The notes under the pieces were generated by a model. It was given only the letters and a program-made list of their open reading frames with translations, had not been told where the DNA came from and did no database searches. The translations under genes were made by a program, and so were the position numbers. Source: a bacterium (GTDB lineage Bacteria; Oederibacteriota; Muellerivitia; Muellerivitales; Muellerivitaceae). Taken from it: 34,525 nucleotides of DNA. The first letter of the stretch is position 1. Every line of letters starts with the position of its first letter. Below, one piece after another: positions 1 to 34,525 of this stretch. The DNA lies in contig DASZRK010000042.1 of NCBI GenBank assembly GCA_035549195.1, positions 1-34,525 of the forward strand. The letters are read 5' to 3'.

Positions 1-1
1 C

Positions 2-1345
2 CTGACCCCCACCGCCACCCACACCCCGACGGCGACCATGACGCCGACCCATACCTATACGCCCACCCCCGGGCTTCAACTCCAAAAGATCCCATCCAAG
101 ACCTCGGCCAAGATGGGGGAGACGGTCGCTTACACCCTGGACCTGGATGTCACCGGATCCATGGCCCTCGGGGTCACCGTGGTGGACACCCTGCCGGACC
201 ATGTGACCTTCGCGGGTTTCGCGACGGTCTCTCCCAGCGTCCCGGGCATGACCCGGACCGCCAATGGCAAGGTCCTGACCTGGACCTTCCCGGCCCTCCC
301 GCCGGGACATTACCTGCTCACCTACAGCGTGACGGTGGATAGCGGGCTGGTGGAACAGACGGTCCTTTTGAACCAAGCCCAGGCCTCTTTCCTGCAAGGC
401 TCCTCGCCCGTGGCAAGCGCCGGTGTCACGGTCGCCGCCCCCTATACGGTCATGATCAGCGTTTACAATTCGACGGGGGAACTGGTACAGACCCTGCTGA
501 CCCAGAACTTCTTCGTGGTATTGGATTCACCCCAGATCTCCTCGGGCCCCATCACCAGCCTCTCCCAGTCCGTCTCGGTGTCCTACAACGGACAAGTGCT
601 GGCCGCTTGGAACGGCTTGAACCCGCAAGGGAACCCGGTCTCCAACGGGGAATACTTCGTCAAGGTGGACACCTTGGACCCCTACGGGGTGGTGAACAGC
701 GTGAGCCAGACTGTCAGCGTGGACCGTTCCGTCTCCACCCTGACGGTGAATGTCTTCAACCAATCCGGAGAGTTGGTGCGGCACCTCTATCACCAATGGG
801 TGGATGGAACGGCGGGATCCGTGCAGGGAATGACCTTATCGTCCACCCGGATCGTCCCCGATGCCCCGGCAGGTTCCCAACTGCCCAGTTCCACCGGGGT
901 CACCCTGGATACCGTCAACGGTGCCATTACCACGCTCTGGGACGGCCGGAGCGACTCGGGCGCCGTCGTGACCAACGGGCAATATATCGTGGAAGCCCAA
1001 TGGGCGGCCGGCGGTACGACGAAGGTCGAGACCCAGAACGTCTCGGTGGTGGGGAGCGGGGAAGTGGGGCATCGGGGAGAGGTGGTGGCCCAGCCGAACG
1101 TCCTGACAGGCTCCAAGACCACCACGACCCTACAGGCCTTGGCGGGCGCGGGTCTCACTTTGAAGGTGCACGTCTATGACGTGGCGGGGGAACTGGTGGA
1201 CGTCCTGAACGGCGATCCCGGGACCGGGCAGGTCGCCTGGGACACTTCAGGAAAGGCCAGTGGGATCTATCTGGCGGTCGTGGAGCTTTATGACGCCCAG
1301 GGCATCACAGGACGGAAGATCGTGAAGATATTGGTCCGGCATTAA
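2..1345 (+). CDS. Exported repeat protein with DUF11-like and FlgD-like domains (5' end missing)
   Basis: The reading frame is open to the left edge of the window, so this is the C-terminal part (about 447 residues) of a longer protein. It opens with a Thr-Pro-rich linker, then a DUF11-like adhesion/Ig domain (through about residue 140, with the typical VVDTLPDHV segment). Three FlgD-like Ig modules follow, each starting with a strand of the type V.V(Y/F)N.(S/T)GELV and the first two having a WNG/WDG...G.Y(F/I)V core. The last module ends GIYLAVVEL...RKIVKILVRH, which resembles type IX secretion C-terminal sorting domains. It probably acts on the cell surface or is secreted, in adhesion or scaffolding; no enzyme motif is visible. 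The ATG at position 38 is only an internal Met in the linker. The same tail type occurs in the protein at 22173-23504. Family-level call is good; the specific role is unknown. Confidence 0.8.
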   Translation: MTPTATHTPTATMTPTHTYTPTPGLQLQKIPSKTSAKMGETVAYTLDLDVTGSMALGVTVVDTLPDHVTFAGFATVSPSVPGMTRTANGKVLTWTFPALPPGHYLLTYSVTVDSGLVEQTVLLNQAQASFLQGSSPVASAGVTVAAPYTVMISVYNSTGELVQTLLTQNFFVVLDSPQISSGPITSLSQSVSVSYNGQVLAAWNGLNPQGNPVSNGEYFVKVDTLDPYGVVNSVSQTVSVDRSVSTLTVNVFNQSGELVRHLYHQWVDGTAGSVQGMTLSSTRIVPDAPAGSQLPSSTGVTLDTVNGAITTLWDGRSDSGAVVTNGQYIVEAQWAAGGTTKVETQNVSVVGSGEVGHRGEVVAQPNVLTGSKTTTTLQALAGAGLTLKVHVYDVAGELVDVLNGDPGTGQVAWDTSGKASGIYLAVVELYDAQGITGRKIVKILVRH

Positions 1346-1367
1346 GAGGGGAGGGGGGTCTAAGGCA

Positions 1368-1399
1368 AATCCCCCTTGATCCCCTTTTTCAAAGTGGGG
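1368..1399. repeat. Pyrimidine-rich intergenic repeat between convergent genes
   Basis: Between the two convergent stop codons lies a run of CCCCCTTGATCCCC followed by TTTTTCAAAGTGGGG. Read on the minus strand, this closely resembles a C-tract/CTTTGAAAAAGGGGG/ATTNAGGGGGATTT element that I recall as scattered between genes in many unrelated bacterial genomes. CCCC and GGGG can pair around the TTTTTCAAAGT loop, so it may help end transcription from either side. The role as terminator is inference; the stem has only four sure G-C pairs. Confidence 0.5.
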
Positions 1400-1945
1400 T
1401 CACTTCTTGAGGGCTTCCTGGATGGCCGATTCGGTCTCCTCGGGCTCCACCTTGGTCACGAAACGCTTCAGGGGATGGCCCTTGCGGTCGATGAGGAACT
1501 TCGTAAAGTTCCAGCCGATCTCGGTGGAACCTCCCTCTTCCGGCTCCGCCTTCTTCAGGAACTGATAGAGGGGGACCGCCTTGTCCCCGTTGACCTCGAT
1601 CTTGTCGAAGAGGGGAAAGGTCACGTTGTATTTGCTGGTGCAGAAGGCCTTGATCTCCTTGTCCGTTCCCGGTTCCTGCTCCCTGAACTGGTTGCAGGGA
1701 AAGCCCAGGATCACAAAACCCTCCTTCTTGTACTTCTCGTAGAGCTTTTCCAGGCCGGCATATTGGGGCGTGTGCCCGCACTTGCTGGCCACGTTCACGA
1801 TCATCAGGACCTTCCCCTTGTACTTGGAAAGGGGGACCATTTTTCCGTCGATGTTCCTCATCTTGAATTGATAGACCGTATCTTGATCGGCCGCGTGGAC
1901 CGTTCCGACGACCGCCAGAAGCACCGCCAACGCCAATTTTTTCAT
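1400..1945 (-). CDS. Exported Cys-type glutathione peroxidase
   Basis: A 181-residue thioredoxin-fold peroxidase that reduces hydrogen peroxide or lipid hydroperoxides, in bacteria usually with thioredoxin rather than glutathione. The catalytic tetrad motifs are visible: NVASKCG with Cys56 in place of selenocysteine, GFPCNQF with Gln86, and WNF with Trp145 and Asn146. Cys84 of FPCNQF may be the resolving cysteine. Residues 1-18 (MKKLALAVLL..., cleavage after VHA) form a signal peptide, so it should work in the periplasm. The start was set at the ATG at 1945 because GGAGGAAG lies just upstream; a TTG 12 bases further upstream would swallow that ribosome site. It follows the Bax-inhibitor-like gene on the same strand with an 88-base gap, suggesting one stress-related unit. 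Confidence 0.93.
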   Translation of the reverse strand: MKKLALAVLLAVVGTVHAADQDTVYQFKMRNIDGKMVPLSKYKGKVLMIVNVASKCGHTPQYAGLEKLYEKYKKEGFVILGFPCNQFREQEPGTDKEIKAFCTSKYNVTFPLFDKIEVNGDKAVPLYQFLKKAEPEEGGSTEIGWNFTKFLIDRKGHPLKRFVTKVEPEETESAIQEALKK

Positions 1946-2033
1946 CTCTTCCTCCAAGGGTGGGATGGCCTATTACGGCATGGAACGGGGATGAAAATCC
2001 AGGGACCGCATAAAAAGCCGGGACCCTGTGGCC

Positions 2034-2783
2034 TCAGCGGCGCCGGGTCTTGGAAAGGAGCCGGAGGATCTCCAGGTAGAGCCAGACCAGGGTCACCAAC
2101 AACCCGAAGGCGGCATACCATTCCATGTATTTGGGCGCCCTGGCCTCGACGCCCCTTTCGATGAAGTCGAAATCCAGCACCAGGTTCAAAGCCGCCACGA
2201 TCACCACCACGACGGAAAAGCCGATGCCCATGGGGGTAGCGGAGTCGATGAGGGGCGCGGATCTCCCGAAAAATCCCATGACCATATCCACAAGATAATA
2301 GATGGCGATGCCCCCGGTGGCGGCCAGGACGCCTAATTTGAAATTCTCGGTCGCCCGCACGATACGGGCCCGGTAGAGGAAGAGCAGGGTGGCCATGGTA
2401 CCGAAGGTGAGCGCCACCGCTTGGAAGACGATGCCGTGGAACTGCATCTCGTAGAAGGCCGAAATGGCCCCCAGGAGGCATCCTTCCGCCAGGGCATAGA
2501 GGGGGGAAAGATAGGGAGCGGTCGTCTTCACGAAAATGATGACGAGGCCCAGGATGAAGCTCAGGATCAGGGAACCGATGAGGATCGGGAAAAGGATGGG
2601 ATTGCTTTCCAAGTGGGTGGCGTAATTCCAGGTGAACGCGGCGGCGGCGACGACCAGGAAAAGAAGGGCTGCGCTCTTTTCCGCCGTTCCACCGAGGGTC
2701 ATGGCCTCTGAACTGTCGACCATTCCTTGGCTGGTAAAGGTGTTGTCCTTCAAAGCTGGGTTGCTGGTCCGGAAAAGGGCCAT
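2034..2783 (-). CDS. Bax inhibitor-1 / YccA family membrane protein
   Basis: A 249-residue polytopic membrane protein with about seven hydrophobic segments after a 40-residue polar N-terminus. The N-terminal pattern (RTSNPALK...) and the run of helices (for example LLFLVVAAAAFTWNY, LIGSLILSFILGLVIIF and IGFSVVVVIVAALNLVLDFDFIE) fit the bacterial YccA/BI-1-like family (COG4760). The acidic FDFIE segment lies in the part of the fold where BI-1 homologues carry pH-sensitive Asp residues. Family members are proposed Ca2+ leak channels or membrane protease modulators; the activity here is not proven. A strong AGGAGG precedes the ATG at 2783. It is the first gene of a minus-strand pair with the peroxidase and faces away from recN. 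Confidence 0.88.
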   Translation of the reverse strand: MALFRTSNPALKDNTFTSQGMVDSSEAMTLGGTAEKSAALLFLVVAAAAFTWNYATHLESNPILFPILIGSLILSFILGLVIIFVKTTAPYLSPLYALAEGCLLGAISAFYEMQFHGIVFQAVALTFGTMATLLFLYRARIVRATENFKLGVLAATGGIAIYYLVDMVMGFFGRSAPLIDSATPMGIGFSVVVVIVAALNLVLDFDFIERGVEARAPKYMEWYAAFGLLVTLVWLYLEILRLLSKTRRR

Positions 2784-2812
2784 GGACTGCCTCCTGGTTC
2801 GGGGATGGCAAC

Positions 2813-2841
2813 AAGATAGGCTCTGCGGCGGGCGAGGACAA
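2813..2841 (-). promoter_or_regulatory. Sigma-70-like promoter for the BI-1/GPx pair
   Basis: On the minus strand TTGTCC (2841-2836), a 17-base spacer and TATCTT (2818-2813) lie just upstream of the BI-1 gene. The predicted start of transcription is near 2806, giving a leader of about 23 bases that contains the AGGAGG site. Spacing is ideal and each hexamer matches the consensus at four positions. Confidence 0.5.
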
Positions 2842-2886
2842 TGGGGGAAAGGTCACATGGACGTTAAGACGGGGACCCCAACCACG

Positions 2887-2915
2887 TTGAATAACCAAAA
2901 CCCGGTAAATATAGT
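2887..2915 (+). promoter_or_regulatory. Sigma-70-like promoter of recN, predicting a leaderless mRNA
   Basis: TTGAAT (2887-2892), a 17-base spacer and TATAGT (2910-2915) make a near-consensus promoter. Counting seven bases past the -10 box puts the transcription start at 2922, the A of the recN start codon. No Shine-Dalgarno sequence lies between the -10 box and the ATG. No LexA-type box was recognised around it. Confidence 0.65.
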
Positions 2916-2921
2916 GTTGCC

Positions 2922-4637
2922 ATGCTCCGCCAGCTTTCCATCAAGAACTTCGCGATCGTCGAAACGGTCGTCTTGGAGTTCGAACCCGGCTTCAACGTCC
3001 TCACCGGCGAGACCGGCGCGGGGAAGTCCCTCATCGTGGACGCCCTCTATTTTCTGCTGGGCGACCGCATCTCCGCCGATACCCTGCGCGCCGGGGAGGA
3101 ACGGGCGGTGGTCGAAGCCCTGTTCCAGGTACCGCCTTCCTCACCGGCCCTCAAGAAACTCTCGGAGTGGGGCATCGAAGCCAAAGGCGGCGAGGTCCTC
3201 ATCAAGCGGGAATTCACCCGCTCCTCCGGAAAGACCCGCAGTTTCGTGAACGGCGAGATGGCGACCGCCTCCCTGATCTCCGAACTGGGCGACTGGCTCC
3301 TGGACATCCACGGCCAACACGAGCACCAGGCCATCTTCAACGTCGGCCGCCACCGCCGGTTGATCGACGCCTTCGGGCATTTGGAAAAGCAACTGGACCG
3401 GACGGCCCTGGCCGCCGAGCGGCTCTCCGACCTCCTGGCCGAGAGGACCCACCTGGGGGGCGATGCCCGGGAGATCGCCCGCCGGACCGACCTTCTCCAG
3501 TTCCAGGTCCAGGAGATCGAGGAGTCGGGCGTGGAGACCCTGAACGAGGAGGAGCTCCAGCGCCGCTACCAGGTCATGCGGGGCTCCGAAAAGATCACCA
3601 AACAATTGTCCGAGGCCCAGCGCCTCTTGGACGAGGAGGGGGAAGGGGGAGCCACCGGCCTTTTCGGCGCCGCCCTCTCACGCCTGATGGACGCCGCCCG
3701 GCTGGACCCGGACCTGGAAAACTGGTTGGGTGAGGCCAAGGCGGTGCAGGAATCCCTGAACCAGGTCTCTTACGAACTGGCCCGGAAGCTGGAGGGATAT
3801 TCCTTCAGCCCCGACGAATTCCAGGAAGTCTCGGACAAACTGGACGCCCTCCACACGCTCAAGAAGAAATACGGGAACTCGGTCCCGGAGATCCTCGCTT
3901 ATCTGGAGCGCAGCCGCCAGGAACTGAAGGGCCTCCTAGGCCGGGAGGACCGGTTGAAGACCCTCGAAACGGAGATCGGCAAGGCCGCCGAAGCCTACCA
4001 GGAAGCCGCCTCGGCCTTGAGCGTCAAGCGCGCCCAAGCGGGCGCCAAGCTGGCCCAAGAGGTCGAGACGACCCTGAAGGACCTGGGCCTGACCCATGCC
4101 CGAATGGGGGTCCAAGTGGTCCCGGTCGAGGACGGGCAAAGTCCGGCGATGGAAAAGGGCAAACGCCTGCAGATCTCTGCCCAAGGCTGGGACCGGGTGG
4201 AGTTCCTTTTCTCCGCGAACCCGGGCGAACCCCAGCGCCCGCTGGCCAAGGTCGCCTCCGGCGGGGAGGCGTCCCGCGTCATGTTGGGTTTGAAGACCGT
4301 GCTGGCCGAAAGCGATGAAGTTCCCACCCTCATCTTCGACGAGATCGACACCGGCGTGGGAGCGAGGACCGCTCCGGCGGTGGCGAAACTCCTCGATCAC
4401 CTTTCCAAGGGCAAACAGGTCTTCTGCATCTCCCACCTGGCCCCCATCGCGGGACTGGGGGACTGCCATTTACAGGTCCAAAAATCGATCCAGGACGGCA
4501 AAACGAGCGTCCAAGTCCTGCGTCTCAGGGAAAACGAGCGCATCGACGAACTGGCCCGCATGCTGGGCGGGGAACCACTTTCGGAGACTTCCCGTTCCCA
4601 CGCCCGGGAGCTCTATGCTAGAATGCGCGGCAAATAG
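2922..4637 (+). CDS. recN: DNA repair protein RecN
   Basis: A 571-residue SMC-like ATPase that acts early in recombinational repair of double-strand breaks, tethering DNA ends and sister chromatids. The N-terminal MLRQLSIKNFAIVE is diagnostic of the family; the Walker A motif GETGAGKS is at residues 29-36, the central region is coiled coil, the ABC signature is ASGGEASRVML near residue 444, and Walker B LIFDEIDTGVG has Asp473 and Glu474. Length fits the usual 550-570. The ATG at 2922 is the only start that leaves the N-terminal strand intact. The gene is divergent from the BI-1 gene and appears to have its own promoter. No upstream Shine-Dalgarno sequence is seen. Confidence 0.97.
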   Translation: MLRQLSIKNFAIVETVVLEFEPGFNVLTGETGAGKSLIVDALYFLLGDRISADTLRAGEERAVVEALFQVPPSSPALKKLSEWGIEAKGGEVLIKREFTRSSGKTRSFVNGEMATASLISELGDWLLDIHGQHEHQAIFNVGRHRRLIDAFGHLEKQLDRTALAAERLSDLLAERTHLGGDAREIARRTDLLQFQVQEIEESGVETLNEEELQRRYQVMRGSEKITKQLSEAQRLLDEEGEGGATGLFGAALSRLMDAARLDPDLENWLGEAKAVQESLNQVSYELARKLEGYSFSPDEFQEVSDKLDALHTLKKKYGNSVPEILAYLERSRQELKGLLGREDRLKTLETEIGKAAEAYQEAASALSVKRAQAGAKLAQEVETTLKDLGLTHARMGVQVVPVEDGQSPAMEKGKRLQISAQGWDRVEFLFSANPGEPQRPLAKVASGGEASRVMLGLKTVLAESDEVPTLIFDEIDTGVGARTAPAVAKLLDHLSKGKQVFCISHLAPIAGLGDCHLQVQKSIQDGKTSVQVLRLRENERIDELARMLGGEPLSETSRSHARELYARMRGK

Positions 4638-4659
4638 CGGGTCCCCCTGACTGGGCCCG
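4638..4659 (+). other. Short hairpin directly after recN
   Basis: CGGGTCC and GGGCCCG can form a seven-pair stem (one G-T pair) with an eight-base loop immediately after the recN stop codon. No T-tract follows, so it is not a classical intrinsic terminator. It may protect the recN transcript end or reduce read-through into the next gene. Confidence 0.3.
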
Positions 4660-4681
4660 TACCACCACAACGGAGGAAGCA

Positions 4682-5497
4682 ATGAAGAAATTGGTCTTGG
4701 GGTTGTTCGCCTTGGTCATGACCTTGGCCTTCTGCGCCGTTCCGGCCAACGCCGCGACGTCGAAGAAGAAAAAGAAGGAGACGAAGAAGGAAGAGAAAAA
4801 GGAGACCAAGAAGGCCGAGAGCCATTCGATGAGCGCTCCCAAGCATTATCTTTCGGGCACCAACACCTGGGGCCGTTCGGGCCTCTTGTTCGGTGACACC
4901 GCCGATGTGGCCGCTTTGCGGACCATCGAGGGGTCGGCCCACCTTCTCTATAGTTCGCCCGTTTCCGGCGTGAACAATTTCGGGATCCCCTTCGGCGGCC
5001 ATTTTGGCATCGCCGATAACGTCGAACTTTCCGCCGCTGGCGACCTGGAGCTCCAGAGCGCGACCGGATATTCCAGCTCGATTTTCCTTCTCGATCTGGG
5101 CGGCAAATACAAGTTCCACACCAAGAACGAGAACCTGGGTCTGGCCTTGGGCGGTGATGTGCTCATCCCCACCAGCGGCGGCGGCAGCGCCATTGTGACG
5201 CCTCGCGGCGTGGTCAGCTACACCTTGCCCAGCGGCATGCTGGTGAACGGTGACATGGGGATACACATTTCCAGCGCAACCTACGTTTCCGTGGACGCGG
5301 GTTTGGGCTATCCCTTCTCCAATAACTTCACCGGCATGGTGGAGATCGGCGCCAACCAGAACGGTAACGGCGGCTCGGTCTTGGGCGCCGGTTTCCGCGC
5401 GGGGGCCGATCAGTTCAAGTTCCAGGGACTGTTGGGGATCCCCCTCAACGGCGGCGGTGTGGTGATCGGCGGCGGGATCATCCTCGCTTCCAAGTAA
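4682..5497 (+). CDS. Exported beta-barrel-like protein with Lys/Glu-rich N-terminus
   Basis: A 271-residue protein of unrecognised family. Residues 1-25 are a signal peptide with cleavage after ANA. The mature N-terminus is an extraordinary Lys/Glu tract (residues about 27-47). The rest alternates short amphipathic strands with Gly/Asn turns (YKFHT, LGLALGGDVLIPTSGGG, GVVIGGGIILASK), as in small outer-membrane beta barrels. The final residue is Lys, not the usual Phe, so barrel status is inferred. A GGAGGA site sits eight bases before the ATG. A strong terminator follows, so it is probably expressed from its own or the recN transcript and ends there. Confidence 0.75.
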   Translation: MKKLVLGLFALVMTLAFCAVPANAATSKKKKKETKKEEKKETKKAESHSMSAPKHYLSGTNTWGRSGLLFGDTADVAALRTIEGSAHLLYSSPVSGVNNFGIPFGGHFGIADNVELSAAGDLELQSATGYSSSIFLLDLGGKYKFHTKNENLGLALGGDVLIPTSGGGSAIVTPRGVVSYTLPSGMLVNGDMGIHISSATYVSVDAGLGYPFSNNFTGMVEIGANQNGNGGSVLGAGFRAGADQFKFQGLLGIPLNGGGVVIGGGIILASK

Positions 5498-5510
5498 CTT
5501 TTTCCAAGAA

Positions 5511-5547
5511 AAGCCGGTTCCCCTTGGTTTGGGGGACCGGCTTTTTT
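5511..5547 (+). terminator. Strong intrinsic terminator after the barrel-like gene
   Basis: AAGCCGGTTCCCC (5511-5523) pairs over 13 positions, one of them T-G, with GGGGGACCGGCTT (5531-5543) across a seven-base loop and runs into a T-tract (5542-5547). This is a textbook rho-independent terminator 14 bases after the stop codon at 5497. Confidence 0.93.
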
Positions 5548-5561
5548 ATTATGGGGACCCC

Positions 5562-6035
5562 ATGGACACCCTCACCTTACGCCGGGCCAAGCCTTCCGAC
5601 GCCCGCGCCATCCTGAACCTCATCAACCAGAATTCGTCCAAGGGCCTGATGTTGCCCCGGACCTTCGCCCAGGTGGTCGAAAAAATAAGGGACTTCCTGG
5701 TCGCCACCGAAGGGGATACCCTCGTCGGTGTCGTGGCCTTGCATGTGGTGGGGGAGGACCTGGCCGAGGTGCGGTCCCTGGCGGTGGAGGCCCCTTACCA
5801 AGGCCAGGGGATCGGCCAAAAATTGGTCCGTCAATGCCTGAAGGACGGGGAGGAACTGGGCCTGGCCCGGGTCTTCACCCTGACCTACCAAACCGAGTTT
5901 TTCGGGAAATTGGGGTTCCAAAAAGTGGAGAAACTGACCCTGCCGCAAAAGATCTGGGGGGATTGCATTCATTGCGCCAAATTCACCGATTGCGACGAAG
6001 TGGCCATGACCATCGACCTTCCCAAGGCCTCCTGA
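5562..6035 (+). CDS. GNAT N-acetyltransferase, probably short-type N-acetylglutamate synthase (ArgA-like)
   Basis: A 157-residue GNAT-fold enzyme. The acetyl-CoA loop is visible as YQGQGIGQKLV after the strand EVRSLAVE, and RVFTLTYQTEFFGKLGF matches the segment (FxLTFxTEFFxxxGF) typical of stand-alone N-acetylglutamate synthases, which acetylate glutamate in the first step of arginine synthesis. The C-terminal IWGDCIHCAKFTDCDEVAM motif with three cysteines is shared with delta-proteobacterial relatives and could bind a metal. The start is the ATG at 5562; an in-frame upstream start lies inside the terminator and is not credible. The Shine-Dalgarno sequence is weak (GGGG). Another amino-acid acetyltransferase role cannot be excluded, and no other arg gene is nearby. 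Confidence 0.8.
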   Translation: MDTLTLRRAKPSDARAILNLINQNSSKGLMLPRTFAQVVEKIRDFLVATEGDTLVGVVALHVVGEDLAEVRSLAVEAPYQGQGIGQKLVRQCLKDGEELGLARVFTLTYQTEFFGKLGFQKVEKLTLPQKIWGDCIHCAKFTDCDEVAMTIDLPKAS

Positions 6036-6039
6036 ACCC

Positions 6040-6765
6040 ATGACCGCCCACACCACCGCCCACACCCCTCCAGGAGGGAAAAAGAACACCCGGCCCACCC
6101 TGGTGCGCCAGATGCTGTCCAAATATGTGGACGTCCTGGTCTGCGGGTTCCTGGGCTGGATCATCTGCTTCACCATCCCCGGCTGGCGGCCCTATTGGGC
6201 CCAAGCGGGCCTGTTCCTTTTCTTCAGCCAATGGATCTGGTGCCGGGAGCAATTGAACCCCACCGCGGGGGAGTTCTTCCTGGGCATCCGCTACCTCACC
6301 TCCTCCTCCAGCCAGGTGGTGGCCGACATCCAGGTCATCCAGGCCAAACTGAAATTGAACGGCTATCTCATCCTGGCCGGGATCGTGGACCTGACGCTCG
6401 CCTTCAGCTTCCTCGCCGGATGGACCTTTTTCCCCAACGCCGTGGCCTTTGGATACGCGGTGGACCCATCCCTCTCGGTGGCCTACTGGACCCTGGTGGG
6501 GCTGGCCTTTTTCGTTTGCGCGGGTTACCTTCTAGGCGGCTCCCGGATGGCGCTCTTCGTCGTCCCTTTCGTCCATTTGGTCCTCTGCATCGACCTCTTC
6601 CTCGGACAATCCCAGTGGGCCTCCCTCTTCCAAGGGCTTCCACCGTCCTTCCTCCCGACCCTGCTCAAGGTCCTGCCCGTTCCGGTCTACCAGCTCTTCC
6701 TGGCCTGGAGCTTCTATGTCGTGGGCGCCCTTGGCTTGTCGCATAAGCATATGGTGAACCCGTAA
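6040..6765 (+). CDS. RDD-like integral membrane protein
   Basis: A 241-residue membrane protein beginning four bases after the GNAT stop codon. It has a polar N-terminus of about 23 residues and then five to six hydrophobic segments (VDVLVCGFLGWIICF, AQAGLFLFFSQWIW, LAGIVDLTLAFSFLAG, TLVGLAFFVCAGYL, ALFVVPFVHLVLCI, FLAWSFYVVGALGL). The segment NPTAGEFFLGIRYL resembles the RDD-family motif (TPGKxLLGLRVV), which suggests a distant RDD-like membrane protein. Function is unknown, and nothing in the neighbours points to one. Confidence 0.7.
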   Translation: MTAHTTAHTPPGGKKNTRPTLVRQMLSKYVDVLVCGFLGWIICFTIPGWRPYWAQAGLFLFFSQWIWCREQLNPTAGEFFLGIRYLTSSSSQVVADIQVIQAKLKLNGYLILAGIVDLTLAFSFLAGWTFFPNAVAFGYAVDPSLSVAYWTLVGLAFFVCAGYLLGGSRMALFVVPFVHLVLCIDLFLGQSQWASLFQGLPPSFLPTLLKVLPVPVYQLFLAWSFYVVGALGLSHKHMVNP

Positions 6766-6785
6766 GACGGGCTGAACCACCAAGT

Positions 6786-6846
6786 TCACCAAGGGATCTT
6801 CGAGAGCAACTCCCCAAAGCCTTCTTCCATGGGGACTTCTTGGTGA
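6786..6846. repeat. Nested inverted-repeat element upstream of leuS
   Basis: TCACCAAG (6786-6793) pairs with CTTGGTGA (6839-6846), and inside it TCCCCA (6811-6816) pairs with TGGGGA (6830-6835). The outer arm sits in an ACCACCAAGTTCACCAAGG context, which is a tandem heptad-like repeat. The element fills much of the 174-base gap before leuS. It could be a small dispersed mobile-like repeat or an RNA hairpin; it lies upstream of the leuS -10 box and so is probably not in the leuS leader. Confidence 0.55.
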
Positions 6847-6902
6847 CTTTTGTGTTCTGGCGGTAAAAGTGGTTTTTATGTGGGTTCAGAAAACAAAAAC
6901 CT

Positions 6903-6908
6903 TATAAT
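6903..6908 (+). promoter_or_regulatory. Consensus -10 box for leuS
   Basis: A perfect TATAAT lies 31 bases before the leuS start codon and would start transcription near 6915. No good -35 hexamer is seen at 16-18 bases upstream. The predicted leader is only about 25 bases and carries GAAGGGA as ribosome site, so there is no room for a T-box or leader-peptide attenuator. Confidence 0.5.
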
Positions 6909-6939
6909 CGACCCCTCTTAAGACCCCCGGAAGGGAACC

Positions 6940-9447
6940 ATGGAAGCCTACAATTTCACCGAGATCGAGGACCGCTGGAAGAAGGCCTGGAAGGAAAAGG
7001 GCGCCTATTCCTGCGATCTCGCCCGGACCGACAAGAAATACTACACGCTGGTCATGTTCCCTTACCCCTCCGGGGATTTCCTGCACGCCGGCCACGGCCG
7101 GAACTACATCATCGGCGACGCGGTTTTCCGTTATTTCCGGGCCCAGGGCTACAACGTCCTGAACCCCATGGGTTTCGACGCCTTCGGACTTCCCGCCGAG
7201 AACGCCGCCATCCACAAAGGGATCCATCCCGAGGATTGGACCCTCAAGAACATCGAGCGCATGAAGGGCCAGTTCGACGACTGGAGCATGGGGTACGACT
7301 GGGACAAGGAGGTCGTTTCCTGCCTCCCGGATTATTACCGTTGGACCCAATGGATCTTCCTGAAGCTCCACGAGAAGGGCCTGGCCTACCGCAAAAAGGC
7401 CTATGTGAACTGGTGCCCTTCCTGCATGACGGTGCTGGCCAACGAGCAGGTGGTGGACGGCCGCTGCGAGCGCTGCGACTCGGAAGTGGAGCAGAAGGAC
7501 CTGGAACAGTGGTTCTTCAAGATCACGGCCTATGCCGACCGGCTCCTCACGGACATCGACCGCCTCGAGAATTGGCCCGACCGGGTCAAGACCATGCAAC
7601 GCAACTGGATCGGCAAGAGCGAAGGGGCCGAGGTCAGGTTCCAGGTGGAGGGCTCCTCCGAGACCATCACCGTCTTCACCACCCGTCCCGACACCCTTTT
7701 CGGGGCCACCTATATGGTCTTGGCCCCCGAACACCCCCTGGTGGGCGCCCTGGTGAAGGGCAAGCCCCAGGAAGCCGAAGTGAAGGCCTTCGTGGATAAG
7801 GTGAAGAAACAAAGCTCCACGGACCGGGTGGGGGAGACCGCCGAGAAGCTGGGGATGGACACGGGGATCCAGGCCGTCAACCCGGTGAACGGAAAGGCCA
7901 TCCCGGTCTTCATCGCCAATTACGTCCTCATGGAATACGGGACCGGGGCCATCATGGCCGTTCCCGCCCACGACACCCGGGACTTCGATTTCGCGAAGAA
8001 ATACGGCATCCATATCGTCCAGGTCATCGACCCCTCGGACGAGGTCAAGCACGCCTGGAAGTCCTCGAACCACACCTACGACCCCCAGAACGAGCCCTAT
8101 ACGGACGACGGGAAGCTCATCAACTCCGGCTTCCTGGACGGCCTGGACGTGGCCTCGGCCAAGAAGAAGATGGCCGAATGGCTGGAAGGGAAGGGCCTGG
8201 GCAAGGGCGCGGTGACCTTCCGCCTGAGGGACTGGCTCATCTCCCGCCAACGCTACTGGGGCGCGCCCATCCCCATGATCAACTGCCCCAAGTGCGGCTG
8301 GGTGCCGGTCCCTGAAAAGGACCTGCCGGTCAAACTGCCCCGGGCCGTCGAATTCAAGCCGACCGGCGAATCGCCCTTGAAGGGACTGCCTGATTTCGTG
8401 AACACCACCTGCCCCAAATGCGGGGGAACCGCCCGGCGCGAGACCGACACCATGGACACTTTCGTGGATTCGAGCTGGTATTTCCTGCGCTATGTCTCGG
8501 CCAAGAACGAAAAGCAGGCCTTCGATCCCAAGGTCGCCGACCAGTGGCTCCCGGTGGACCAATATATCGGCGGGGTCGAGCACGCCATCCTGCACCTGCT
8601 CTATTCCCGGTTCATCACCAAGGTCCTCAAGGACCTGGGCCTCATCTCCTTCGACGAACCCTTCAAGCGCCTCTTCACCCAGGGCATGATCACCAAGGGC
8701 GGGGTCAAGATGTCCAAGAGCAAGGGCAATTCGGTCCAGCCCGACGATCTCATCAAGCGCTACGGGGCCGACACCTACCGTCTTTACACCCTCTTCATCG
8801 GGCCCCCGGAGCGTGACGCCGAATGGGACGACCGGGCGGTGGAGGGACCTTTCCGTTTCCTGAACCGCGTCTGGAAGATGGCCCTGGAGATCCTCGAGCG
8901 ACCCGATTTCGCCAACGGTGGAACGCCCCAGGCCTCCTCCGACCCCGACAAGGAAGTCCGGCGGAAGACCCACCAGACCATCCAGAAGATCACCCAGGAC
9001 ATGACCGAGGGCTTCAAGTTCAACACCGCCATCAGCGCCATGATGGAGCTCTTGAACGAGCTCTATGCCTATAAGGAACAGGAAGGGTCGAAGACTCCCA
9101 TCCTGCGGGAAGCCCTGGAGGCCATGCTGCGGCTCATGGGTCCCTTCACCCCCCACTTGGCCGAGGAGCTTTGGTCACGCCTCGGGAACGGGAACGCCTT
9201 GGCCTCCGCCGGATGGCCGGTCCACGACCCCGCCCTGCTCAAGGCCGACAACGTGGAGATCCCCGTGCAGGTCAACGGCAAGGTCCGCACCCGGATGACC
9301 GTTCCCGCCGGTCTGGACGAGAAGGCCGTCCGGGAACTGCTGCTCGCCAACGATCAAGTGCAGAAATTCGCCCCACCGGACAAGGTGGCCAAGGTCATCT
9401 GGATCCAGGACAAACTGGCCAACTTGATCGTCAAAAACAACGGCTGA
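6940..9447 (+). CDS. leuS: Leucyl-tRNA synthetase
   Basis: An 835-residue class Ia aminoacyl-tRNA synthetase that charges tRNA-Leu. The HIGH-type motif HAGH is at residues 49-52 and KMSKS at 590-594. The CP1 editing domain shows TTRPDTLFGATY and the TGAIMAVPAHDTRDFDFA segment with the conserved Asp. A CPSC...CERC cysteine set near residue 160 and a CPKCG...CPKCGG set near residue 450 could each bind zinc. The C-terminal VQVNGKVRTRM segment is typical of bacterial LeuRS. The start is supported by GAAGGGA upstream. It heads a leuS-lptE-(unknown)-holA series. A 756-residue open frame on the opposite strand is a shadow caused by codon bias. Confidence 0.98.
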   Translation: MEAYNFTEIEDRWKKAWKEKGAYSCDLARTDKKYYTLVMFPYPSGDFLHAGHGRNYIIGDAVFRYFRAQGYNVLNPMGFDAFGLPAENAAIHKGIHPEDWTLKNIERMKGQFDDWSMGYDWDKEVVSCLPDYYRWTQWIFLKLHEKGLAYRKKAYVNWCPSCMTVLANEQVVDGRCERCDSEVEQKDLEQWFFKITAYADRLLTDIDRLENWPDRVKTMQRNWIGKSEGAEVRFQVEGSSETITVFTTRPDTLFGATYMVLAPEHPLVGALVKGKPQEAEVKAFVDKVKKQSSTDRVGETAEKLGMDTGIQAVNPVNGKAIPVFIANYVLMEYGTGAIMAVPAHDTRDFDFAKKYGIHIVQVIDPSDEVKHAWKSSNHTYDPQNEPYTDDGKLINSGFLDGLDVASAKKKMAEWLEGKGLGKGAVTFRLRDWLISRQRYWGAPIPMINCPKCGWVPVPEKDLPVKLPRAVEFKPTGESPLKGLPDFVNTTCPKCGGTARRETDTMDTFVDSSWYFLRYVSAKNEKQAFDPKVADQWLPVDQYIGGVEHAILHLLYSRFITKVLKDLGLISFDEPFKRLFTQGMITKGGVKMSKSKGNSVQPDDLIKRYGADTYRLYTLFIGPPERDAEWDDRAVEGPFRFLNRVWKMALEILERPDFANGGTPQASSDPDKEVRRKTHQTIQKITQDMTEGFKFNTAISAMMELLNELYAYKEQEGSKTPILREALEAMLRLMGPFTPHLAEELWSRLGNGNALASAGWPVHDPALLKADNVEIPVQVNGKVRTRMTVPAGLDEKAVRELLLANDQVQKFAPPDKVAKVIWIQDKLANLIVKNNG

Positions 9448-9453
9448 TCCCGA

Positions 9454-9475
9454 CCGCGAAGGTCACGAAGGAAGG
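9454..9475 (+). repeat. CGCGAAG-type junction repeat before lptE
   Basis: The seven-base gap after leuS leads into CCGCGAAGGTCACGAAGG, two imperfect copies of a (C/A)GCGAAG unit. The last copy forms the AAGGAAGG ribosome site of lptE. Similar units occur before miaA (19748) and, as CACCAAG, before leuS (6776-6793). Confidence 0.5.
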
Positions 9476-9482
9476 CATGAAG

Positions 9483-10010
9483 ATGACCGAGAAAAGAATC
9501 AAGCGGACCTTCCTTTCCCTTGGTGCCCTGGTGGCCCCGATCTTTTTCTTATCCGGATGCCACCCGGCCGTCCTCATCGTCCCTTCCTACATCAAGACCG
9601 TCGGCGTGGAACTCTTCCAGAACCGGACCAGTTACTTCGGCTTGGAGACCCTCTTCACCCGAGCCACGATCCGGCAGTTCGAGACCGACGGACGCATTCC
9701 CCTGGAGGACCCGGACCACGCGGACATGGTGGTCAAGGTGGTCATCCGCCAACTGGACAAGATCCCTTCCTATTACGACCCCAAGACCAACGCGGTGCTC
9801 CAGTACCGGTTATCGGTGACCTACGACATCGCCGCGGTGGACCAAAGGGAAAAAAAGACCTTTTTCGAGGATAATGGAAAGATCCACAGCCTGTTCTACT
9901 ACACGCCCGATTACGTCGGGGCCGTGACCCAGACCGAGGACCAGGCCATGGCCCAACTGGCGGAAGATATGGCCCGCACCATCGTGCGGCGCGTGCTGGA
10001 AGGCTACTAA
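9483..10010 (+). CDS. lptE: LptE-like LPS-assembly lipoprotein
   Basis: A 175-residue lipoprotein. The signal peptide ends in the lipobox LSGC with Cys26 as the lipidated residue. LptE plugs the LptD barrel in the outer membrane and is needed for delivery of lipopolysaccharide to the surface. The sequence shows the family's weak pattern: IKTVGVELFQNRTSY after the lipobox, then a strand rich in VVKVVIRQLDKIPSY and a C-terminal helix (AMAQLAEDMARTIVRRVLEGY). The ATG at 9483 was chosen because AAGGAAGG lies seven bases upstream; the ATG at 9477 is too close to it. The position between leuS and holA matches the E. coli order. LptD is not in the window. Confidence 0.85.
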   Translation: MTEKRIKRTFLSLGALVAPIFFLSGCHPAVLIVPSYIKTVGVELFQNRTSYFGLETLFTRATIRQFETDGRIPLEDPDHADMVVKVVIRQLDKIPSYYDPKTNAVLQYRLSVTYDIAAVDQREKKTFFEDNGKIHSLFYYTPDYVGAVTQTEDQAMAQLAEDMARTIVRRVLEGY

Positions 10011-10016
10011 AGACCA

Positions 10017-10083
10017 ATTTTTGATTCTTGGTCCTTAATTCTCGATCGGGAGACAAGACGTTCATGGATGGAAAATCAAAAAT
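10017..10083. repeat. A/T-rich inverted repeat around a start codon
   Basis: ATTTTTGAT (10017-10025) and ATCAAAAAT (10075-10083) are exact inverted copies flanking the start codon at 10064. The surrounding sequence (CTTGGTCCTTAATTCTCGATC upstream) resembles, in reverse complement, the CCAAAAACCAAGGACC stretch at the start of miaA. This suggests a dispersed low-complexity element that has contributed the first codons of both genes. Confidence 0.4.
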
Positions 10084-10786
10084 CAAGAATTCGAGATTAT
10101 GGATCGCAGCGGTCCTGTTCTGTTTTTCATCCGCCGCGATGGCCGACCTGGAATGGATCAACGGGGGAGTGCCCAAAGGCGCCACGGACAAGACCGGGAC
10201 CATCAAGGTCCAGGATGCGCCCCAGGAGACCACGGACAACACCGGGGCCAACCAGGACATCATCGTCAGCCACCTCATCACCACCACCCGCATCGTCAAC
10301 CAATACCCGGAGAACAGCGTCAATTACTTTTACCTGAACAAGAACAACCAGGTCTGTTATTACGCCTATTTCCTCATGAAGCCCTCCAGCCGGATCCACA
10401 CCGCCACGGTGGAGTGCTATTCGCCGGCCGGGATCAAGGTCTGCAAATTCGACCAGCAGTTCCAGGTGGGCTTCACCGACCGGCTCTTGACCATCCAGAA
10501 CGAGACCTACCAGTGGTTCCTGGTGACCCTGACCCTGGGGATGGACCATCTCCATCCCGAATATGGACAGATCGGTTTTCCCCGGGACCTGGGGCTCTAC
10601 ACCATCCACCTGACCGTGGACGGCCAAAAGGTCGGGATCACCTTCTTCTACGTGAAGGCCGATGACGGCCGGTCCCCGACCCCCATCGCCACCATGGTCC
10701 CCGCCGCCCCGGCCGCCCAGAGCAGTGGGCTCCCCATGACCCAGCCGATCTCCAAAACACCCATCCCCAAGTCCATCGAAAAATAG
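10064..10786 (+). CDS. Exported protein of unknown function between lptE and holA
   Basis: A 240-residue protein with an N-terminal signal peptide (LWIAAVLFCFSSAAMA, cleavage after AMA). I do not recognise the family. The mature part is strand-rich with paired aromatic residues (NYFYLNKNNQVCYYAYFLM) and a C-terminal Pro/Ser/Thr-rich tail from about residue 205. A middle region (ATVECYSPAGIKVCKFDQQF... GLYTIHLTVDGQKVGITFFYV) looks like an Ig-like beta sandwich. The basic n-region of the signal peptide (KSKIKNSR) is encoded by the A-rich repeat. The start is the ATG at 10064; a GTG further upstream lacks support. It is inserted in the otherwise conserved leuS-lptE-holA order, five bases before holA, so it is probably cotranscribed. 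Confidence 0.75.
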   Translation: MDGKSKIKNSRLWIAAVLFCFSSAAMADLEWINGGVPKGATDKTGTIKVQDAPQETTDNTGANQDIIVSHLITTTRIVNQYPENSVNYFYLNKNNQVCYYAYFLMKPSSRIHTATVECYSPAGIKVCKFDQQFQVGFTDRLLTIQNETYQWFLVTLTLGMDHLHPEYGQIGFPRDLGLYTIHLTVDGQKVGITFFYVKADDGRSPTPIATMVPAAPAAQSSGLPMTQPISKTPIPKSIEK

Positions 10787-10791
10787 GGCCC

Positions 10792-11823
10792 ATGTATTTC
10801 GATGACTTCCAGAGCCGACTTCAAAAAGGACCCCTGCCCTCCCTGGTGCTCCTCTTCGGGGATTCGGAAGGCGTGATCGCCGAGGGCCATCAGGCCGTCC
10901 GGGAGAAATTCCGCCGCGAGAACAAGGACGGATCCCTGCAGGTCCTTGACGGCCAGGACCACTCCCTGACCGATGTCCTCGCCGCCGCCCAGACCTCGTC
11001 CCTTTTCGCCTCGTCCCAGTTGGTGGTCCTCCAGAACGCCCAGAAGACCTTTGGCGGCCACTCGGAAGGCGCCGTGGCCCAATTGAAGGATTATTTCGAG
11101 AACCCCAATCCCTCGGCGGTCCTGGTCTTCCTGGCCCCGGGCATGCGCAAGACCGTGAAGGCCGTCGCCGCCATGGAGAGGCTGGGATGGACCGTCCAAT
11201 GCTCGGACATCCCCGAATGGAAGATGGGGGAATGGATCCGTAAACAGGCCCAGGCCCGGGAGCTCCAGATGGGGGACGAAGCGGCCCAGCTCCTGGTCCA
11301 AAAGGTGGGGAACGACATCGCCTACCTGCAGAAGGCCCTGGACCAACTGGTCCTTTTCGTCCATCCGGAAAAACGGGTCACGGTGGACCAGGTCCGCGAC
11401 CTTCCGGTGCCGGGAGTGGAATCGGGGATCTTCCAGTTCGTGGACGCGGCCGCCAACCGGCAATCGGAAAAGGCGCTGAAACTGCTCTCGCTCCTGGAGG
11501 ACGGGGTGGACGCGGGGACCACCATCCTGCTCTATAACCGTGTCCGGGAGTTATTGGCGGTCTCCATCGGACGCTCCCAAGGTTGGAGGGAGATGGACGT
11601 GGCCCAAAAGCTGGGGATGCACCCTTTCCGGGCCAAGACGCTCTTCGAGCAATCGGCCCTCTTCAGCCCCGATGAATTGAAGGAGGCCCTGAAGGACCTC
11701 ATCCACCTTCAGGCGGGCGTGGTCACGGGCCGTTTGGTCAAGACGGTGCCCAAGGTGGTGTTGGAGAACTGGATCTTGAAGTGGGGAAAGGGGCGGACGG
11801 CCCCGGGAAGGGCCGCCCGTTAG
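10792..11823 (+). CDS. holA: DNA polymerase III delta subunit
   Basis: A 343-residue clamp-loader subunit that opens the beta sliding clamp. The fold is an AAA+ domain without a working Walker A: it begins with the family's LVLLFGDSEGVIAE, continues with SSLFASSQLVVLQNA (beta-clamp-binding region) and AVLVFLAPG, and has the C-terminal collar helices with NDIAYLQKALDQLVLF and the ESGIFQFVDAAANRQSEKAL segment. Length and motif order match HolA. The AGGG before ATG is a modest ribosome site; the upstream stop codon is five bases away, so translation coupling is likely. It converges on rpsT with nine bases between the stop codons. Confidence 0.93.
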   Translation: MYFDDFQSRLQKGPLPSLVLLFGDSEGVIAEGHQAVREKFRRENKDGSLQVLDGQDHSLTDVLAAAQTSSLFASSQLVVLQNAQKTFGGHSEGAVAQLKDYFENPNPSAVLVFLAPGMRKTVKAVAAMERLGWTVQCSDIPEWKMGEWIRKQAQARELQMGDEAAQLLVQKVGNDIAYLQKALDQLVLFVHPEKRVTVDQVRDLPVPGVESGIFQFVDAAANRQSEKALKLLSLLEDGVDAGTTILLYNRVRELLAVSIGRSQGWREMDVAQKLGMHPFRAKTLFEQSALFSPDELKEALKDLIHLQAGVVTGRLVKTVPKVVLENWILKWGKGRTAPGRAAR

Positions 11824-11832
11824 GACCGGCGG
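11813..11832. other. Hairpin between convergent holA and rpsT
   Basis: CCGCC (11813-11817) and GGCGG (11828-11832) form a five-pair stem that includes the holA stop codon and ends next to the rpsT stop codon. There is no T-tract on either strand. It is the only candidate for a shared terminator in the nine-base gap. Confidence 0.25.
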
Positions 11833-12096
11833 TTACTTCTTGCCGAACTTCTTGTGGACGAAAGAGGAGAGGCGGGAGATCTGGCGGGAAGCGGTGTTGG
11901 CCTTGATCAGACCGTGCTTCTGGGCCTTGTCCAGGACGCTCATGACTTCCTTGAGACCGGCGGCGGCTTCCTCGGCGGTCTTGGCCGCGCGGACCACCTT
12001 GATGGCGGTGCGGACCTTGTTCTTTTCCGCCGAATTACGGACGGTACGGGTCTTGGTGCGGCGAACATCCTTGATGGACGACTTGATGATCGGCAT
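11833..12096 (-). CDS. rpsT: 30S ribosomal protein S20
   Basis: An 87-residue basic primary-binding protein of the 30S subunit, contacting the 16S rRNA 5' domain. Characteristic features are the N-terminal basic helix (SSIKDVRRTKTRTVRNSAEKN), the central KVRTAIKVVRAAKTA helix and the C-terminal LIKANTASRQISRLS segment, all in the family order. The ATG at 12096 follows GGAGG with optimal spacing; the longer frame from 12147 is an artefact. It has its own strong promoter and is convergent with holA and divergent from murJ. Adjacency of rpsT and holA is common in bacteria. Confidence 0.96.
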   Translation of the reverse strand: MPIIKSSIKDVRRTKTRTVRNSAEKNKVRTAIKVVRAAKTAEEAAAGLKEVMSVLDKAQKHGLIKANTASRQISRLSSFVHKKFGKK

Positions 12097-12176
12097 GAGG
12101 CCTCCAGAATCGGTTATCAGCTTGCAGGTTTCAGTTTGAGCACCCAAAGACGAAAAGGGGCCAAAAATGAAGCGTC

Positions 12177-12205
12177 ATCGTAAACGAACCCCCAGGGGCT
12201 GTCAA
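12177..12205 (-). promoter_or_regulatory. Strong sigma-70-like promoter of rpsT
   Basis: On the minus strand a perfect TTGACA (12205-12200), a 17-base spacer and TACGAT (12182-12177) predict transcription from about 12170 and a 74-base leader. The -35 box ends two bases from the murJ start codon on the other strand, so the two genes share very little regulatory space. Confidence 0.8.
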
Positions 12206-12207
12206 TC

Positions 12208-13836
12208 ATGACCGCCGCCCGCGGTCCCCGCAGGCCCGTCCACCACCCCGGAAGGCATTTCCGCCTGGTCACCCTGGCCACCGGGACCAGCCGGATCGCC
12301 GGATATCTCCGGGACACCCTGAACGCCAAGCTCTTTGGGGCGGGGATGGTCTCCGATTCCTACTTCATGGCCGTGCGCATCCCCAGCCTCCTCAGGGACC
12401 TCTTCGCCGAGGGCGCCCTGTCCAACGCCTTCGTTCCCTCCTTATCGGCCCGACTGGAGAAGGGAAGGGAAAGGGACGCCTGGGAACTGATGTCCCAGGT
12501 CTTCACCCTCCTTTGCCTCATCACGGGGGCCATCACCGCCCTGGGCATCCTATTCGCGCCCCAGGTGGTCTGGGTCATCGCCCACGGCTTCCTGGGGGAC
12601 CTGGACAAATACGAGCTGACCATCCGTCTGACGCGGATCCTTTTCCCCGTCCTGACCTTCGTGTCCCTGGCGGCCCTCTGGATGGGGGCCCTGAACTCCA
12701 TGCACCGTTTCACGGCGGCCGCTTTCGCGCCCGTCTTCATGAACCTGACCCAGATCGCCATGGGACTGGCCTTGCTGAAATTCTGGCCCGCCTCGACCCC
12801 TCAAGAGGAGGTCCGCAATGTCCAGCTTTGGGCGGTCTCCATGACCCTCGGGATGCTCCTCCAATGGCTTTCCCAGGTGCCCGACGGCCTCAAGTCGGGC
12901 ATCCGCCTGCGCTGGGCTTGGCCCCCCCGCCATCCGGGTTTGCGGGAGATGTGGAAACTCCTGGCGCCCGCCATCGTGAGCCAGTCCGTCCTCCAGGTGA
13001 ACCTGCTGGTGAACCAGTTCTTCGCCTCCTTCCTCGCCACCGGCTACGTGACCTACCTCTATTACGGGAACCGCCTGTTCCAATTGCCCTACGGGGTGCT
13101 GGGCATCTCCATCGCCACCATCACCTTCCCGATGCTGGCCCGCCAATCCAGCGGCGGGAGGATGGGGGAGTTCTCCCGGACCCTCGATCGGGCCCTCTCC
13201 ACATCCTTCTTCCTGATGGTGCCCTGTACGATCGGCATCTGGATCGTGGCCGAACCCGCCTGCCGGCTGGCCTTTGAATATGGGAAGTTCACCCATGAGG
13301 CCACCCAACTCTCCGCCGAAGCGACGGTCCTTTACGCGCTGGGGTTGGTGGGTTACACGGGCGCCAAGATCCTCCAACCCGCCTTTTACGCGCGCCGGGA
13401 CGCCCAATATCCCTTGAAGGCCTCCTTGGCCGCCATGGGTTCGAACTTCGTCCTGAACGCGGCGGCCTTTTTTTTCGTGCAGGACAATCATTGGCGTTTC
13501 TGGGGACTGGCCCTCGCTTCGGTGCTGGGCGCCTTCGTGAATTTCGGGCTCCTGCTCCTGGGGACCGCTAAGCGCTCCATCCGGCTGGACGGCGAATACC
13601 AATTGCGGGAAGGGGCCAAAGTGCTGGTGGCCACGTTGGTCATGGGCACGGCCGCCTGGGCGGCGCTTCGGGCCGTCGTTTCCATCGATCTTCCCAGCCA
13701 TCGCCTTTTCGATTTCCTCGTGCCGGTCCTGGCGGGCGGGATCGTTTACTTGACCCTCGCCAAGCTCCTGCGGATGGACGGGCTGGCTTGGATCCGGGGA
13801 AACCGGAATGGGAGCGACCGTGGCGCGAAGGCCTGA
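12208..13836 (+). CDS. murJ: Lipid II flippase MurJ
   Basis: A 542-residue MOP-superfamily transporter with about 14 membrane helices that flips lipid-linked peptidoglycan precursor across the inner membrane. Family marks are TSRIAGYLRDTLNAKLFGAG near the N-terminus, DSYFMAVRIPSLLRDLFAEGALSNAFVP (Arg and acidic residues of the central cavity), and RLFQLPYGVLGISIATITFP in the middle. About 15 extra residues precede the usual N-terminus, but no better in-frame start is visible. The ribosome site is poor (AGGGG about ten bases away), and the leader overlaps the rpsT promoter. It is followed after one base by the alkyltransferase gene. Confidence 0.95.
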   Translation: MTAARGPRRPVHHPGRHFRLVTLATGTSRIAGYLRDTLNAKLFGAGMVSDSYFMAVRIPSLLRDLFAEGALSNAFVPSLSARLEKGRERDAWELMSQVFTLLCLITGAITALGILFAPQVVWVIAHGFLGDLDKYELTIRLTRILFPVLTFVSLAALWMGALNSMHRFTAAAFAPVFMNLTQIAMGLALLKFWPASTPQEEVRNVQLWAVSMTLGMLLQWLSQVPDGLKSGIRLRWAWPPRHPGLREMWKLLAPAIVSQSVLQVNLLVNQFFASFLATGYVTYLYYGNRLFQLPYGVLGISIATITFPMLARQSSGGRMGEFSRTLDRALSTSFFLMVPCTIGIWIVAEPACRLAFEYGKFTHEATQLSAEATVLYALGLVGYTGAKILQPAFYARRDAQYPLKASLAAMGSNFVLNAAAFFFVQDNHWRFWGLALASVLGAFVNFGLLLLGTAKRSIRLDGEYQLREGAKVLVATLVMGTAAWAALRAVVSIDLPSHRLFDFLVPVLAGGIVYLTLAKLLRMDGLAWIRGNRNGSDRGAKA

Positions 13837-13837
13837 C

Positions 13838-14368
13838 ATGCAAATGAAGTGGGGGCCCTTCCGAGCGGGGAAGGGTTTTTGCGCGGCCGCCTGGACCCCC
13901 AAGGGCCTGTCGGCCCTGGTCCTGCCCGAAAGCACTCCTTCAAAGGCCATGGCGAAGCTGCGGGATTACTTGCCCAAGGCACCGGATGCCGACCGGCCCC
14001 CGGTCTCCAACGTGGATGAAAGGCTCCAAGCGGAGGTCCGCAAAGCCCTGTCCGGCCGACCCTTTTCCTGGAGGACCTACGACCTTTATTTCCTCACGCC
14101 CTTCCAACAACGGGTCCTCACGGCGACCAGCGCCATCCCCTGGGGCCAATACCGCACCTATGGCTGGGTCGCCCAAAAGGCCGGCGTCCCCAAGGGCTTC
14201 CGGGCCGCGGGCCAGGCCCTGAACCGCAATCCGGTCCCCATCCTCATCCCCTGTCACCGGGTCATCGCGGCCAACAATAGGTTGGGGGGCTACGGGAGCG
14301 GCCTGGGTTGGAAGATCGAATTATTGAGGTTGGAGGGGGTGACGGTGCAGAACGGGACCGTTAACTAG
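13838..14368 (+). CDS. ogt: Methylated-DNA-[protein]-cysteine S-methyltransferase (Ogt/Ada-C type)
   Basis: A 176-residue suicide DNA repair protein that transfers alkyl groups from O6-alkylguanine to its own cysteine. The active-site motif PCHRV has Cys139; the preceding helix-turn-helix region IPWGQYRTYGWVAQKAGVPKGFRAAGQAL with the Arg finger (RAAG) and the NP(V/I)PI.(I/V)PCHR order are typical. YGSGLGWKIELLRLEG closes the domain. The start at 13838 is supported by GAAGG six bases upstream; the ATG at 13808 would overlap murJ by 29 bases. It is tightly coupled to murJ, one base apart. The N-terminal domain is short and diverged, so the exact subfamily (Ogt or Ada C-terminal-like) is uncertain. 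Confidence 0.92.
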   Translation: MQMKWGPFRAGKGFCAAAWTPKGLSALVLPESTPSKAMAKLRDYLPKAPDADRPPVSNVDERLQAEVRKALSGRPFSWRTYDLYFLTPFQQRVLTATSAIPWGQYRTYGWVAQKAGVPKGFRAAGQALNRNPVPILIPCHRVIAANNRLGGYGSGLGWKIELLRLEGVTVQNGTVN

Positions 14369-14397
14369 TTCCAGGCCCCGGAAAGCTCTGATAAAAT
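14369..14397 (+). promoter_or_regulatory. Candidate promoter for the kinase/cyclase pair
   Basis: TTCCAG (14369-14374), a 17-base spacer and TAAAAT (14392-14397) lie directly after the alkyltransferase stop codon. Transcription would start near 14404 with a 42-base leader. The -10 box is good, the -35 box weak. Confidence 0.4.
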
Positions 14398-14445
14398 CAA
14401 TATCCGCCGTCAGGGGCCCCGATACCGTCCACGGAAAGCTGGCTC

Positions 14446-16254
14446 ATGCTCCAAGGCAACATCGACAAATACAAACTCCTTGAGATCAAGGGCAGCGGGA
14501 CCTTCGGGACCGTCTGGCTGGCCGAGGACACCTGGATCGGTAAAAAGGTGGCCATCAAGATCCCCCATAACCAAAAAGAGGAATTCACCACCCTCATCGC
14601 CGAACCCAAGCTCCTCGCCTCGCTGGACCACCCCAACATCGTTCAGATCCTCACCGTCGACAAGGCCGAGAACATCTTCTTCATGGTCATGGAATACGTG
14701 GACGGGAAGAACCTGGCCCAGCTCATCCAGGAAACCCCGCTCACTTATAAAGAAGCCGTCGACATCGTCATCCAGATCCTCAACGCCCTCCAATACGCCC
14801 ATGAAAAGAACGTCATCCACCGCGACCTCAAGCCGGGGAACATCCTCCTGACCGCCGAACGGAAGGCCAAGATCACCGACTTCGGGACCGCCCTCATCCA
14901 GACCGGCAAGAGCGGCGCCACCATCGGCGGCACCCTTTACTACATGTCCAAGGAACAGGTCCTGGGCCATCCGGCCAAGGCCTCGGACGTCTATTCGGTC
15001 GGCGTCATCCTCTACGAGATGGTCACGGGCAAACTGCCCTTTTACGACGAGGTCCCCATGGCCGTCCTCAATAAGATCCTCAAGGACGACGTGCCCGAGC
15101 CCCACAAGATCAACGCCAAGGTCCCCAAGGAGATCGAGGCGGTCATCATGAAGGCCCTCCAGAAGGAGGTCTCAAAACGTTACCAAACGGCCGCCGAGAT
15201 GCGGCAGGACCTGGAAAAGCTCCCCGCGAACATCCTCGAGGCGCCCATCGGCATCGGCTCCAAGACCCAGGATATCCTGACCCACACGATCATCCAAGAA
15301 GAGACCAAGAAGCAGGTCTCCAAGGAAGTGGGGGACATCAACAGCCTGCGTTATCAGGGTTACCACTACAAACTGGTCAAGACCATCGGGACACGCGGGA
15401 AGGAAGAGGGGAACTTCATTTCACCCGTGGCGGTGGCCGTGGATGGCCAGAAGCGCGTCTATGTCTGCGACTCGATGAAATGTAACGTCCAGGTCTTCGA
15501 TCCCGACGGCAAACACCTCTACACCGTGGGCAAGTTCGGGAAGGAAGTGAGCGATCCCAAGGAGGTCTCCTTCCTGCTCCCCGTCTCCATCGCGGTGGAC
15601 CAGGGCGGCAACCTGGTGGCCCTGGACGCCAAGACCTGCAACGTCCAGGTCATCGGGAAGATGGGGCAGCTCCTGGCCAAGTTCGGGGAACCCGCTTCAC
15701 CGACCACGGGCAAGATCGAGATCGGCGCCGGGGGATTCTTCCACCCCCAGGCCCTGGCCCTGGACGACAAGGACAACATCTACGTCTCCGATACCGGGAA
15801 CCACCGCATCCGCGTCTTCAACCCGGCGGGCAAGGTCCTCAACAAGTTCGGCATCCAGGGCGCCCGGCTGGGCGAGTTCAACTGCCCCGCGGGACTGGTG
15901 CTGGACAGCTCCGGGAACCTCCTGGTGGTGGACGAAAAGAACTACCGGGTCCAGATCTTCACGGCCAAGGGGGCCTTCAAGAACAAGTTCGGCAAACGGG
16001 GCACCAGCCGCGGCGAATTCATGGCCCCCGTGGGCATCGCGGTGGATTCCAAACGGAATATTTTCGTCACGGACCGCGACATGCGTATCCAAGTTTTCGA
16101 CCCGGAGGGGTATTATCTAACCGAGTTCGGGACTCCCCAGGGCAACTACAAGATCGCCCCCAAGTATTACGGGGTCGCCATGGACGCGGAGAACAGCCTT
16201 TACGTCACCGACATCGCCAATTGCAGTGTGCTGGTCTACGCGCTCAAGAAATAG
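14446..16254 (+). CDS. Ser/Thr protein kinase fused to a six-blade NHL propeller
   Basis: A 602-residue protein. Residues about 8-268 are a Hanks-type kinase: glycine loop GSGTFGTV, ATP lysine Lys38 in VAIK, catalytic HRDLKPGN with Asp127, Lys129 and Asn132, and metal-binding DFG with Asp145. The activation segment ends MSKEQ instead of the usual (S/A)PEQ. Residues about 302-602 hold six NHL repeats (pattern P.(G/A)(I/V)A(V/L)D...(I/V)YV.D..N.R(I/V)QVF), enough for a complete propeller. No transmembrane helix lies between the two, unlike mycobacterial PknD, so both should be cytoplasmic. The NHL part probably binds a ligand or partner. The gene is followed after 18 bases by an FHA-containing cyclase, an obvious candidate target because FHA domains bind phospho-threonine. 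Confidence 0.93.
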   Translation: MLQGNIDKYKLLEIKGSGTFGTVWLAEDTWIGKKVAIKIPHNQKEEFTTLIAEPKLLASLDHPNIVQILTVDKAENIFFMVMEYVDGKNLAQLIQETPLTYKEAVDIVIQILNALQYAHEKNVIHRDLKPGNILLTAERKAKITDFGTALIQTGKSGATIGGTLYYMSKEQVLGHPAKASDVYSVGVILYEMVTGKLPFYDEVPMAVLNKILKDDVPEPHKINAKVPKEIEAVIMKALQKEVSKRYQTAAEMRQDLEKLPANILEAPIGIGSKTQDILTHTIIQEETKKQVSKEVGDINSLRYQGYHYKLVKTIGTRGKEEGNFISPVAVAVDGQKRVYVCDSMKCNVQVFDPDGKHLYTVGKFGKEVSDPKEVSFLLPVSIAVDQGGNLVALDAKTCNVQVIGKMGQLLAKFGEPASPTTGKIEIGAGGFFHPQALALDDKDNIYVSDTGNHRIRVFNPAGKVLNKFGIQGARLGEFNCPAGLVLDSSGNLLVVDEKNYRVQIFTAKGAFKNKFGKRGTSRGEFMAPVGIAVDSKRNIFVTDRDMRIQVFDPEGYYLTEFGTPQGNYKIAPKYYGVAMDAENSLYVTDIANCSVLVYALKK

Positions 16255-16272
16255 AAGGGAAGCGAGAGCGGA

Positions 16273-17844
16273 ATGAGCCCATCGACGACCCCCGAACCGA
16301 CGACCCCGGGACGCATCGTCCTCACCCCCCCGAAATCCGGGGGGAAGCCCCAGATCACCCTGACGGTCCTGGCCGGCCCCGAGCAGGGCCAGATCTTCAA
16401 GATCGCCCGCCCCACCACCACGCTCGGCCGCTCCAACACCTGCGAGATCGTCATCACCGACCCCCTGGTCTCCCGCCAGCATTGCCAGGTCATCCTGGGG
16501 ATGGGCGGCATCAACCTGAGGGACCTGGGCAGCACCAACGGCACTTTCCTCAATGGGACCCGGGTCACGGAAAGCCCGTTGCGCAACCAGGACGTGGTCT
16601 CCATCGGGGGCACCCGCCTGCGTTTCGCGGTGGAGGTGGCCAAGGACGAGGCCGAAAGCAAGACGCCCAAGCTCGACGAACTGGCCCACAAGAAACTCCT
16701 GACCCTCTACGAGGTCGGGAACATCGTCAATTCGGTCCTGGAACTCAAGACCCTGCTCAACATCATCATGGCCATGGCCATCAAGGTCATGCAGGCCAAC
16801 CGGGGTTTCCTGCTCCTGAAAGAAGGCGGGAACGAACTCAAACCCGTCGCCACCCACGCCCTGACCCCCACCGAGGCCCAGGCCCCCTACAGCAAGACCA
16901 TCGTGGACACGGTGCTCCGGGAGAGGGTCCCGGTGCTGGTGCTCGACGCCTCCCACGACGTGCGCTTCGCCAACCGGGATTCCCTGAAGGCCCTGCCGCT
17001 CTCCTCGGTCATCTGCGTGCCCATCTGGGAAAGGGAGAACATCGTGGGCGTCATCTACGTGGACAAGGCCGAAGGGACCAATACCTTCAACGAAGAGGAT
17101 ATGTACTTCCTTTCGGCCTTCGCCAACCAGGCGGCGGTGGCCATCGCCAACGCGAAGCTCTTCGACGACGTGAGGCGCGAGGAACGCCTGCGGACCTCCC
17201 TTCAACGCTATCTTTCGCCCAATATCGTGGAGGACATGGTCCAGAAGGACAGCTCCAGCTTCTCCCTGGGCGGGGCCAAGAAGAAGGTCAGCGTCCTCTT
17301 CTGCGACATCCGTGGCTTCACCACCCTGACCGAGAAGGAGCCGGTGGAGACCATCGTGGGCCTCCTGAACGAGTATTTCAGCGCGATGTCGGAGGTCATC
17401 TTCGCCAACAACGGGACCCTCGATAAGTTCATCGGGGACGCCATCATGGCCATCTATGGGGCGCCCATCGAAGTGGCCGACGGCGCCTACAAGTGCGTGA
17501 AGACGGCGGTCGAAATGCGCACCAAACTTGCCCTTTTGAACGAGAAGTGGAAAAAAGAGAAGAAACCCCAGATCCAGGTGGGCTTCGGCATCAACACCGG
17601 CGAGGCCATCGTGGGCAACATCGGCAGTGAACGACGGATGGAATACACCGCCATCGGCGACATGGTGAACGTGGCCGCACGGGTGGAAGGGGAGACCGAG
17701 GGCGACCAGATCTTCATCACCGAGGACACCTTCAAGGAACTGGGGAACCGGGTAATGGTCAAGAAACTCTCCGCCACCGCCCTCAAGGGCAAATCCTCCA
17801 AGGTCCAGATCTATGAAGTGACCGGGTTGAACAGCGCCTCCTGA
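16273..17844 (+). CDS. FHA-GAF-class III adenylate cyclase
   Basis: A 523-residue cytoplasmic signalling enzyme that should make cAMP. Residues about 23-115 are an FHA domain (TLGRSNTCEI, SRQH, STNGTFLNG), which binds phospho-threonine. Residues about 142-300 are a GAF domain. The cyclase domain (about 337-515) keeps metal-binding Asp345 in FCDIRGFT and Asp389 in FIGDAIMA, adenine-selecting Lys385 in LDKF paired with Thr459 in EYTAIGD, and transition-state Asn466 and Arg470 in VNVAAR. A Lys/Thr pair marks class IIIb cyclases, several of which respond to bicarbonate. All catalytic residues are present, so it should work as a homodimer. The pairing with the upstream kinase suggests that phosphorylation controls cAMP output. 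Confidence 0.94.
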   Translation: MSPSTTPEPTTPGRIVLTPPKSGGKPQITLTVLAGPEQGQIFKIARPTTTLGRSNTCEIVITDPLVSRQHCQVILGMGGINLRDLGSTNGTFLNGTRVTESPLRNQDVVSIGGTRLRFAVEVAKDEAESKTPKLDELAHKKLLTLYEVGNIVNSVLELKTLLNIIMAMAIKVMQANRGFLLLKEGGNELKPVATHALTPTEAQAPYSKTIVDTVLRERVPVLVLDASHDVRFANRDSLKALPLSSVICVPIWERENIVGVIYVDKAEGTNTFNEEDMYFLSAFANQAAVAIANAKLFDDVRREERLRTSLQRYLSPNIVEDMVQKDSSSFSLGGAKKKVSVLFCDIRGFTTLTEKEPVETIVGLLNEYFSAMSEVIFANNGTLDKFIGDAIMAIYGAPIEVADGAYKCVKTAVEMRTKLALLNEKWKKEKKPQIQVGFGINTGEAIVGNIGSERRMEYTAIGDMVNVAARVEGETEGDQIFITEDTFKELGNRVMVKKLSATALKGKSSKVQIYEVTGLNSAS

Positions 17845-17910
17845 GAAGCCCCTTTCCTTCGCCTTCCCTTTTGACTAAGTTGTCCTTTTATTCCCGTCCT
17901 TGAGGGCGTC

Positions 17911-19740
17911 TTGCCGAAGATAAAGCTCCTGCCAGAAAAGGTCATCAACCAGATCGCCGCCGGGGAAGTGGTCGAAAGGCCATCTTCGGTCGTGAAAGAA
18001 CTGGTCGAGAACGCCCTGGACGCGAGGACCGATTCCATCGAGGTGGAGGTGGAGGAGGGCGGCCTGAAGCTCATCAAGGTGACCGACCGGGGGGAGGGGA
18101 TGACCCCGGAGGACGCCCACCTGGCCGTCCAAAAGCACGCCACCAGCAAGATCCAGACGACGGACGACCTCTCCCGGCTCCATTCCTTCGGGTTCCGGGG
18201 CGAGGCCCTGGCTTCCATCGCCTCCGTCTCCAATTTCGAGCTCTCCACCCGGACCGCCGATTCACTGTCGGGCATCTCCATCAAGGTCAAGGGCGGCGCG
18301 GCCCCCAAGGCCGTCGAGACCGGGCGTCCCGTGGGCACCACCGTCACGATCTCCAACCTCTTCTTCAATACGCCCGCGCGGCTCAAGTTCATGAAGAAGC
18401 AGACCACCGAGGAGAACCATATCCACATGGTGGTGATGACCTACGCCCTGGCCTTTCCACAGGTCGGGTTCAAACTGACCCTGGACGGGAAACAATCGCT
18501 CTCGGTGACGCCCTCGGACCGGCCCGCCCGGCTCTCGGCCATCTTCGGGAAGGACCTGGCCAGGGCCTTCCTGCCGGTCTCCTTCGACCATCCGGGCCTG
18601 TCCCTTTCGGGGGTCGTGAGCGCCCCGACGGTGACCAAACCCACCCGGGAGAACATGGTCTTCTTCGTCAACGACCGTTGGATCGCCAATCCCTCGCTGG
18701 GCCACGCGGTCATGACGGCCTTCCACACCCTGCTTCCGACCCGGCGTTTTCCGGTCTCGGTCCTTTTCCTGAAGGTCCCCGAGGATCAGGTCGACGTGAA
18801 CGTGCACCCGACCAAGAAGGAAGTGAAGTTCGCCAAGGACCGCGAGATCTACGATGCCATCGTAAGGTCCCTTCGGGGCGCCCTCCTGTCGGCCCCCGGG
18901 TCACTTCAGGCACCCGCATCCGGCGAAGCCGGTTATACCCCCGCCTCTTTCCAACCCGCCATGGCCCAGGAACCTGGCACGGTCACCCAAGCTCCAGCGG
19001 ACCTTTATGACAGGATCGCTTCCAAATATCCCGAAGCCCCTGCTCCCGTTCTTCCGATGCAGGAGATCTCCAACCTGGGTCACGGACCCGCTCCGGCCGA
19101 ACCCGCCTTGGGCAAGGCGAATCTCCAGGCCCGCCGTATCGACCCGAATTCAGCCCTCTATAACTTCAGCCAGCTCTTCAACACCTTCATCGTTTTCCAG
19201 TCGGACAGTGAGATGTTCATCGCCGACCAGCACACGGTCCACGAACGCCTGAACTACGAGAAGTTGATGCAGGGATTGCGCGAGAAGAAATTGGAGGTCC
19301 AGCCGCTCCTGGTCCCCGTGACGGTGGAATTGAGCGCCAAGGAGGCCCAGGTCCTCAAGAACAACCAGGAAACCCTGATGGAACTGGGCATGGAAGTGGC
19401 GCCCTTTGGGGGCAACACCTTCCTGGTTCGAAGCGTTCCGGCGGACCTGGCGGGGAAGAACCTGGTCACCCTCCTGAAGGACCTGGTGGACGACCTGGCG
19501 GCCCAGGATGCCGCCGGCATCCAAAGCACCAATCGGCTCGACCAGGCCCGCGAACGGGCCGCCACTTTCCTCTCCTGCCGCAGCGCGGTCATGGCCGGGG
19601 ACCGCCTCAACGAGGAACAGATGCGGGGCCTCATCGACCGGATGCGGCAGGCCAACCTGCCTTTCACTTGTCCCCACGGCCGTCCCACCATCCTTTCGAT
19701 CCCGCTTTCCGATCTCTACCGCCGTTTTGACAGGCATTGA
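17911..19740 (+). CDS. mutL: DNA mismatch repair protein MutL (endonuclease-type)
   Basis: A 609-residue GHKL ATPase that links MutS recognition to strand removal. The N-terminal ATPase motifs are KVINQIAAGEVVERP, ENALDA, DRGEGM, and FRGEALASI; a variable linker of about residues 325-405 follows. The C-terminal domain has DQHTVHERLNYE from Asp439, which fits the endonuclease motif DQHAxxExxxxE except Ala to Thr, plus SCRSAVMAGD and CPHGRP (Cys587). This suggests a nicking MutL, as in bacteria without MutH. Translation starts at a TTG (17911) with GAGGG upstream. It precedes miaA, as in E. coli. MutS is not in the window. Confidence 0.96.
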   Translation: MPKIKLLPEKVINQIAAGEVVERPSSVVKELVENALDARTDSIEVEVEEGGLKLIKVTDRGEGMTPEDAHLAVQKHATSKIQTTDDLSRLHSFGFRGEALASIASVSNFELSTRTADSLSGISIKVKGGAAPKAVETGRPVGTTVTISNLFFNTPARLKFMKKQTTEENHIHMVVMTYALAFPQVGFKLTLDGKQSLSVTPSDRPARLSAIFGKDLARAFLPVSFDHPGLSLSGVVSAPTVTKPTRENMVFFVNDRWIANPSLGHAVMTAFHTLLPTRRFPVSVLFLKVPEDQVDVNVHPTKKEVKFAKDREIYDAIVRSLRGALLSAPGSLQAPASGEAGYTPASFQPAMAQEPGTVTQAPADLYDRIASKYPEAPAPVLPMQEISNLGHGPAPAEPALGKANLQARRIDPNSALYNFSQLFNTFIVFQSDSEMFIADQHTVHERLNYEKLMQGLREKKLEVQPLLVPVTVELSAKEAQVLKNNQETLMELGMEVAPFGGNTFLVRSVPADLAGKNLVTLLKDLVDDLAAQDAAGIQSTNRLDQARERAATFLSCRSAVMAGDRLNEEQMRGLIDRMRQANLPFTCPHGRPTILSIPLSDLYRRFDRH

Positions 19741-19747
19741 TCCCTCG

Positions 19748-19815
19748 CCGCGAAGACGCGAAGAACGCGAAGTGAAGCATGGCTGACAGCCAAAAACCAA
19801 AAACCAAGGACCCGA
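19748..19815 (+). repeat. Compound junction repeat running into the miaA start
   Basis: The mutL-miaA gap holds three copies of a CGCGAAG-type unit (19748-19777). After the start codon comes an A-rich run with two CCAAAAA copies and CCAAGGACCC (about 19788-19812), which encodes an extra Lys/Pro-rich N-terminus of MiaA. Both parts resemble elements at 9454 and 10017. Confidence 0.5.
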
Positions 19816-20708
19816 AACTTCCCATCATCGTGGGCCCTACCGGGGTGGGAAAATCCGAAGTGGCCTTCCAATTGGCCATAAGGACCGGAGCTGAGATCGT
19901 TTCGGCGGACGCCTTCCAGGTCTATCAGGGTTTGGAGGTCGGCACCGCCCAACCTTCGAAGGAATGGCAAGCGAAAGTGCCCCATCATTTGGTGGGAGTC
20001 CGCGACCCAAAAGAGACCTGGAACGCCGTGGAGTTCGCCCGGGAGGCATCCCGGATCCTGGAAGAAAAGGACGGGACTTTCCTGCTCGTCGGCGGGGCCG
20101 GCTTCTATATCCGCGCCCTGGTGGAAGGGGCCCCCGAAGGTTCCTCGCCCGCACCGGAGGTCCGGCGGTCCATCCTGCAACGGGTCCAGGAGCTGGGGAA
20201 CGAAGGCGCCTGGGCCTGGCTCCAGGAACGCGACCCCCAGGCCGCCCAACGCCTGCATTCGAACGACCTCAAACGGATCTGCCGTGCGCTGGAGAAGACC
20301 TACCCGGTCCAACCCGTTGCGCCCGGATACCGCCCCCTGGGAAAGGATCGGGTTTTGTTTTTGGGGCTGGAACGTTCCCGGGATAAACTGGACGCGCTTT
20401 TGAGGGAAAGGACCCGAAGGATGTGGTCCGGCGGCCTCTTGGAAGAGACCCAGGACCTCTTGAAGACCGGCCTGTCCCAGGACCATCCCGTTTGGGGCGC
20501 CATCGGCTACGCGGAGGCGGCGCTCTTCCTCCGGGGGGAATTGGGCCGGGAAGAAGCCGTCGAGCGGACCTTCCGGCGGACCCGCCAATATGCCAAACGC
20601 CAATGGACCTGGTTCCGGCACCAGCACGAGGTCCGCTGGTTCGATCTGGACCGCTATCCGGATACAAGCCGCGTCGTGGACGACCTGGTCGAAGCGATCA
20701 CCGCCTGA
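19779..20708 (+). CDS. miaA: tRNA dimethylallyltransferase
   Basis: A 309-residue enzyme that adds dimethylallyl to A37 of tRNAs reading UNN codons, the substrate for i6A and ms2i6A. The P-loop GPTGVGKS is at residues 19-26, followed by the family's SADAFQVYQGLEVGTAQPS, PHHLVGVRDP and LVGGAGFYIRALVEG. The C-terminal TRQYAKRQWTWFRH segment is the conserved tRNA-binding end. About 12 residues before the usual N-terminus (SQKPKTKDPKL) come from an A-rich repeat. Only GAAG precedes the ATG, so the ribosome site is weak and derives from the junction repeat. The stop codon overlaps the next start. hfq, which often follows miaA, is absent here. Confidence 0.96.
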   Translation: MADSQKPKTKDPKLPIIVGPTGVGKSEVAFQLAIRTGAEIVSADAFQVYQGLEVGTAQPSKEWQAKVPHHLVGVRDPKETWNAVEFAREASRILEEKDGTFLLVGGAGFYIRALVEGAPEGSSPAPEVRRSILQRVQELGNEGAWAWLQERDPQAAQRLHSNDLKRICRALEKTYPVQPVAPGYRPLGKDRVLFLGLERSRDKLDALLRERTRRMWSGGLLEETQDLLKTGLSQDHPVWGAIGYAEAALFLRGELGREEAVERTFRRTRQYAKRQWTWFRHQHEVRWFDLDRYPDTSRVVDDLVEAITA

Positions 20709-21163
20709 TGGAGAACAAAGTGCAACATATCCGTATCCGCGCGGCCGGGATCCTGGTCAAGGACGACCGGATCCTCCTGGTCCGTCACGAGAAGAACGGT
20801 AAAAGTTATTGGCTCCTCCCCGGAGGAGGCGTCGATTTCGGGGAATCGGTCGCCGAGGGCCTCCGAAGGGAATTCCAGGAGGAAGTCGGCCTGGACATCC
20901 AGGTCGGCCCCATGGTCCTGGTCCATGATTCCATCCCGCCCAATCATCATCGGCAGGTCCTGAACATCTATTTCATGGTCTCGACGGACCGCTATGAACT
21001 CAAGGTGACCCCGGATGCGGTCCTGCGCGATGCGGCCTTTTACCCGCTCACCGAATTCCAGGGAATGCCCGTCAATCCGGACGTGAAAGCCGAGATCCTG
21101 GAAGGCCTGAAGACCGGGTGGGCCAAGGGATGCCTCTATATCGGCAACCAATGGAAGGACTGA
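20708..21163 (+). CDS. Nudix hydrolase
   Basis: A 151-residue pyrophosphohydrolase of the Nudix superfamily. The full Nudix box (GX5EX7REUXEEXGU) runs from about residue 40 to 62 (GGVDFGES...RREFQEEVGL), so it should hydrolyse a nucleoside diphosphate linked to another group. The substrate cannot be told; ADP-ribose or oxidised nucleotides are common for this size. The start codon overlaps the miaA stop codon as TGATG, indicating coupled translation. An in-frame region upstream inside miaA is not part of the protein. Confidence 0.93.
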   Translation: MENKVQHIRIRAAGILVKDDRILLVRHEKNGKSYWLLPGGGVDFGESVAEGLRREFQEEVGLDIQVGPMVLVHDSIPPNHHRQVLNIYFMVSTDRYELKVTPDAVLRDAAFYPLTEFQGMPVNPDVKAEILEGLKTGWAKGCLYIGNQWKD

Positions 21164-21167
21164 CGGA

Positions 21168-21196
21168 TAGAACAACCCTAGGGCCTGGGCTATACT
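21168..21196 (+). promoter_or_regulatory. Candidate promoter for the 21248 gene
   Basis: TATACT (21191-21196) lies 17 bases after a weak TAGAAC (21168-21173). Transcription would begin near 21203, giving a 45-base leader that carries GGGGAGG six bases before the GTG start. Confidence 0.45.
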
Positions 21197-21247
21197 AGGC
21201 GCCTGTCCGACATCCATGCCGCCATATCACCCACGGGGAGGCCGTTC

Positions 21248-22126
21248 GTGAAATTCTTCGCCGTCCTGCTTCTTTCGACCCTTTCAACGTTTACAGCCTT
21301 CCGGGCTTGGGCGATCCCGCCCCAGGAGGTCCAAGACCGCAAGGAGATGGCCCAGGTCTGGGTGGACCGGCACAATGGCGACCTTTCGGACGATGCGAAA
21401 GCCTACTTCAAGGCCATCAAGTTCAAGAAACACGCCTTTTATGCCTCTTCCTGGCACAAACCCGTCGTCCGGATGAAGCGCCTTTCCACGGGCCAAGCCG
21501 CCCGCATGGGCGTCCCGGCCTCGGTCAACCATAAGGACGGTTCCATCGTTCCCCTGACCTCCCTTTATGTTTCCCACGCCTCCAACGAGGAATTCCTGAC
21601 CGCCAATTATTCCGACGAGATCGACCGCCTTCATTGCTCGACGGACATCTACATCAAGATCGGCCTTCAATACCGCCATCTTTTTCACGGCGAAGGCTAT
21701 CCCGGCTGCGCCCGCGTCCTGTCCCTGGGGAAGGACCTCCCGGCCTTCTTCGAGGTTTCCACCTACGGCGGCGGCACCCGTTGCGACCGGACCATCTACC
21801 GGCTGGATACGGAAGCCATCAAGGCCAAGAACGACGAGCTTTACGACCATCCCGAGCTCATCGATGTCCAGAAGTACGTGAAGGACGAACTGGAGATCCA
21901 CAACTGGCTCGAAGGCTTCACGGCCTACAAGGATGTGAACAAGGACGGGACCTTGGAAGTGATCAACAGTTCGGTCGTTCTCTATCCTCCGGACCTCAAG
22001 ACCAAGGTCAAGGAACGCTACAAGATGGTGGACAACGATTTCGGGGCCTTCCGACAGACCGCCGTGATCTACCAATGGGACGACGGAAAGTCGAAATTCG
22101 TCCCCCTCGGCGAGCATTTCTACTGA
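21248..22126 (+). CDS. Exported protein of unknown function
   Basis: A 292-residue protein with a signal peptide (FFAVLLLSTLSTFTAFRAWA, cleavage after AWA). I do not recognise the family. The mature part is mixed alpha/beta with several aromatic-rich strands, four cysteines (HCSTD, YPGCARV, TRCDRT) that could form disulfides in the periplasm, and a DVNKDGTLEV segment that fits a Ca2+-binding EF-hand/dockerin-type loop of the DxNxDG class. Translation begins at GTG with GGGGAGG six bases upstream. It is followed after 46 bases by another exported gene, perhaps cotranscribed. No homologue-based function can be offered. Confidence 0.75.
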   Translation: MKFFAVLLLSTLSTFTAFRAWAIPPQEVQDRKEMAQVWVDRHNGDLSDDAKAYFKAIKFKKHAFYASSWHKPVVRMKRLSTGQAARMGVPASVNHKDGSIVPLTSLYVSHASNEEFLTANYSDEIDRLHCSTDIYIKIGLQYRHLFHGEGYPGCARVLSLGKDLPAFFEVSTYGGGTRCDRTIYRLDTEAIKAKNDELYDHPELIDVQKYVKDELEIHNWLEGFTAYKDVNKDGTLEVINSSVVLYPPDLKTKVKERYKMVDNDFGAFRQTAVIYQWDDGKSKFVPLGEHFY

Positions 22127-22172
22127 TCCAAGCGGCCCGGATCCGCATCTCCCCGGGCCCAAGCTGGTCCTG

Positions 22173-23504
22173 ATGAAGAACTTTTTCCTGCTCCTCCCGC
22201 TTCTTCTCCTGCCCATGCGGCTTTCCGCTTACCAGATCCTCTTTTACTACAACAGTCACGACGGGACCGAAGGCGGTCTTTCCCAATGCGTCAGCATCCT
22301 GCAAAGGGCCGGCCATCGAGTGACCCCCATCGATGTCCAAGGGGAACCCTACGACCCCACCGGCGATCGTTGGGAAGGTGCCTACGACCAGGTCTGGGAT
22401 ATGCGATTCGTGGACGAGGAAACAAAGGGATGCGGCAAGACCAAGACCTATTCCGCGGACCACTTCGACGCCAAATGGCGGGCCAAGGCCATCCGCTACC
22501 TGGACCATTGTGGGAAGCTCTTTTTGGCGGGGGAACACTATCAGTTGGGCAACCGGAACGAGGGCCTTTACCGGTTCCTGAAAGAGATCCAGGCCGTGAA
22601 ACCCGACTTCGACGAATGTCCGCCTTCCCCCTTGGGTAACAGTACGACCGACAGCAAGGCCTTTTACAAGGTCCATGGGCTCAAGGGTGTGTCCAAATTT
22701 TATGGGGCCTATGTTGGAGGGATCCCCATGCGAATGCTGAACGGGACCAGTTTTGGGGATACGGCCCAGGATTGGGACTGGGATGATCAGGTCCGCAGGT
22801 CTTTCCTGAACGGATGGAAAGGGGACCAATTGGGTGGCGCGATCCAGGTCCCGGTTTGTGGGGAAGAGCGTCTTTTCATGGTCTGGGACGCCACCATGTG
22901 GACCCTTTGGCAACCGGGAGCCGTGGAGGAATACAACCCTTCCGGTCCCATTTGGGACGAGGAAGGCTGGTTCAATTACGACCCGGGACATCCGCCCAAA
23001 GGCAACCTGCCGGAATTCGAGAAAGCCCGGGTTGCGACCAAAACCCTCTTTCCGGCCATTGCCGACTGGCTCGGTCCCAAGGTCCCTTGCCCCTGTGCCC
23101 AGGACCATCCCAGGATCCCCGCCACCCGAACGATCCCTTCACAGGCCCCACGATCTCCCGTACCGCCCGGAAGCGCCCCGGCCCAAAGTCAGTTGTTGCC
23201 CGGACCGCCCAGATCCGATACGGCCCATCTTCCGGTCACCTTGATCCTGGGCACCGAAGCCCTGAATATTTACATGCGCTTCCTCGACGGTCCCGGCCAC
23301 TATCGTTTGGAGATCCATGACGCCTGGGGAGCATGGGTCAAGACGGTCTACGATAAGGACATCCAACTGACCCGGGACGACTGGGCCACTTGGGATGGGA
23401 ACGAGTCCTCGGGTCGTATCATGCCGGCCGGCCTTTACCAGGCCGTGCTTTTCAAGGACAGTAGGATTTTGAGGAAATTGGTCATCAAAAAGATCGGTCC
23501 TTGA
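22173..23504 (+). CDS. Exported GATase-like protein with FlgD-like C-terminal tail
   Basis: A 443-residue secreted protein. Residues 1-19 are a signal peptide (cleavage after LSA). The N-terminal half begins YQILFYYNSHDGTEGGLSQ and has a Rossmann-like order of strands with GKLFLAGEHYQLG, as in ThuA/class I glutamine-amidotransferase-like folds, but no clear Cys-His-Glu triad is seen. Residues about 315-365 are a Pro/Ser-rich linker. The C-terminal 80 residues are a FlgD-like Ig module (WDGNESSGRIMPAGLYQAVLF, ending RKLVIKKIGP), similar to the last module of the protein ending at 1345 and to type IX sorting domains. Ribosome site is poor. Function is unknown; surface display or secretion is likely. 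Confidence 0.75.
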   Translation: MKNFFLLLPLLLLPMRLSAYQILFYYNSHDGTEGGLSQCVSILQRAGHRVTPIDVQGEPYDPTGDRWEGAYDQVWDMRFVDEETKGCGKTKTYSADHFDAKWRAKAIRYLDHCGKLFLAGEHYQLGNRNEGLYRFLKEIQAVKPDFDECPPSPLGNSTTDSKAFYKVHGLKGVSKFYGAYVGGIPMRMLNGTSFGDTAQDWDWDDQVRRSFLNGWKGDQLGGAIQVPVCGEERLFMVWDATMWTLWQPGAVEEYNPSGPIWDEEGWFNYDPGHPPKGNLPEFEKARVATKTLFPAIADWLGPKVPCPCAQDHPRIPATRTIPSQAPRSPVPPGSAPAQSQLLPGPPRSDTAHLPVTLILGTEALNIYMRFLDGPGHYRLEIHDAWGAWVKTVYDKDIQLTRDDWATWDGNESSGRIMPAGLYQAVLFKDSRILRKLVIKKIGP

Positions 23505-23538
23505 TCCGAAAGCCCTCGAACTCCTGTTTTTCTATTTA

Positions 23539-23567
23539 TTGCAACGGTTTTAGGGGTCTGTTACCAT
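23539..23567 (+). promoter_or_regulatory. Candidate sppA promoter with a near-zero leader
   Basis: TTGCAA (23539-23544), a 17-base spacer and TACCAT (23562-23567) predict transcription from about 23574, only three bases before the ATG at 23577. The overlapping CATAAA (23565-23570) would give a start exactly at the ATG. No Shine-Dalgarno sequence precedes the gene. Confidence 0.45.
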
Positions 23568-23576
23568 AAACACCCT

Positions 23577-24563
23577 ATGAAAATTCAGCCAAAAACGCCC
23601 TCCGCCGCTCCGGCGCCCGCCAAAAGCCATACGCTTTTGTGGGTCGTGCTGATCCTGGGCGGGTTCTTCTTTTTCAGCATTATTTTCCTGGTTTTCGCTT
23701 TCCAACACCTTTCCGGACATGCCACCCATACCCCTCTGCTTTATTCGAGCGACCAGATCGACCTGATCGAGATCAATGGGCCCATCTATCAAAGCGATGA
23801 GGTCGTCCACCAGATCAAGAAATTCCGCAAGAGCTCCCAGAAGGCCCTTTTGGTCCGGCTGGACAGTCCCGGGGGAGTGGTCGCCCCGTCCCAGGAGATC
23901 TATTCGGAGATCCTGAAGGCCCGTAAGGACAAAAAGATCGTGGTGGCCAGCATGGGTAGCTTGGCGGCTTCGGGAGCCTATTACATCGCGTCCGCTTGCG
24001 ACAAGATCGTGGCCAATCCCGGGACCCTGACCGGCTCCATCGGGGTCATTTTCCATATTCCCGAAGCCTCGGGCCTTTTGAAGAAAGTGGGCGTGAGCTA
24101 CCAGACCATCAAGAGCGGCAAATTCAAGGACACCGGATCTTTCGACCACCCCATGTCCCCGGAGGAAAAGGCCTATATCCAAGGTACGATCAACGAGGTC
24201 TATCAGCAATTCCTGGACGCCGTGGTGGACGGCCGCCGGGAGGCGTTCCAACAAAAGGTCGCCCAATTGCTCCATCGTAAGCCCAAGACCGTGACCGACC
24301 AGGAGATCAAGAACTACATCACCCCCTATGCCGATGGAAGGATCCTGACGGGGGAGAAAGCCTCCCAGTTGGGGTTCGTGGACCAGATCGGGGGCTATGA
24401 GGATGCCGTCGACTTGACCGCCCAATTGGCCGGCATCAAGGGTGAACCCACCATCCACCAGGACCGGCCCTCCCAATTCGAACAATTCCTCAAGAACATG
24501 ACGCCCCTATCCGCGCTGTCCAAGTTCGAGGGAAGCTACCTGCTGGAATACCGGGCCTTTTGA
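23577..24563 (+). CDS. sppA: Signal peptide peptidase SppA (S49 family)
   Basis: A 328-residue membrane-anchored serine protease that degrades cleaved signal peptides. One hydrophobic segment (residues about 21-46) anchors it. The catalytic serine Ser132 is in LAASGAYYIA, the general base Lys184 in SGKFKDTGS, and LDSPGG and TGSIGVI are present. It is the single-domain form (about 36 kDa), which assembles as an octamer in other bacteria. No ribosome site is seen and the promoter predicts a nearly leaderless message. It precedes two exported or membrane proteins, one of them a metalloprotease, which suggests a shared envelope proteolysis role. Confidence 0.95.
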   Translation: MKIQPKTPSAAPAPAKSHTLLWVVLILGGFFFFSIIFLVFAFQHLSGHATHTPLLYSSDQIDLIEINGPIYQSDEVVHQIKKFRKSSQKALLVRLDSPGGVVAPSQEIYSEILKARKDKKIVVASMGSLAASGAYYIASACDKIVANPGTLTGSIGVIFHIPEASGLLKKVGVSYQTIKSGKFKDTGSFDHPMSPEEKAYIQGTINEVYQQFLDAVVDGRREAFQQKVAQLLHRKPKTVTDQEIKNYITPYADGRILTGEKASQLGFVDQIGGYEDAVDLTAQLAGIKGEPTIHQDRPSQFEQFLKNMTPLSALSKFEGSYLLEYRAF

Positions 24564-24607
24564 TCTGATCCGTTCGACGTTCCGTTCATCTCGCTCAGGA
24601 GGACGCC

Positions 24608-26473
24608 GTGGCTGAATCCGCCAATCCATCCGCCAATACCCCTGCCGACGCCCCCGCACCCCCGCCGCCGGCGACCCCGGCCCGCAAAACAGCCGGCCCC
24701 AAGGTCATGGACCACGCCGGCCGCATGGTCTCCATTACCGTCCATTTGTTCCTCGGAGCCTTCTTGATCCTCTTGAGCATCTTGCTCCGCAAAGGGAACA
24801 TCGGGCTGCCCCACGCTGTACAAGTCCCCCTCCTGAATCTTTTGCCTCATTACCCTTACCTGATCGGCGGCATCGGTGTATTCCTTTGGGCCAGGGCCCG
24901 TGGCATGGCCGCCGATTTTTATACCGCCGAAAAGAAGAAGGACCGACATTCACCCCACGCCTGGAAGATCCCCCTGATCTGGGCCCAAGCGGTCTTTTTA
25001 TACCTTCTCTTCATCTACGCCATGGTCATCGGCCTGAATTGGGGAACGCCGATCGAGAATCCCATGGCACTGGCTTTTTTCGTCTTCTTTTTCTTCATCT
25101 ATGTGCTCGTCTACGTCTTCGAGCACGCCCGCAACCGCATTCCTTCCATCGCCGGGCTTCGGATGGCGGTGGTCACCTTGTCCCTTGCCGCCCTTTCCGC
25201 GCTGCTTTGGGTTGGTTTTCAAATGGTCTTTCCCAGTCTCTTGCTCGCTTTCCTGGCCCTGATCGGCCTTTTCACCAGCCTCTTCATCCGGATCAAGAAC
25301 GTGGAACAGGTCGGTTTCTGGCCCAAGATCCTTTTCCTCGTTCTTTCGGCCCTTCTTTTGGCCCACGTCGCCTGGTATTCCTTGCCCTTCGGGCGAGATT
25401 CCTATGACTATGTCTCCTTGAACCGTGCCGCCCAGGCACTCTCGGGTGAGATCCCTTCCCTGACCTATTTCCAGCCGGGGGTCCACCATGAAGGGACCCA
25501 GTTGGCCCTCACGCACAGATCGGAAGGGAACTGGACGCTTGAATTGATGAATCCCGATAACCTCCCCCAACCCATCCTCATCCCCGCCGGCTCCGATGAT
25601 TTCCGTAGCCTCTTCGCCATGAACGGAAAATATATCCTGGCGGACATGGTCAAGGACGGGACCAGGGCCGTCTGGAAGGTCGACACCCAAACGGGCAAAG
25701 CGTCCCGGCTTCAAGCTTCCGGTATCGAACCCTTTTCCGATGGGGTTCCCTGGTCCGAAAGGAACGGCCAACTTCTCTATGTGACCCATTCGGAAGAAGG
25801 CAAGTACCTGCTCAAGAGCCTGACCCTCGCCACCAACAAGTCCACCCTTTTGATGTCCGCCTCGAACCCGATCCTGACCCCCTCCTGGGTGAACGTCGCG
25901 GACCCGCAAAGGACCCCTTTCTGGGCCCGTTATGACGAACAGGTGGCCTATGCCGACGGGGCGAACGGCCTTTTCTACGTCCTGGACCTGCGCACCATGG
26001 AAAAGAAACCCCTGAAATCGGACCTGGAACGCATGGAGGGCGAGAAGTTCAAGCCCCTAGGCAAGGTCCTGGAGGTCGTCCCCTCCCCGGACAGCTTCCG
26101 CTATGCCTACATGACCCAGGACGGGAACAAGACCATCCTTTGGGTGGTCGGGTCCGATGGAAAGAAGCGGGACAGCCTCTATGAGACCACCGCTGCCATC
26201 TCCCACCTGGCCTGGCACCCCGATTCCCAACGCTTGATCTTCCAGGAGCTCCATCAAGGCTGGCACAGTTGGGATATGGGCTTCCTCCGGGCCTACTCCA
26301 ATATCAAGATCCTCGACGCCAACCAAGGAGGGACCGTTAATTTGATCCCACCCCAGATCTCCCATTCCGCACCGGCCGTTTCACCCGATGGGGTCAAGGT
26401 GGCTTTCGTCGCCGGCGATGGATTGTGGTATCCCACTAATCAACTAGGGATCTGGATCGCCAACCTCCGCTAA
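24608..26473 (+). CDS. Polytopic membrane protein with C-terminal TolB-like propeller
   Basis: A 621-residue protein. A Pro/Ala-rich N-terminus of about 35 residues is followed by about seven membrane helices (between residues 40 and 260, for example ITVHLFLGAFLILLSILL and PKILFLVLSALLLAHVAWY). Residues about 270-621 are a beta propeller of the TolB/WD40-like type, with blade motifs such as VPSPDSFRYAYMTQDG, LAWHPDSQRLIFQEL and APAVSPDGVKVAFVAG. The propeller is probably periplasmic. GTG start with AGGAGG five bases upstream. The next gene also carries a TolB-like propeller, so the two may interact or descend from one another. No enzyme motif is visible; a sensor or scaffold role is inferred. 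Confidence 0.8.
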   Translation: MAESANPSANTPADAPAPPPPATPARKTAGPKVMDHAGRMVSITVHLFLGAFLILLSILLRKGNIGLPHAVQVPLLNLLPHYPYLIGGIGVFLWARARGMAADFYTAEKKKDRHSPHAWKIPLIWAQAVFLYLLFIYAMVIGLNWGTPIENPMALAFFVFFFFIYVLVYVFEHARNRIPSIAGLRMAVVTLSLAALSALLWVGFQMVFPSLLLAFLALIGLFTSLFIRIKNVEQVGFWPKILFLVLSALLLAHVAWYSLPFGRDSYDYVSLNRAAQALSGEIPSLTYFQPGVHHEGTQLALTHRSEGNWTLELMNPDNLPQPILIPAGSDDFRSLFAMNGKYILADMVKDGTRAVWKVDTQTGKASRLQASGIEPFSDGVPWSERNGQLLYVTHSEEGKYLLKSLTLATNKSTLLMSASNPILTPSWVNVADPQRTPFWARYDEQVAYADGANGLFYVLDLRTMEKKPLKSDLERMEGEKFKPLGKVLEVVPSPDSFRYAYMTQDGNKTILWVVGSDGKKRDSLYETTAAISHLAWHPDSQRLIFQELHQGWHSWDMGFLRAYSNIKILDANQGGTVNLIPPQISHSAPAVSPDGVKVAFVAGDGLWYPTNQLGIWIANLR

Positions 26474-26496
26474 GCCGCCGGTGGGGAAGGGCCGTG

Positions 26497-29400
26497 ATGA
26501 GAACCAAACCCATCTCCCGACCCCGCCTAGCCTTCCTAGCGGTCCTCCTTCTTCTTTTTACCGCCAAACCCCTTTTCCCCTTCGGCTTCGGGCACAATAA
26601 GGTCCGTTACCACACCGGCCACCACTGGAAAGTGATCGAAACACCCCATTTCCTGGTGCACTATTACGAGCCCTGCGAAGAACTGGGAAAGACCGCGGCC
26701 CGCGACGCCGAAAAGGCCTTCCAGGGCACCTGCCAAGCCTTCGATTTCGTGCCAAAGAACAGGATCCCCCTCTATATCTACGCGACCCCGCTCGAGTTCG
26801 AGGAAACGAACATCACCCCCCAGGTCTTGGAGGAGGGGGTCGGCGGTTTCACGGAGGTCTTCAAGAACCGCATCGCGGTACCCATGGACGGGTCCTACCA
26901 TGAATTCGAGAAGGTCCTGCACCACGAGCTCACCCACGCCTTCCAATACGACCTGATCTACGGGGAGGGCTGGCGTTCGGTGAACCTCTTCAAGGCCGTC
27001 TTTGTCCCCACTTGGATGATGGAGGGCATGGCCGAGTGGAATGCCCAGCACCTGGACGCCCAGGGCGAGATGGTCCTGCGGGACGCCATCCTGAACGATA
27101 AGATCATCCCCTTGAACCTGATGGATTCCTTCGAACATTTTCCCCAGGTCTATACCGCCTATAAAGAATCCCAAAGCATCCTGGACTACATCGACCAGAT
27201 CTATGGCTACGATAAGGTCGGTCAACTGTTCAAGCGGATGGCCGCGAACCAGCCGCCCGACGCCGCCTGTAAAGCCCTCCTGGGGATCGGGCTGATGGAC
27301 CTCTACGATCAATGGCGCTTTTACCTTCGCTCCAAGATCTGGTCCCGGATCGAGGGAATGGCGGCACCCGAGCGTTATGGGGAAAAATGGGGGGACGGGA
27401 TCTCCCGGGCCGCCGTTTCGCCCGACGGGAGATCCTTGGCCTTCCTGCGGCAGGATGACTTGGTGCTCTGGACCCTTCCCGACAAGAAAGAAGAGACGCT
27501 TCATCACGCACACTTCGATCCCAAGGGGAACGGGCTCGCTTGGTCCCCGGACGGGAAAAACCTGGCCTTTTGCGCGACGGAGAATGGGGAATATCGCCTG
27601 GAAACCCTGGAGATCGCATCCCACAAGCTCACGGTCCATAGGATCGATGGATTCCCGGTCCTTTTTTCCCCGGTCTGGACCCCGGACGGCGGTTCCATCG
27701 TGCTGGCGGGCTTCGATTACCAGACCGTGGACCTATTGCGGTACGACCTGTCCAGCCGGAAGGCGACCCGTTGGACCGACGATCAAGCCACCGAGAATTC
27801 CCCGTGTCTTTCCCCGGATGGGAAGACCCTTTTTTACATCCAGGAGGATGAAGGGCGGTGCCGGATCCTCTCGTCCCCGGTCGACCCCCAAATGGGTCCG
27901 GGGGCGGCCCAGGTCGTCGCCGAGGGCATCGGCCAGGTCACGGGGCTTCATTGGGCCCAAGGAGCCCTCTACCTGACCAGCAACCTGAACAAGGCCATCT
28001 TCAACCTATTCCGGCTGGAACCGGCGACCGGAACCCTGACCCAACTCACCGATAGTTTCGTGGATATCCTGAACGCGGTCCCGGCTCCCGACGCAGGGAA
28101 CTTCTACGCCGTTCTCTATCAAAAGGGGGCCCTGGGTCTTTACGCCTTCGACGCCAAAGCCCTCGAGAACACCCCGGCACCACCCGGGTCCAGCGGATAT
28201 CTTTGCAATGATTTCCGTGATTCACTGAAGGTCTTCCCCAAACCGGCCGTGATCGTCGAAAAGGGATCCGACACCTTGAACCAGGACCGGGACCAACCCG
28301 AGATCGAACCGACCCGGACGGTCCCGACCCAACCACCCCTCCCCCCGACCCACTTGGATGTGACCGAAGCCACCAACATCGTGCAGGTCCAATGGGCCCC
28401 AGGCGCCGGGGAAGGGGAGAACATCGATTCGTTCCGCATCTACCGGTCGTCGGTCGAAAAGGGACCCTTCAGCCCCGTCACCACCCTGACCCACGTCCAC
28501 CAAAGACACTTCGTCGATTATGACGTCGAGAACGGACAAACCTATTTTTACTACGTAACGGCCTTGAACGGCGTCGGGGAGAGCGGCCCCTCTCCGGTGG
28601 TGGAGGCGCACCCCAGCTTCGCCGAGACCACACAGGAGGACGGCTTCGCTTTCACGCCCGACATCCTGCTTTTCCTGGCGGGCTACGACAGTTCCTTCGG
28701 CTTCGTGGGCGGGGGAGTGGTCCAGATGAGCGACAATCTGGGCGACCACCGGTTGGGACTGCTGGGGGACACCATTCCAGGGGTCCGTACCGGACTTGAG
28801 GCCAATTATGAATTCGCCCAGTGGAGGACGACCGTCGATCTGGACCTTTATTACTATCAGAACTATTTCAACATCTATGACCTGCAGACAGGGAGCATCG
28901 TGAACCAATACCGGAACAACGAGAACGGCTTCGCCCTGAATTTCACCTATCCGCTGACCCAGGACACCCGTTTCGAGTACGGCTTCGGCACCCAGCGGTT
29001 CTTGGGCAGTCCGGTCTACCTGCAGTTCTCCGAAGGCATCTCCAATTATGCCCCTGCCGACGCCGACAAGTGGGATGTGGCGAACTACTATCGCCTTTCC
29101 TTCGTCCAGGACAAGCGGACCGCCTCGAATTTCTGGCCCAGTGGAGGTTACGCCCTCGACCTGACCCTGCTCCACGCGCCGCCCATCTTGGATTCCACTG
29201 TTTCCTTCGCCAACGTCATGACCGAGGCCCAATGGTACGTGGATTTCGGGTTCCTGAACCACTTGGTGTGGGCCAACCGCCTGATCGGAATGACCTCCCA
29301 GGGAAGGGACCCTCAACAATTCTTCATCGGGAACGACGCACCCTTCCAAGCCTTCTTTACGACCATCCGGGGCTACGGCGGGCCCACCTTTTTTGGGAGC

Positions 29401-29706
29401 AATCTCGCTCTCTATAACACCGAATTGCGCTATCCATTGGCCACGGACATGGATTTCATACCCCAGCCCCTGTCCTTCCTCCTGATCAAGGACCTGGAAC
29501 TGGCGGGATTCCTCGATCTGGGCGCCGTCGCCGACCAGATCCAGCAGATCCCCGATTCACACCTGCTGGCCAGCGCCGGAACAGGCCTTCGGATCTACAC
29601 CTTTGCCTACCAAAGGGCCCTGATCCTTTTGCGGTTCGACGTGGCCTGGCGGTTGGACGAAACCGCCCCGCCTTCCTTTCATTTCAACCTGGTCCCCATG
29701 TTCTAG
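26497..29706 (+). CDS. Metalloprotease - TolB propeller - FN3 - Omp85-like barrel fusion
   Basis: A 1069-residue outer-membrane protein. A signal peptide (about residues 1-29) leads into a peptidase MA-like domain with the zinc motif HELTH (His143, Glu144, His147) and a likely third ligand Glu176 in MMEGMAEW. Residues about 300-575 are a TolB-like propeller with repeated SPDG motifs. An FN3 domain covers about 613-707. Residues about 720-1069 form a beta barrel with the Omp85-type IRGY motif at 957-960 and a terminal Phe (FHFNLVPMF). The design resembles type Vd autotransporters such as PlpD, but with a protease passenger and FN3 where POTRA would sit. The start is the ATG at 26497, six bases after GGGGAAGG. 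Substrate and orientation are unknown. Confidence 0.88.
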   Translation: MRTKPISRPRLAFLAVLLLLFTAKPLFPFGFGHNKVRYHTGHHWKVIETPHFLVHYYEPCEELGKTAARDAEKAFQGTCQAFDFVPKNRIPLYIYATPLEFEETNITPQVLEEGVGGFTEVFKNRIAVPMDGSYHEFEKVLHHELTHAFQYDLIYGEGWRSVNLFKAVFVPTWMMEGMAEWNAQHLDAQGEMVLRDAILNDKIIPLNLMDSFEHFPQVYTAYKESQSILDYIDQIYGYDKVGQLFKRMAANQPPDAACKALLGIGLMDLYDQWRFYLRSKIWSRIEGMAAPERYGEKWGDGISRAAVSPDGRSLAFLRQDDLVLWTLPDKKEETLHHAHFDPKGNGLAWSPDGKNLAFCATENGEYRLETLEIASHKLTVHRIDGFPVLFSPVWTPDGGSIVLAGFDYQTVDLLRYDLSSRKATRWTDDQATENSPCLSPDGKTLFYIQEDEGRCRILSSPVDPQMGPGAAQVVAEGIGQVTGLHWAQGALYLTSNLNKAIFNLFRLEPATGTLTQLTDSFVDILNAVPAPDAGNFYAVLYQKGALGLYAFDAKALENTPAPPGSSGYLCNDFRDSLKVFPKPAVIVEKGSDTLNQDRDQPEIEPTRTVPTQPPLPPTHLDVTEATNIVQVQWAPGAGEGENIDSFRIYRSSVEKGPFSPVTTLTHVHQRHFVDYDVENGQTYFYYVTALNGVGESGPSPVVEAHPSFAETTQEDGFAFTPDILLFLAGYDSSFGFVGGGVVQMSDNLGDHRLGLLGDTIPGVRTGLEANYEFAQWRTTVDLDLYYYQNYFNIYDLQTGSIVNQYRNNENGFALNFTYPLTQDTRFEYGFGTQRFLGSPVYLQFSEGISNYAPADADKWDVANYYRLSFVQDKRTASNFWPSGGYALDLTLLHAPPILDSTVSFANVMTEAQWYVDFGFLNHLVWANRLIGMTSQGRDPQQFFIGNDAPFQAFFTTIRGYGGPTFFGSNLALYNTELRYPLATDMDFIPQPLSFLLIKDLELAGFLDLGAVADQIQQIPDSHLLASAGTGLRIYTFAYQRALILLRFDVAWRLDETAPPSFHFNLVPMF

Positions 29707-29732
29707 ACCGTCTTGCGAGCCGAAAAAGTCTG

Positions 29733-29761
29733 TTGGTCGAGCCTCCGGGAGCCCCTATAAT
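29733..29761 (+). promoter_or_regulatory. Sigma-70-like promoter for the 29803 gene
   Basis: TTGGTC (29733-29738), a 17-base spacer and a perfect TATAAT (29756-29761) predict transcription from about 29768. The 35-base leader carries AGGAG seven bases before the TTG start codon. Confidence 0.75.
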
Positions 29762-29802
29762 GTGGCCTCTTGTAACGATTTTTACGGCCTAGGAGCCCTT
29801 TC

Positions 29803-30465
29803 TTGAAAAAACTCATCCTGACCGCATTGGCCTTCTTGCTTCTTTGGGTGGGGTCTATGACCGCCAAGCCCGCTCCGGATTATTTCATCTCAAAATACGA
29901 CATCATGGACCTGGACTTCCTCCGGACCCACTACACCGAGATCAATAATGGCAGGCCGATCCAGATCACAGGCCAATTCTCGTCCTTCAAGTGGTTACAA
30001 CCTTACCACTACCAGGAACGCCTGAAGGAGCTCGGTTTCGATCCCGAGCATTACAACCTGGTCCAGCTGTCGCTCAAGGAAAAGGACGACTACCACTACT
30101 CCTTCCCCATCCTCCTCCTGCACCGCGAGACAGGGGACCTTCACGAACTGGAAGAGATCGCCAAGGACATGAAACTGGTGGTCTATGGCCATTTCTACAA
30201 CATGGCCAAATCCGAATACGCCATCCAAACCGACCTGATCGAGCTCCAGAACGCCCGTTACCGGGTCAATATCAAGGGCACCCCTGGTTACGAGATCTGG
30301 GGCCACGACCGGGCCATCCTCTTGGACGGTCGGATCCCGCCGACACCGACCGCCACCCCGACCGTGACGCCCACTCCTGCCCCGAACCTTTGGCAAAAGG
30401 TCAATAACTGGATCAATCCAAAGGAAACCGGGACACCCACGGGGACCGTGACCCCGGGTACCTGA
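29803..30465 (+). CDS. Exported protein with Thr-Pro-rich C-terminal tail
   Basis: A 220-residue protein with a signal peptide (MKKLILTALAFLLLWVGSMTAK). I do not recognise the family. The mature domain (about residues 24-178) is mixed alpha/beta and contains PIQITGQFSSFKWLQPYHYQ and LVVYGHFYNMAKSEYAIQ, suggesting an OB-like strand pattern. The C-terminal 40 residues are a Thr-Pro-rich tail (TPTATPTVTPTP, then TGTPTGTVTPGT) like the linker of the protein at the left edge of the window; such tails are usually O-glycosylated or span to the surface. Translation begins at TTG with AGGAG upstream. It precedes the dehydrogenase by ten bases, so both may share the 29733 promoter. Confidence 0.75.
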   Translation: MKKLILTALAFLLLWVGSMTAKPAPDYFISKYDIMDLDFLRTHYTEINNGRPIQITGQFSSFKWLQPYHYQERLKELGFDPEHYNLVQLSLKEKDDYHYSFPILLLHRETGDLHELEEIAKDMKLVVYGHFYNMAKSEYAIQTDLIELQNARYRVNIKGTPGYEIWGHDRAILLDGRIPPTPTATPTVTPTPAPNLWQKVNNWINPKETGTPTGTVTPGT

Positions 30466-30475
30466 GGGCCCTTTC

Positions 30476-31447
30476 GTGAGGCCGAAAGTCCTCATCACCA
30501 GCAAGATCCCTTCCGTTGCTTTTACCCGCCTGAAGAGCCGTTTTCAGGTCACTTGGAACAAATCCCAACTGACCGAAGACCAACTTGCCGCCCGCATTCG
30601 TCCTTACCATGCCCTTTTATCCACATTGGCTGACCCCATCACCGCCCGTGTACTTCAACAAGCGCCCCAACTTCGGTGCGTCGCCAATTACGCGGTCGGC
30701 TTCAATAACATCGACCTGGATGAAGCTAAAAAGCGTGGAATATGGGTGACCAACACCCCCGATGTCTTGACCGAAGCGACCGCCGATATCGCTTGGGCCC
30801 TGATCCTGGCCTGTGCCCGGCGTCTTCCCGAAGGGGAAGAAATGATCCACCGCGGCCGCTTCAAGGGCTGGCATCCCTTGATGCTGCGGGGATTGGACCT
30901 GGAAGGGAAGACCTTGGGGCTCTTTGGCTTTGGCCGTATCGGCAAGGCAACCGCCCGTCGGGCCAAGGGTTGGAATATGCGGATCCTTTACCACCAACGG
31001 AACAAGGAAAAGGGAAGCGTCGAAAAAGCCTACGGGGCCAGGTTCGTTACATTCCAAACACTCCTCAAAGAGTCCGACATCCTCAGCCTTCATGCACCCT
31101 TGACCCCCGAGACCTTCCACCGGTTCACTTCAAGTGAATTCCGGAAAATGAGACCCAATTCCATATTCATCAATACATCGCGTGGCGCTCTCCACAGCGA
31201 AAAGGACCTGATCCTCGCCCTGAAAAAAGGACCCCTTTTCGCAGCCGGGTTGGACGTCTACGAGAAGGAACCTAAGATCGAGAGGGGACTGCTGGACCGG
31301 CCCAACGCCGTCCTTTTGCCCCATCTAGGAAGTGCCACCTTGAAGACGCGTGACCGGATGGCCGAGCTTTGTGCCGAAAATATCCGCAGGGTCCTCTTGG
31401 GTCACCGCCCTTTGACCCCCATTTTCAATATAAAATCAGGCAAATAG
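30476..31447 (+). CDS. D-isomer-specific 2-hydroxyacid dehydrogenase (glyoxylate/hydroxypyruvate reductase-like)
   Basis: A 323-residue NAD(P)-dependent dehydrogenase. The substrate domain has NYAVGFNNIDLDEAKKRGI and the NTPDVLTEATADIAWALIL signature. The Rossmann motif is GLFGFGRIGKATARRAKGWNM, and the catalytic triad is Arg236 (NTSRGAL), Glu265 (DVYEKEP) and His283 (LPHLGSAT). NTPDVLTEATAD with these motifs fits glyoxylate or hydroxypyruvate reductases; the exact substrate is not settled. The start is GTG with GAGGG seven bases upstream, overlapping the stop region of the previous gene. Base use from here on is less GC-rich than in the first 29 kb. Confidence 0.92.
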   Translation: MRPKVLITSKIPSVAFTRLKSRFQVTWNKSQLTEDQLAARIRPYHALLSTLADPITARVLQQAPQLRCVANYAVGFNNIDLDEAKKRGIWVTNTPDVLTEATADIAWALILACARRLPEGEEMIHRGRFKGWHPLMLRGLDLEGKTLGLFGFGRIGKATARRAKGWNMRILYHQRNKEKGSVEKAYGARFVTFQTLLKESDILSLHAPLTPETFHRFTSSEFRKMRPNSIFINTSRGALHSEKDLILALKKGPLFAAGLDVYEKEPKIERGLLDRPNAVLLPHLGSATLKTRDRMAELCAENIRRVLLGHRPLTPIFNIKSGK

Positions 31448-31501
31448 AGTTAAAGTAAACCTTAAACAAGATGAAGCAAGTCAGGATTTTTAAGGACTTT
31501 T

Positions 31502-32281
31502 ATGGAGCTTCGTTCAAAGGTCATCGGGACCGGCCGTCCTTTTGTTTTTCTCCACGCCTTCCCTTTATCGCACGAATTATTCGATGATTGGTCCGGGATC
31601 GAAGGATTTGAGCTGATATTGCCGGATTTTCCAGGATTCGGACTGACACCGTTGTACCCAGAAGAACCAACCCTGGATCGAGTAGCCGAGGCCCTCGCGG
31701 AACACCTGAAACACATGGGGATCCATGAAAAGATCGTTCTGGGAGGGATCTCCATGGGCGGTTACTGGGCTTTTGAATTCCTGCGACTCTATCCGGAAAT
31801 GGTCGGAAAATTGCTCCTGGCCTCGACGCGCCCGGGTCCGGACAAACCCGAAGGACGTGCGGGCCGTTTGACGATGGCGGATCGGGTCCTGCAGCAAGGT
31901 ACGGAGTTCATGGTGGACGCTATGACACCGGCCCTTTTGGGTAAAACGACCTTGGCCCAAGGGGACCGAATTACCGGGCGTTTGGCCCAATGGATCCGAG
32001 TGACCCGTCCTGAAGCGGTGGCCGGCGCCCAAAGGGCCATGGCCCAACGCCGTGATCAAACCGAATTCCTTACAAGCCTACAGGTCCCGACCTTGATCCT
32101 AGCGGGCGCCGAAGACACCTTGATCCCGCCCGCAGAGGCCCATCGCATGAAAGAACTCATCCCAAACTCCCAGTTGGTGACCATTGAGAAGGCGGGGCAT
32201 TTGCTGCCCCTGGAAGCTCCCAGAATTTTCCAAAGTTCCATCGAAAGTTTCGTTCGATCTTCGGCCGAAAAAGGCAGTTGA
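31502..32281 (+). CDS. Alpha/beta hydrolase
   Basis: A 259-residue cytoplasmic hydrolase of the alpha/beta fold. The oxyanion region VFLHAFPLSHELFDDW, nucleophile elbow GISMGG with Ser84, Asp205 in GAEDTLIPP and His233 in KAGHLLPLE complete the triad. PDFPGFGLT is the usual second motif. Relatives include esterases, MenH-like and BioH-like enzymes; nothing here separates these. AAGGA lies five bases before the ATG. The 54 bases after the dehydrogenase are AT-rich, and cotranscription is possible. Confidence 0.92.
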   Translation: MELRSKVIGTGRPFVFLHAFPLSHELFDDWSGIEGFELILPDFPGFGLTPLYPEEPTLDRVAEALAEHLKHMGIHEKIVLGGISMGGYWAFEFLRLYPEMVGKLLLASTRPGPDKPEGRAGRLTMADRVLQQGTEFMVDAMTPALLGKTTLAQGDRITGRLAQWIRVTRPEAVAGAQRAMAQRRDQTEFLTSLQVPTLILAGAEDTLIPPAEAHRMKELIPNSQLVTIEKAGHLLPLEAPRIFQSSIESFVRSSAEKGS

Positions 32282-32332
32282 TAACCTGGTATTCCAGCTC
32301 ATCTCTCCCGATCATCACCTGAAAAAACGGCC

Positions 32333-32344
32333 TTTAAATGCAAA
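32333..32344 (+). repeat. Left copy of a 12-base inverted repeat flanking the recombinase gene
   Basis: TTTAAATGCAAA here is the exact reverse complement of 33673-33684, on the other side of the recombinase gene. Both copies are in AT-rich non-coding DNA. Confidence 0.45.
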
Positions 32345-32379
32345 TTCGGCCAAAAACGACGGAGCTCCTGGAGCCTCCG

Positions 32380-32392
32380 GATCTTCAAGATC
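32380..32392. promoter_or_regulatory. Perfect palindrome upstream of the recombinase promoter
   Basis: GATCTTCAAGATC is a perfect 13-base palindrome with one central base, about 38 bases before the -35 box. It could be a binding site for a dimeric regulator, or chance. Confidence 0.3.
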
Positions 32393-32430
32393 TGTCCCTG
32401 CATGGGCCAGATCGAACTTCGATTTTCGCC

Positions 32431-32458
32431 TTGAACCCGTCCAATAACTTTCTATAAT
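32431..32458 (+). promoter_or_regulatory. Recombinase promoter with a consensus -10 box and very short leader
   Basis: TTGAAC (32431-32436), a 16-base spacer and TATAAT (32453-32458) predict transcription from about 32465, nine or ten bases before the ATG at 32475. The bases between (TACCGAAT) contain no Shine-Dalgarno sequence. Confidence 0.65.
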
Positions 32459-32474
32459 TACAGTTATACCGAAT

Positions 32475-33509
32475 ATGAACGACTCCACGAGCCCACATTC
32501 CAGGTCGAACCAGGCCGACCTGCTCTCCTTGCCGCCCTACGATGGCTTCTTGAGCCTTTGTAAGTCGAAGCATACCCGGGACAATTACCAGCAGGATCTA
32601 AAGGTCTTAAAGGCTTTCCTCGAAGGCGCGGGATTATCCGGTCCACCGGAAGCCACCCCGGAACAAATGGTCCGTTTCGCCGCCTCTTTGACCAAGCCTG
32701 GAATAACACCCATGGGCAAACCACGGGGACCCTATTCGACCAGGACCATGAAGCGGATATTGGCCTCCACCCGGTCCTTTTACCGCTATTTGGCCTCCAT
32801 CCAGAGGATCAGCACCGACCCTACGGCCGTTTTCCACAATCTGGCCATCCGGAGTCCACAGCGAAACCCGAGGCCCTTGGCTCCCCAGGATCGGGATCTC
32901 TTGGTCAAGAACCTGAGAACCGGCGCTCTCGAGGACCAAAGGACCAGCTTGACCGTCCTTTTCGGCTACCATTGCGGTCTCAGGGTTTCCGAGATCGCCA
33001 ACCTCAAGACCGAGGACCTGGACCTGACCCGCGGGTTGGTCACCGTCATCGGTAAGGGTGACAAGGAACGAATCGTTCCGATGACCGATGCCCTGATCCA
33101 TCTGATCAAACTTTATTTACGCCAGGAAAGGCCTCCCAGTGCCTATCTTTTTACGAGTCCGCGCCACACGAACAAGGCCATCCATCCTGATTATCTTGAA
33201 GGTTGGGTCAAAAAAGCCGCCCTCTGGGCCGGTTTACCACAAGCCCAGGACCTGACCGTGCATGTCCTCCGACACTCATTTGGGACCCAATTGGCCGAAT
33301 CAGGGGCTAGCGTCTATGAGATCCGGGATTTGATGGGCCATTCCAGTATCACGGTCAGCGAAAATTACGTCAAACTGGCTTCCCAAAGCGCTCAAGCCGC
33401 CCATCGAAAGGCTTTTGGGCAAAAGCTTGCGACACATCCGATGCGGATCGAAGGCCTCTTCGGCATTCGATCCGTTCTGGAGAAATTCCGTGGGCTTCCC
33501 AAGAGCTGA
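32475..33509 (+). CDS. Xer-type tyrosine recombinase
   Basis: A 344-residue site-specific recombinase. The N-terminal SAM-like core-binding domain (about residues 20-125) has KHTRDNYQQDLK and STRTMKRILASTRSFYRYL. The catalytic domain has all expected residues: Arg170 (CGLRVSE), Lys194 (GKGDKER), His263 and Arg266 (HVLRHSFGT), His289 (MGHSSI) and nucleophile Tyr298 (ENYVKLA). It is some 40 residues longer than typical XerC/XerD, with a longer C-terminal tail. It could be the chromosome-dimer recombinase or a mobile-element integrase. It stands alone, with its own promoter, before about 515 bases of AT-rich non-coding DNA that may hold its target site. No other phage or transposon genes are seen. 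Confidence 0.94.
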   Translation: MNDSTSPHSRSNQADLLSLPPYDGFLSLCKSKHTRDNYQQDLKVLKAFLEGAGLSGPPEATPEQMVRFAASLTKPGITPMGKPRGPYSTRTMKRILASTRSFYRYLASIQRISTDPTAVFHNLAIRSPQRNPRPLAPQDRDLLVKNLRTGALEDQRTSLTVLFGYHCGLRVSEIANLKTEDLDLTRGLVTVIGKGDKERIVPMTDALIHLIKLYLRQERPPSAYLFTSPRHTNKAIHPDYLEGWVKKAALWAGLPQAQDLTVHVLRHSFGTQLAESGASVYEIRDLMGHSSITVSENYVKLASQSAQAAHRKAFGQKLATHPMRIEGLFGIRSVLEKFRGLPKS

Positions 33510-33542
33510 ATTCCAAGTCGGTTCTTGGACCTCCACCTCGCG

Positions 33543-33562
33543 CTCAAGTCCCGTTCCACCCA
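33543..33562 (+). other. Fragment resembling the 3' end of a tRNA
   Basis: CTCAAGTCCCGTTCCACCCA, 33 bases after the recombinase stop codon, looks like a tRNA T-loop (TCAAGTC), T-stem and acceptor end. The 5' half of a tRNA is missing upstream and the T-stem does not pair, so it is not a working tRNA gene. It may be a remnant attachment site. Confidence 0.3.
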
Positions 33563-33672
33563 TCGAGATGGCGTTATAACTCTTTATTCTTGAGGCGTTT
33601 ATTGCCAAGGCGAGGGTTCTTTCAGGGCCTCGAAGTGGTATGGCTTTTTTGAGGATGCTTGAATGGTCCAAT

Positions 33673-33687
33673 TTTGCATTTAAATGC
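33673..33687 (-). repeat. Right copy of the flanking inverted repeat, overlapping a palindrome
   Basis: TTTGCATTTAAA (33673-33684) is the reverse complement of 32333-32344. It overlaps the perfect 12-base palindrome GCATTTAAATGC (33676-33687). Confidence 0.45.
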
Positions 33688-33692
33688 CTTTT

Positions 33693-33715
33693 ATTTAAGA
33701 GATTATGTGCGCACA
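33693..33715. other. dif-like motif order near the recombinase
   Basis: ATTTAA, ATTATG and CGCAC occur in this order within 22 bases, the same three blocks and order as in the reverse complement of the E. coli dif site, but that site spans 28 bases. The right part overlaps the palindrome TGTGCGCACA. It is a possible target of the neighbouring recombinase; the spacing argues against a classical XerC/XerD site. Confidence 0.25.
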
Positions 33716-34024
33716 GCAATCTTTGTACTTGGCTTACCTATGCCTAAAAGCGACCCGTTTTAATCCGAAAAGGACCCATCCGAACCCGAGGAAAAAACGA
33801 CTTCCGAGGATCTTAAAAACAAGGCTTTTTTAAACGACCCATTTTTTCTTCGATTTCCACCGCTCAAATTCAAGATGCCTCACTTTCTGAAGAAAAGAAC
33901 GGAATCCACGGTTGAATGACACTAATTTACATGTTCATTCTCATCAAATTCAGCGTGTTAAAGCATCGGTTTAATCAAAAGGGCTTAAAATCGAACGGTT
34001 TCCAGCTAGTTAAAGTTTTACTTG

Positions 34025-34525
34025 ATGGGGGTGAAATTGACCTTTTCTCATCGAACACCGGAAGATTTAACTCCCAATGACTGGGCCCTCAGCCGACCTG
34101 AGGGCGTCCCGATCCTGGATTTGACCCTTTCCAACCCCACGGAATGCGGCCTCAATTATCCTCAAGATCTTTTGGATCCCTTGGTCAAGGCCACTTCCCT
34201 GCGTTATGACCCTCAACCCTTTGGGTCCAAAACGGCCAGAGAGGCCTTGGCTCGCTTTCTTTCACGCAAGGAAAGCCCCGTGGACCCCGAAAACCTTGTG
34301 CTGACCGCCAGCACCAGCGAGGCCTATTCCTTTCTTTTTAAGCTTCTTGCCGATCCGGGAGATCATTTTTTCTATCGGGTCCCGGGATATCCCCTTTTGG
34401 AGCATTTAGCCCGCCTGGAAGGGCTCCAACTGAACCCTTGCCCTTCCCTACCCGAACCAGGATGGCCTTTGGACCCGCATCCGCTCTCCAGGAAACCCCA
34501 AGCCAATTGCCGGGGATTCATTCTG
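34025..34525 (+). CDS. PLP-dependent aminotransferase, class I/II (3' end missing)
   Basis: The first 167 residues of a fold-type I aminotransferase, cut by the window end. Visible family parts are LDLTLSNPTECGLNYP (substrate-binding N-terminal arm with NPTE), LRYDPQPFGSKTAREALARFL, VDPENLVLTASTSEAYSFLFKLLADPGDHFFYRVPGYPLLEHLARLEG, where STSEAYSFLFK is the cofactor phosphate-binding helix start. The catalytic lysine lies beyond the window. The start is probably the ATG at 34025; GTG at 34031 or TTG at 34022 are possible. No Shine-Dalgarno sequence stands before the ATG. Substrate cannot be told from this part. Confidence 0.9.
   Translation, partial: MGVKLTFSHRTPEDLTPNDWALSRPEGVPILDLTLSNPTECGLNYPQDLLDPLVKATSLRYDPQPFGSKTAREALARFLSRKESPVDPENLVLTASTSEAYSFLFKLLADPGDHFFYRVPGYPLLEHLARLEGLQLNPCPSLPEPGWPLDPHPLSRKPQANCRGFIL

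Follow-up and report, generated by a model that had tools for sequence, protein, structure and literature searches.

A widespread family of POTRA-less Omp85 barrel proteins carrying an N-terminal zinc peptidase and a TolB-like propeller

Analysis of a 34,525 bp stretch of DNA (the window) from a genome of candidate division FCPU426 revealed a gene whose single product comprises, from the N- to the C-terminus, a signal peptide, an HExxH zinc peptidase, a TolB-like PD40 propeller, an FN3 domain and an Omp85 barrel. We propose, giving the reading about an even chance, that this product is an active gluzincin-type zinc protease which its own POTRA-less Omp85 barrel tethers to the outer membrane on the inner side, where it carries out processing or quality control of envelope proteins.

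Organisation of the gene and its product

The open reading frame (26494-29706, + strand) was uninterrupted and encoded 1070 amino acids from a GTG start codon, or 1069 from the ATG at 26497. The following features were assigned to it:

26497..26583, + strand: Sec-type signal peptide, residues 1 to ~29, judged by eye from the translation
26584..27396, + strand: zinc metallopeptidase domain of the Peptidase_MA_2 clan, residues 30-300
26923..26937, + strand: HELTH, the HExxH zinc-binding/catalytic motif, residues 143-147
27022..27027, + strand: E176-G177, probable third zinc ligand (gluzincin type)
27397..28176, + strand: TolB-like PD40 beta-propeller, residues 301-560, approximately six blades
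28177..28641, + strand: linker, residues 561-715, variable in the family; the FN3 domain lies inside it
28342..28608, + strand: FN3 domain, a lineage-specific insert, residues 616-704
28642..29703, + strand: POTRA-less Omp85 barrel with a C-terminal Phe, residues 716-1069
29365..29376, + strand: IRGY, counterpart of the BamA L6 (V/I)RG(F/Y) motif, residues 957-960
29509..29523, + strand: FLDLG, counterpart of the strand-13 FxDxG motif, residues 1005-1009

These domains had been named in a sequence-only reading of the window, and Pfam bore them out. Peptidase_MA_2 matched residues 86-277 (1.1e-15; 58.4 bits, cut-off 32.4), Omp85 matched residues 777-1055 (1.8e-12; 47.9 bits, cut-off 24) and PD40 also matched (2.5e-13), whereas the fn3 match to residues 616-704 (2.6e-5; 24.8 bits) fell slightly below the cut-off of 25. 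A chance origin of the matches was ruled out by their E-values together with the conservation of the domains. The product was conserved over its full length in sister genera of candidate division FCPU426, at 55-60% identity.

A family profile was built from 21 members, approximately 100 loci were fetched, and 102 members were recovered, of which 99 were aligned. The signal peptide was recognised from its hydrophobic N-terminus, which is followed by a conserved FGxNK; the mature start was placed near this motif, and N34, K35 and W44 were kept in 96-99% of the 99 members.

The zinc peptidase

H143, E144 and H147 of the HELTH motif were identical in 99 of the 99 aligned members, as were E176 and G177. 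The HExxH motif and downstream Glu expected of a gluzincin-type Peptidase_MA_2 enzyme were therefore intact throughout an alignment that spans many families, which indicates that catalysis is under selection. Read from its motif, E176 is the probable third zinc ligand. The peptidase residues conserved at 100% were R125, H143, E144, H147, W173, E176, G177 and Y222. Five members that seemed to lack the HExxH..E pattern proved to be an artefact of an over-strict regular expression, as all 5 carried HExxH and E-G. The barrel-protease gene was the only Peptidase_MA_2 gene in its genome. A comparison of the peptidase profile with solved structures gave no match at E<=10.

The propeller and the linker

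The propeller matched solved structures of TolB at 1e-9, and at 1e-28 when the family profile was used, with periplasmic TolB as its nearest match. The two are homologous by sequence, whereas TolB is a free periplasmic protein of the Tol-Pal system that has neither a protease nor a barrel.

The linker was the sole poorly conserved part of the protein, with a mean column identity of 10% compared to 39-50% for the other domains in the 99-member alignment, and its length varied from about 13 to 257 residues across the family. Outside the phylum, the longest linkers were of low complexity; the shortest linkers of the family had only about 13-30 residues. The FN3 domain of the window also matched solved FN3 domains (myomesin, 2e-4), and fn3 was matched in only 3 of 21 aligned members. 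No POTRA family matched the protein in Pfam at E<=1. The suggestion that FN3 takes the place of POTRA was ruled out by inspection of the linkers across the family: the presence of fn3 in so few members, together with the variable, low-complexity linkers elsewhere, argues that the FN3 domain is a putative lineage-specific spacer and not a POTRA replacement.

The Omp85 barrel

The family barrel profile matched solved BamA barrels (1.4e-6), and the barrel aligned with the BamA of the same genome in hhalign (1.4e-10, 96.9% probability). In the latter alignment IRGY was paired with TIRGY, NTELRYPL with NTELKHPL, FLDLG with FFDTG and the C-terminal Phe with Phe. The motifs were strongly conserved among the 99 members (R958, 97%; G959, 95%; F1005, 98%; D1007, 97%), and D746, G884, E976, R978 and G1028 were conserved at 100%, rounded to two decimals. 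The barrel is thus homologous to BamA and has the L6 motif together with the strand-13 aspartate, as expected of the Omp85 superfamily; the POTRA domain that is usual, although not universal, in this superfamily was absent. The assignment to Omp85 made by the sequence-only reading consequently stands.

Candidate strands were counted as alternating-hydrophobic segments read by eye off the alignment, which is not a structural model. This gave 16 segments at BamA-like positions:

Candidate strands 1-8: residues ~723-730, 734-744, 751-760, 763-772, 776-788, 808-818, 823-834, 861-871
Candidate strands 9-16: residues ~884-893, 902-917, 921-934, 968-980, 999-1010, 1023-1037, 1040-1052, 1060-1069

On this count IRGY comes after strand 11 and before strand 12, and strand 13 contains FLDLG, the same placement as in BamA. 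The barrel would accordingly be predicted from its sequence to have 16 transmembrane strands, and the count gave no sign of the far smaller number that the sequence-only reading had named as a refutation. AlphaFold, run on shallow alignments, returned a mean pLDDT of 42.6 for the full protein (4-row alignment) and 33.1 for the barrel alone, values too low for a usable model.

Distribution and co-inheritance

At E<=1e-30 the family profile had matches in 160 of the 384 genomes searched, frequently two or three in a single genome; these genomes represent 128 of 331 genera and mostly lie outside the phylum of the window. The architecture is therefore widespread, in contrast to the rarity that the sequence-only reading had implied. 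The recovered members were typically 930-1200 amino acids long, and the same order of peptidase, propeller and barrel was found in nearly all 102. The three domains diverged together: outside the phylum their pairwise distances were correlated with Spearman coefficients of 0.67-0.79, which fits their inheritance as one unit. The family is large, ancient and bacterial. The gene was missing from some complete relatives (for example G004, 99% complete), and so is not universally needed.

Some apparently barrel-less members were rejected. Those in genomes G032, G122 and G340 lay at contig ends, and for the one in G145 the barrel was located in an overlapping ORF, probably as the result of a frameshift. 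A barrel-less relative of 633 amino acids was encoded on the Salinibacter ruber plasmid pSR116 (L170, 5905-7806) with HELVH and EGMAE intact; the peptidase-propeller can therefore exist alone, and not every function depends on the barrel. This relative was annotated as 'basic secretory protein-like', and a TonB-dependent receptor gene was found close by on the plasmid.

Besides the barrel-protease, the source genome encoded one other Omp85 protein, which was of the BamA type with POTRA. A POTRA-containing BamA-type gene was also present in 56 of the 59 genomes of relatives.

Relationship to known systems

A WD40-Omp85 subfamily was described in 2014 (Heinz and Lithgow, PMC4104836) as POTRA-less proteins with a propeller and a barrel, and was likened to a BamA-BamB fusion. 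The protein of the window, having a TolB-like propeller N-terminal to an Omp85 barrel and no POTRA, agrees with the definition given there and is very probably a WD40-Omp85 member of the Omp85 superfamily. It differs from the WD40-Omp85 proteins as described in the main text of that survey, where no peptidase is mentioned on them, in that an intact zinc peptidase is present. It is likely that the published WD40-Omp85 set and the zinc-peptidase family are identical.

The same survey (PMC4104836) named a 'Metallo' subfamily, the metalloprotease-Omp85 proteins, which also lacks POTRA and which its text ties to PF00149, described there as a metalloprotease domain. PF00149 is Metallophos, a phosphoesterase family, and so the 'Metallo' class is not this protein: the domain here is an HExxH peptidase, and no match to PF00149 was found in the protein or on its contig. 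The 'metalloprotease-Omp85' label of later papers may rest on the PF00149 naming in PMC4104836. What the survey text says suggests that 'Omp85-metalloprotease' has been attached to a phosphoesterase family, with the genuine HExxH peptidase going unmentioned there.

PlpD, the model PL-Omp85 (type Vd) protein, likewise combines an N-terminal enzyme and an Omp85 barrel in a single chain. PlpD, however, is a homodimer with a patatin lipase and a POTRA between enzyme and barrel, whereas the protein of the window has a zinc protease in place of the patatin-like passenger, a propeller and no POTRA. The patatin domain of PlpD was found in the periplasm in a 2024 study (PMC11116518), and the model system therefore no longer shows surface delivery.

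The E. coli M48 zinc protease BepA degrades outer-membrane proteins or helps to assemble them at BAM (PMC8423444). It too is a secreted HExxH...E protease at the outer membrane, a likeness that is a functional analogy only: BepA is soluble, belongs to a different peptidase family, bears a TPR domain and associates with BAM through non-covalent contacts, whereas the protease here is fixed to its own barrel.

In the open-access literature searched, no experimental study of the peptidase-propeller-barrel architecture was found, and only the 2014 survey (PMC4104836) touched on it. Those Omp85 proteins that the surveyed literature names as having been studied by experiment carry POTRA, whereas this family, found in 128 of 331 sampled genera with its zinc-protease site intact in every aligned member, does not. 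The family would offer a way to examine directly the function of an Omp85 barrel that has no POTRA, and to learn whether a barrel-fixed outer-membrane protease carries out quality control in diderm phyla.

Proposed function

After Sec export, the barrel would probably be inserted by the separate BamA of the genome, and the N-terminal peptidase and TolB-like propeller would remain in the periplasm. The propeller may gate or dock substrates, with the linker (here including FN3) acting as a spacer, and the protein would likely process exported envelope proteins, or control their quality, at the outer membrane, in a way similar to BepA. A protease facing the periplasm is favoured because Omp85 barrels begin and end in the periplasm, as established for BamA, because the enzyme of PlpD is periplasmic and because TolB is periplasmic; from these analogies we infer the topology of the peptidase-propeller. 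Protease activity, the class of substrate and the role of the propeller are likewise presumed. The invariant catalytic residues, the joint divergence of the three domains, the separate BamA and the SppA neighbours also speak for this reading, and BepA is a precedent for an HExxH protease that acts on outer-membrane proteins at BAM; the lack of peptidase matches among solved structures, the absence of the gene from some complete relatives and the barrel-less Salinibacter ruber copy speak against it. A further step, which we regard as doubtful, is that substrates engage the seam or pore of the barrel and are clipped by the covalently attached protease, such that insertion or secretion and processing are combined in one machine. 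If true, this combined unit would be a system not described before, ancient and widely distributed.

Three alternatives were weighed against the periplasmic, barrel-anchored protease. The protein could assemble barrels as a BamA-like insertase, with the propeller standing in for POTRA and BamB as the substrate dock and the peptidase performing secondary editing. The retention of IRGY and the strand-13 Asp at 97% is consistent with this, as is the proposed resemblance of WD40-Omp85 proteins to a BamA-BamB fusion (PMC4104836), but these genomes already have a canonical BamA and the protein has no POTRA. Moreover, the catalytic residues were as strictly kept as the barrel motifs, so that proteolysis does not look secondary, and we consider an assembly factor rather unlikely.

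It is unlikely that the barrel has lost its transport activity and serves only as a structural anchor for a protease in the periplasm, one devoted to the maturation of particular secreted or surface proteins. The L6 RG and strand-13 Asp could drift in a mere anchor, yet both were 97% conserved, although this conservation may be needed simply for folding. In favour of an anchor, the reuse of Omp85 scaffolds outside transport has been argued for PlpD (PMC11116518), and Salinibacter ruber has a peptidase-propeller that lacks the barrel.

A type Vd-like autotransporter, as put forward by the sequence-only reading, in which the protease-propeller reaches the surface by way of the barrel or BAM and there digests external protein or is released, has a signal peptide, a globular enzyme and an Omp85 barrel on one chain and the older PlpD literature (cited in PMC4104836) in its favour, but is very unlikely given that the protein has neither patatin nor POTRA, that the patatin domain of PlpD is itself periplasmic (PMC11116518), that the TolB-like propeller has a fold of periplasmic type, and that a folded passenger of ~540 residues is unlikely to traverse a 16-strand barrel.

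Genetic context

The following genes flanked the barrel-protease gene:

23577..24563, + strand: SppA-type signal peptide peptidase (S49), a conserved neighbour (Pfam Peptidase_S49, 2.5e-46)
24608..26473, + strand: inner-membrane protein with TolB-like repeats (weak PD40 match, 0.005; TolB profile, 8.6e-5)
29803..30465, + strand: small secreted protein, the next gene

SppA was encoded one or two genes upstream of the barrel-protease gene in 11 loci, which come from at least 5 families within the phylum and from a single genome of a different phylum. In other lineages the barrel-protease gene comes after an apparent ispH and rpsA, the latter backed by a Pfam S1 match, at times with sppA. Part of the SppA adjacency may therefore stem from an old, inherited gene order (ispH-rpsA-sppA) and not from a link in function. 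The inner-membrane TolB-repeat protein, which has several TM helices (by eye), lies between SppA and the barrel gene and occupied the same position in 7 loci from the family of the window and G013; it is a possible inner-membrane partner of the barrel-protease. The small secreted protein was found in 5 loci, was conserved only in the same family and had no Pfam match.

In six further loci from other lineages (L092, L129, L138, L139, L149 and L160), two small genes were located directly upstream of the family gene, one for a TPR lipoprotein and one for another probable lipoprotein, an arrangement that suggests a three-gene operon. Downstream of the family gene in L042, L044 and L046-L049, an undecaprenyl-diphosphatase-like protein and a metallo-beta-lactamase-fold-like hydrolase were recognised by eye.

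Elsewhere in the window, the secreted protein encoded by 22173-23504 belonged to no recognised family, apart from a weak FlgD_ig match at its C-terminus, and is a conserved neighbour of SppA within the same family. Two proteins encoded at 14446-17841, an NHL-repeat Ser/Thr kinase and an FHA-GAF-cyclase protein, were 88-91% identical to those of relatives; this signalling pair is strikingly conserved compared to the nearby MutL, MiaA and NUDIX (60-75% identity). Finally, the protein encoded by 38-1345 had DUF11 and FlgD_ig domains and a Por secretion-tail domain match that exceeded its cut-off, which hints at a sorting signal of a type IX-like kind.

Follow-up and report, generated by a model that had tools for sequence, protein, structure and literature searches.

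Does the Xer-type recombinase gene near the end of this contig act on a dif site of its own, and is this how chromosome dimers are resolved in its lineage? The stretch of DNA analysed here, the window, has 34,525 nucleotides and is an entire contig (C42) of a draft genome of 3.2 Mb that is 97.9% complete (G000); four close named relatives (L035-L038) are genomes of candidate division FCPU426. A preliminary description had placed dif-like sequence blocks at 33693-33715, after a "lone" Xer gene. We consider it rather probable that one FCPU426 order resolves its chromosome dimers with a single Xer, encoded at the terminus, and an adjacent non-classical A+T-rich dif-like site, which we call D. Sequence comparison indicates the conservation of D, its near-uniqueness, its place, its pairing with an inverted site (U), the lack of a detected classical dif and the presence of the FtsK gamma domain. 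Family counts below are over 8 genomes (G000-G007, G000 being that of the window), and order counts are over 9, adding G008, the single genome of a sister family that was compared.

The sites on either side of xer

The relevant features of the window are these:

31502..32281, + strand: alpha/beta hydrolase gene (Pfam Abhydrolase_1), before U
32311..32348, - strand: U, an inverted and diverged copy of the core (D-derived pattern; model search)
32475..33509, + strand: xer, whose product is a Xer-type tyrosine recombinase of 344 aa, extended at its C-terminus by about 30 residues
33660..33752, + strand: D plus the conserved letters around it, AATG on the left, TTTGTACTT and AAAA on the right (8-copy alignment)
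33669..33706, + strand: D, the 38-bp core, proposed dif (8/8 family genomes; model search; dyad test)
about 33686-33692, + strand: variable centre of D, within the core
34022..34525, + strand: aminotransferase gene (Pfam), after D, cut by the contig end and continuing on contig C46

The alignment of the eight family genomes reveals one strongly conserved element between xer and the aminotransferase gene, the D core GATTTTGCATTTAAAnGnnGTTTnTTTnAAnGATT, which lies 109-164 bp past the xer stop in the seven genomes measured. In the window it lies between called genes and is A+T-rich (21% G+C vs 60% for the window), in keeping with dif sites, which are intergenic, low in G+C and some 28-31 bp long. 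In 11-kb stretches of G001, G002, G004 and G005, no other 34-mer that lies outside called genes and tRNAs is as well conserved as D, a ranking from which U is absent because it fell in a spurious gene call in those stretches. The preliminary description was right that a non-classical site sits beside a single Xer-type gene, D being kept after xer in 8/8 family genomes. The letters it had listed are all present (ATTTAA at 33693-33698, ATTATG at 33702-33707, CGCAC at 33710-33714 and the palindrome TGTGCGCACA at 33706-33715), and they begin about 185 bases past the xer stop at 33509, close to the 190 that had been given. However, only the left part of that interval, up to 33706, belongs to D: the conserved element starts 24 bases to the left of ATTTAA, so that the real feature is 33669-33706 and ATTTAA lies in its right half. 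Among the eight genomes, ATTTAA is kept as part of D, whereas ATTATG, CGCAC and the palindrome are not conserved at most of their alignment positions. The idea that the spacing departs from that of the 28-base classical site falls with them, since the shared blocks are not the conserved part and the interval catches only the right end.

The proposed likeness of this motif to E. coli dif is best put down to chance, as the best ungapped alignment matches 17 of 28 positions, with 11 mismatches, and ties with the unrelated position 31122. The composite pattern of blocks is unique in the window, where 0.01 occurrences are expected, an expectation that means little because the pattern was written from that very sequence.

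The two arms of D have the consensus TGCATTTAAA and TTTGAAAGAT. Their dyad symmetry gave p values of 0.016 with 9-bp arms, 0.036 with 7 and 0.07 with 11 (0.012-0.07 overall, depending on arm length), and an earlier test on the same sites had given 0.5. In the same test, classical dif reached 0.032 with 9-bp arms and 0.39 with 7, and no significant symmetry was seen for U (0.23 with 9-bp arms); the test was run over several arm lengths and spacers, and its control consisted of 12 dif sequences chosen by eye from 52 pattern matches. The symmetry weakly supports binding of the arms of D by two monomers. We also considered an RNA element at D and rejected it, since there was neither an Rfam match in the window nor a conserved fold across the eight copies (-3.08 kcal/mol, double changes at only 1 of 14 pairs). 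One scan of viral contigs gave no exact match to the D core pattern. Two further conserved stretches lie in the same region. One, at about 33574-33594 (approximately TTAAGTCTTTGTTTTTCA), follows xer in the family and in G008, and was matched with at most 3 mismatches in three of the five contigs scanned (G008:C22:204550, G004:C3:120401 and G001:C90:33097). The other, similar to CTTAAAGTTTTACTTGAGG, is found at about 34009-34027, directly before the aminotransferase start, and is kept in family genomes.

The inverted partner before xer was missing from the preliminary description. A pattern built from D alone and run with up to 3 mismatches over the nine whole genomes recovered D in all eight family genomes and an inverted match before xer in six of them (G000, G002, G003, G004, G006, G007). 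Elsewhere, it matched once with 1 mismatch, in G005, and three times with 3 mismatches (G001, G006, G008), the latter looking like chance; its reversed control matched once in the nine genomes. U is weak in two genomes: the closest inverted sequence before xer departs from the pattern at 6 positions in G001 and at 5 in G005. We then built a model from the 16 sites, U and D together, and searched 15 genomes with it, 150 first-look candidates being scored in each genome but one. Those 16 sites score 29-43 bits, as they must by construction. The sole extra site is in G005 (30.1 bits), and the next best anywhere reaches 21.9 bits; elsewhere in the phylum, the maximum is 20.0 bits over seven genomes, one of them G008. 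That no site is recognised in G008, although its xer is at a gene-direction switch, speaks against our proposal. Family genomes therefore have two sites each (three in G005), of which two flank xer and face outward. The third copy of G005 (G005:C92:7154-7189, or L106:1498-1533) is near leuS, and there is no switch of gene direction in the 3 kb around it.

Over the 38-bp core, D copies share 78% identity and U copies 73%, with 72% between the two sets. In 8/8 genomes U and D are mismatched at 1-4 of their 7 central positions, the conserved flanking letters of D are missing from U on both sides, and U is placed 104-468 bp before xer, at no fixed distance. We take D as the likely dif on the basis of these comparisons, since it is the better conserved of the two and has conserved flanks, and since arm letters of U are changed in G001 and G005. 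To our knowledge, known dif/Xer systems have one dif per chromosome. This feature does not hold here, with two sites and three in G005, and the two inverted sites are the unusual part of the locus and count against the proposed reading.

The recombinase and its partners

The product of xer matches Pfam Phage_integrase (108.5 bits) and has a SAM-like N-terminal domain. It is well below the NCBIfam cut-offs for XerC (160.6 bits, 335 needed), XerD (154.6, 330 needed), XerA (138, 220 needed) and XerS (76, 267 needed). A protein search over 59 genomes picked by kinship, G000 among them, identified orthologues of 62-68% identity in the other seven family genomes, that of G003 being split over two contigs, and one of 53% identity in G008. 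Among the matches listed, the non-orthologous ones have about 24-40% identity and commonly come two per genome elsewhere in the phylum. The alignment of the order's Xers shows that the residues we take to be catalytic are kept, and that all nine orthologues have some 30 extra, modestly conserved residues beyond the helix that follows the presumed catalytic tyrosine. This extension is partly of low confidence in the predicted fold (mean pLDDT 82.8, pTM 0.59). The top fold matches are archaeal XerA, a phage integrase, XerD, an integron integrase and XerH, with rmsd values of 5-16 for which we take them as indicating the fold class only. By sequence, phmmer scored the window Xer at 97.7 bits with an archaeal Xer, 94.7 with E. 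coli XerD and 40.9 with XerH.

A quick tree (64 rows; 69 of 89 loci taken, of which L064 and L074 yielded no reading frame, and L001, L003 and L013, a fragment, were left out) places the Xers of the order outside the XerC-like and XerD-like groups, in a long-stemmed clade shared with the phage-type L004, a grouping that is possibly long-branch attraction. L004:1432-2367 is itself in G000; it encodes a 311-aa Xer-like recombinase with 34% identity to the window Xer, lies beside a gene that by eye resembles YqaJ, and is probably phage-borne. How alone is the Xer, then? A PF00589 search identified four tyrosine recombinases in G000, the window Xer included. The other three, two of the 370-aa integrase type and one beside the YqaJ-like gene, look phage-borne or integrative by eye. 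"Lone" is thus correct in the sense that the window Xer is the sole recombinase of its kind in G000, but not in the sense that it is the only tyrosine recombinase. Among the matches listed, G005, G007 and G008 have no further tyrosine recombinase at E <= 0.001, and G001, G002, G004 and G006 have additional ones besides the Xer orthologue, which are unsorted.

We did not find a XerC/XerD pair for this order, the window Xer being under both model cut-offs. The FtsK gamma domain is above its cut-off in 8/9 order genomes, the exception being G007, which is 84% complete. The classical dif pattern (at most 2 mismatches) is absent from all nine order genomes, in agreement with the earlier expectation of no clear dif elsewhere. 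Outside the order, 36 genomes of the phylum were searched and 28 gave a match, with many clear sites, e.g. TTCGCATAATGTATCTTATGTTAACT, though some matches look like chance and the reversed control also matched in some genomes.

Location of the replication terminus

Gene directions converge on xer in all five genomes tested (G000, G001, G002, G004, G008). The best switch point is 0.7-2.1 kb from xer in the last four of these, with log-likelihood gains of 29.6 (G001), 19.0 (G002), 52.0 (G004) and 81.8 (G008), as compared with a largest gain of 6.9-9.5 in 300 shuffles, which ignore operons. The test covered long contigs; those of G003, G005, G006 and G007 are short and were left out. The xer of the sister family thus also sits at a gene-direction switch. 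The window alone has no switch at xer (gain of 2.6 vs a shuffled maximum of 5.3). Contig C46 continues it: the rest of the aminotransferase gene is found there, and the contig ends share 9 bases. Opposite-running frames account for 14 of 18 on C46 vs 4 of 28 in the window (Fisher p 2.8e-5), and the switch of G000, with the two contigs joined, is at the same place as in the relatives.

The preliminary description had looked to a GC-skew switch at the locus. The skew of G000 does not flip there (-0.067 to the left, -0.034 to the right), although gene directions do switch. Taking gene direction in place of skew, both refuting conditions set in the preliminary description, no switch at the locus and a clear dif elsewhere, turned out in favour of its idea. 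In G004 the cumulative GC skew has its peak at 100.0 kb, 20.5 kb from xer (120.5-121.5 kb); in G008 the peak is at 187.0 kb, 17.6 kb from xer (204.6-205.6 kb). The terminus peak is absent in G000 and G001, and the skew of G002 is weakly opposite in sign. With a strand-corrected fit, G004 and G008 have their breakpoints 21-23 kb from xer, and those of G001, G002 and the window are weak and unrelated. C-rich third positions of coding strands may mask the GC skew in G000, G001 and G002. With skew peaks in only two of the five genomes, gene direction is our main evidence for the terminus. KOPS are polarised (115 toward, 42 away), a result that we set aside since it is no better than that of control G-rich octamers (50-76% toward).

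A proposed mechanism, its alternatives and related systems

XerS/difSL and XerH/difH, whose sites also adjoin the gene, suggest how D might be used: a pair of Xer monomers would occupy its arms, on either side of a centre of about 5-7 bp, variable between species. FtsK would bring the two D copies of a chromosome dimer together at the septum, and exchange between them would split the dimer. We infer that the window Xer would bind and cleave the site and resolve dimers, and that D would be the site used. U would be a second putative Xer-binding site, in the opposite direction; it could serve as another dif or as an operator, or it could be a relic. Recombination between U and D is expected to be poor, as their central bases differ in every genome. 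A more specific reading of the pair, which we hold as a doubtful suggestion, is that two outward dif-like sites with mismatched centres surround the terminus Xer, so that each would recombine only with its sister twin and, whichever replichore FtsK comes from, one of the two directions would present it with a Xer complex in the correct orientation.

The sites could instead be operators or promoter parts for xer and its neighbours, with no role in recombination. D precedes the aminotransferase gene, further conserved blocks are found there, and the extra copy of G005 is near leuS, all of which would suit such a role, but copies at other genes are almost absent, U is directed back at the 3' end of the preceding gene and its distance to xer varies between 104 and 468 bp, and neither an Rfam match nor a conserved RNA fold was identified; a regulatory role of this kind is quite improbable. 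The presence at the terminus, and hardly elsewhere, of two opposite sites of about 35 bp also recalls polar arrest sites of replication forks, bound by an unknown terminator protein, with xer merely lying between them. In B. subtilis and E. coli, according to PMC10331603, the promoter region of the terminator gene contains a ter site. Nevertheless, the Tus and RTP families were found in 0/7 genomes each, with controls that match in E. coli and B. subtilis, the gene bracketed here is a recombinase, and D, more strongly conserved than U, carries flanks that U lacks, which leads us to regard fork arrest as very improbable.

We give very little credence to the idea that U and D delimit a cassette inverted, or once moved, by Xer, along the lines of what is known in Acinetobacter. 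The central bases of the two sites differ at 1-4 of 7 positions in 8/8 genomes, xer is directed toward the aminotransferase gene in all nine, and the gene order is the same in two families, which argues for vertical descent of the locus. What speaks for such a module is that xer is bounded by two similar, oppositely directed sites, as dif and pdif modules are by C/D and D/C sites in an extract of PMC12907356. Those modules carry cargo and use the host XerCD, whereas here the bounded gene is the recombinase itself, at the terminus and in a conserved gene order.

The preferred reading, a single Xer with D as its dif, has known counterparts, since single-Xer systems are already described (XerS, XerH, XerL and archaeal XerA). 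Among the closest is that of Helicobacter and Campylobacter, with a single recombinase of similar length and a site that in most species is by the gene, near the skew peak. According to PMC2731167, difH is A+T-rich, with short inverted arms and a variable centre, lies 16-282 bp from the gene in 7 of 12 listed species and is 0.8-90 kb from the GC-skew peak, a range that includes the distances of G004 and G008. However, the window Xer is only distantly related to XerH in sequence, and there are two inverted sites here. The difH consensus has no exact match in the nine genomes; with up to 2 mismatches, it gives scattered matches in 9/9, none at the xer locus. XerS of Streptococcus and Lactococcus (about 356 aa, with an atypical 31-bp difSL immediately beside the gene, as excerpted from PMC5357621) is likewise a single recombinase with an adjoining atypical site, but the XerS model reaches only 76 of 267 bits here, the arm sequence is other and that system has one site. 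XerL is the single recombinase of Legionellales, an order that lacks the classical dif and Xer; its dif has long perfect inverted repeats as arms, and L. pneumophila carries the site more than 400 kb from xerL (PMC9765430). The shared trait is one recombinase in an order without classical dif, and the present locus is set apart, by description rather than by XerL sequence, by imperfect arms, weak symmetry and adjacency. Archaeal XerA is also a single recombinase, the nearest solved structure by sequence and among the top fold matches, yet the window Xer remains under the XerA cut-off (138 of 220 bits), and archaeal dif is said to be a highly conserved 28-bp site. XerCD/dif has in common with this locus the proposed function, the place at the terminus and the kept FtsK gamma domain, and differs in its second Xer and classical dif, neither of which was found in this order.

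In one open literature library, we found no earlier report of an FCPU426 Xer with its own site and an inverted pair. Within this limited evidence, such an FCPU426 lineage, in which a Xer and a site peculiar to it occur together with an inverted pair around the gene, appears to be new. If the proposal is true, single-recombinase resolution arose once more, within a phylum in which other families keep XerC/XerD-like pairs and classical dif, and this would allow a before-and-after comparison. The inverted pair also poses a testable question on the role of a second, opposite Xer site at the terminus, and it can serve as a terminus marker in draft genomes of the family. Finally, further upstream in the window (26494-29706), we observed a gene for a 1070-aa protein that combines a Peptidase_MA-like domain, a TolB/PD40-like propeller and an Omp85-like barrel region.
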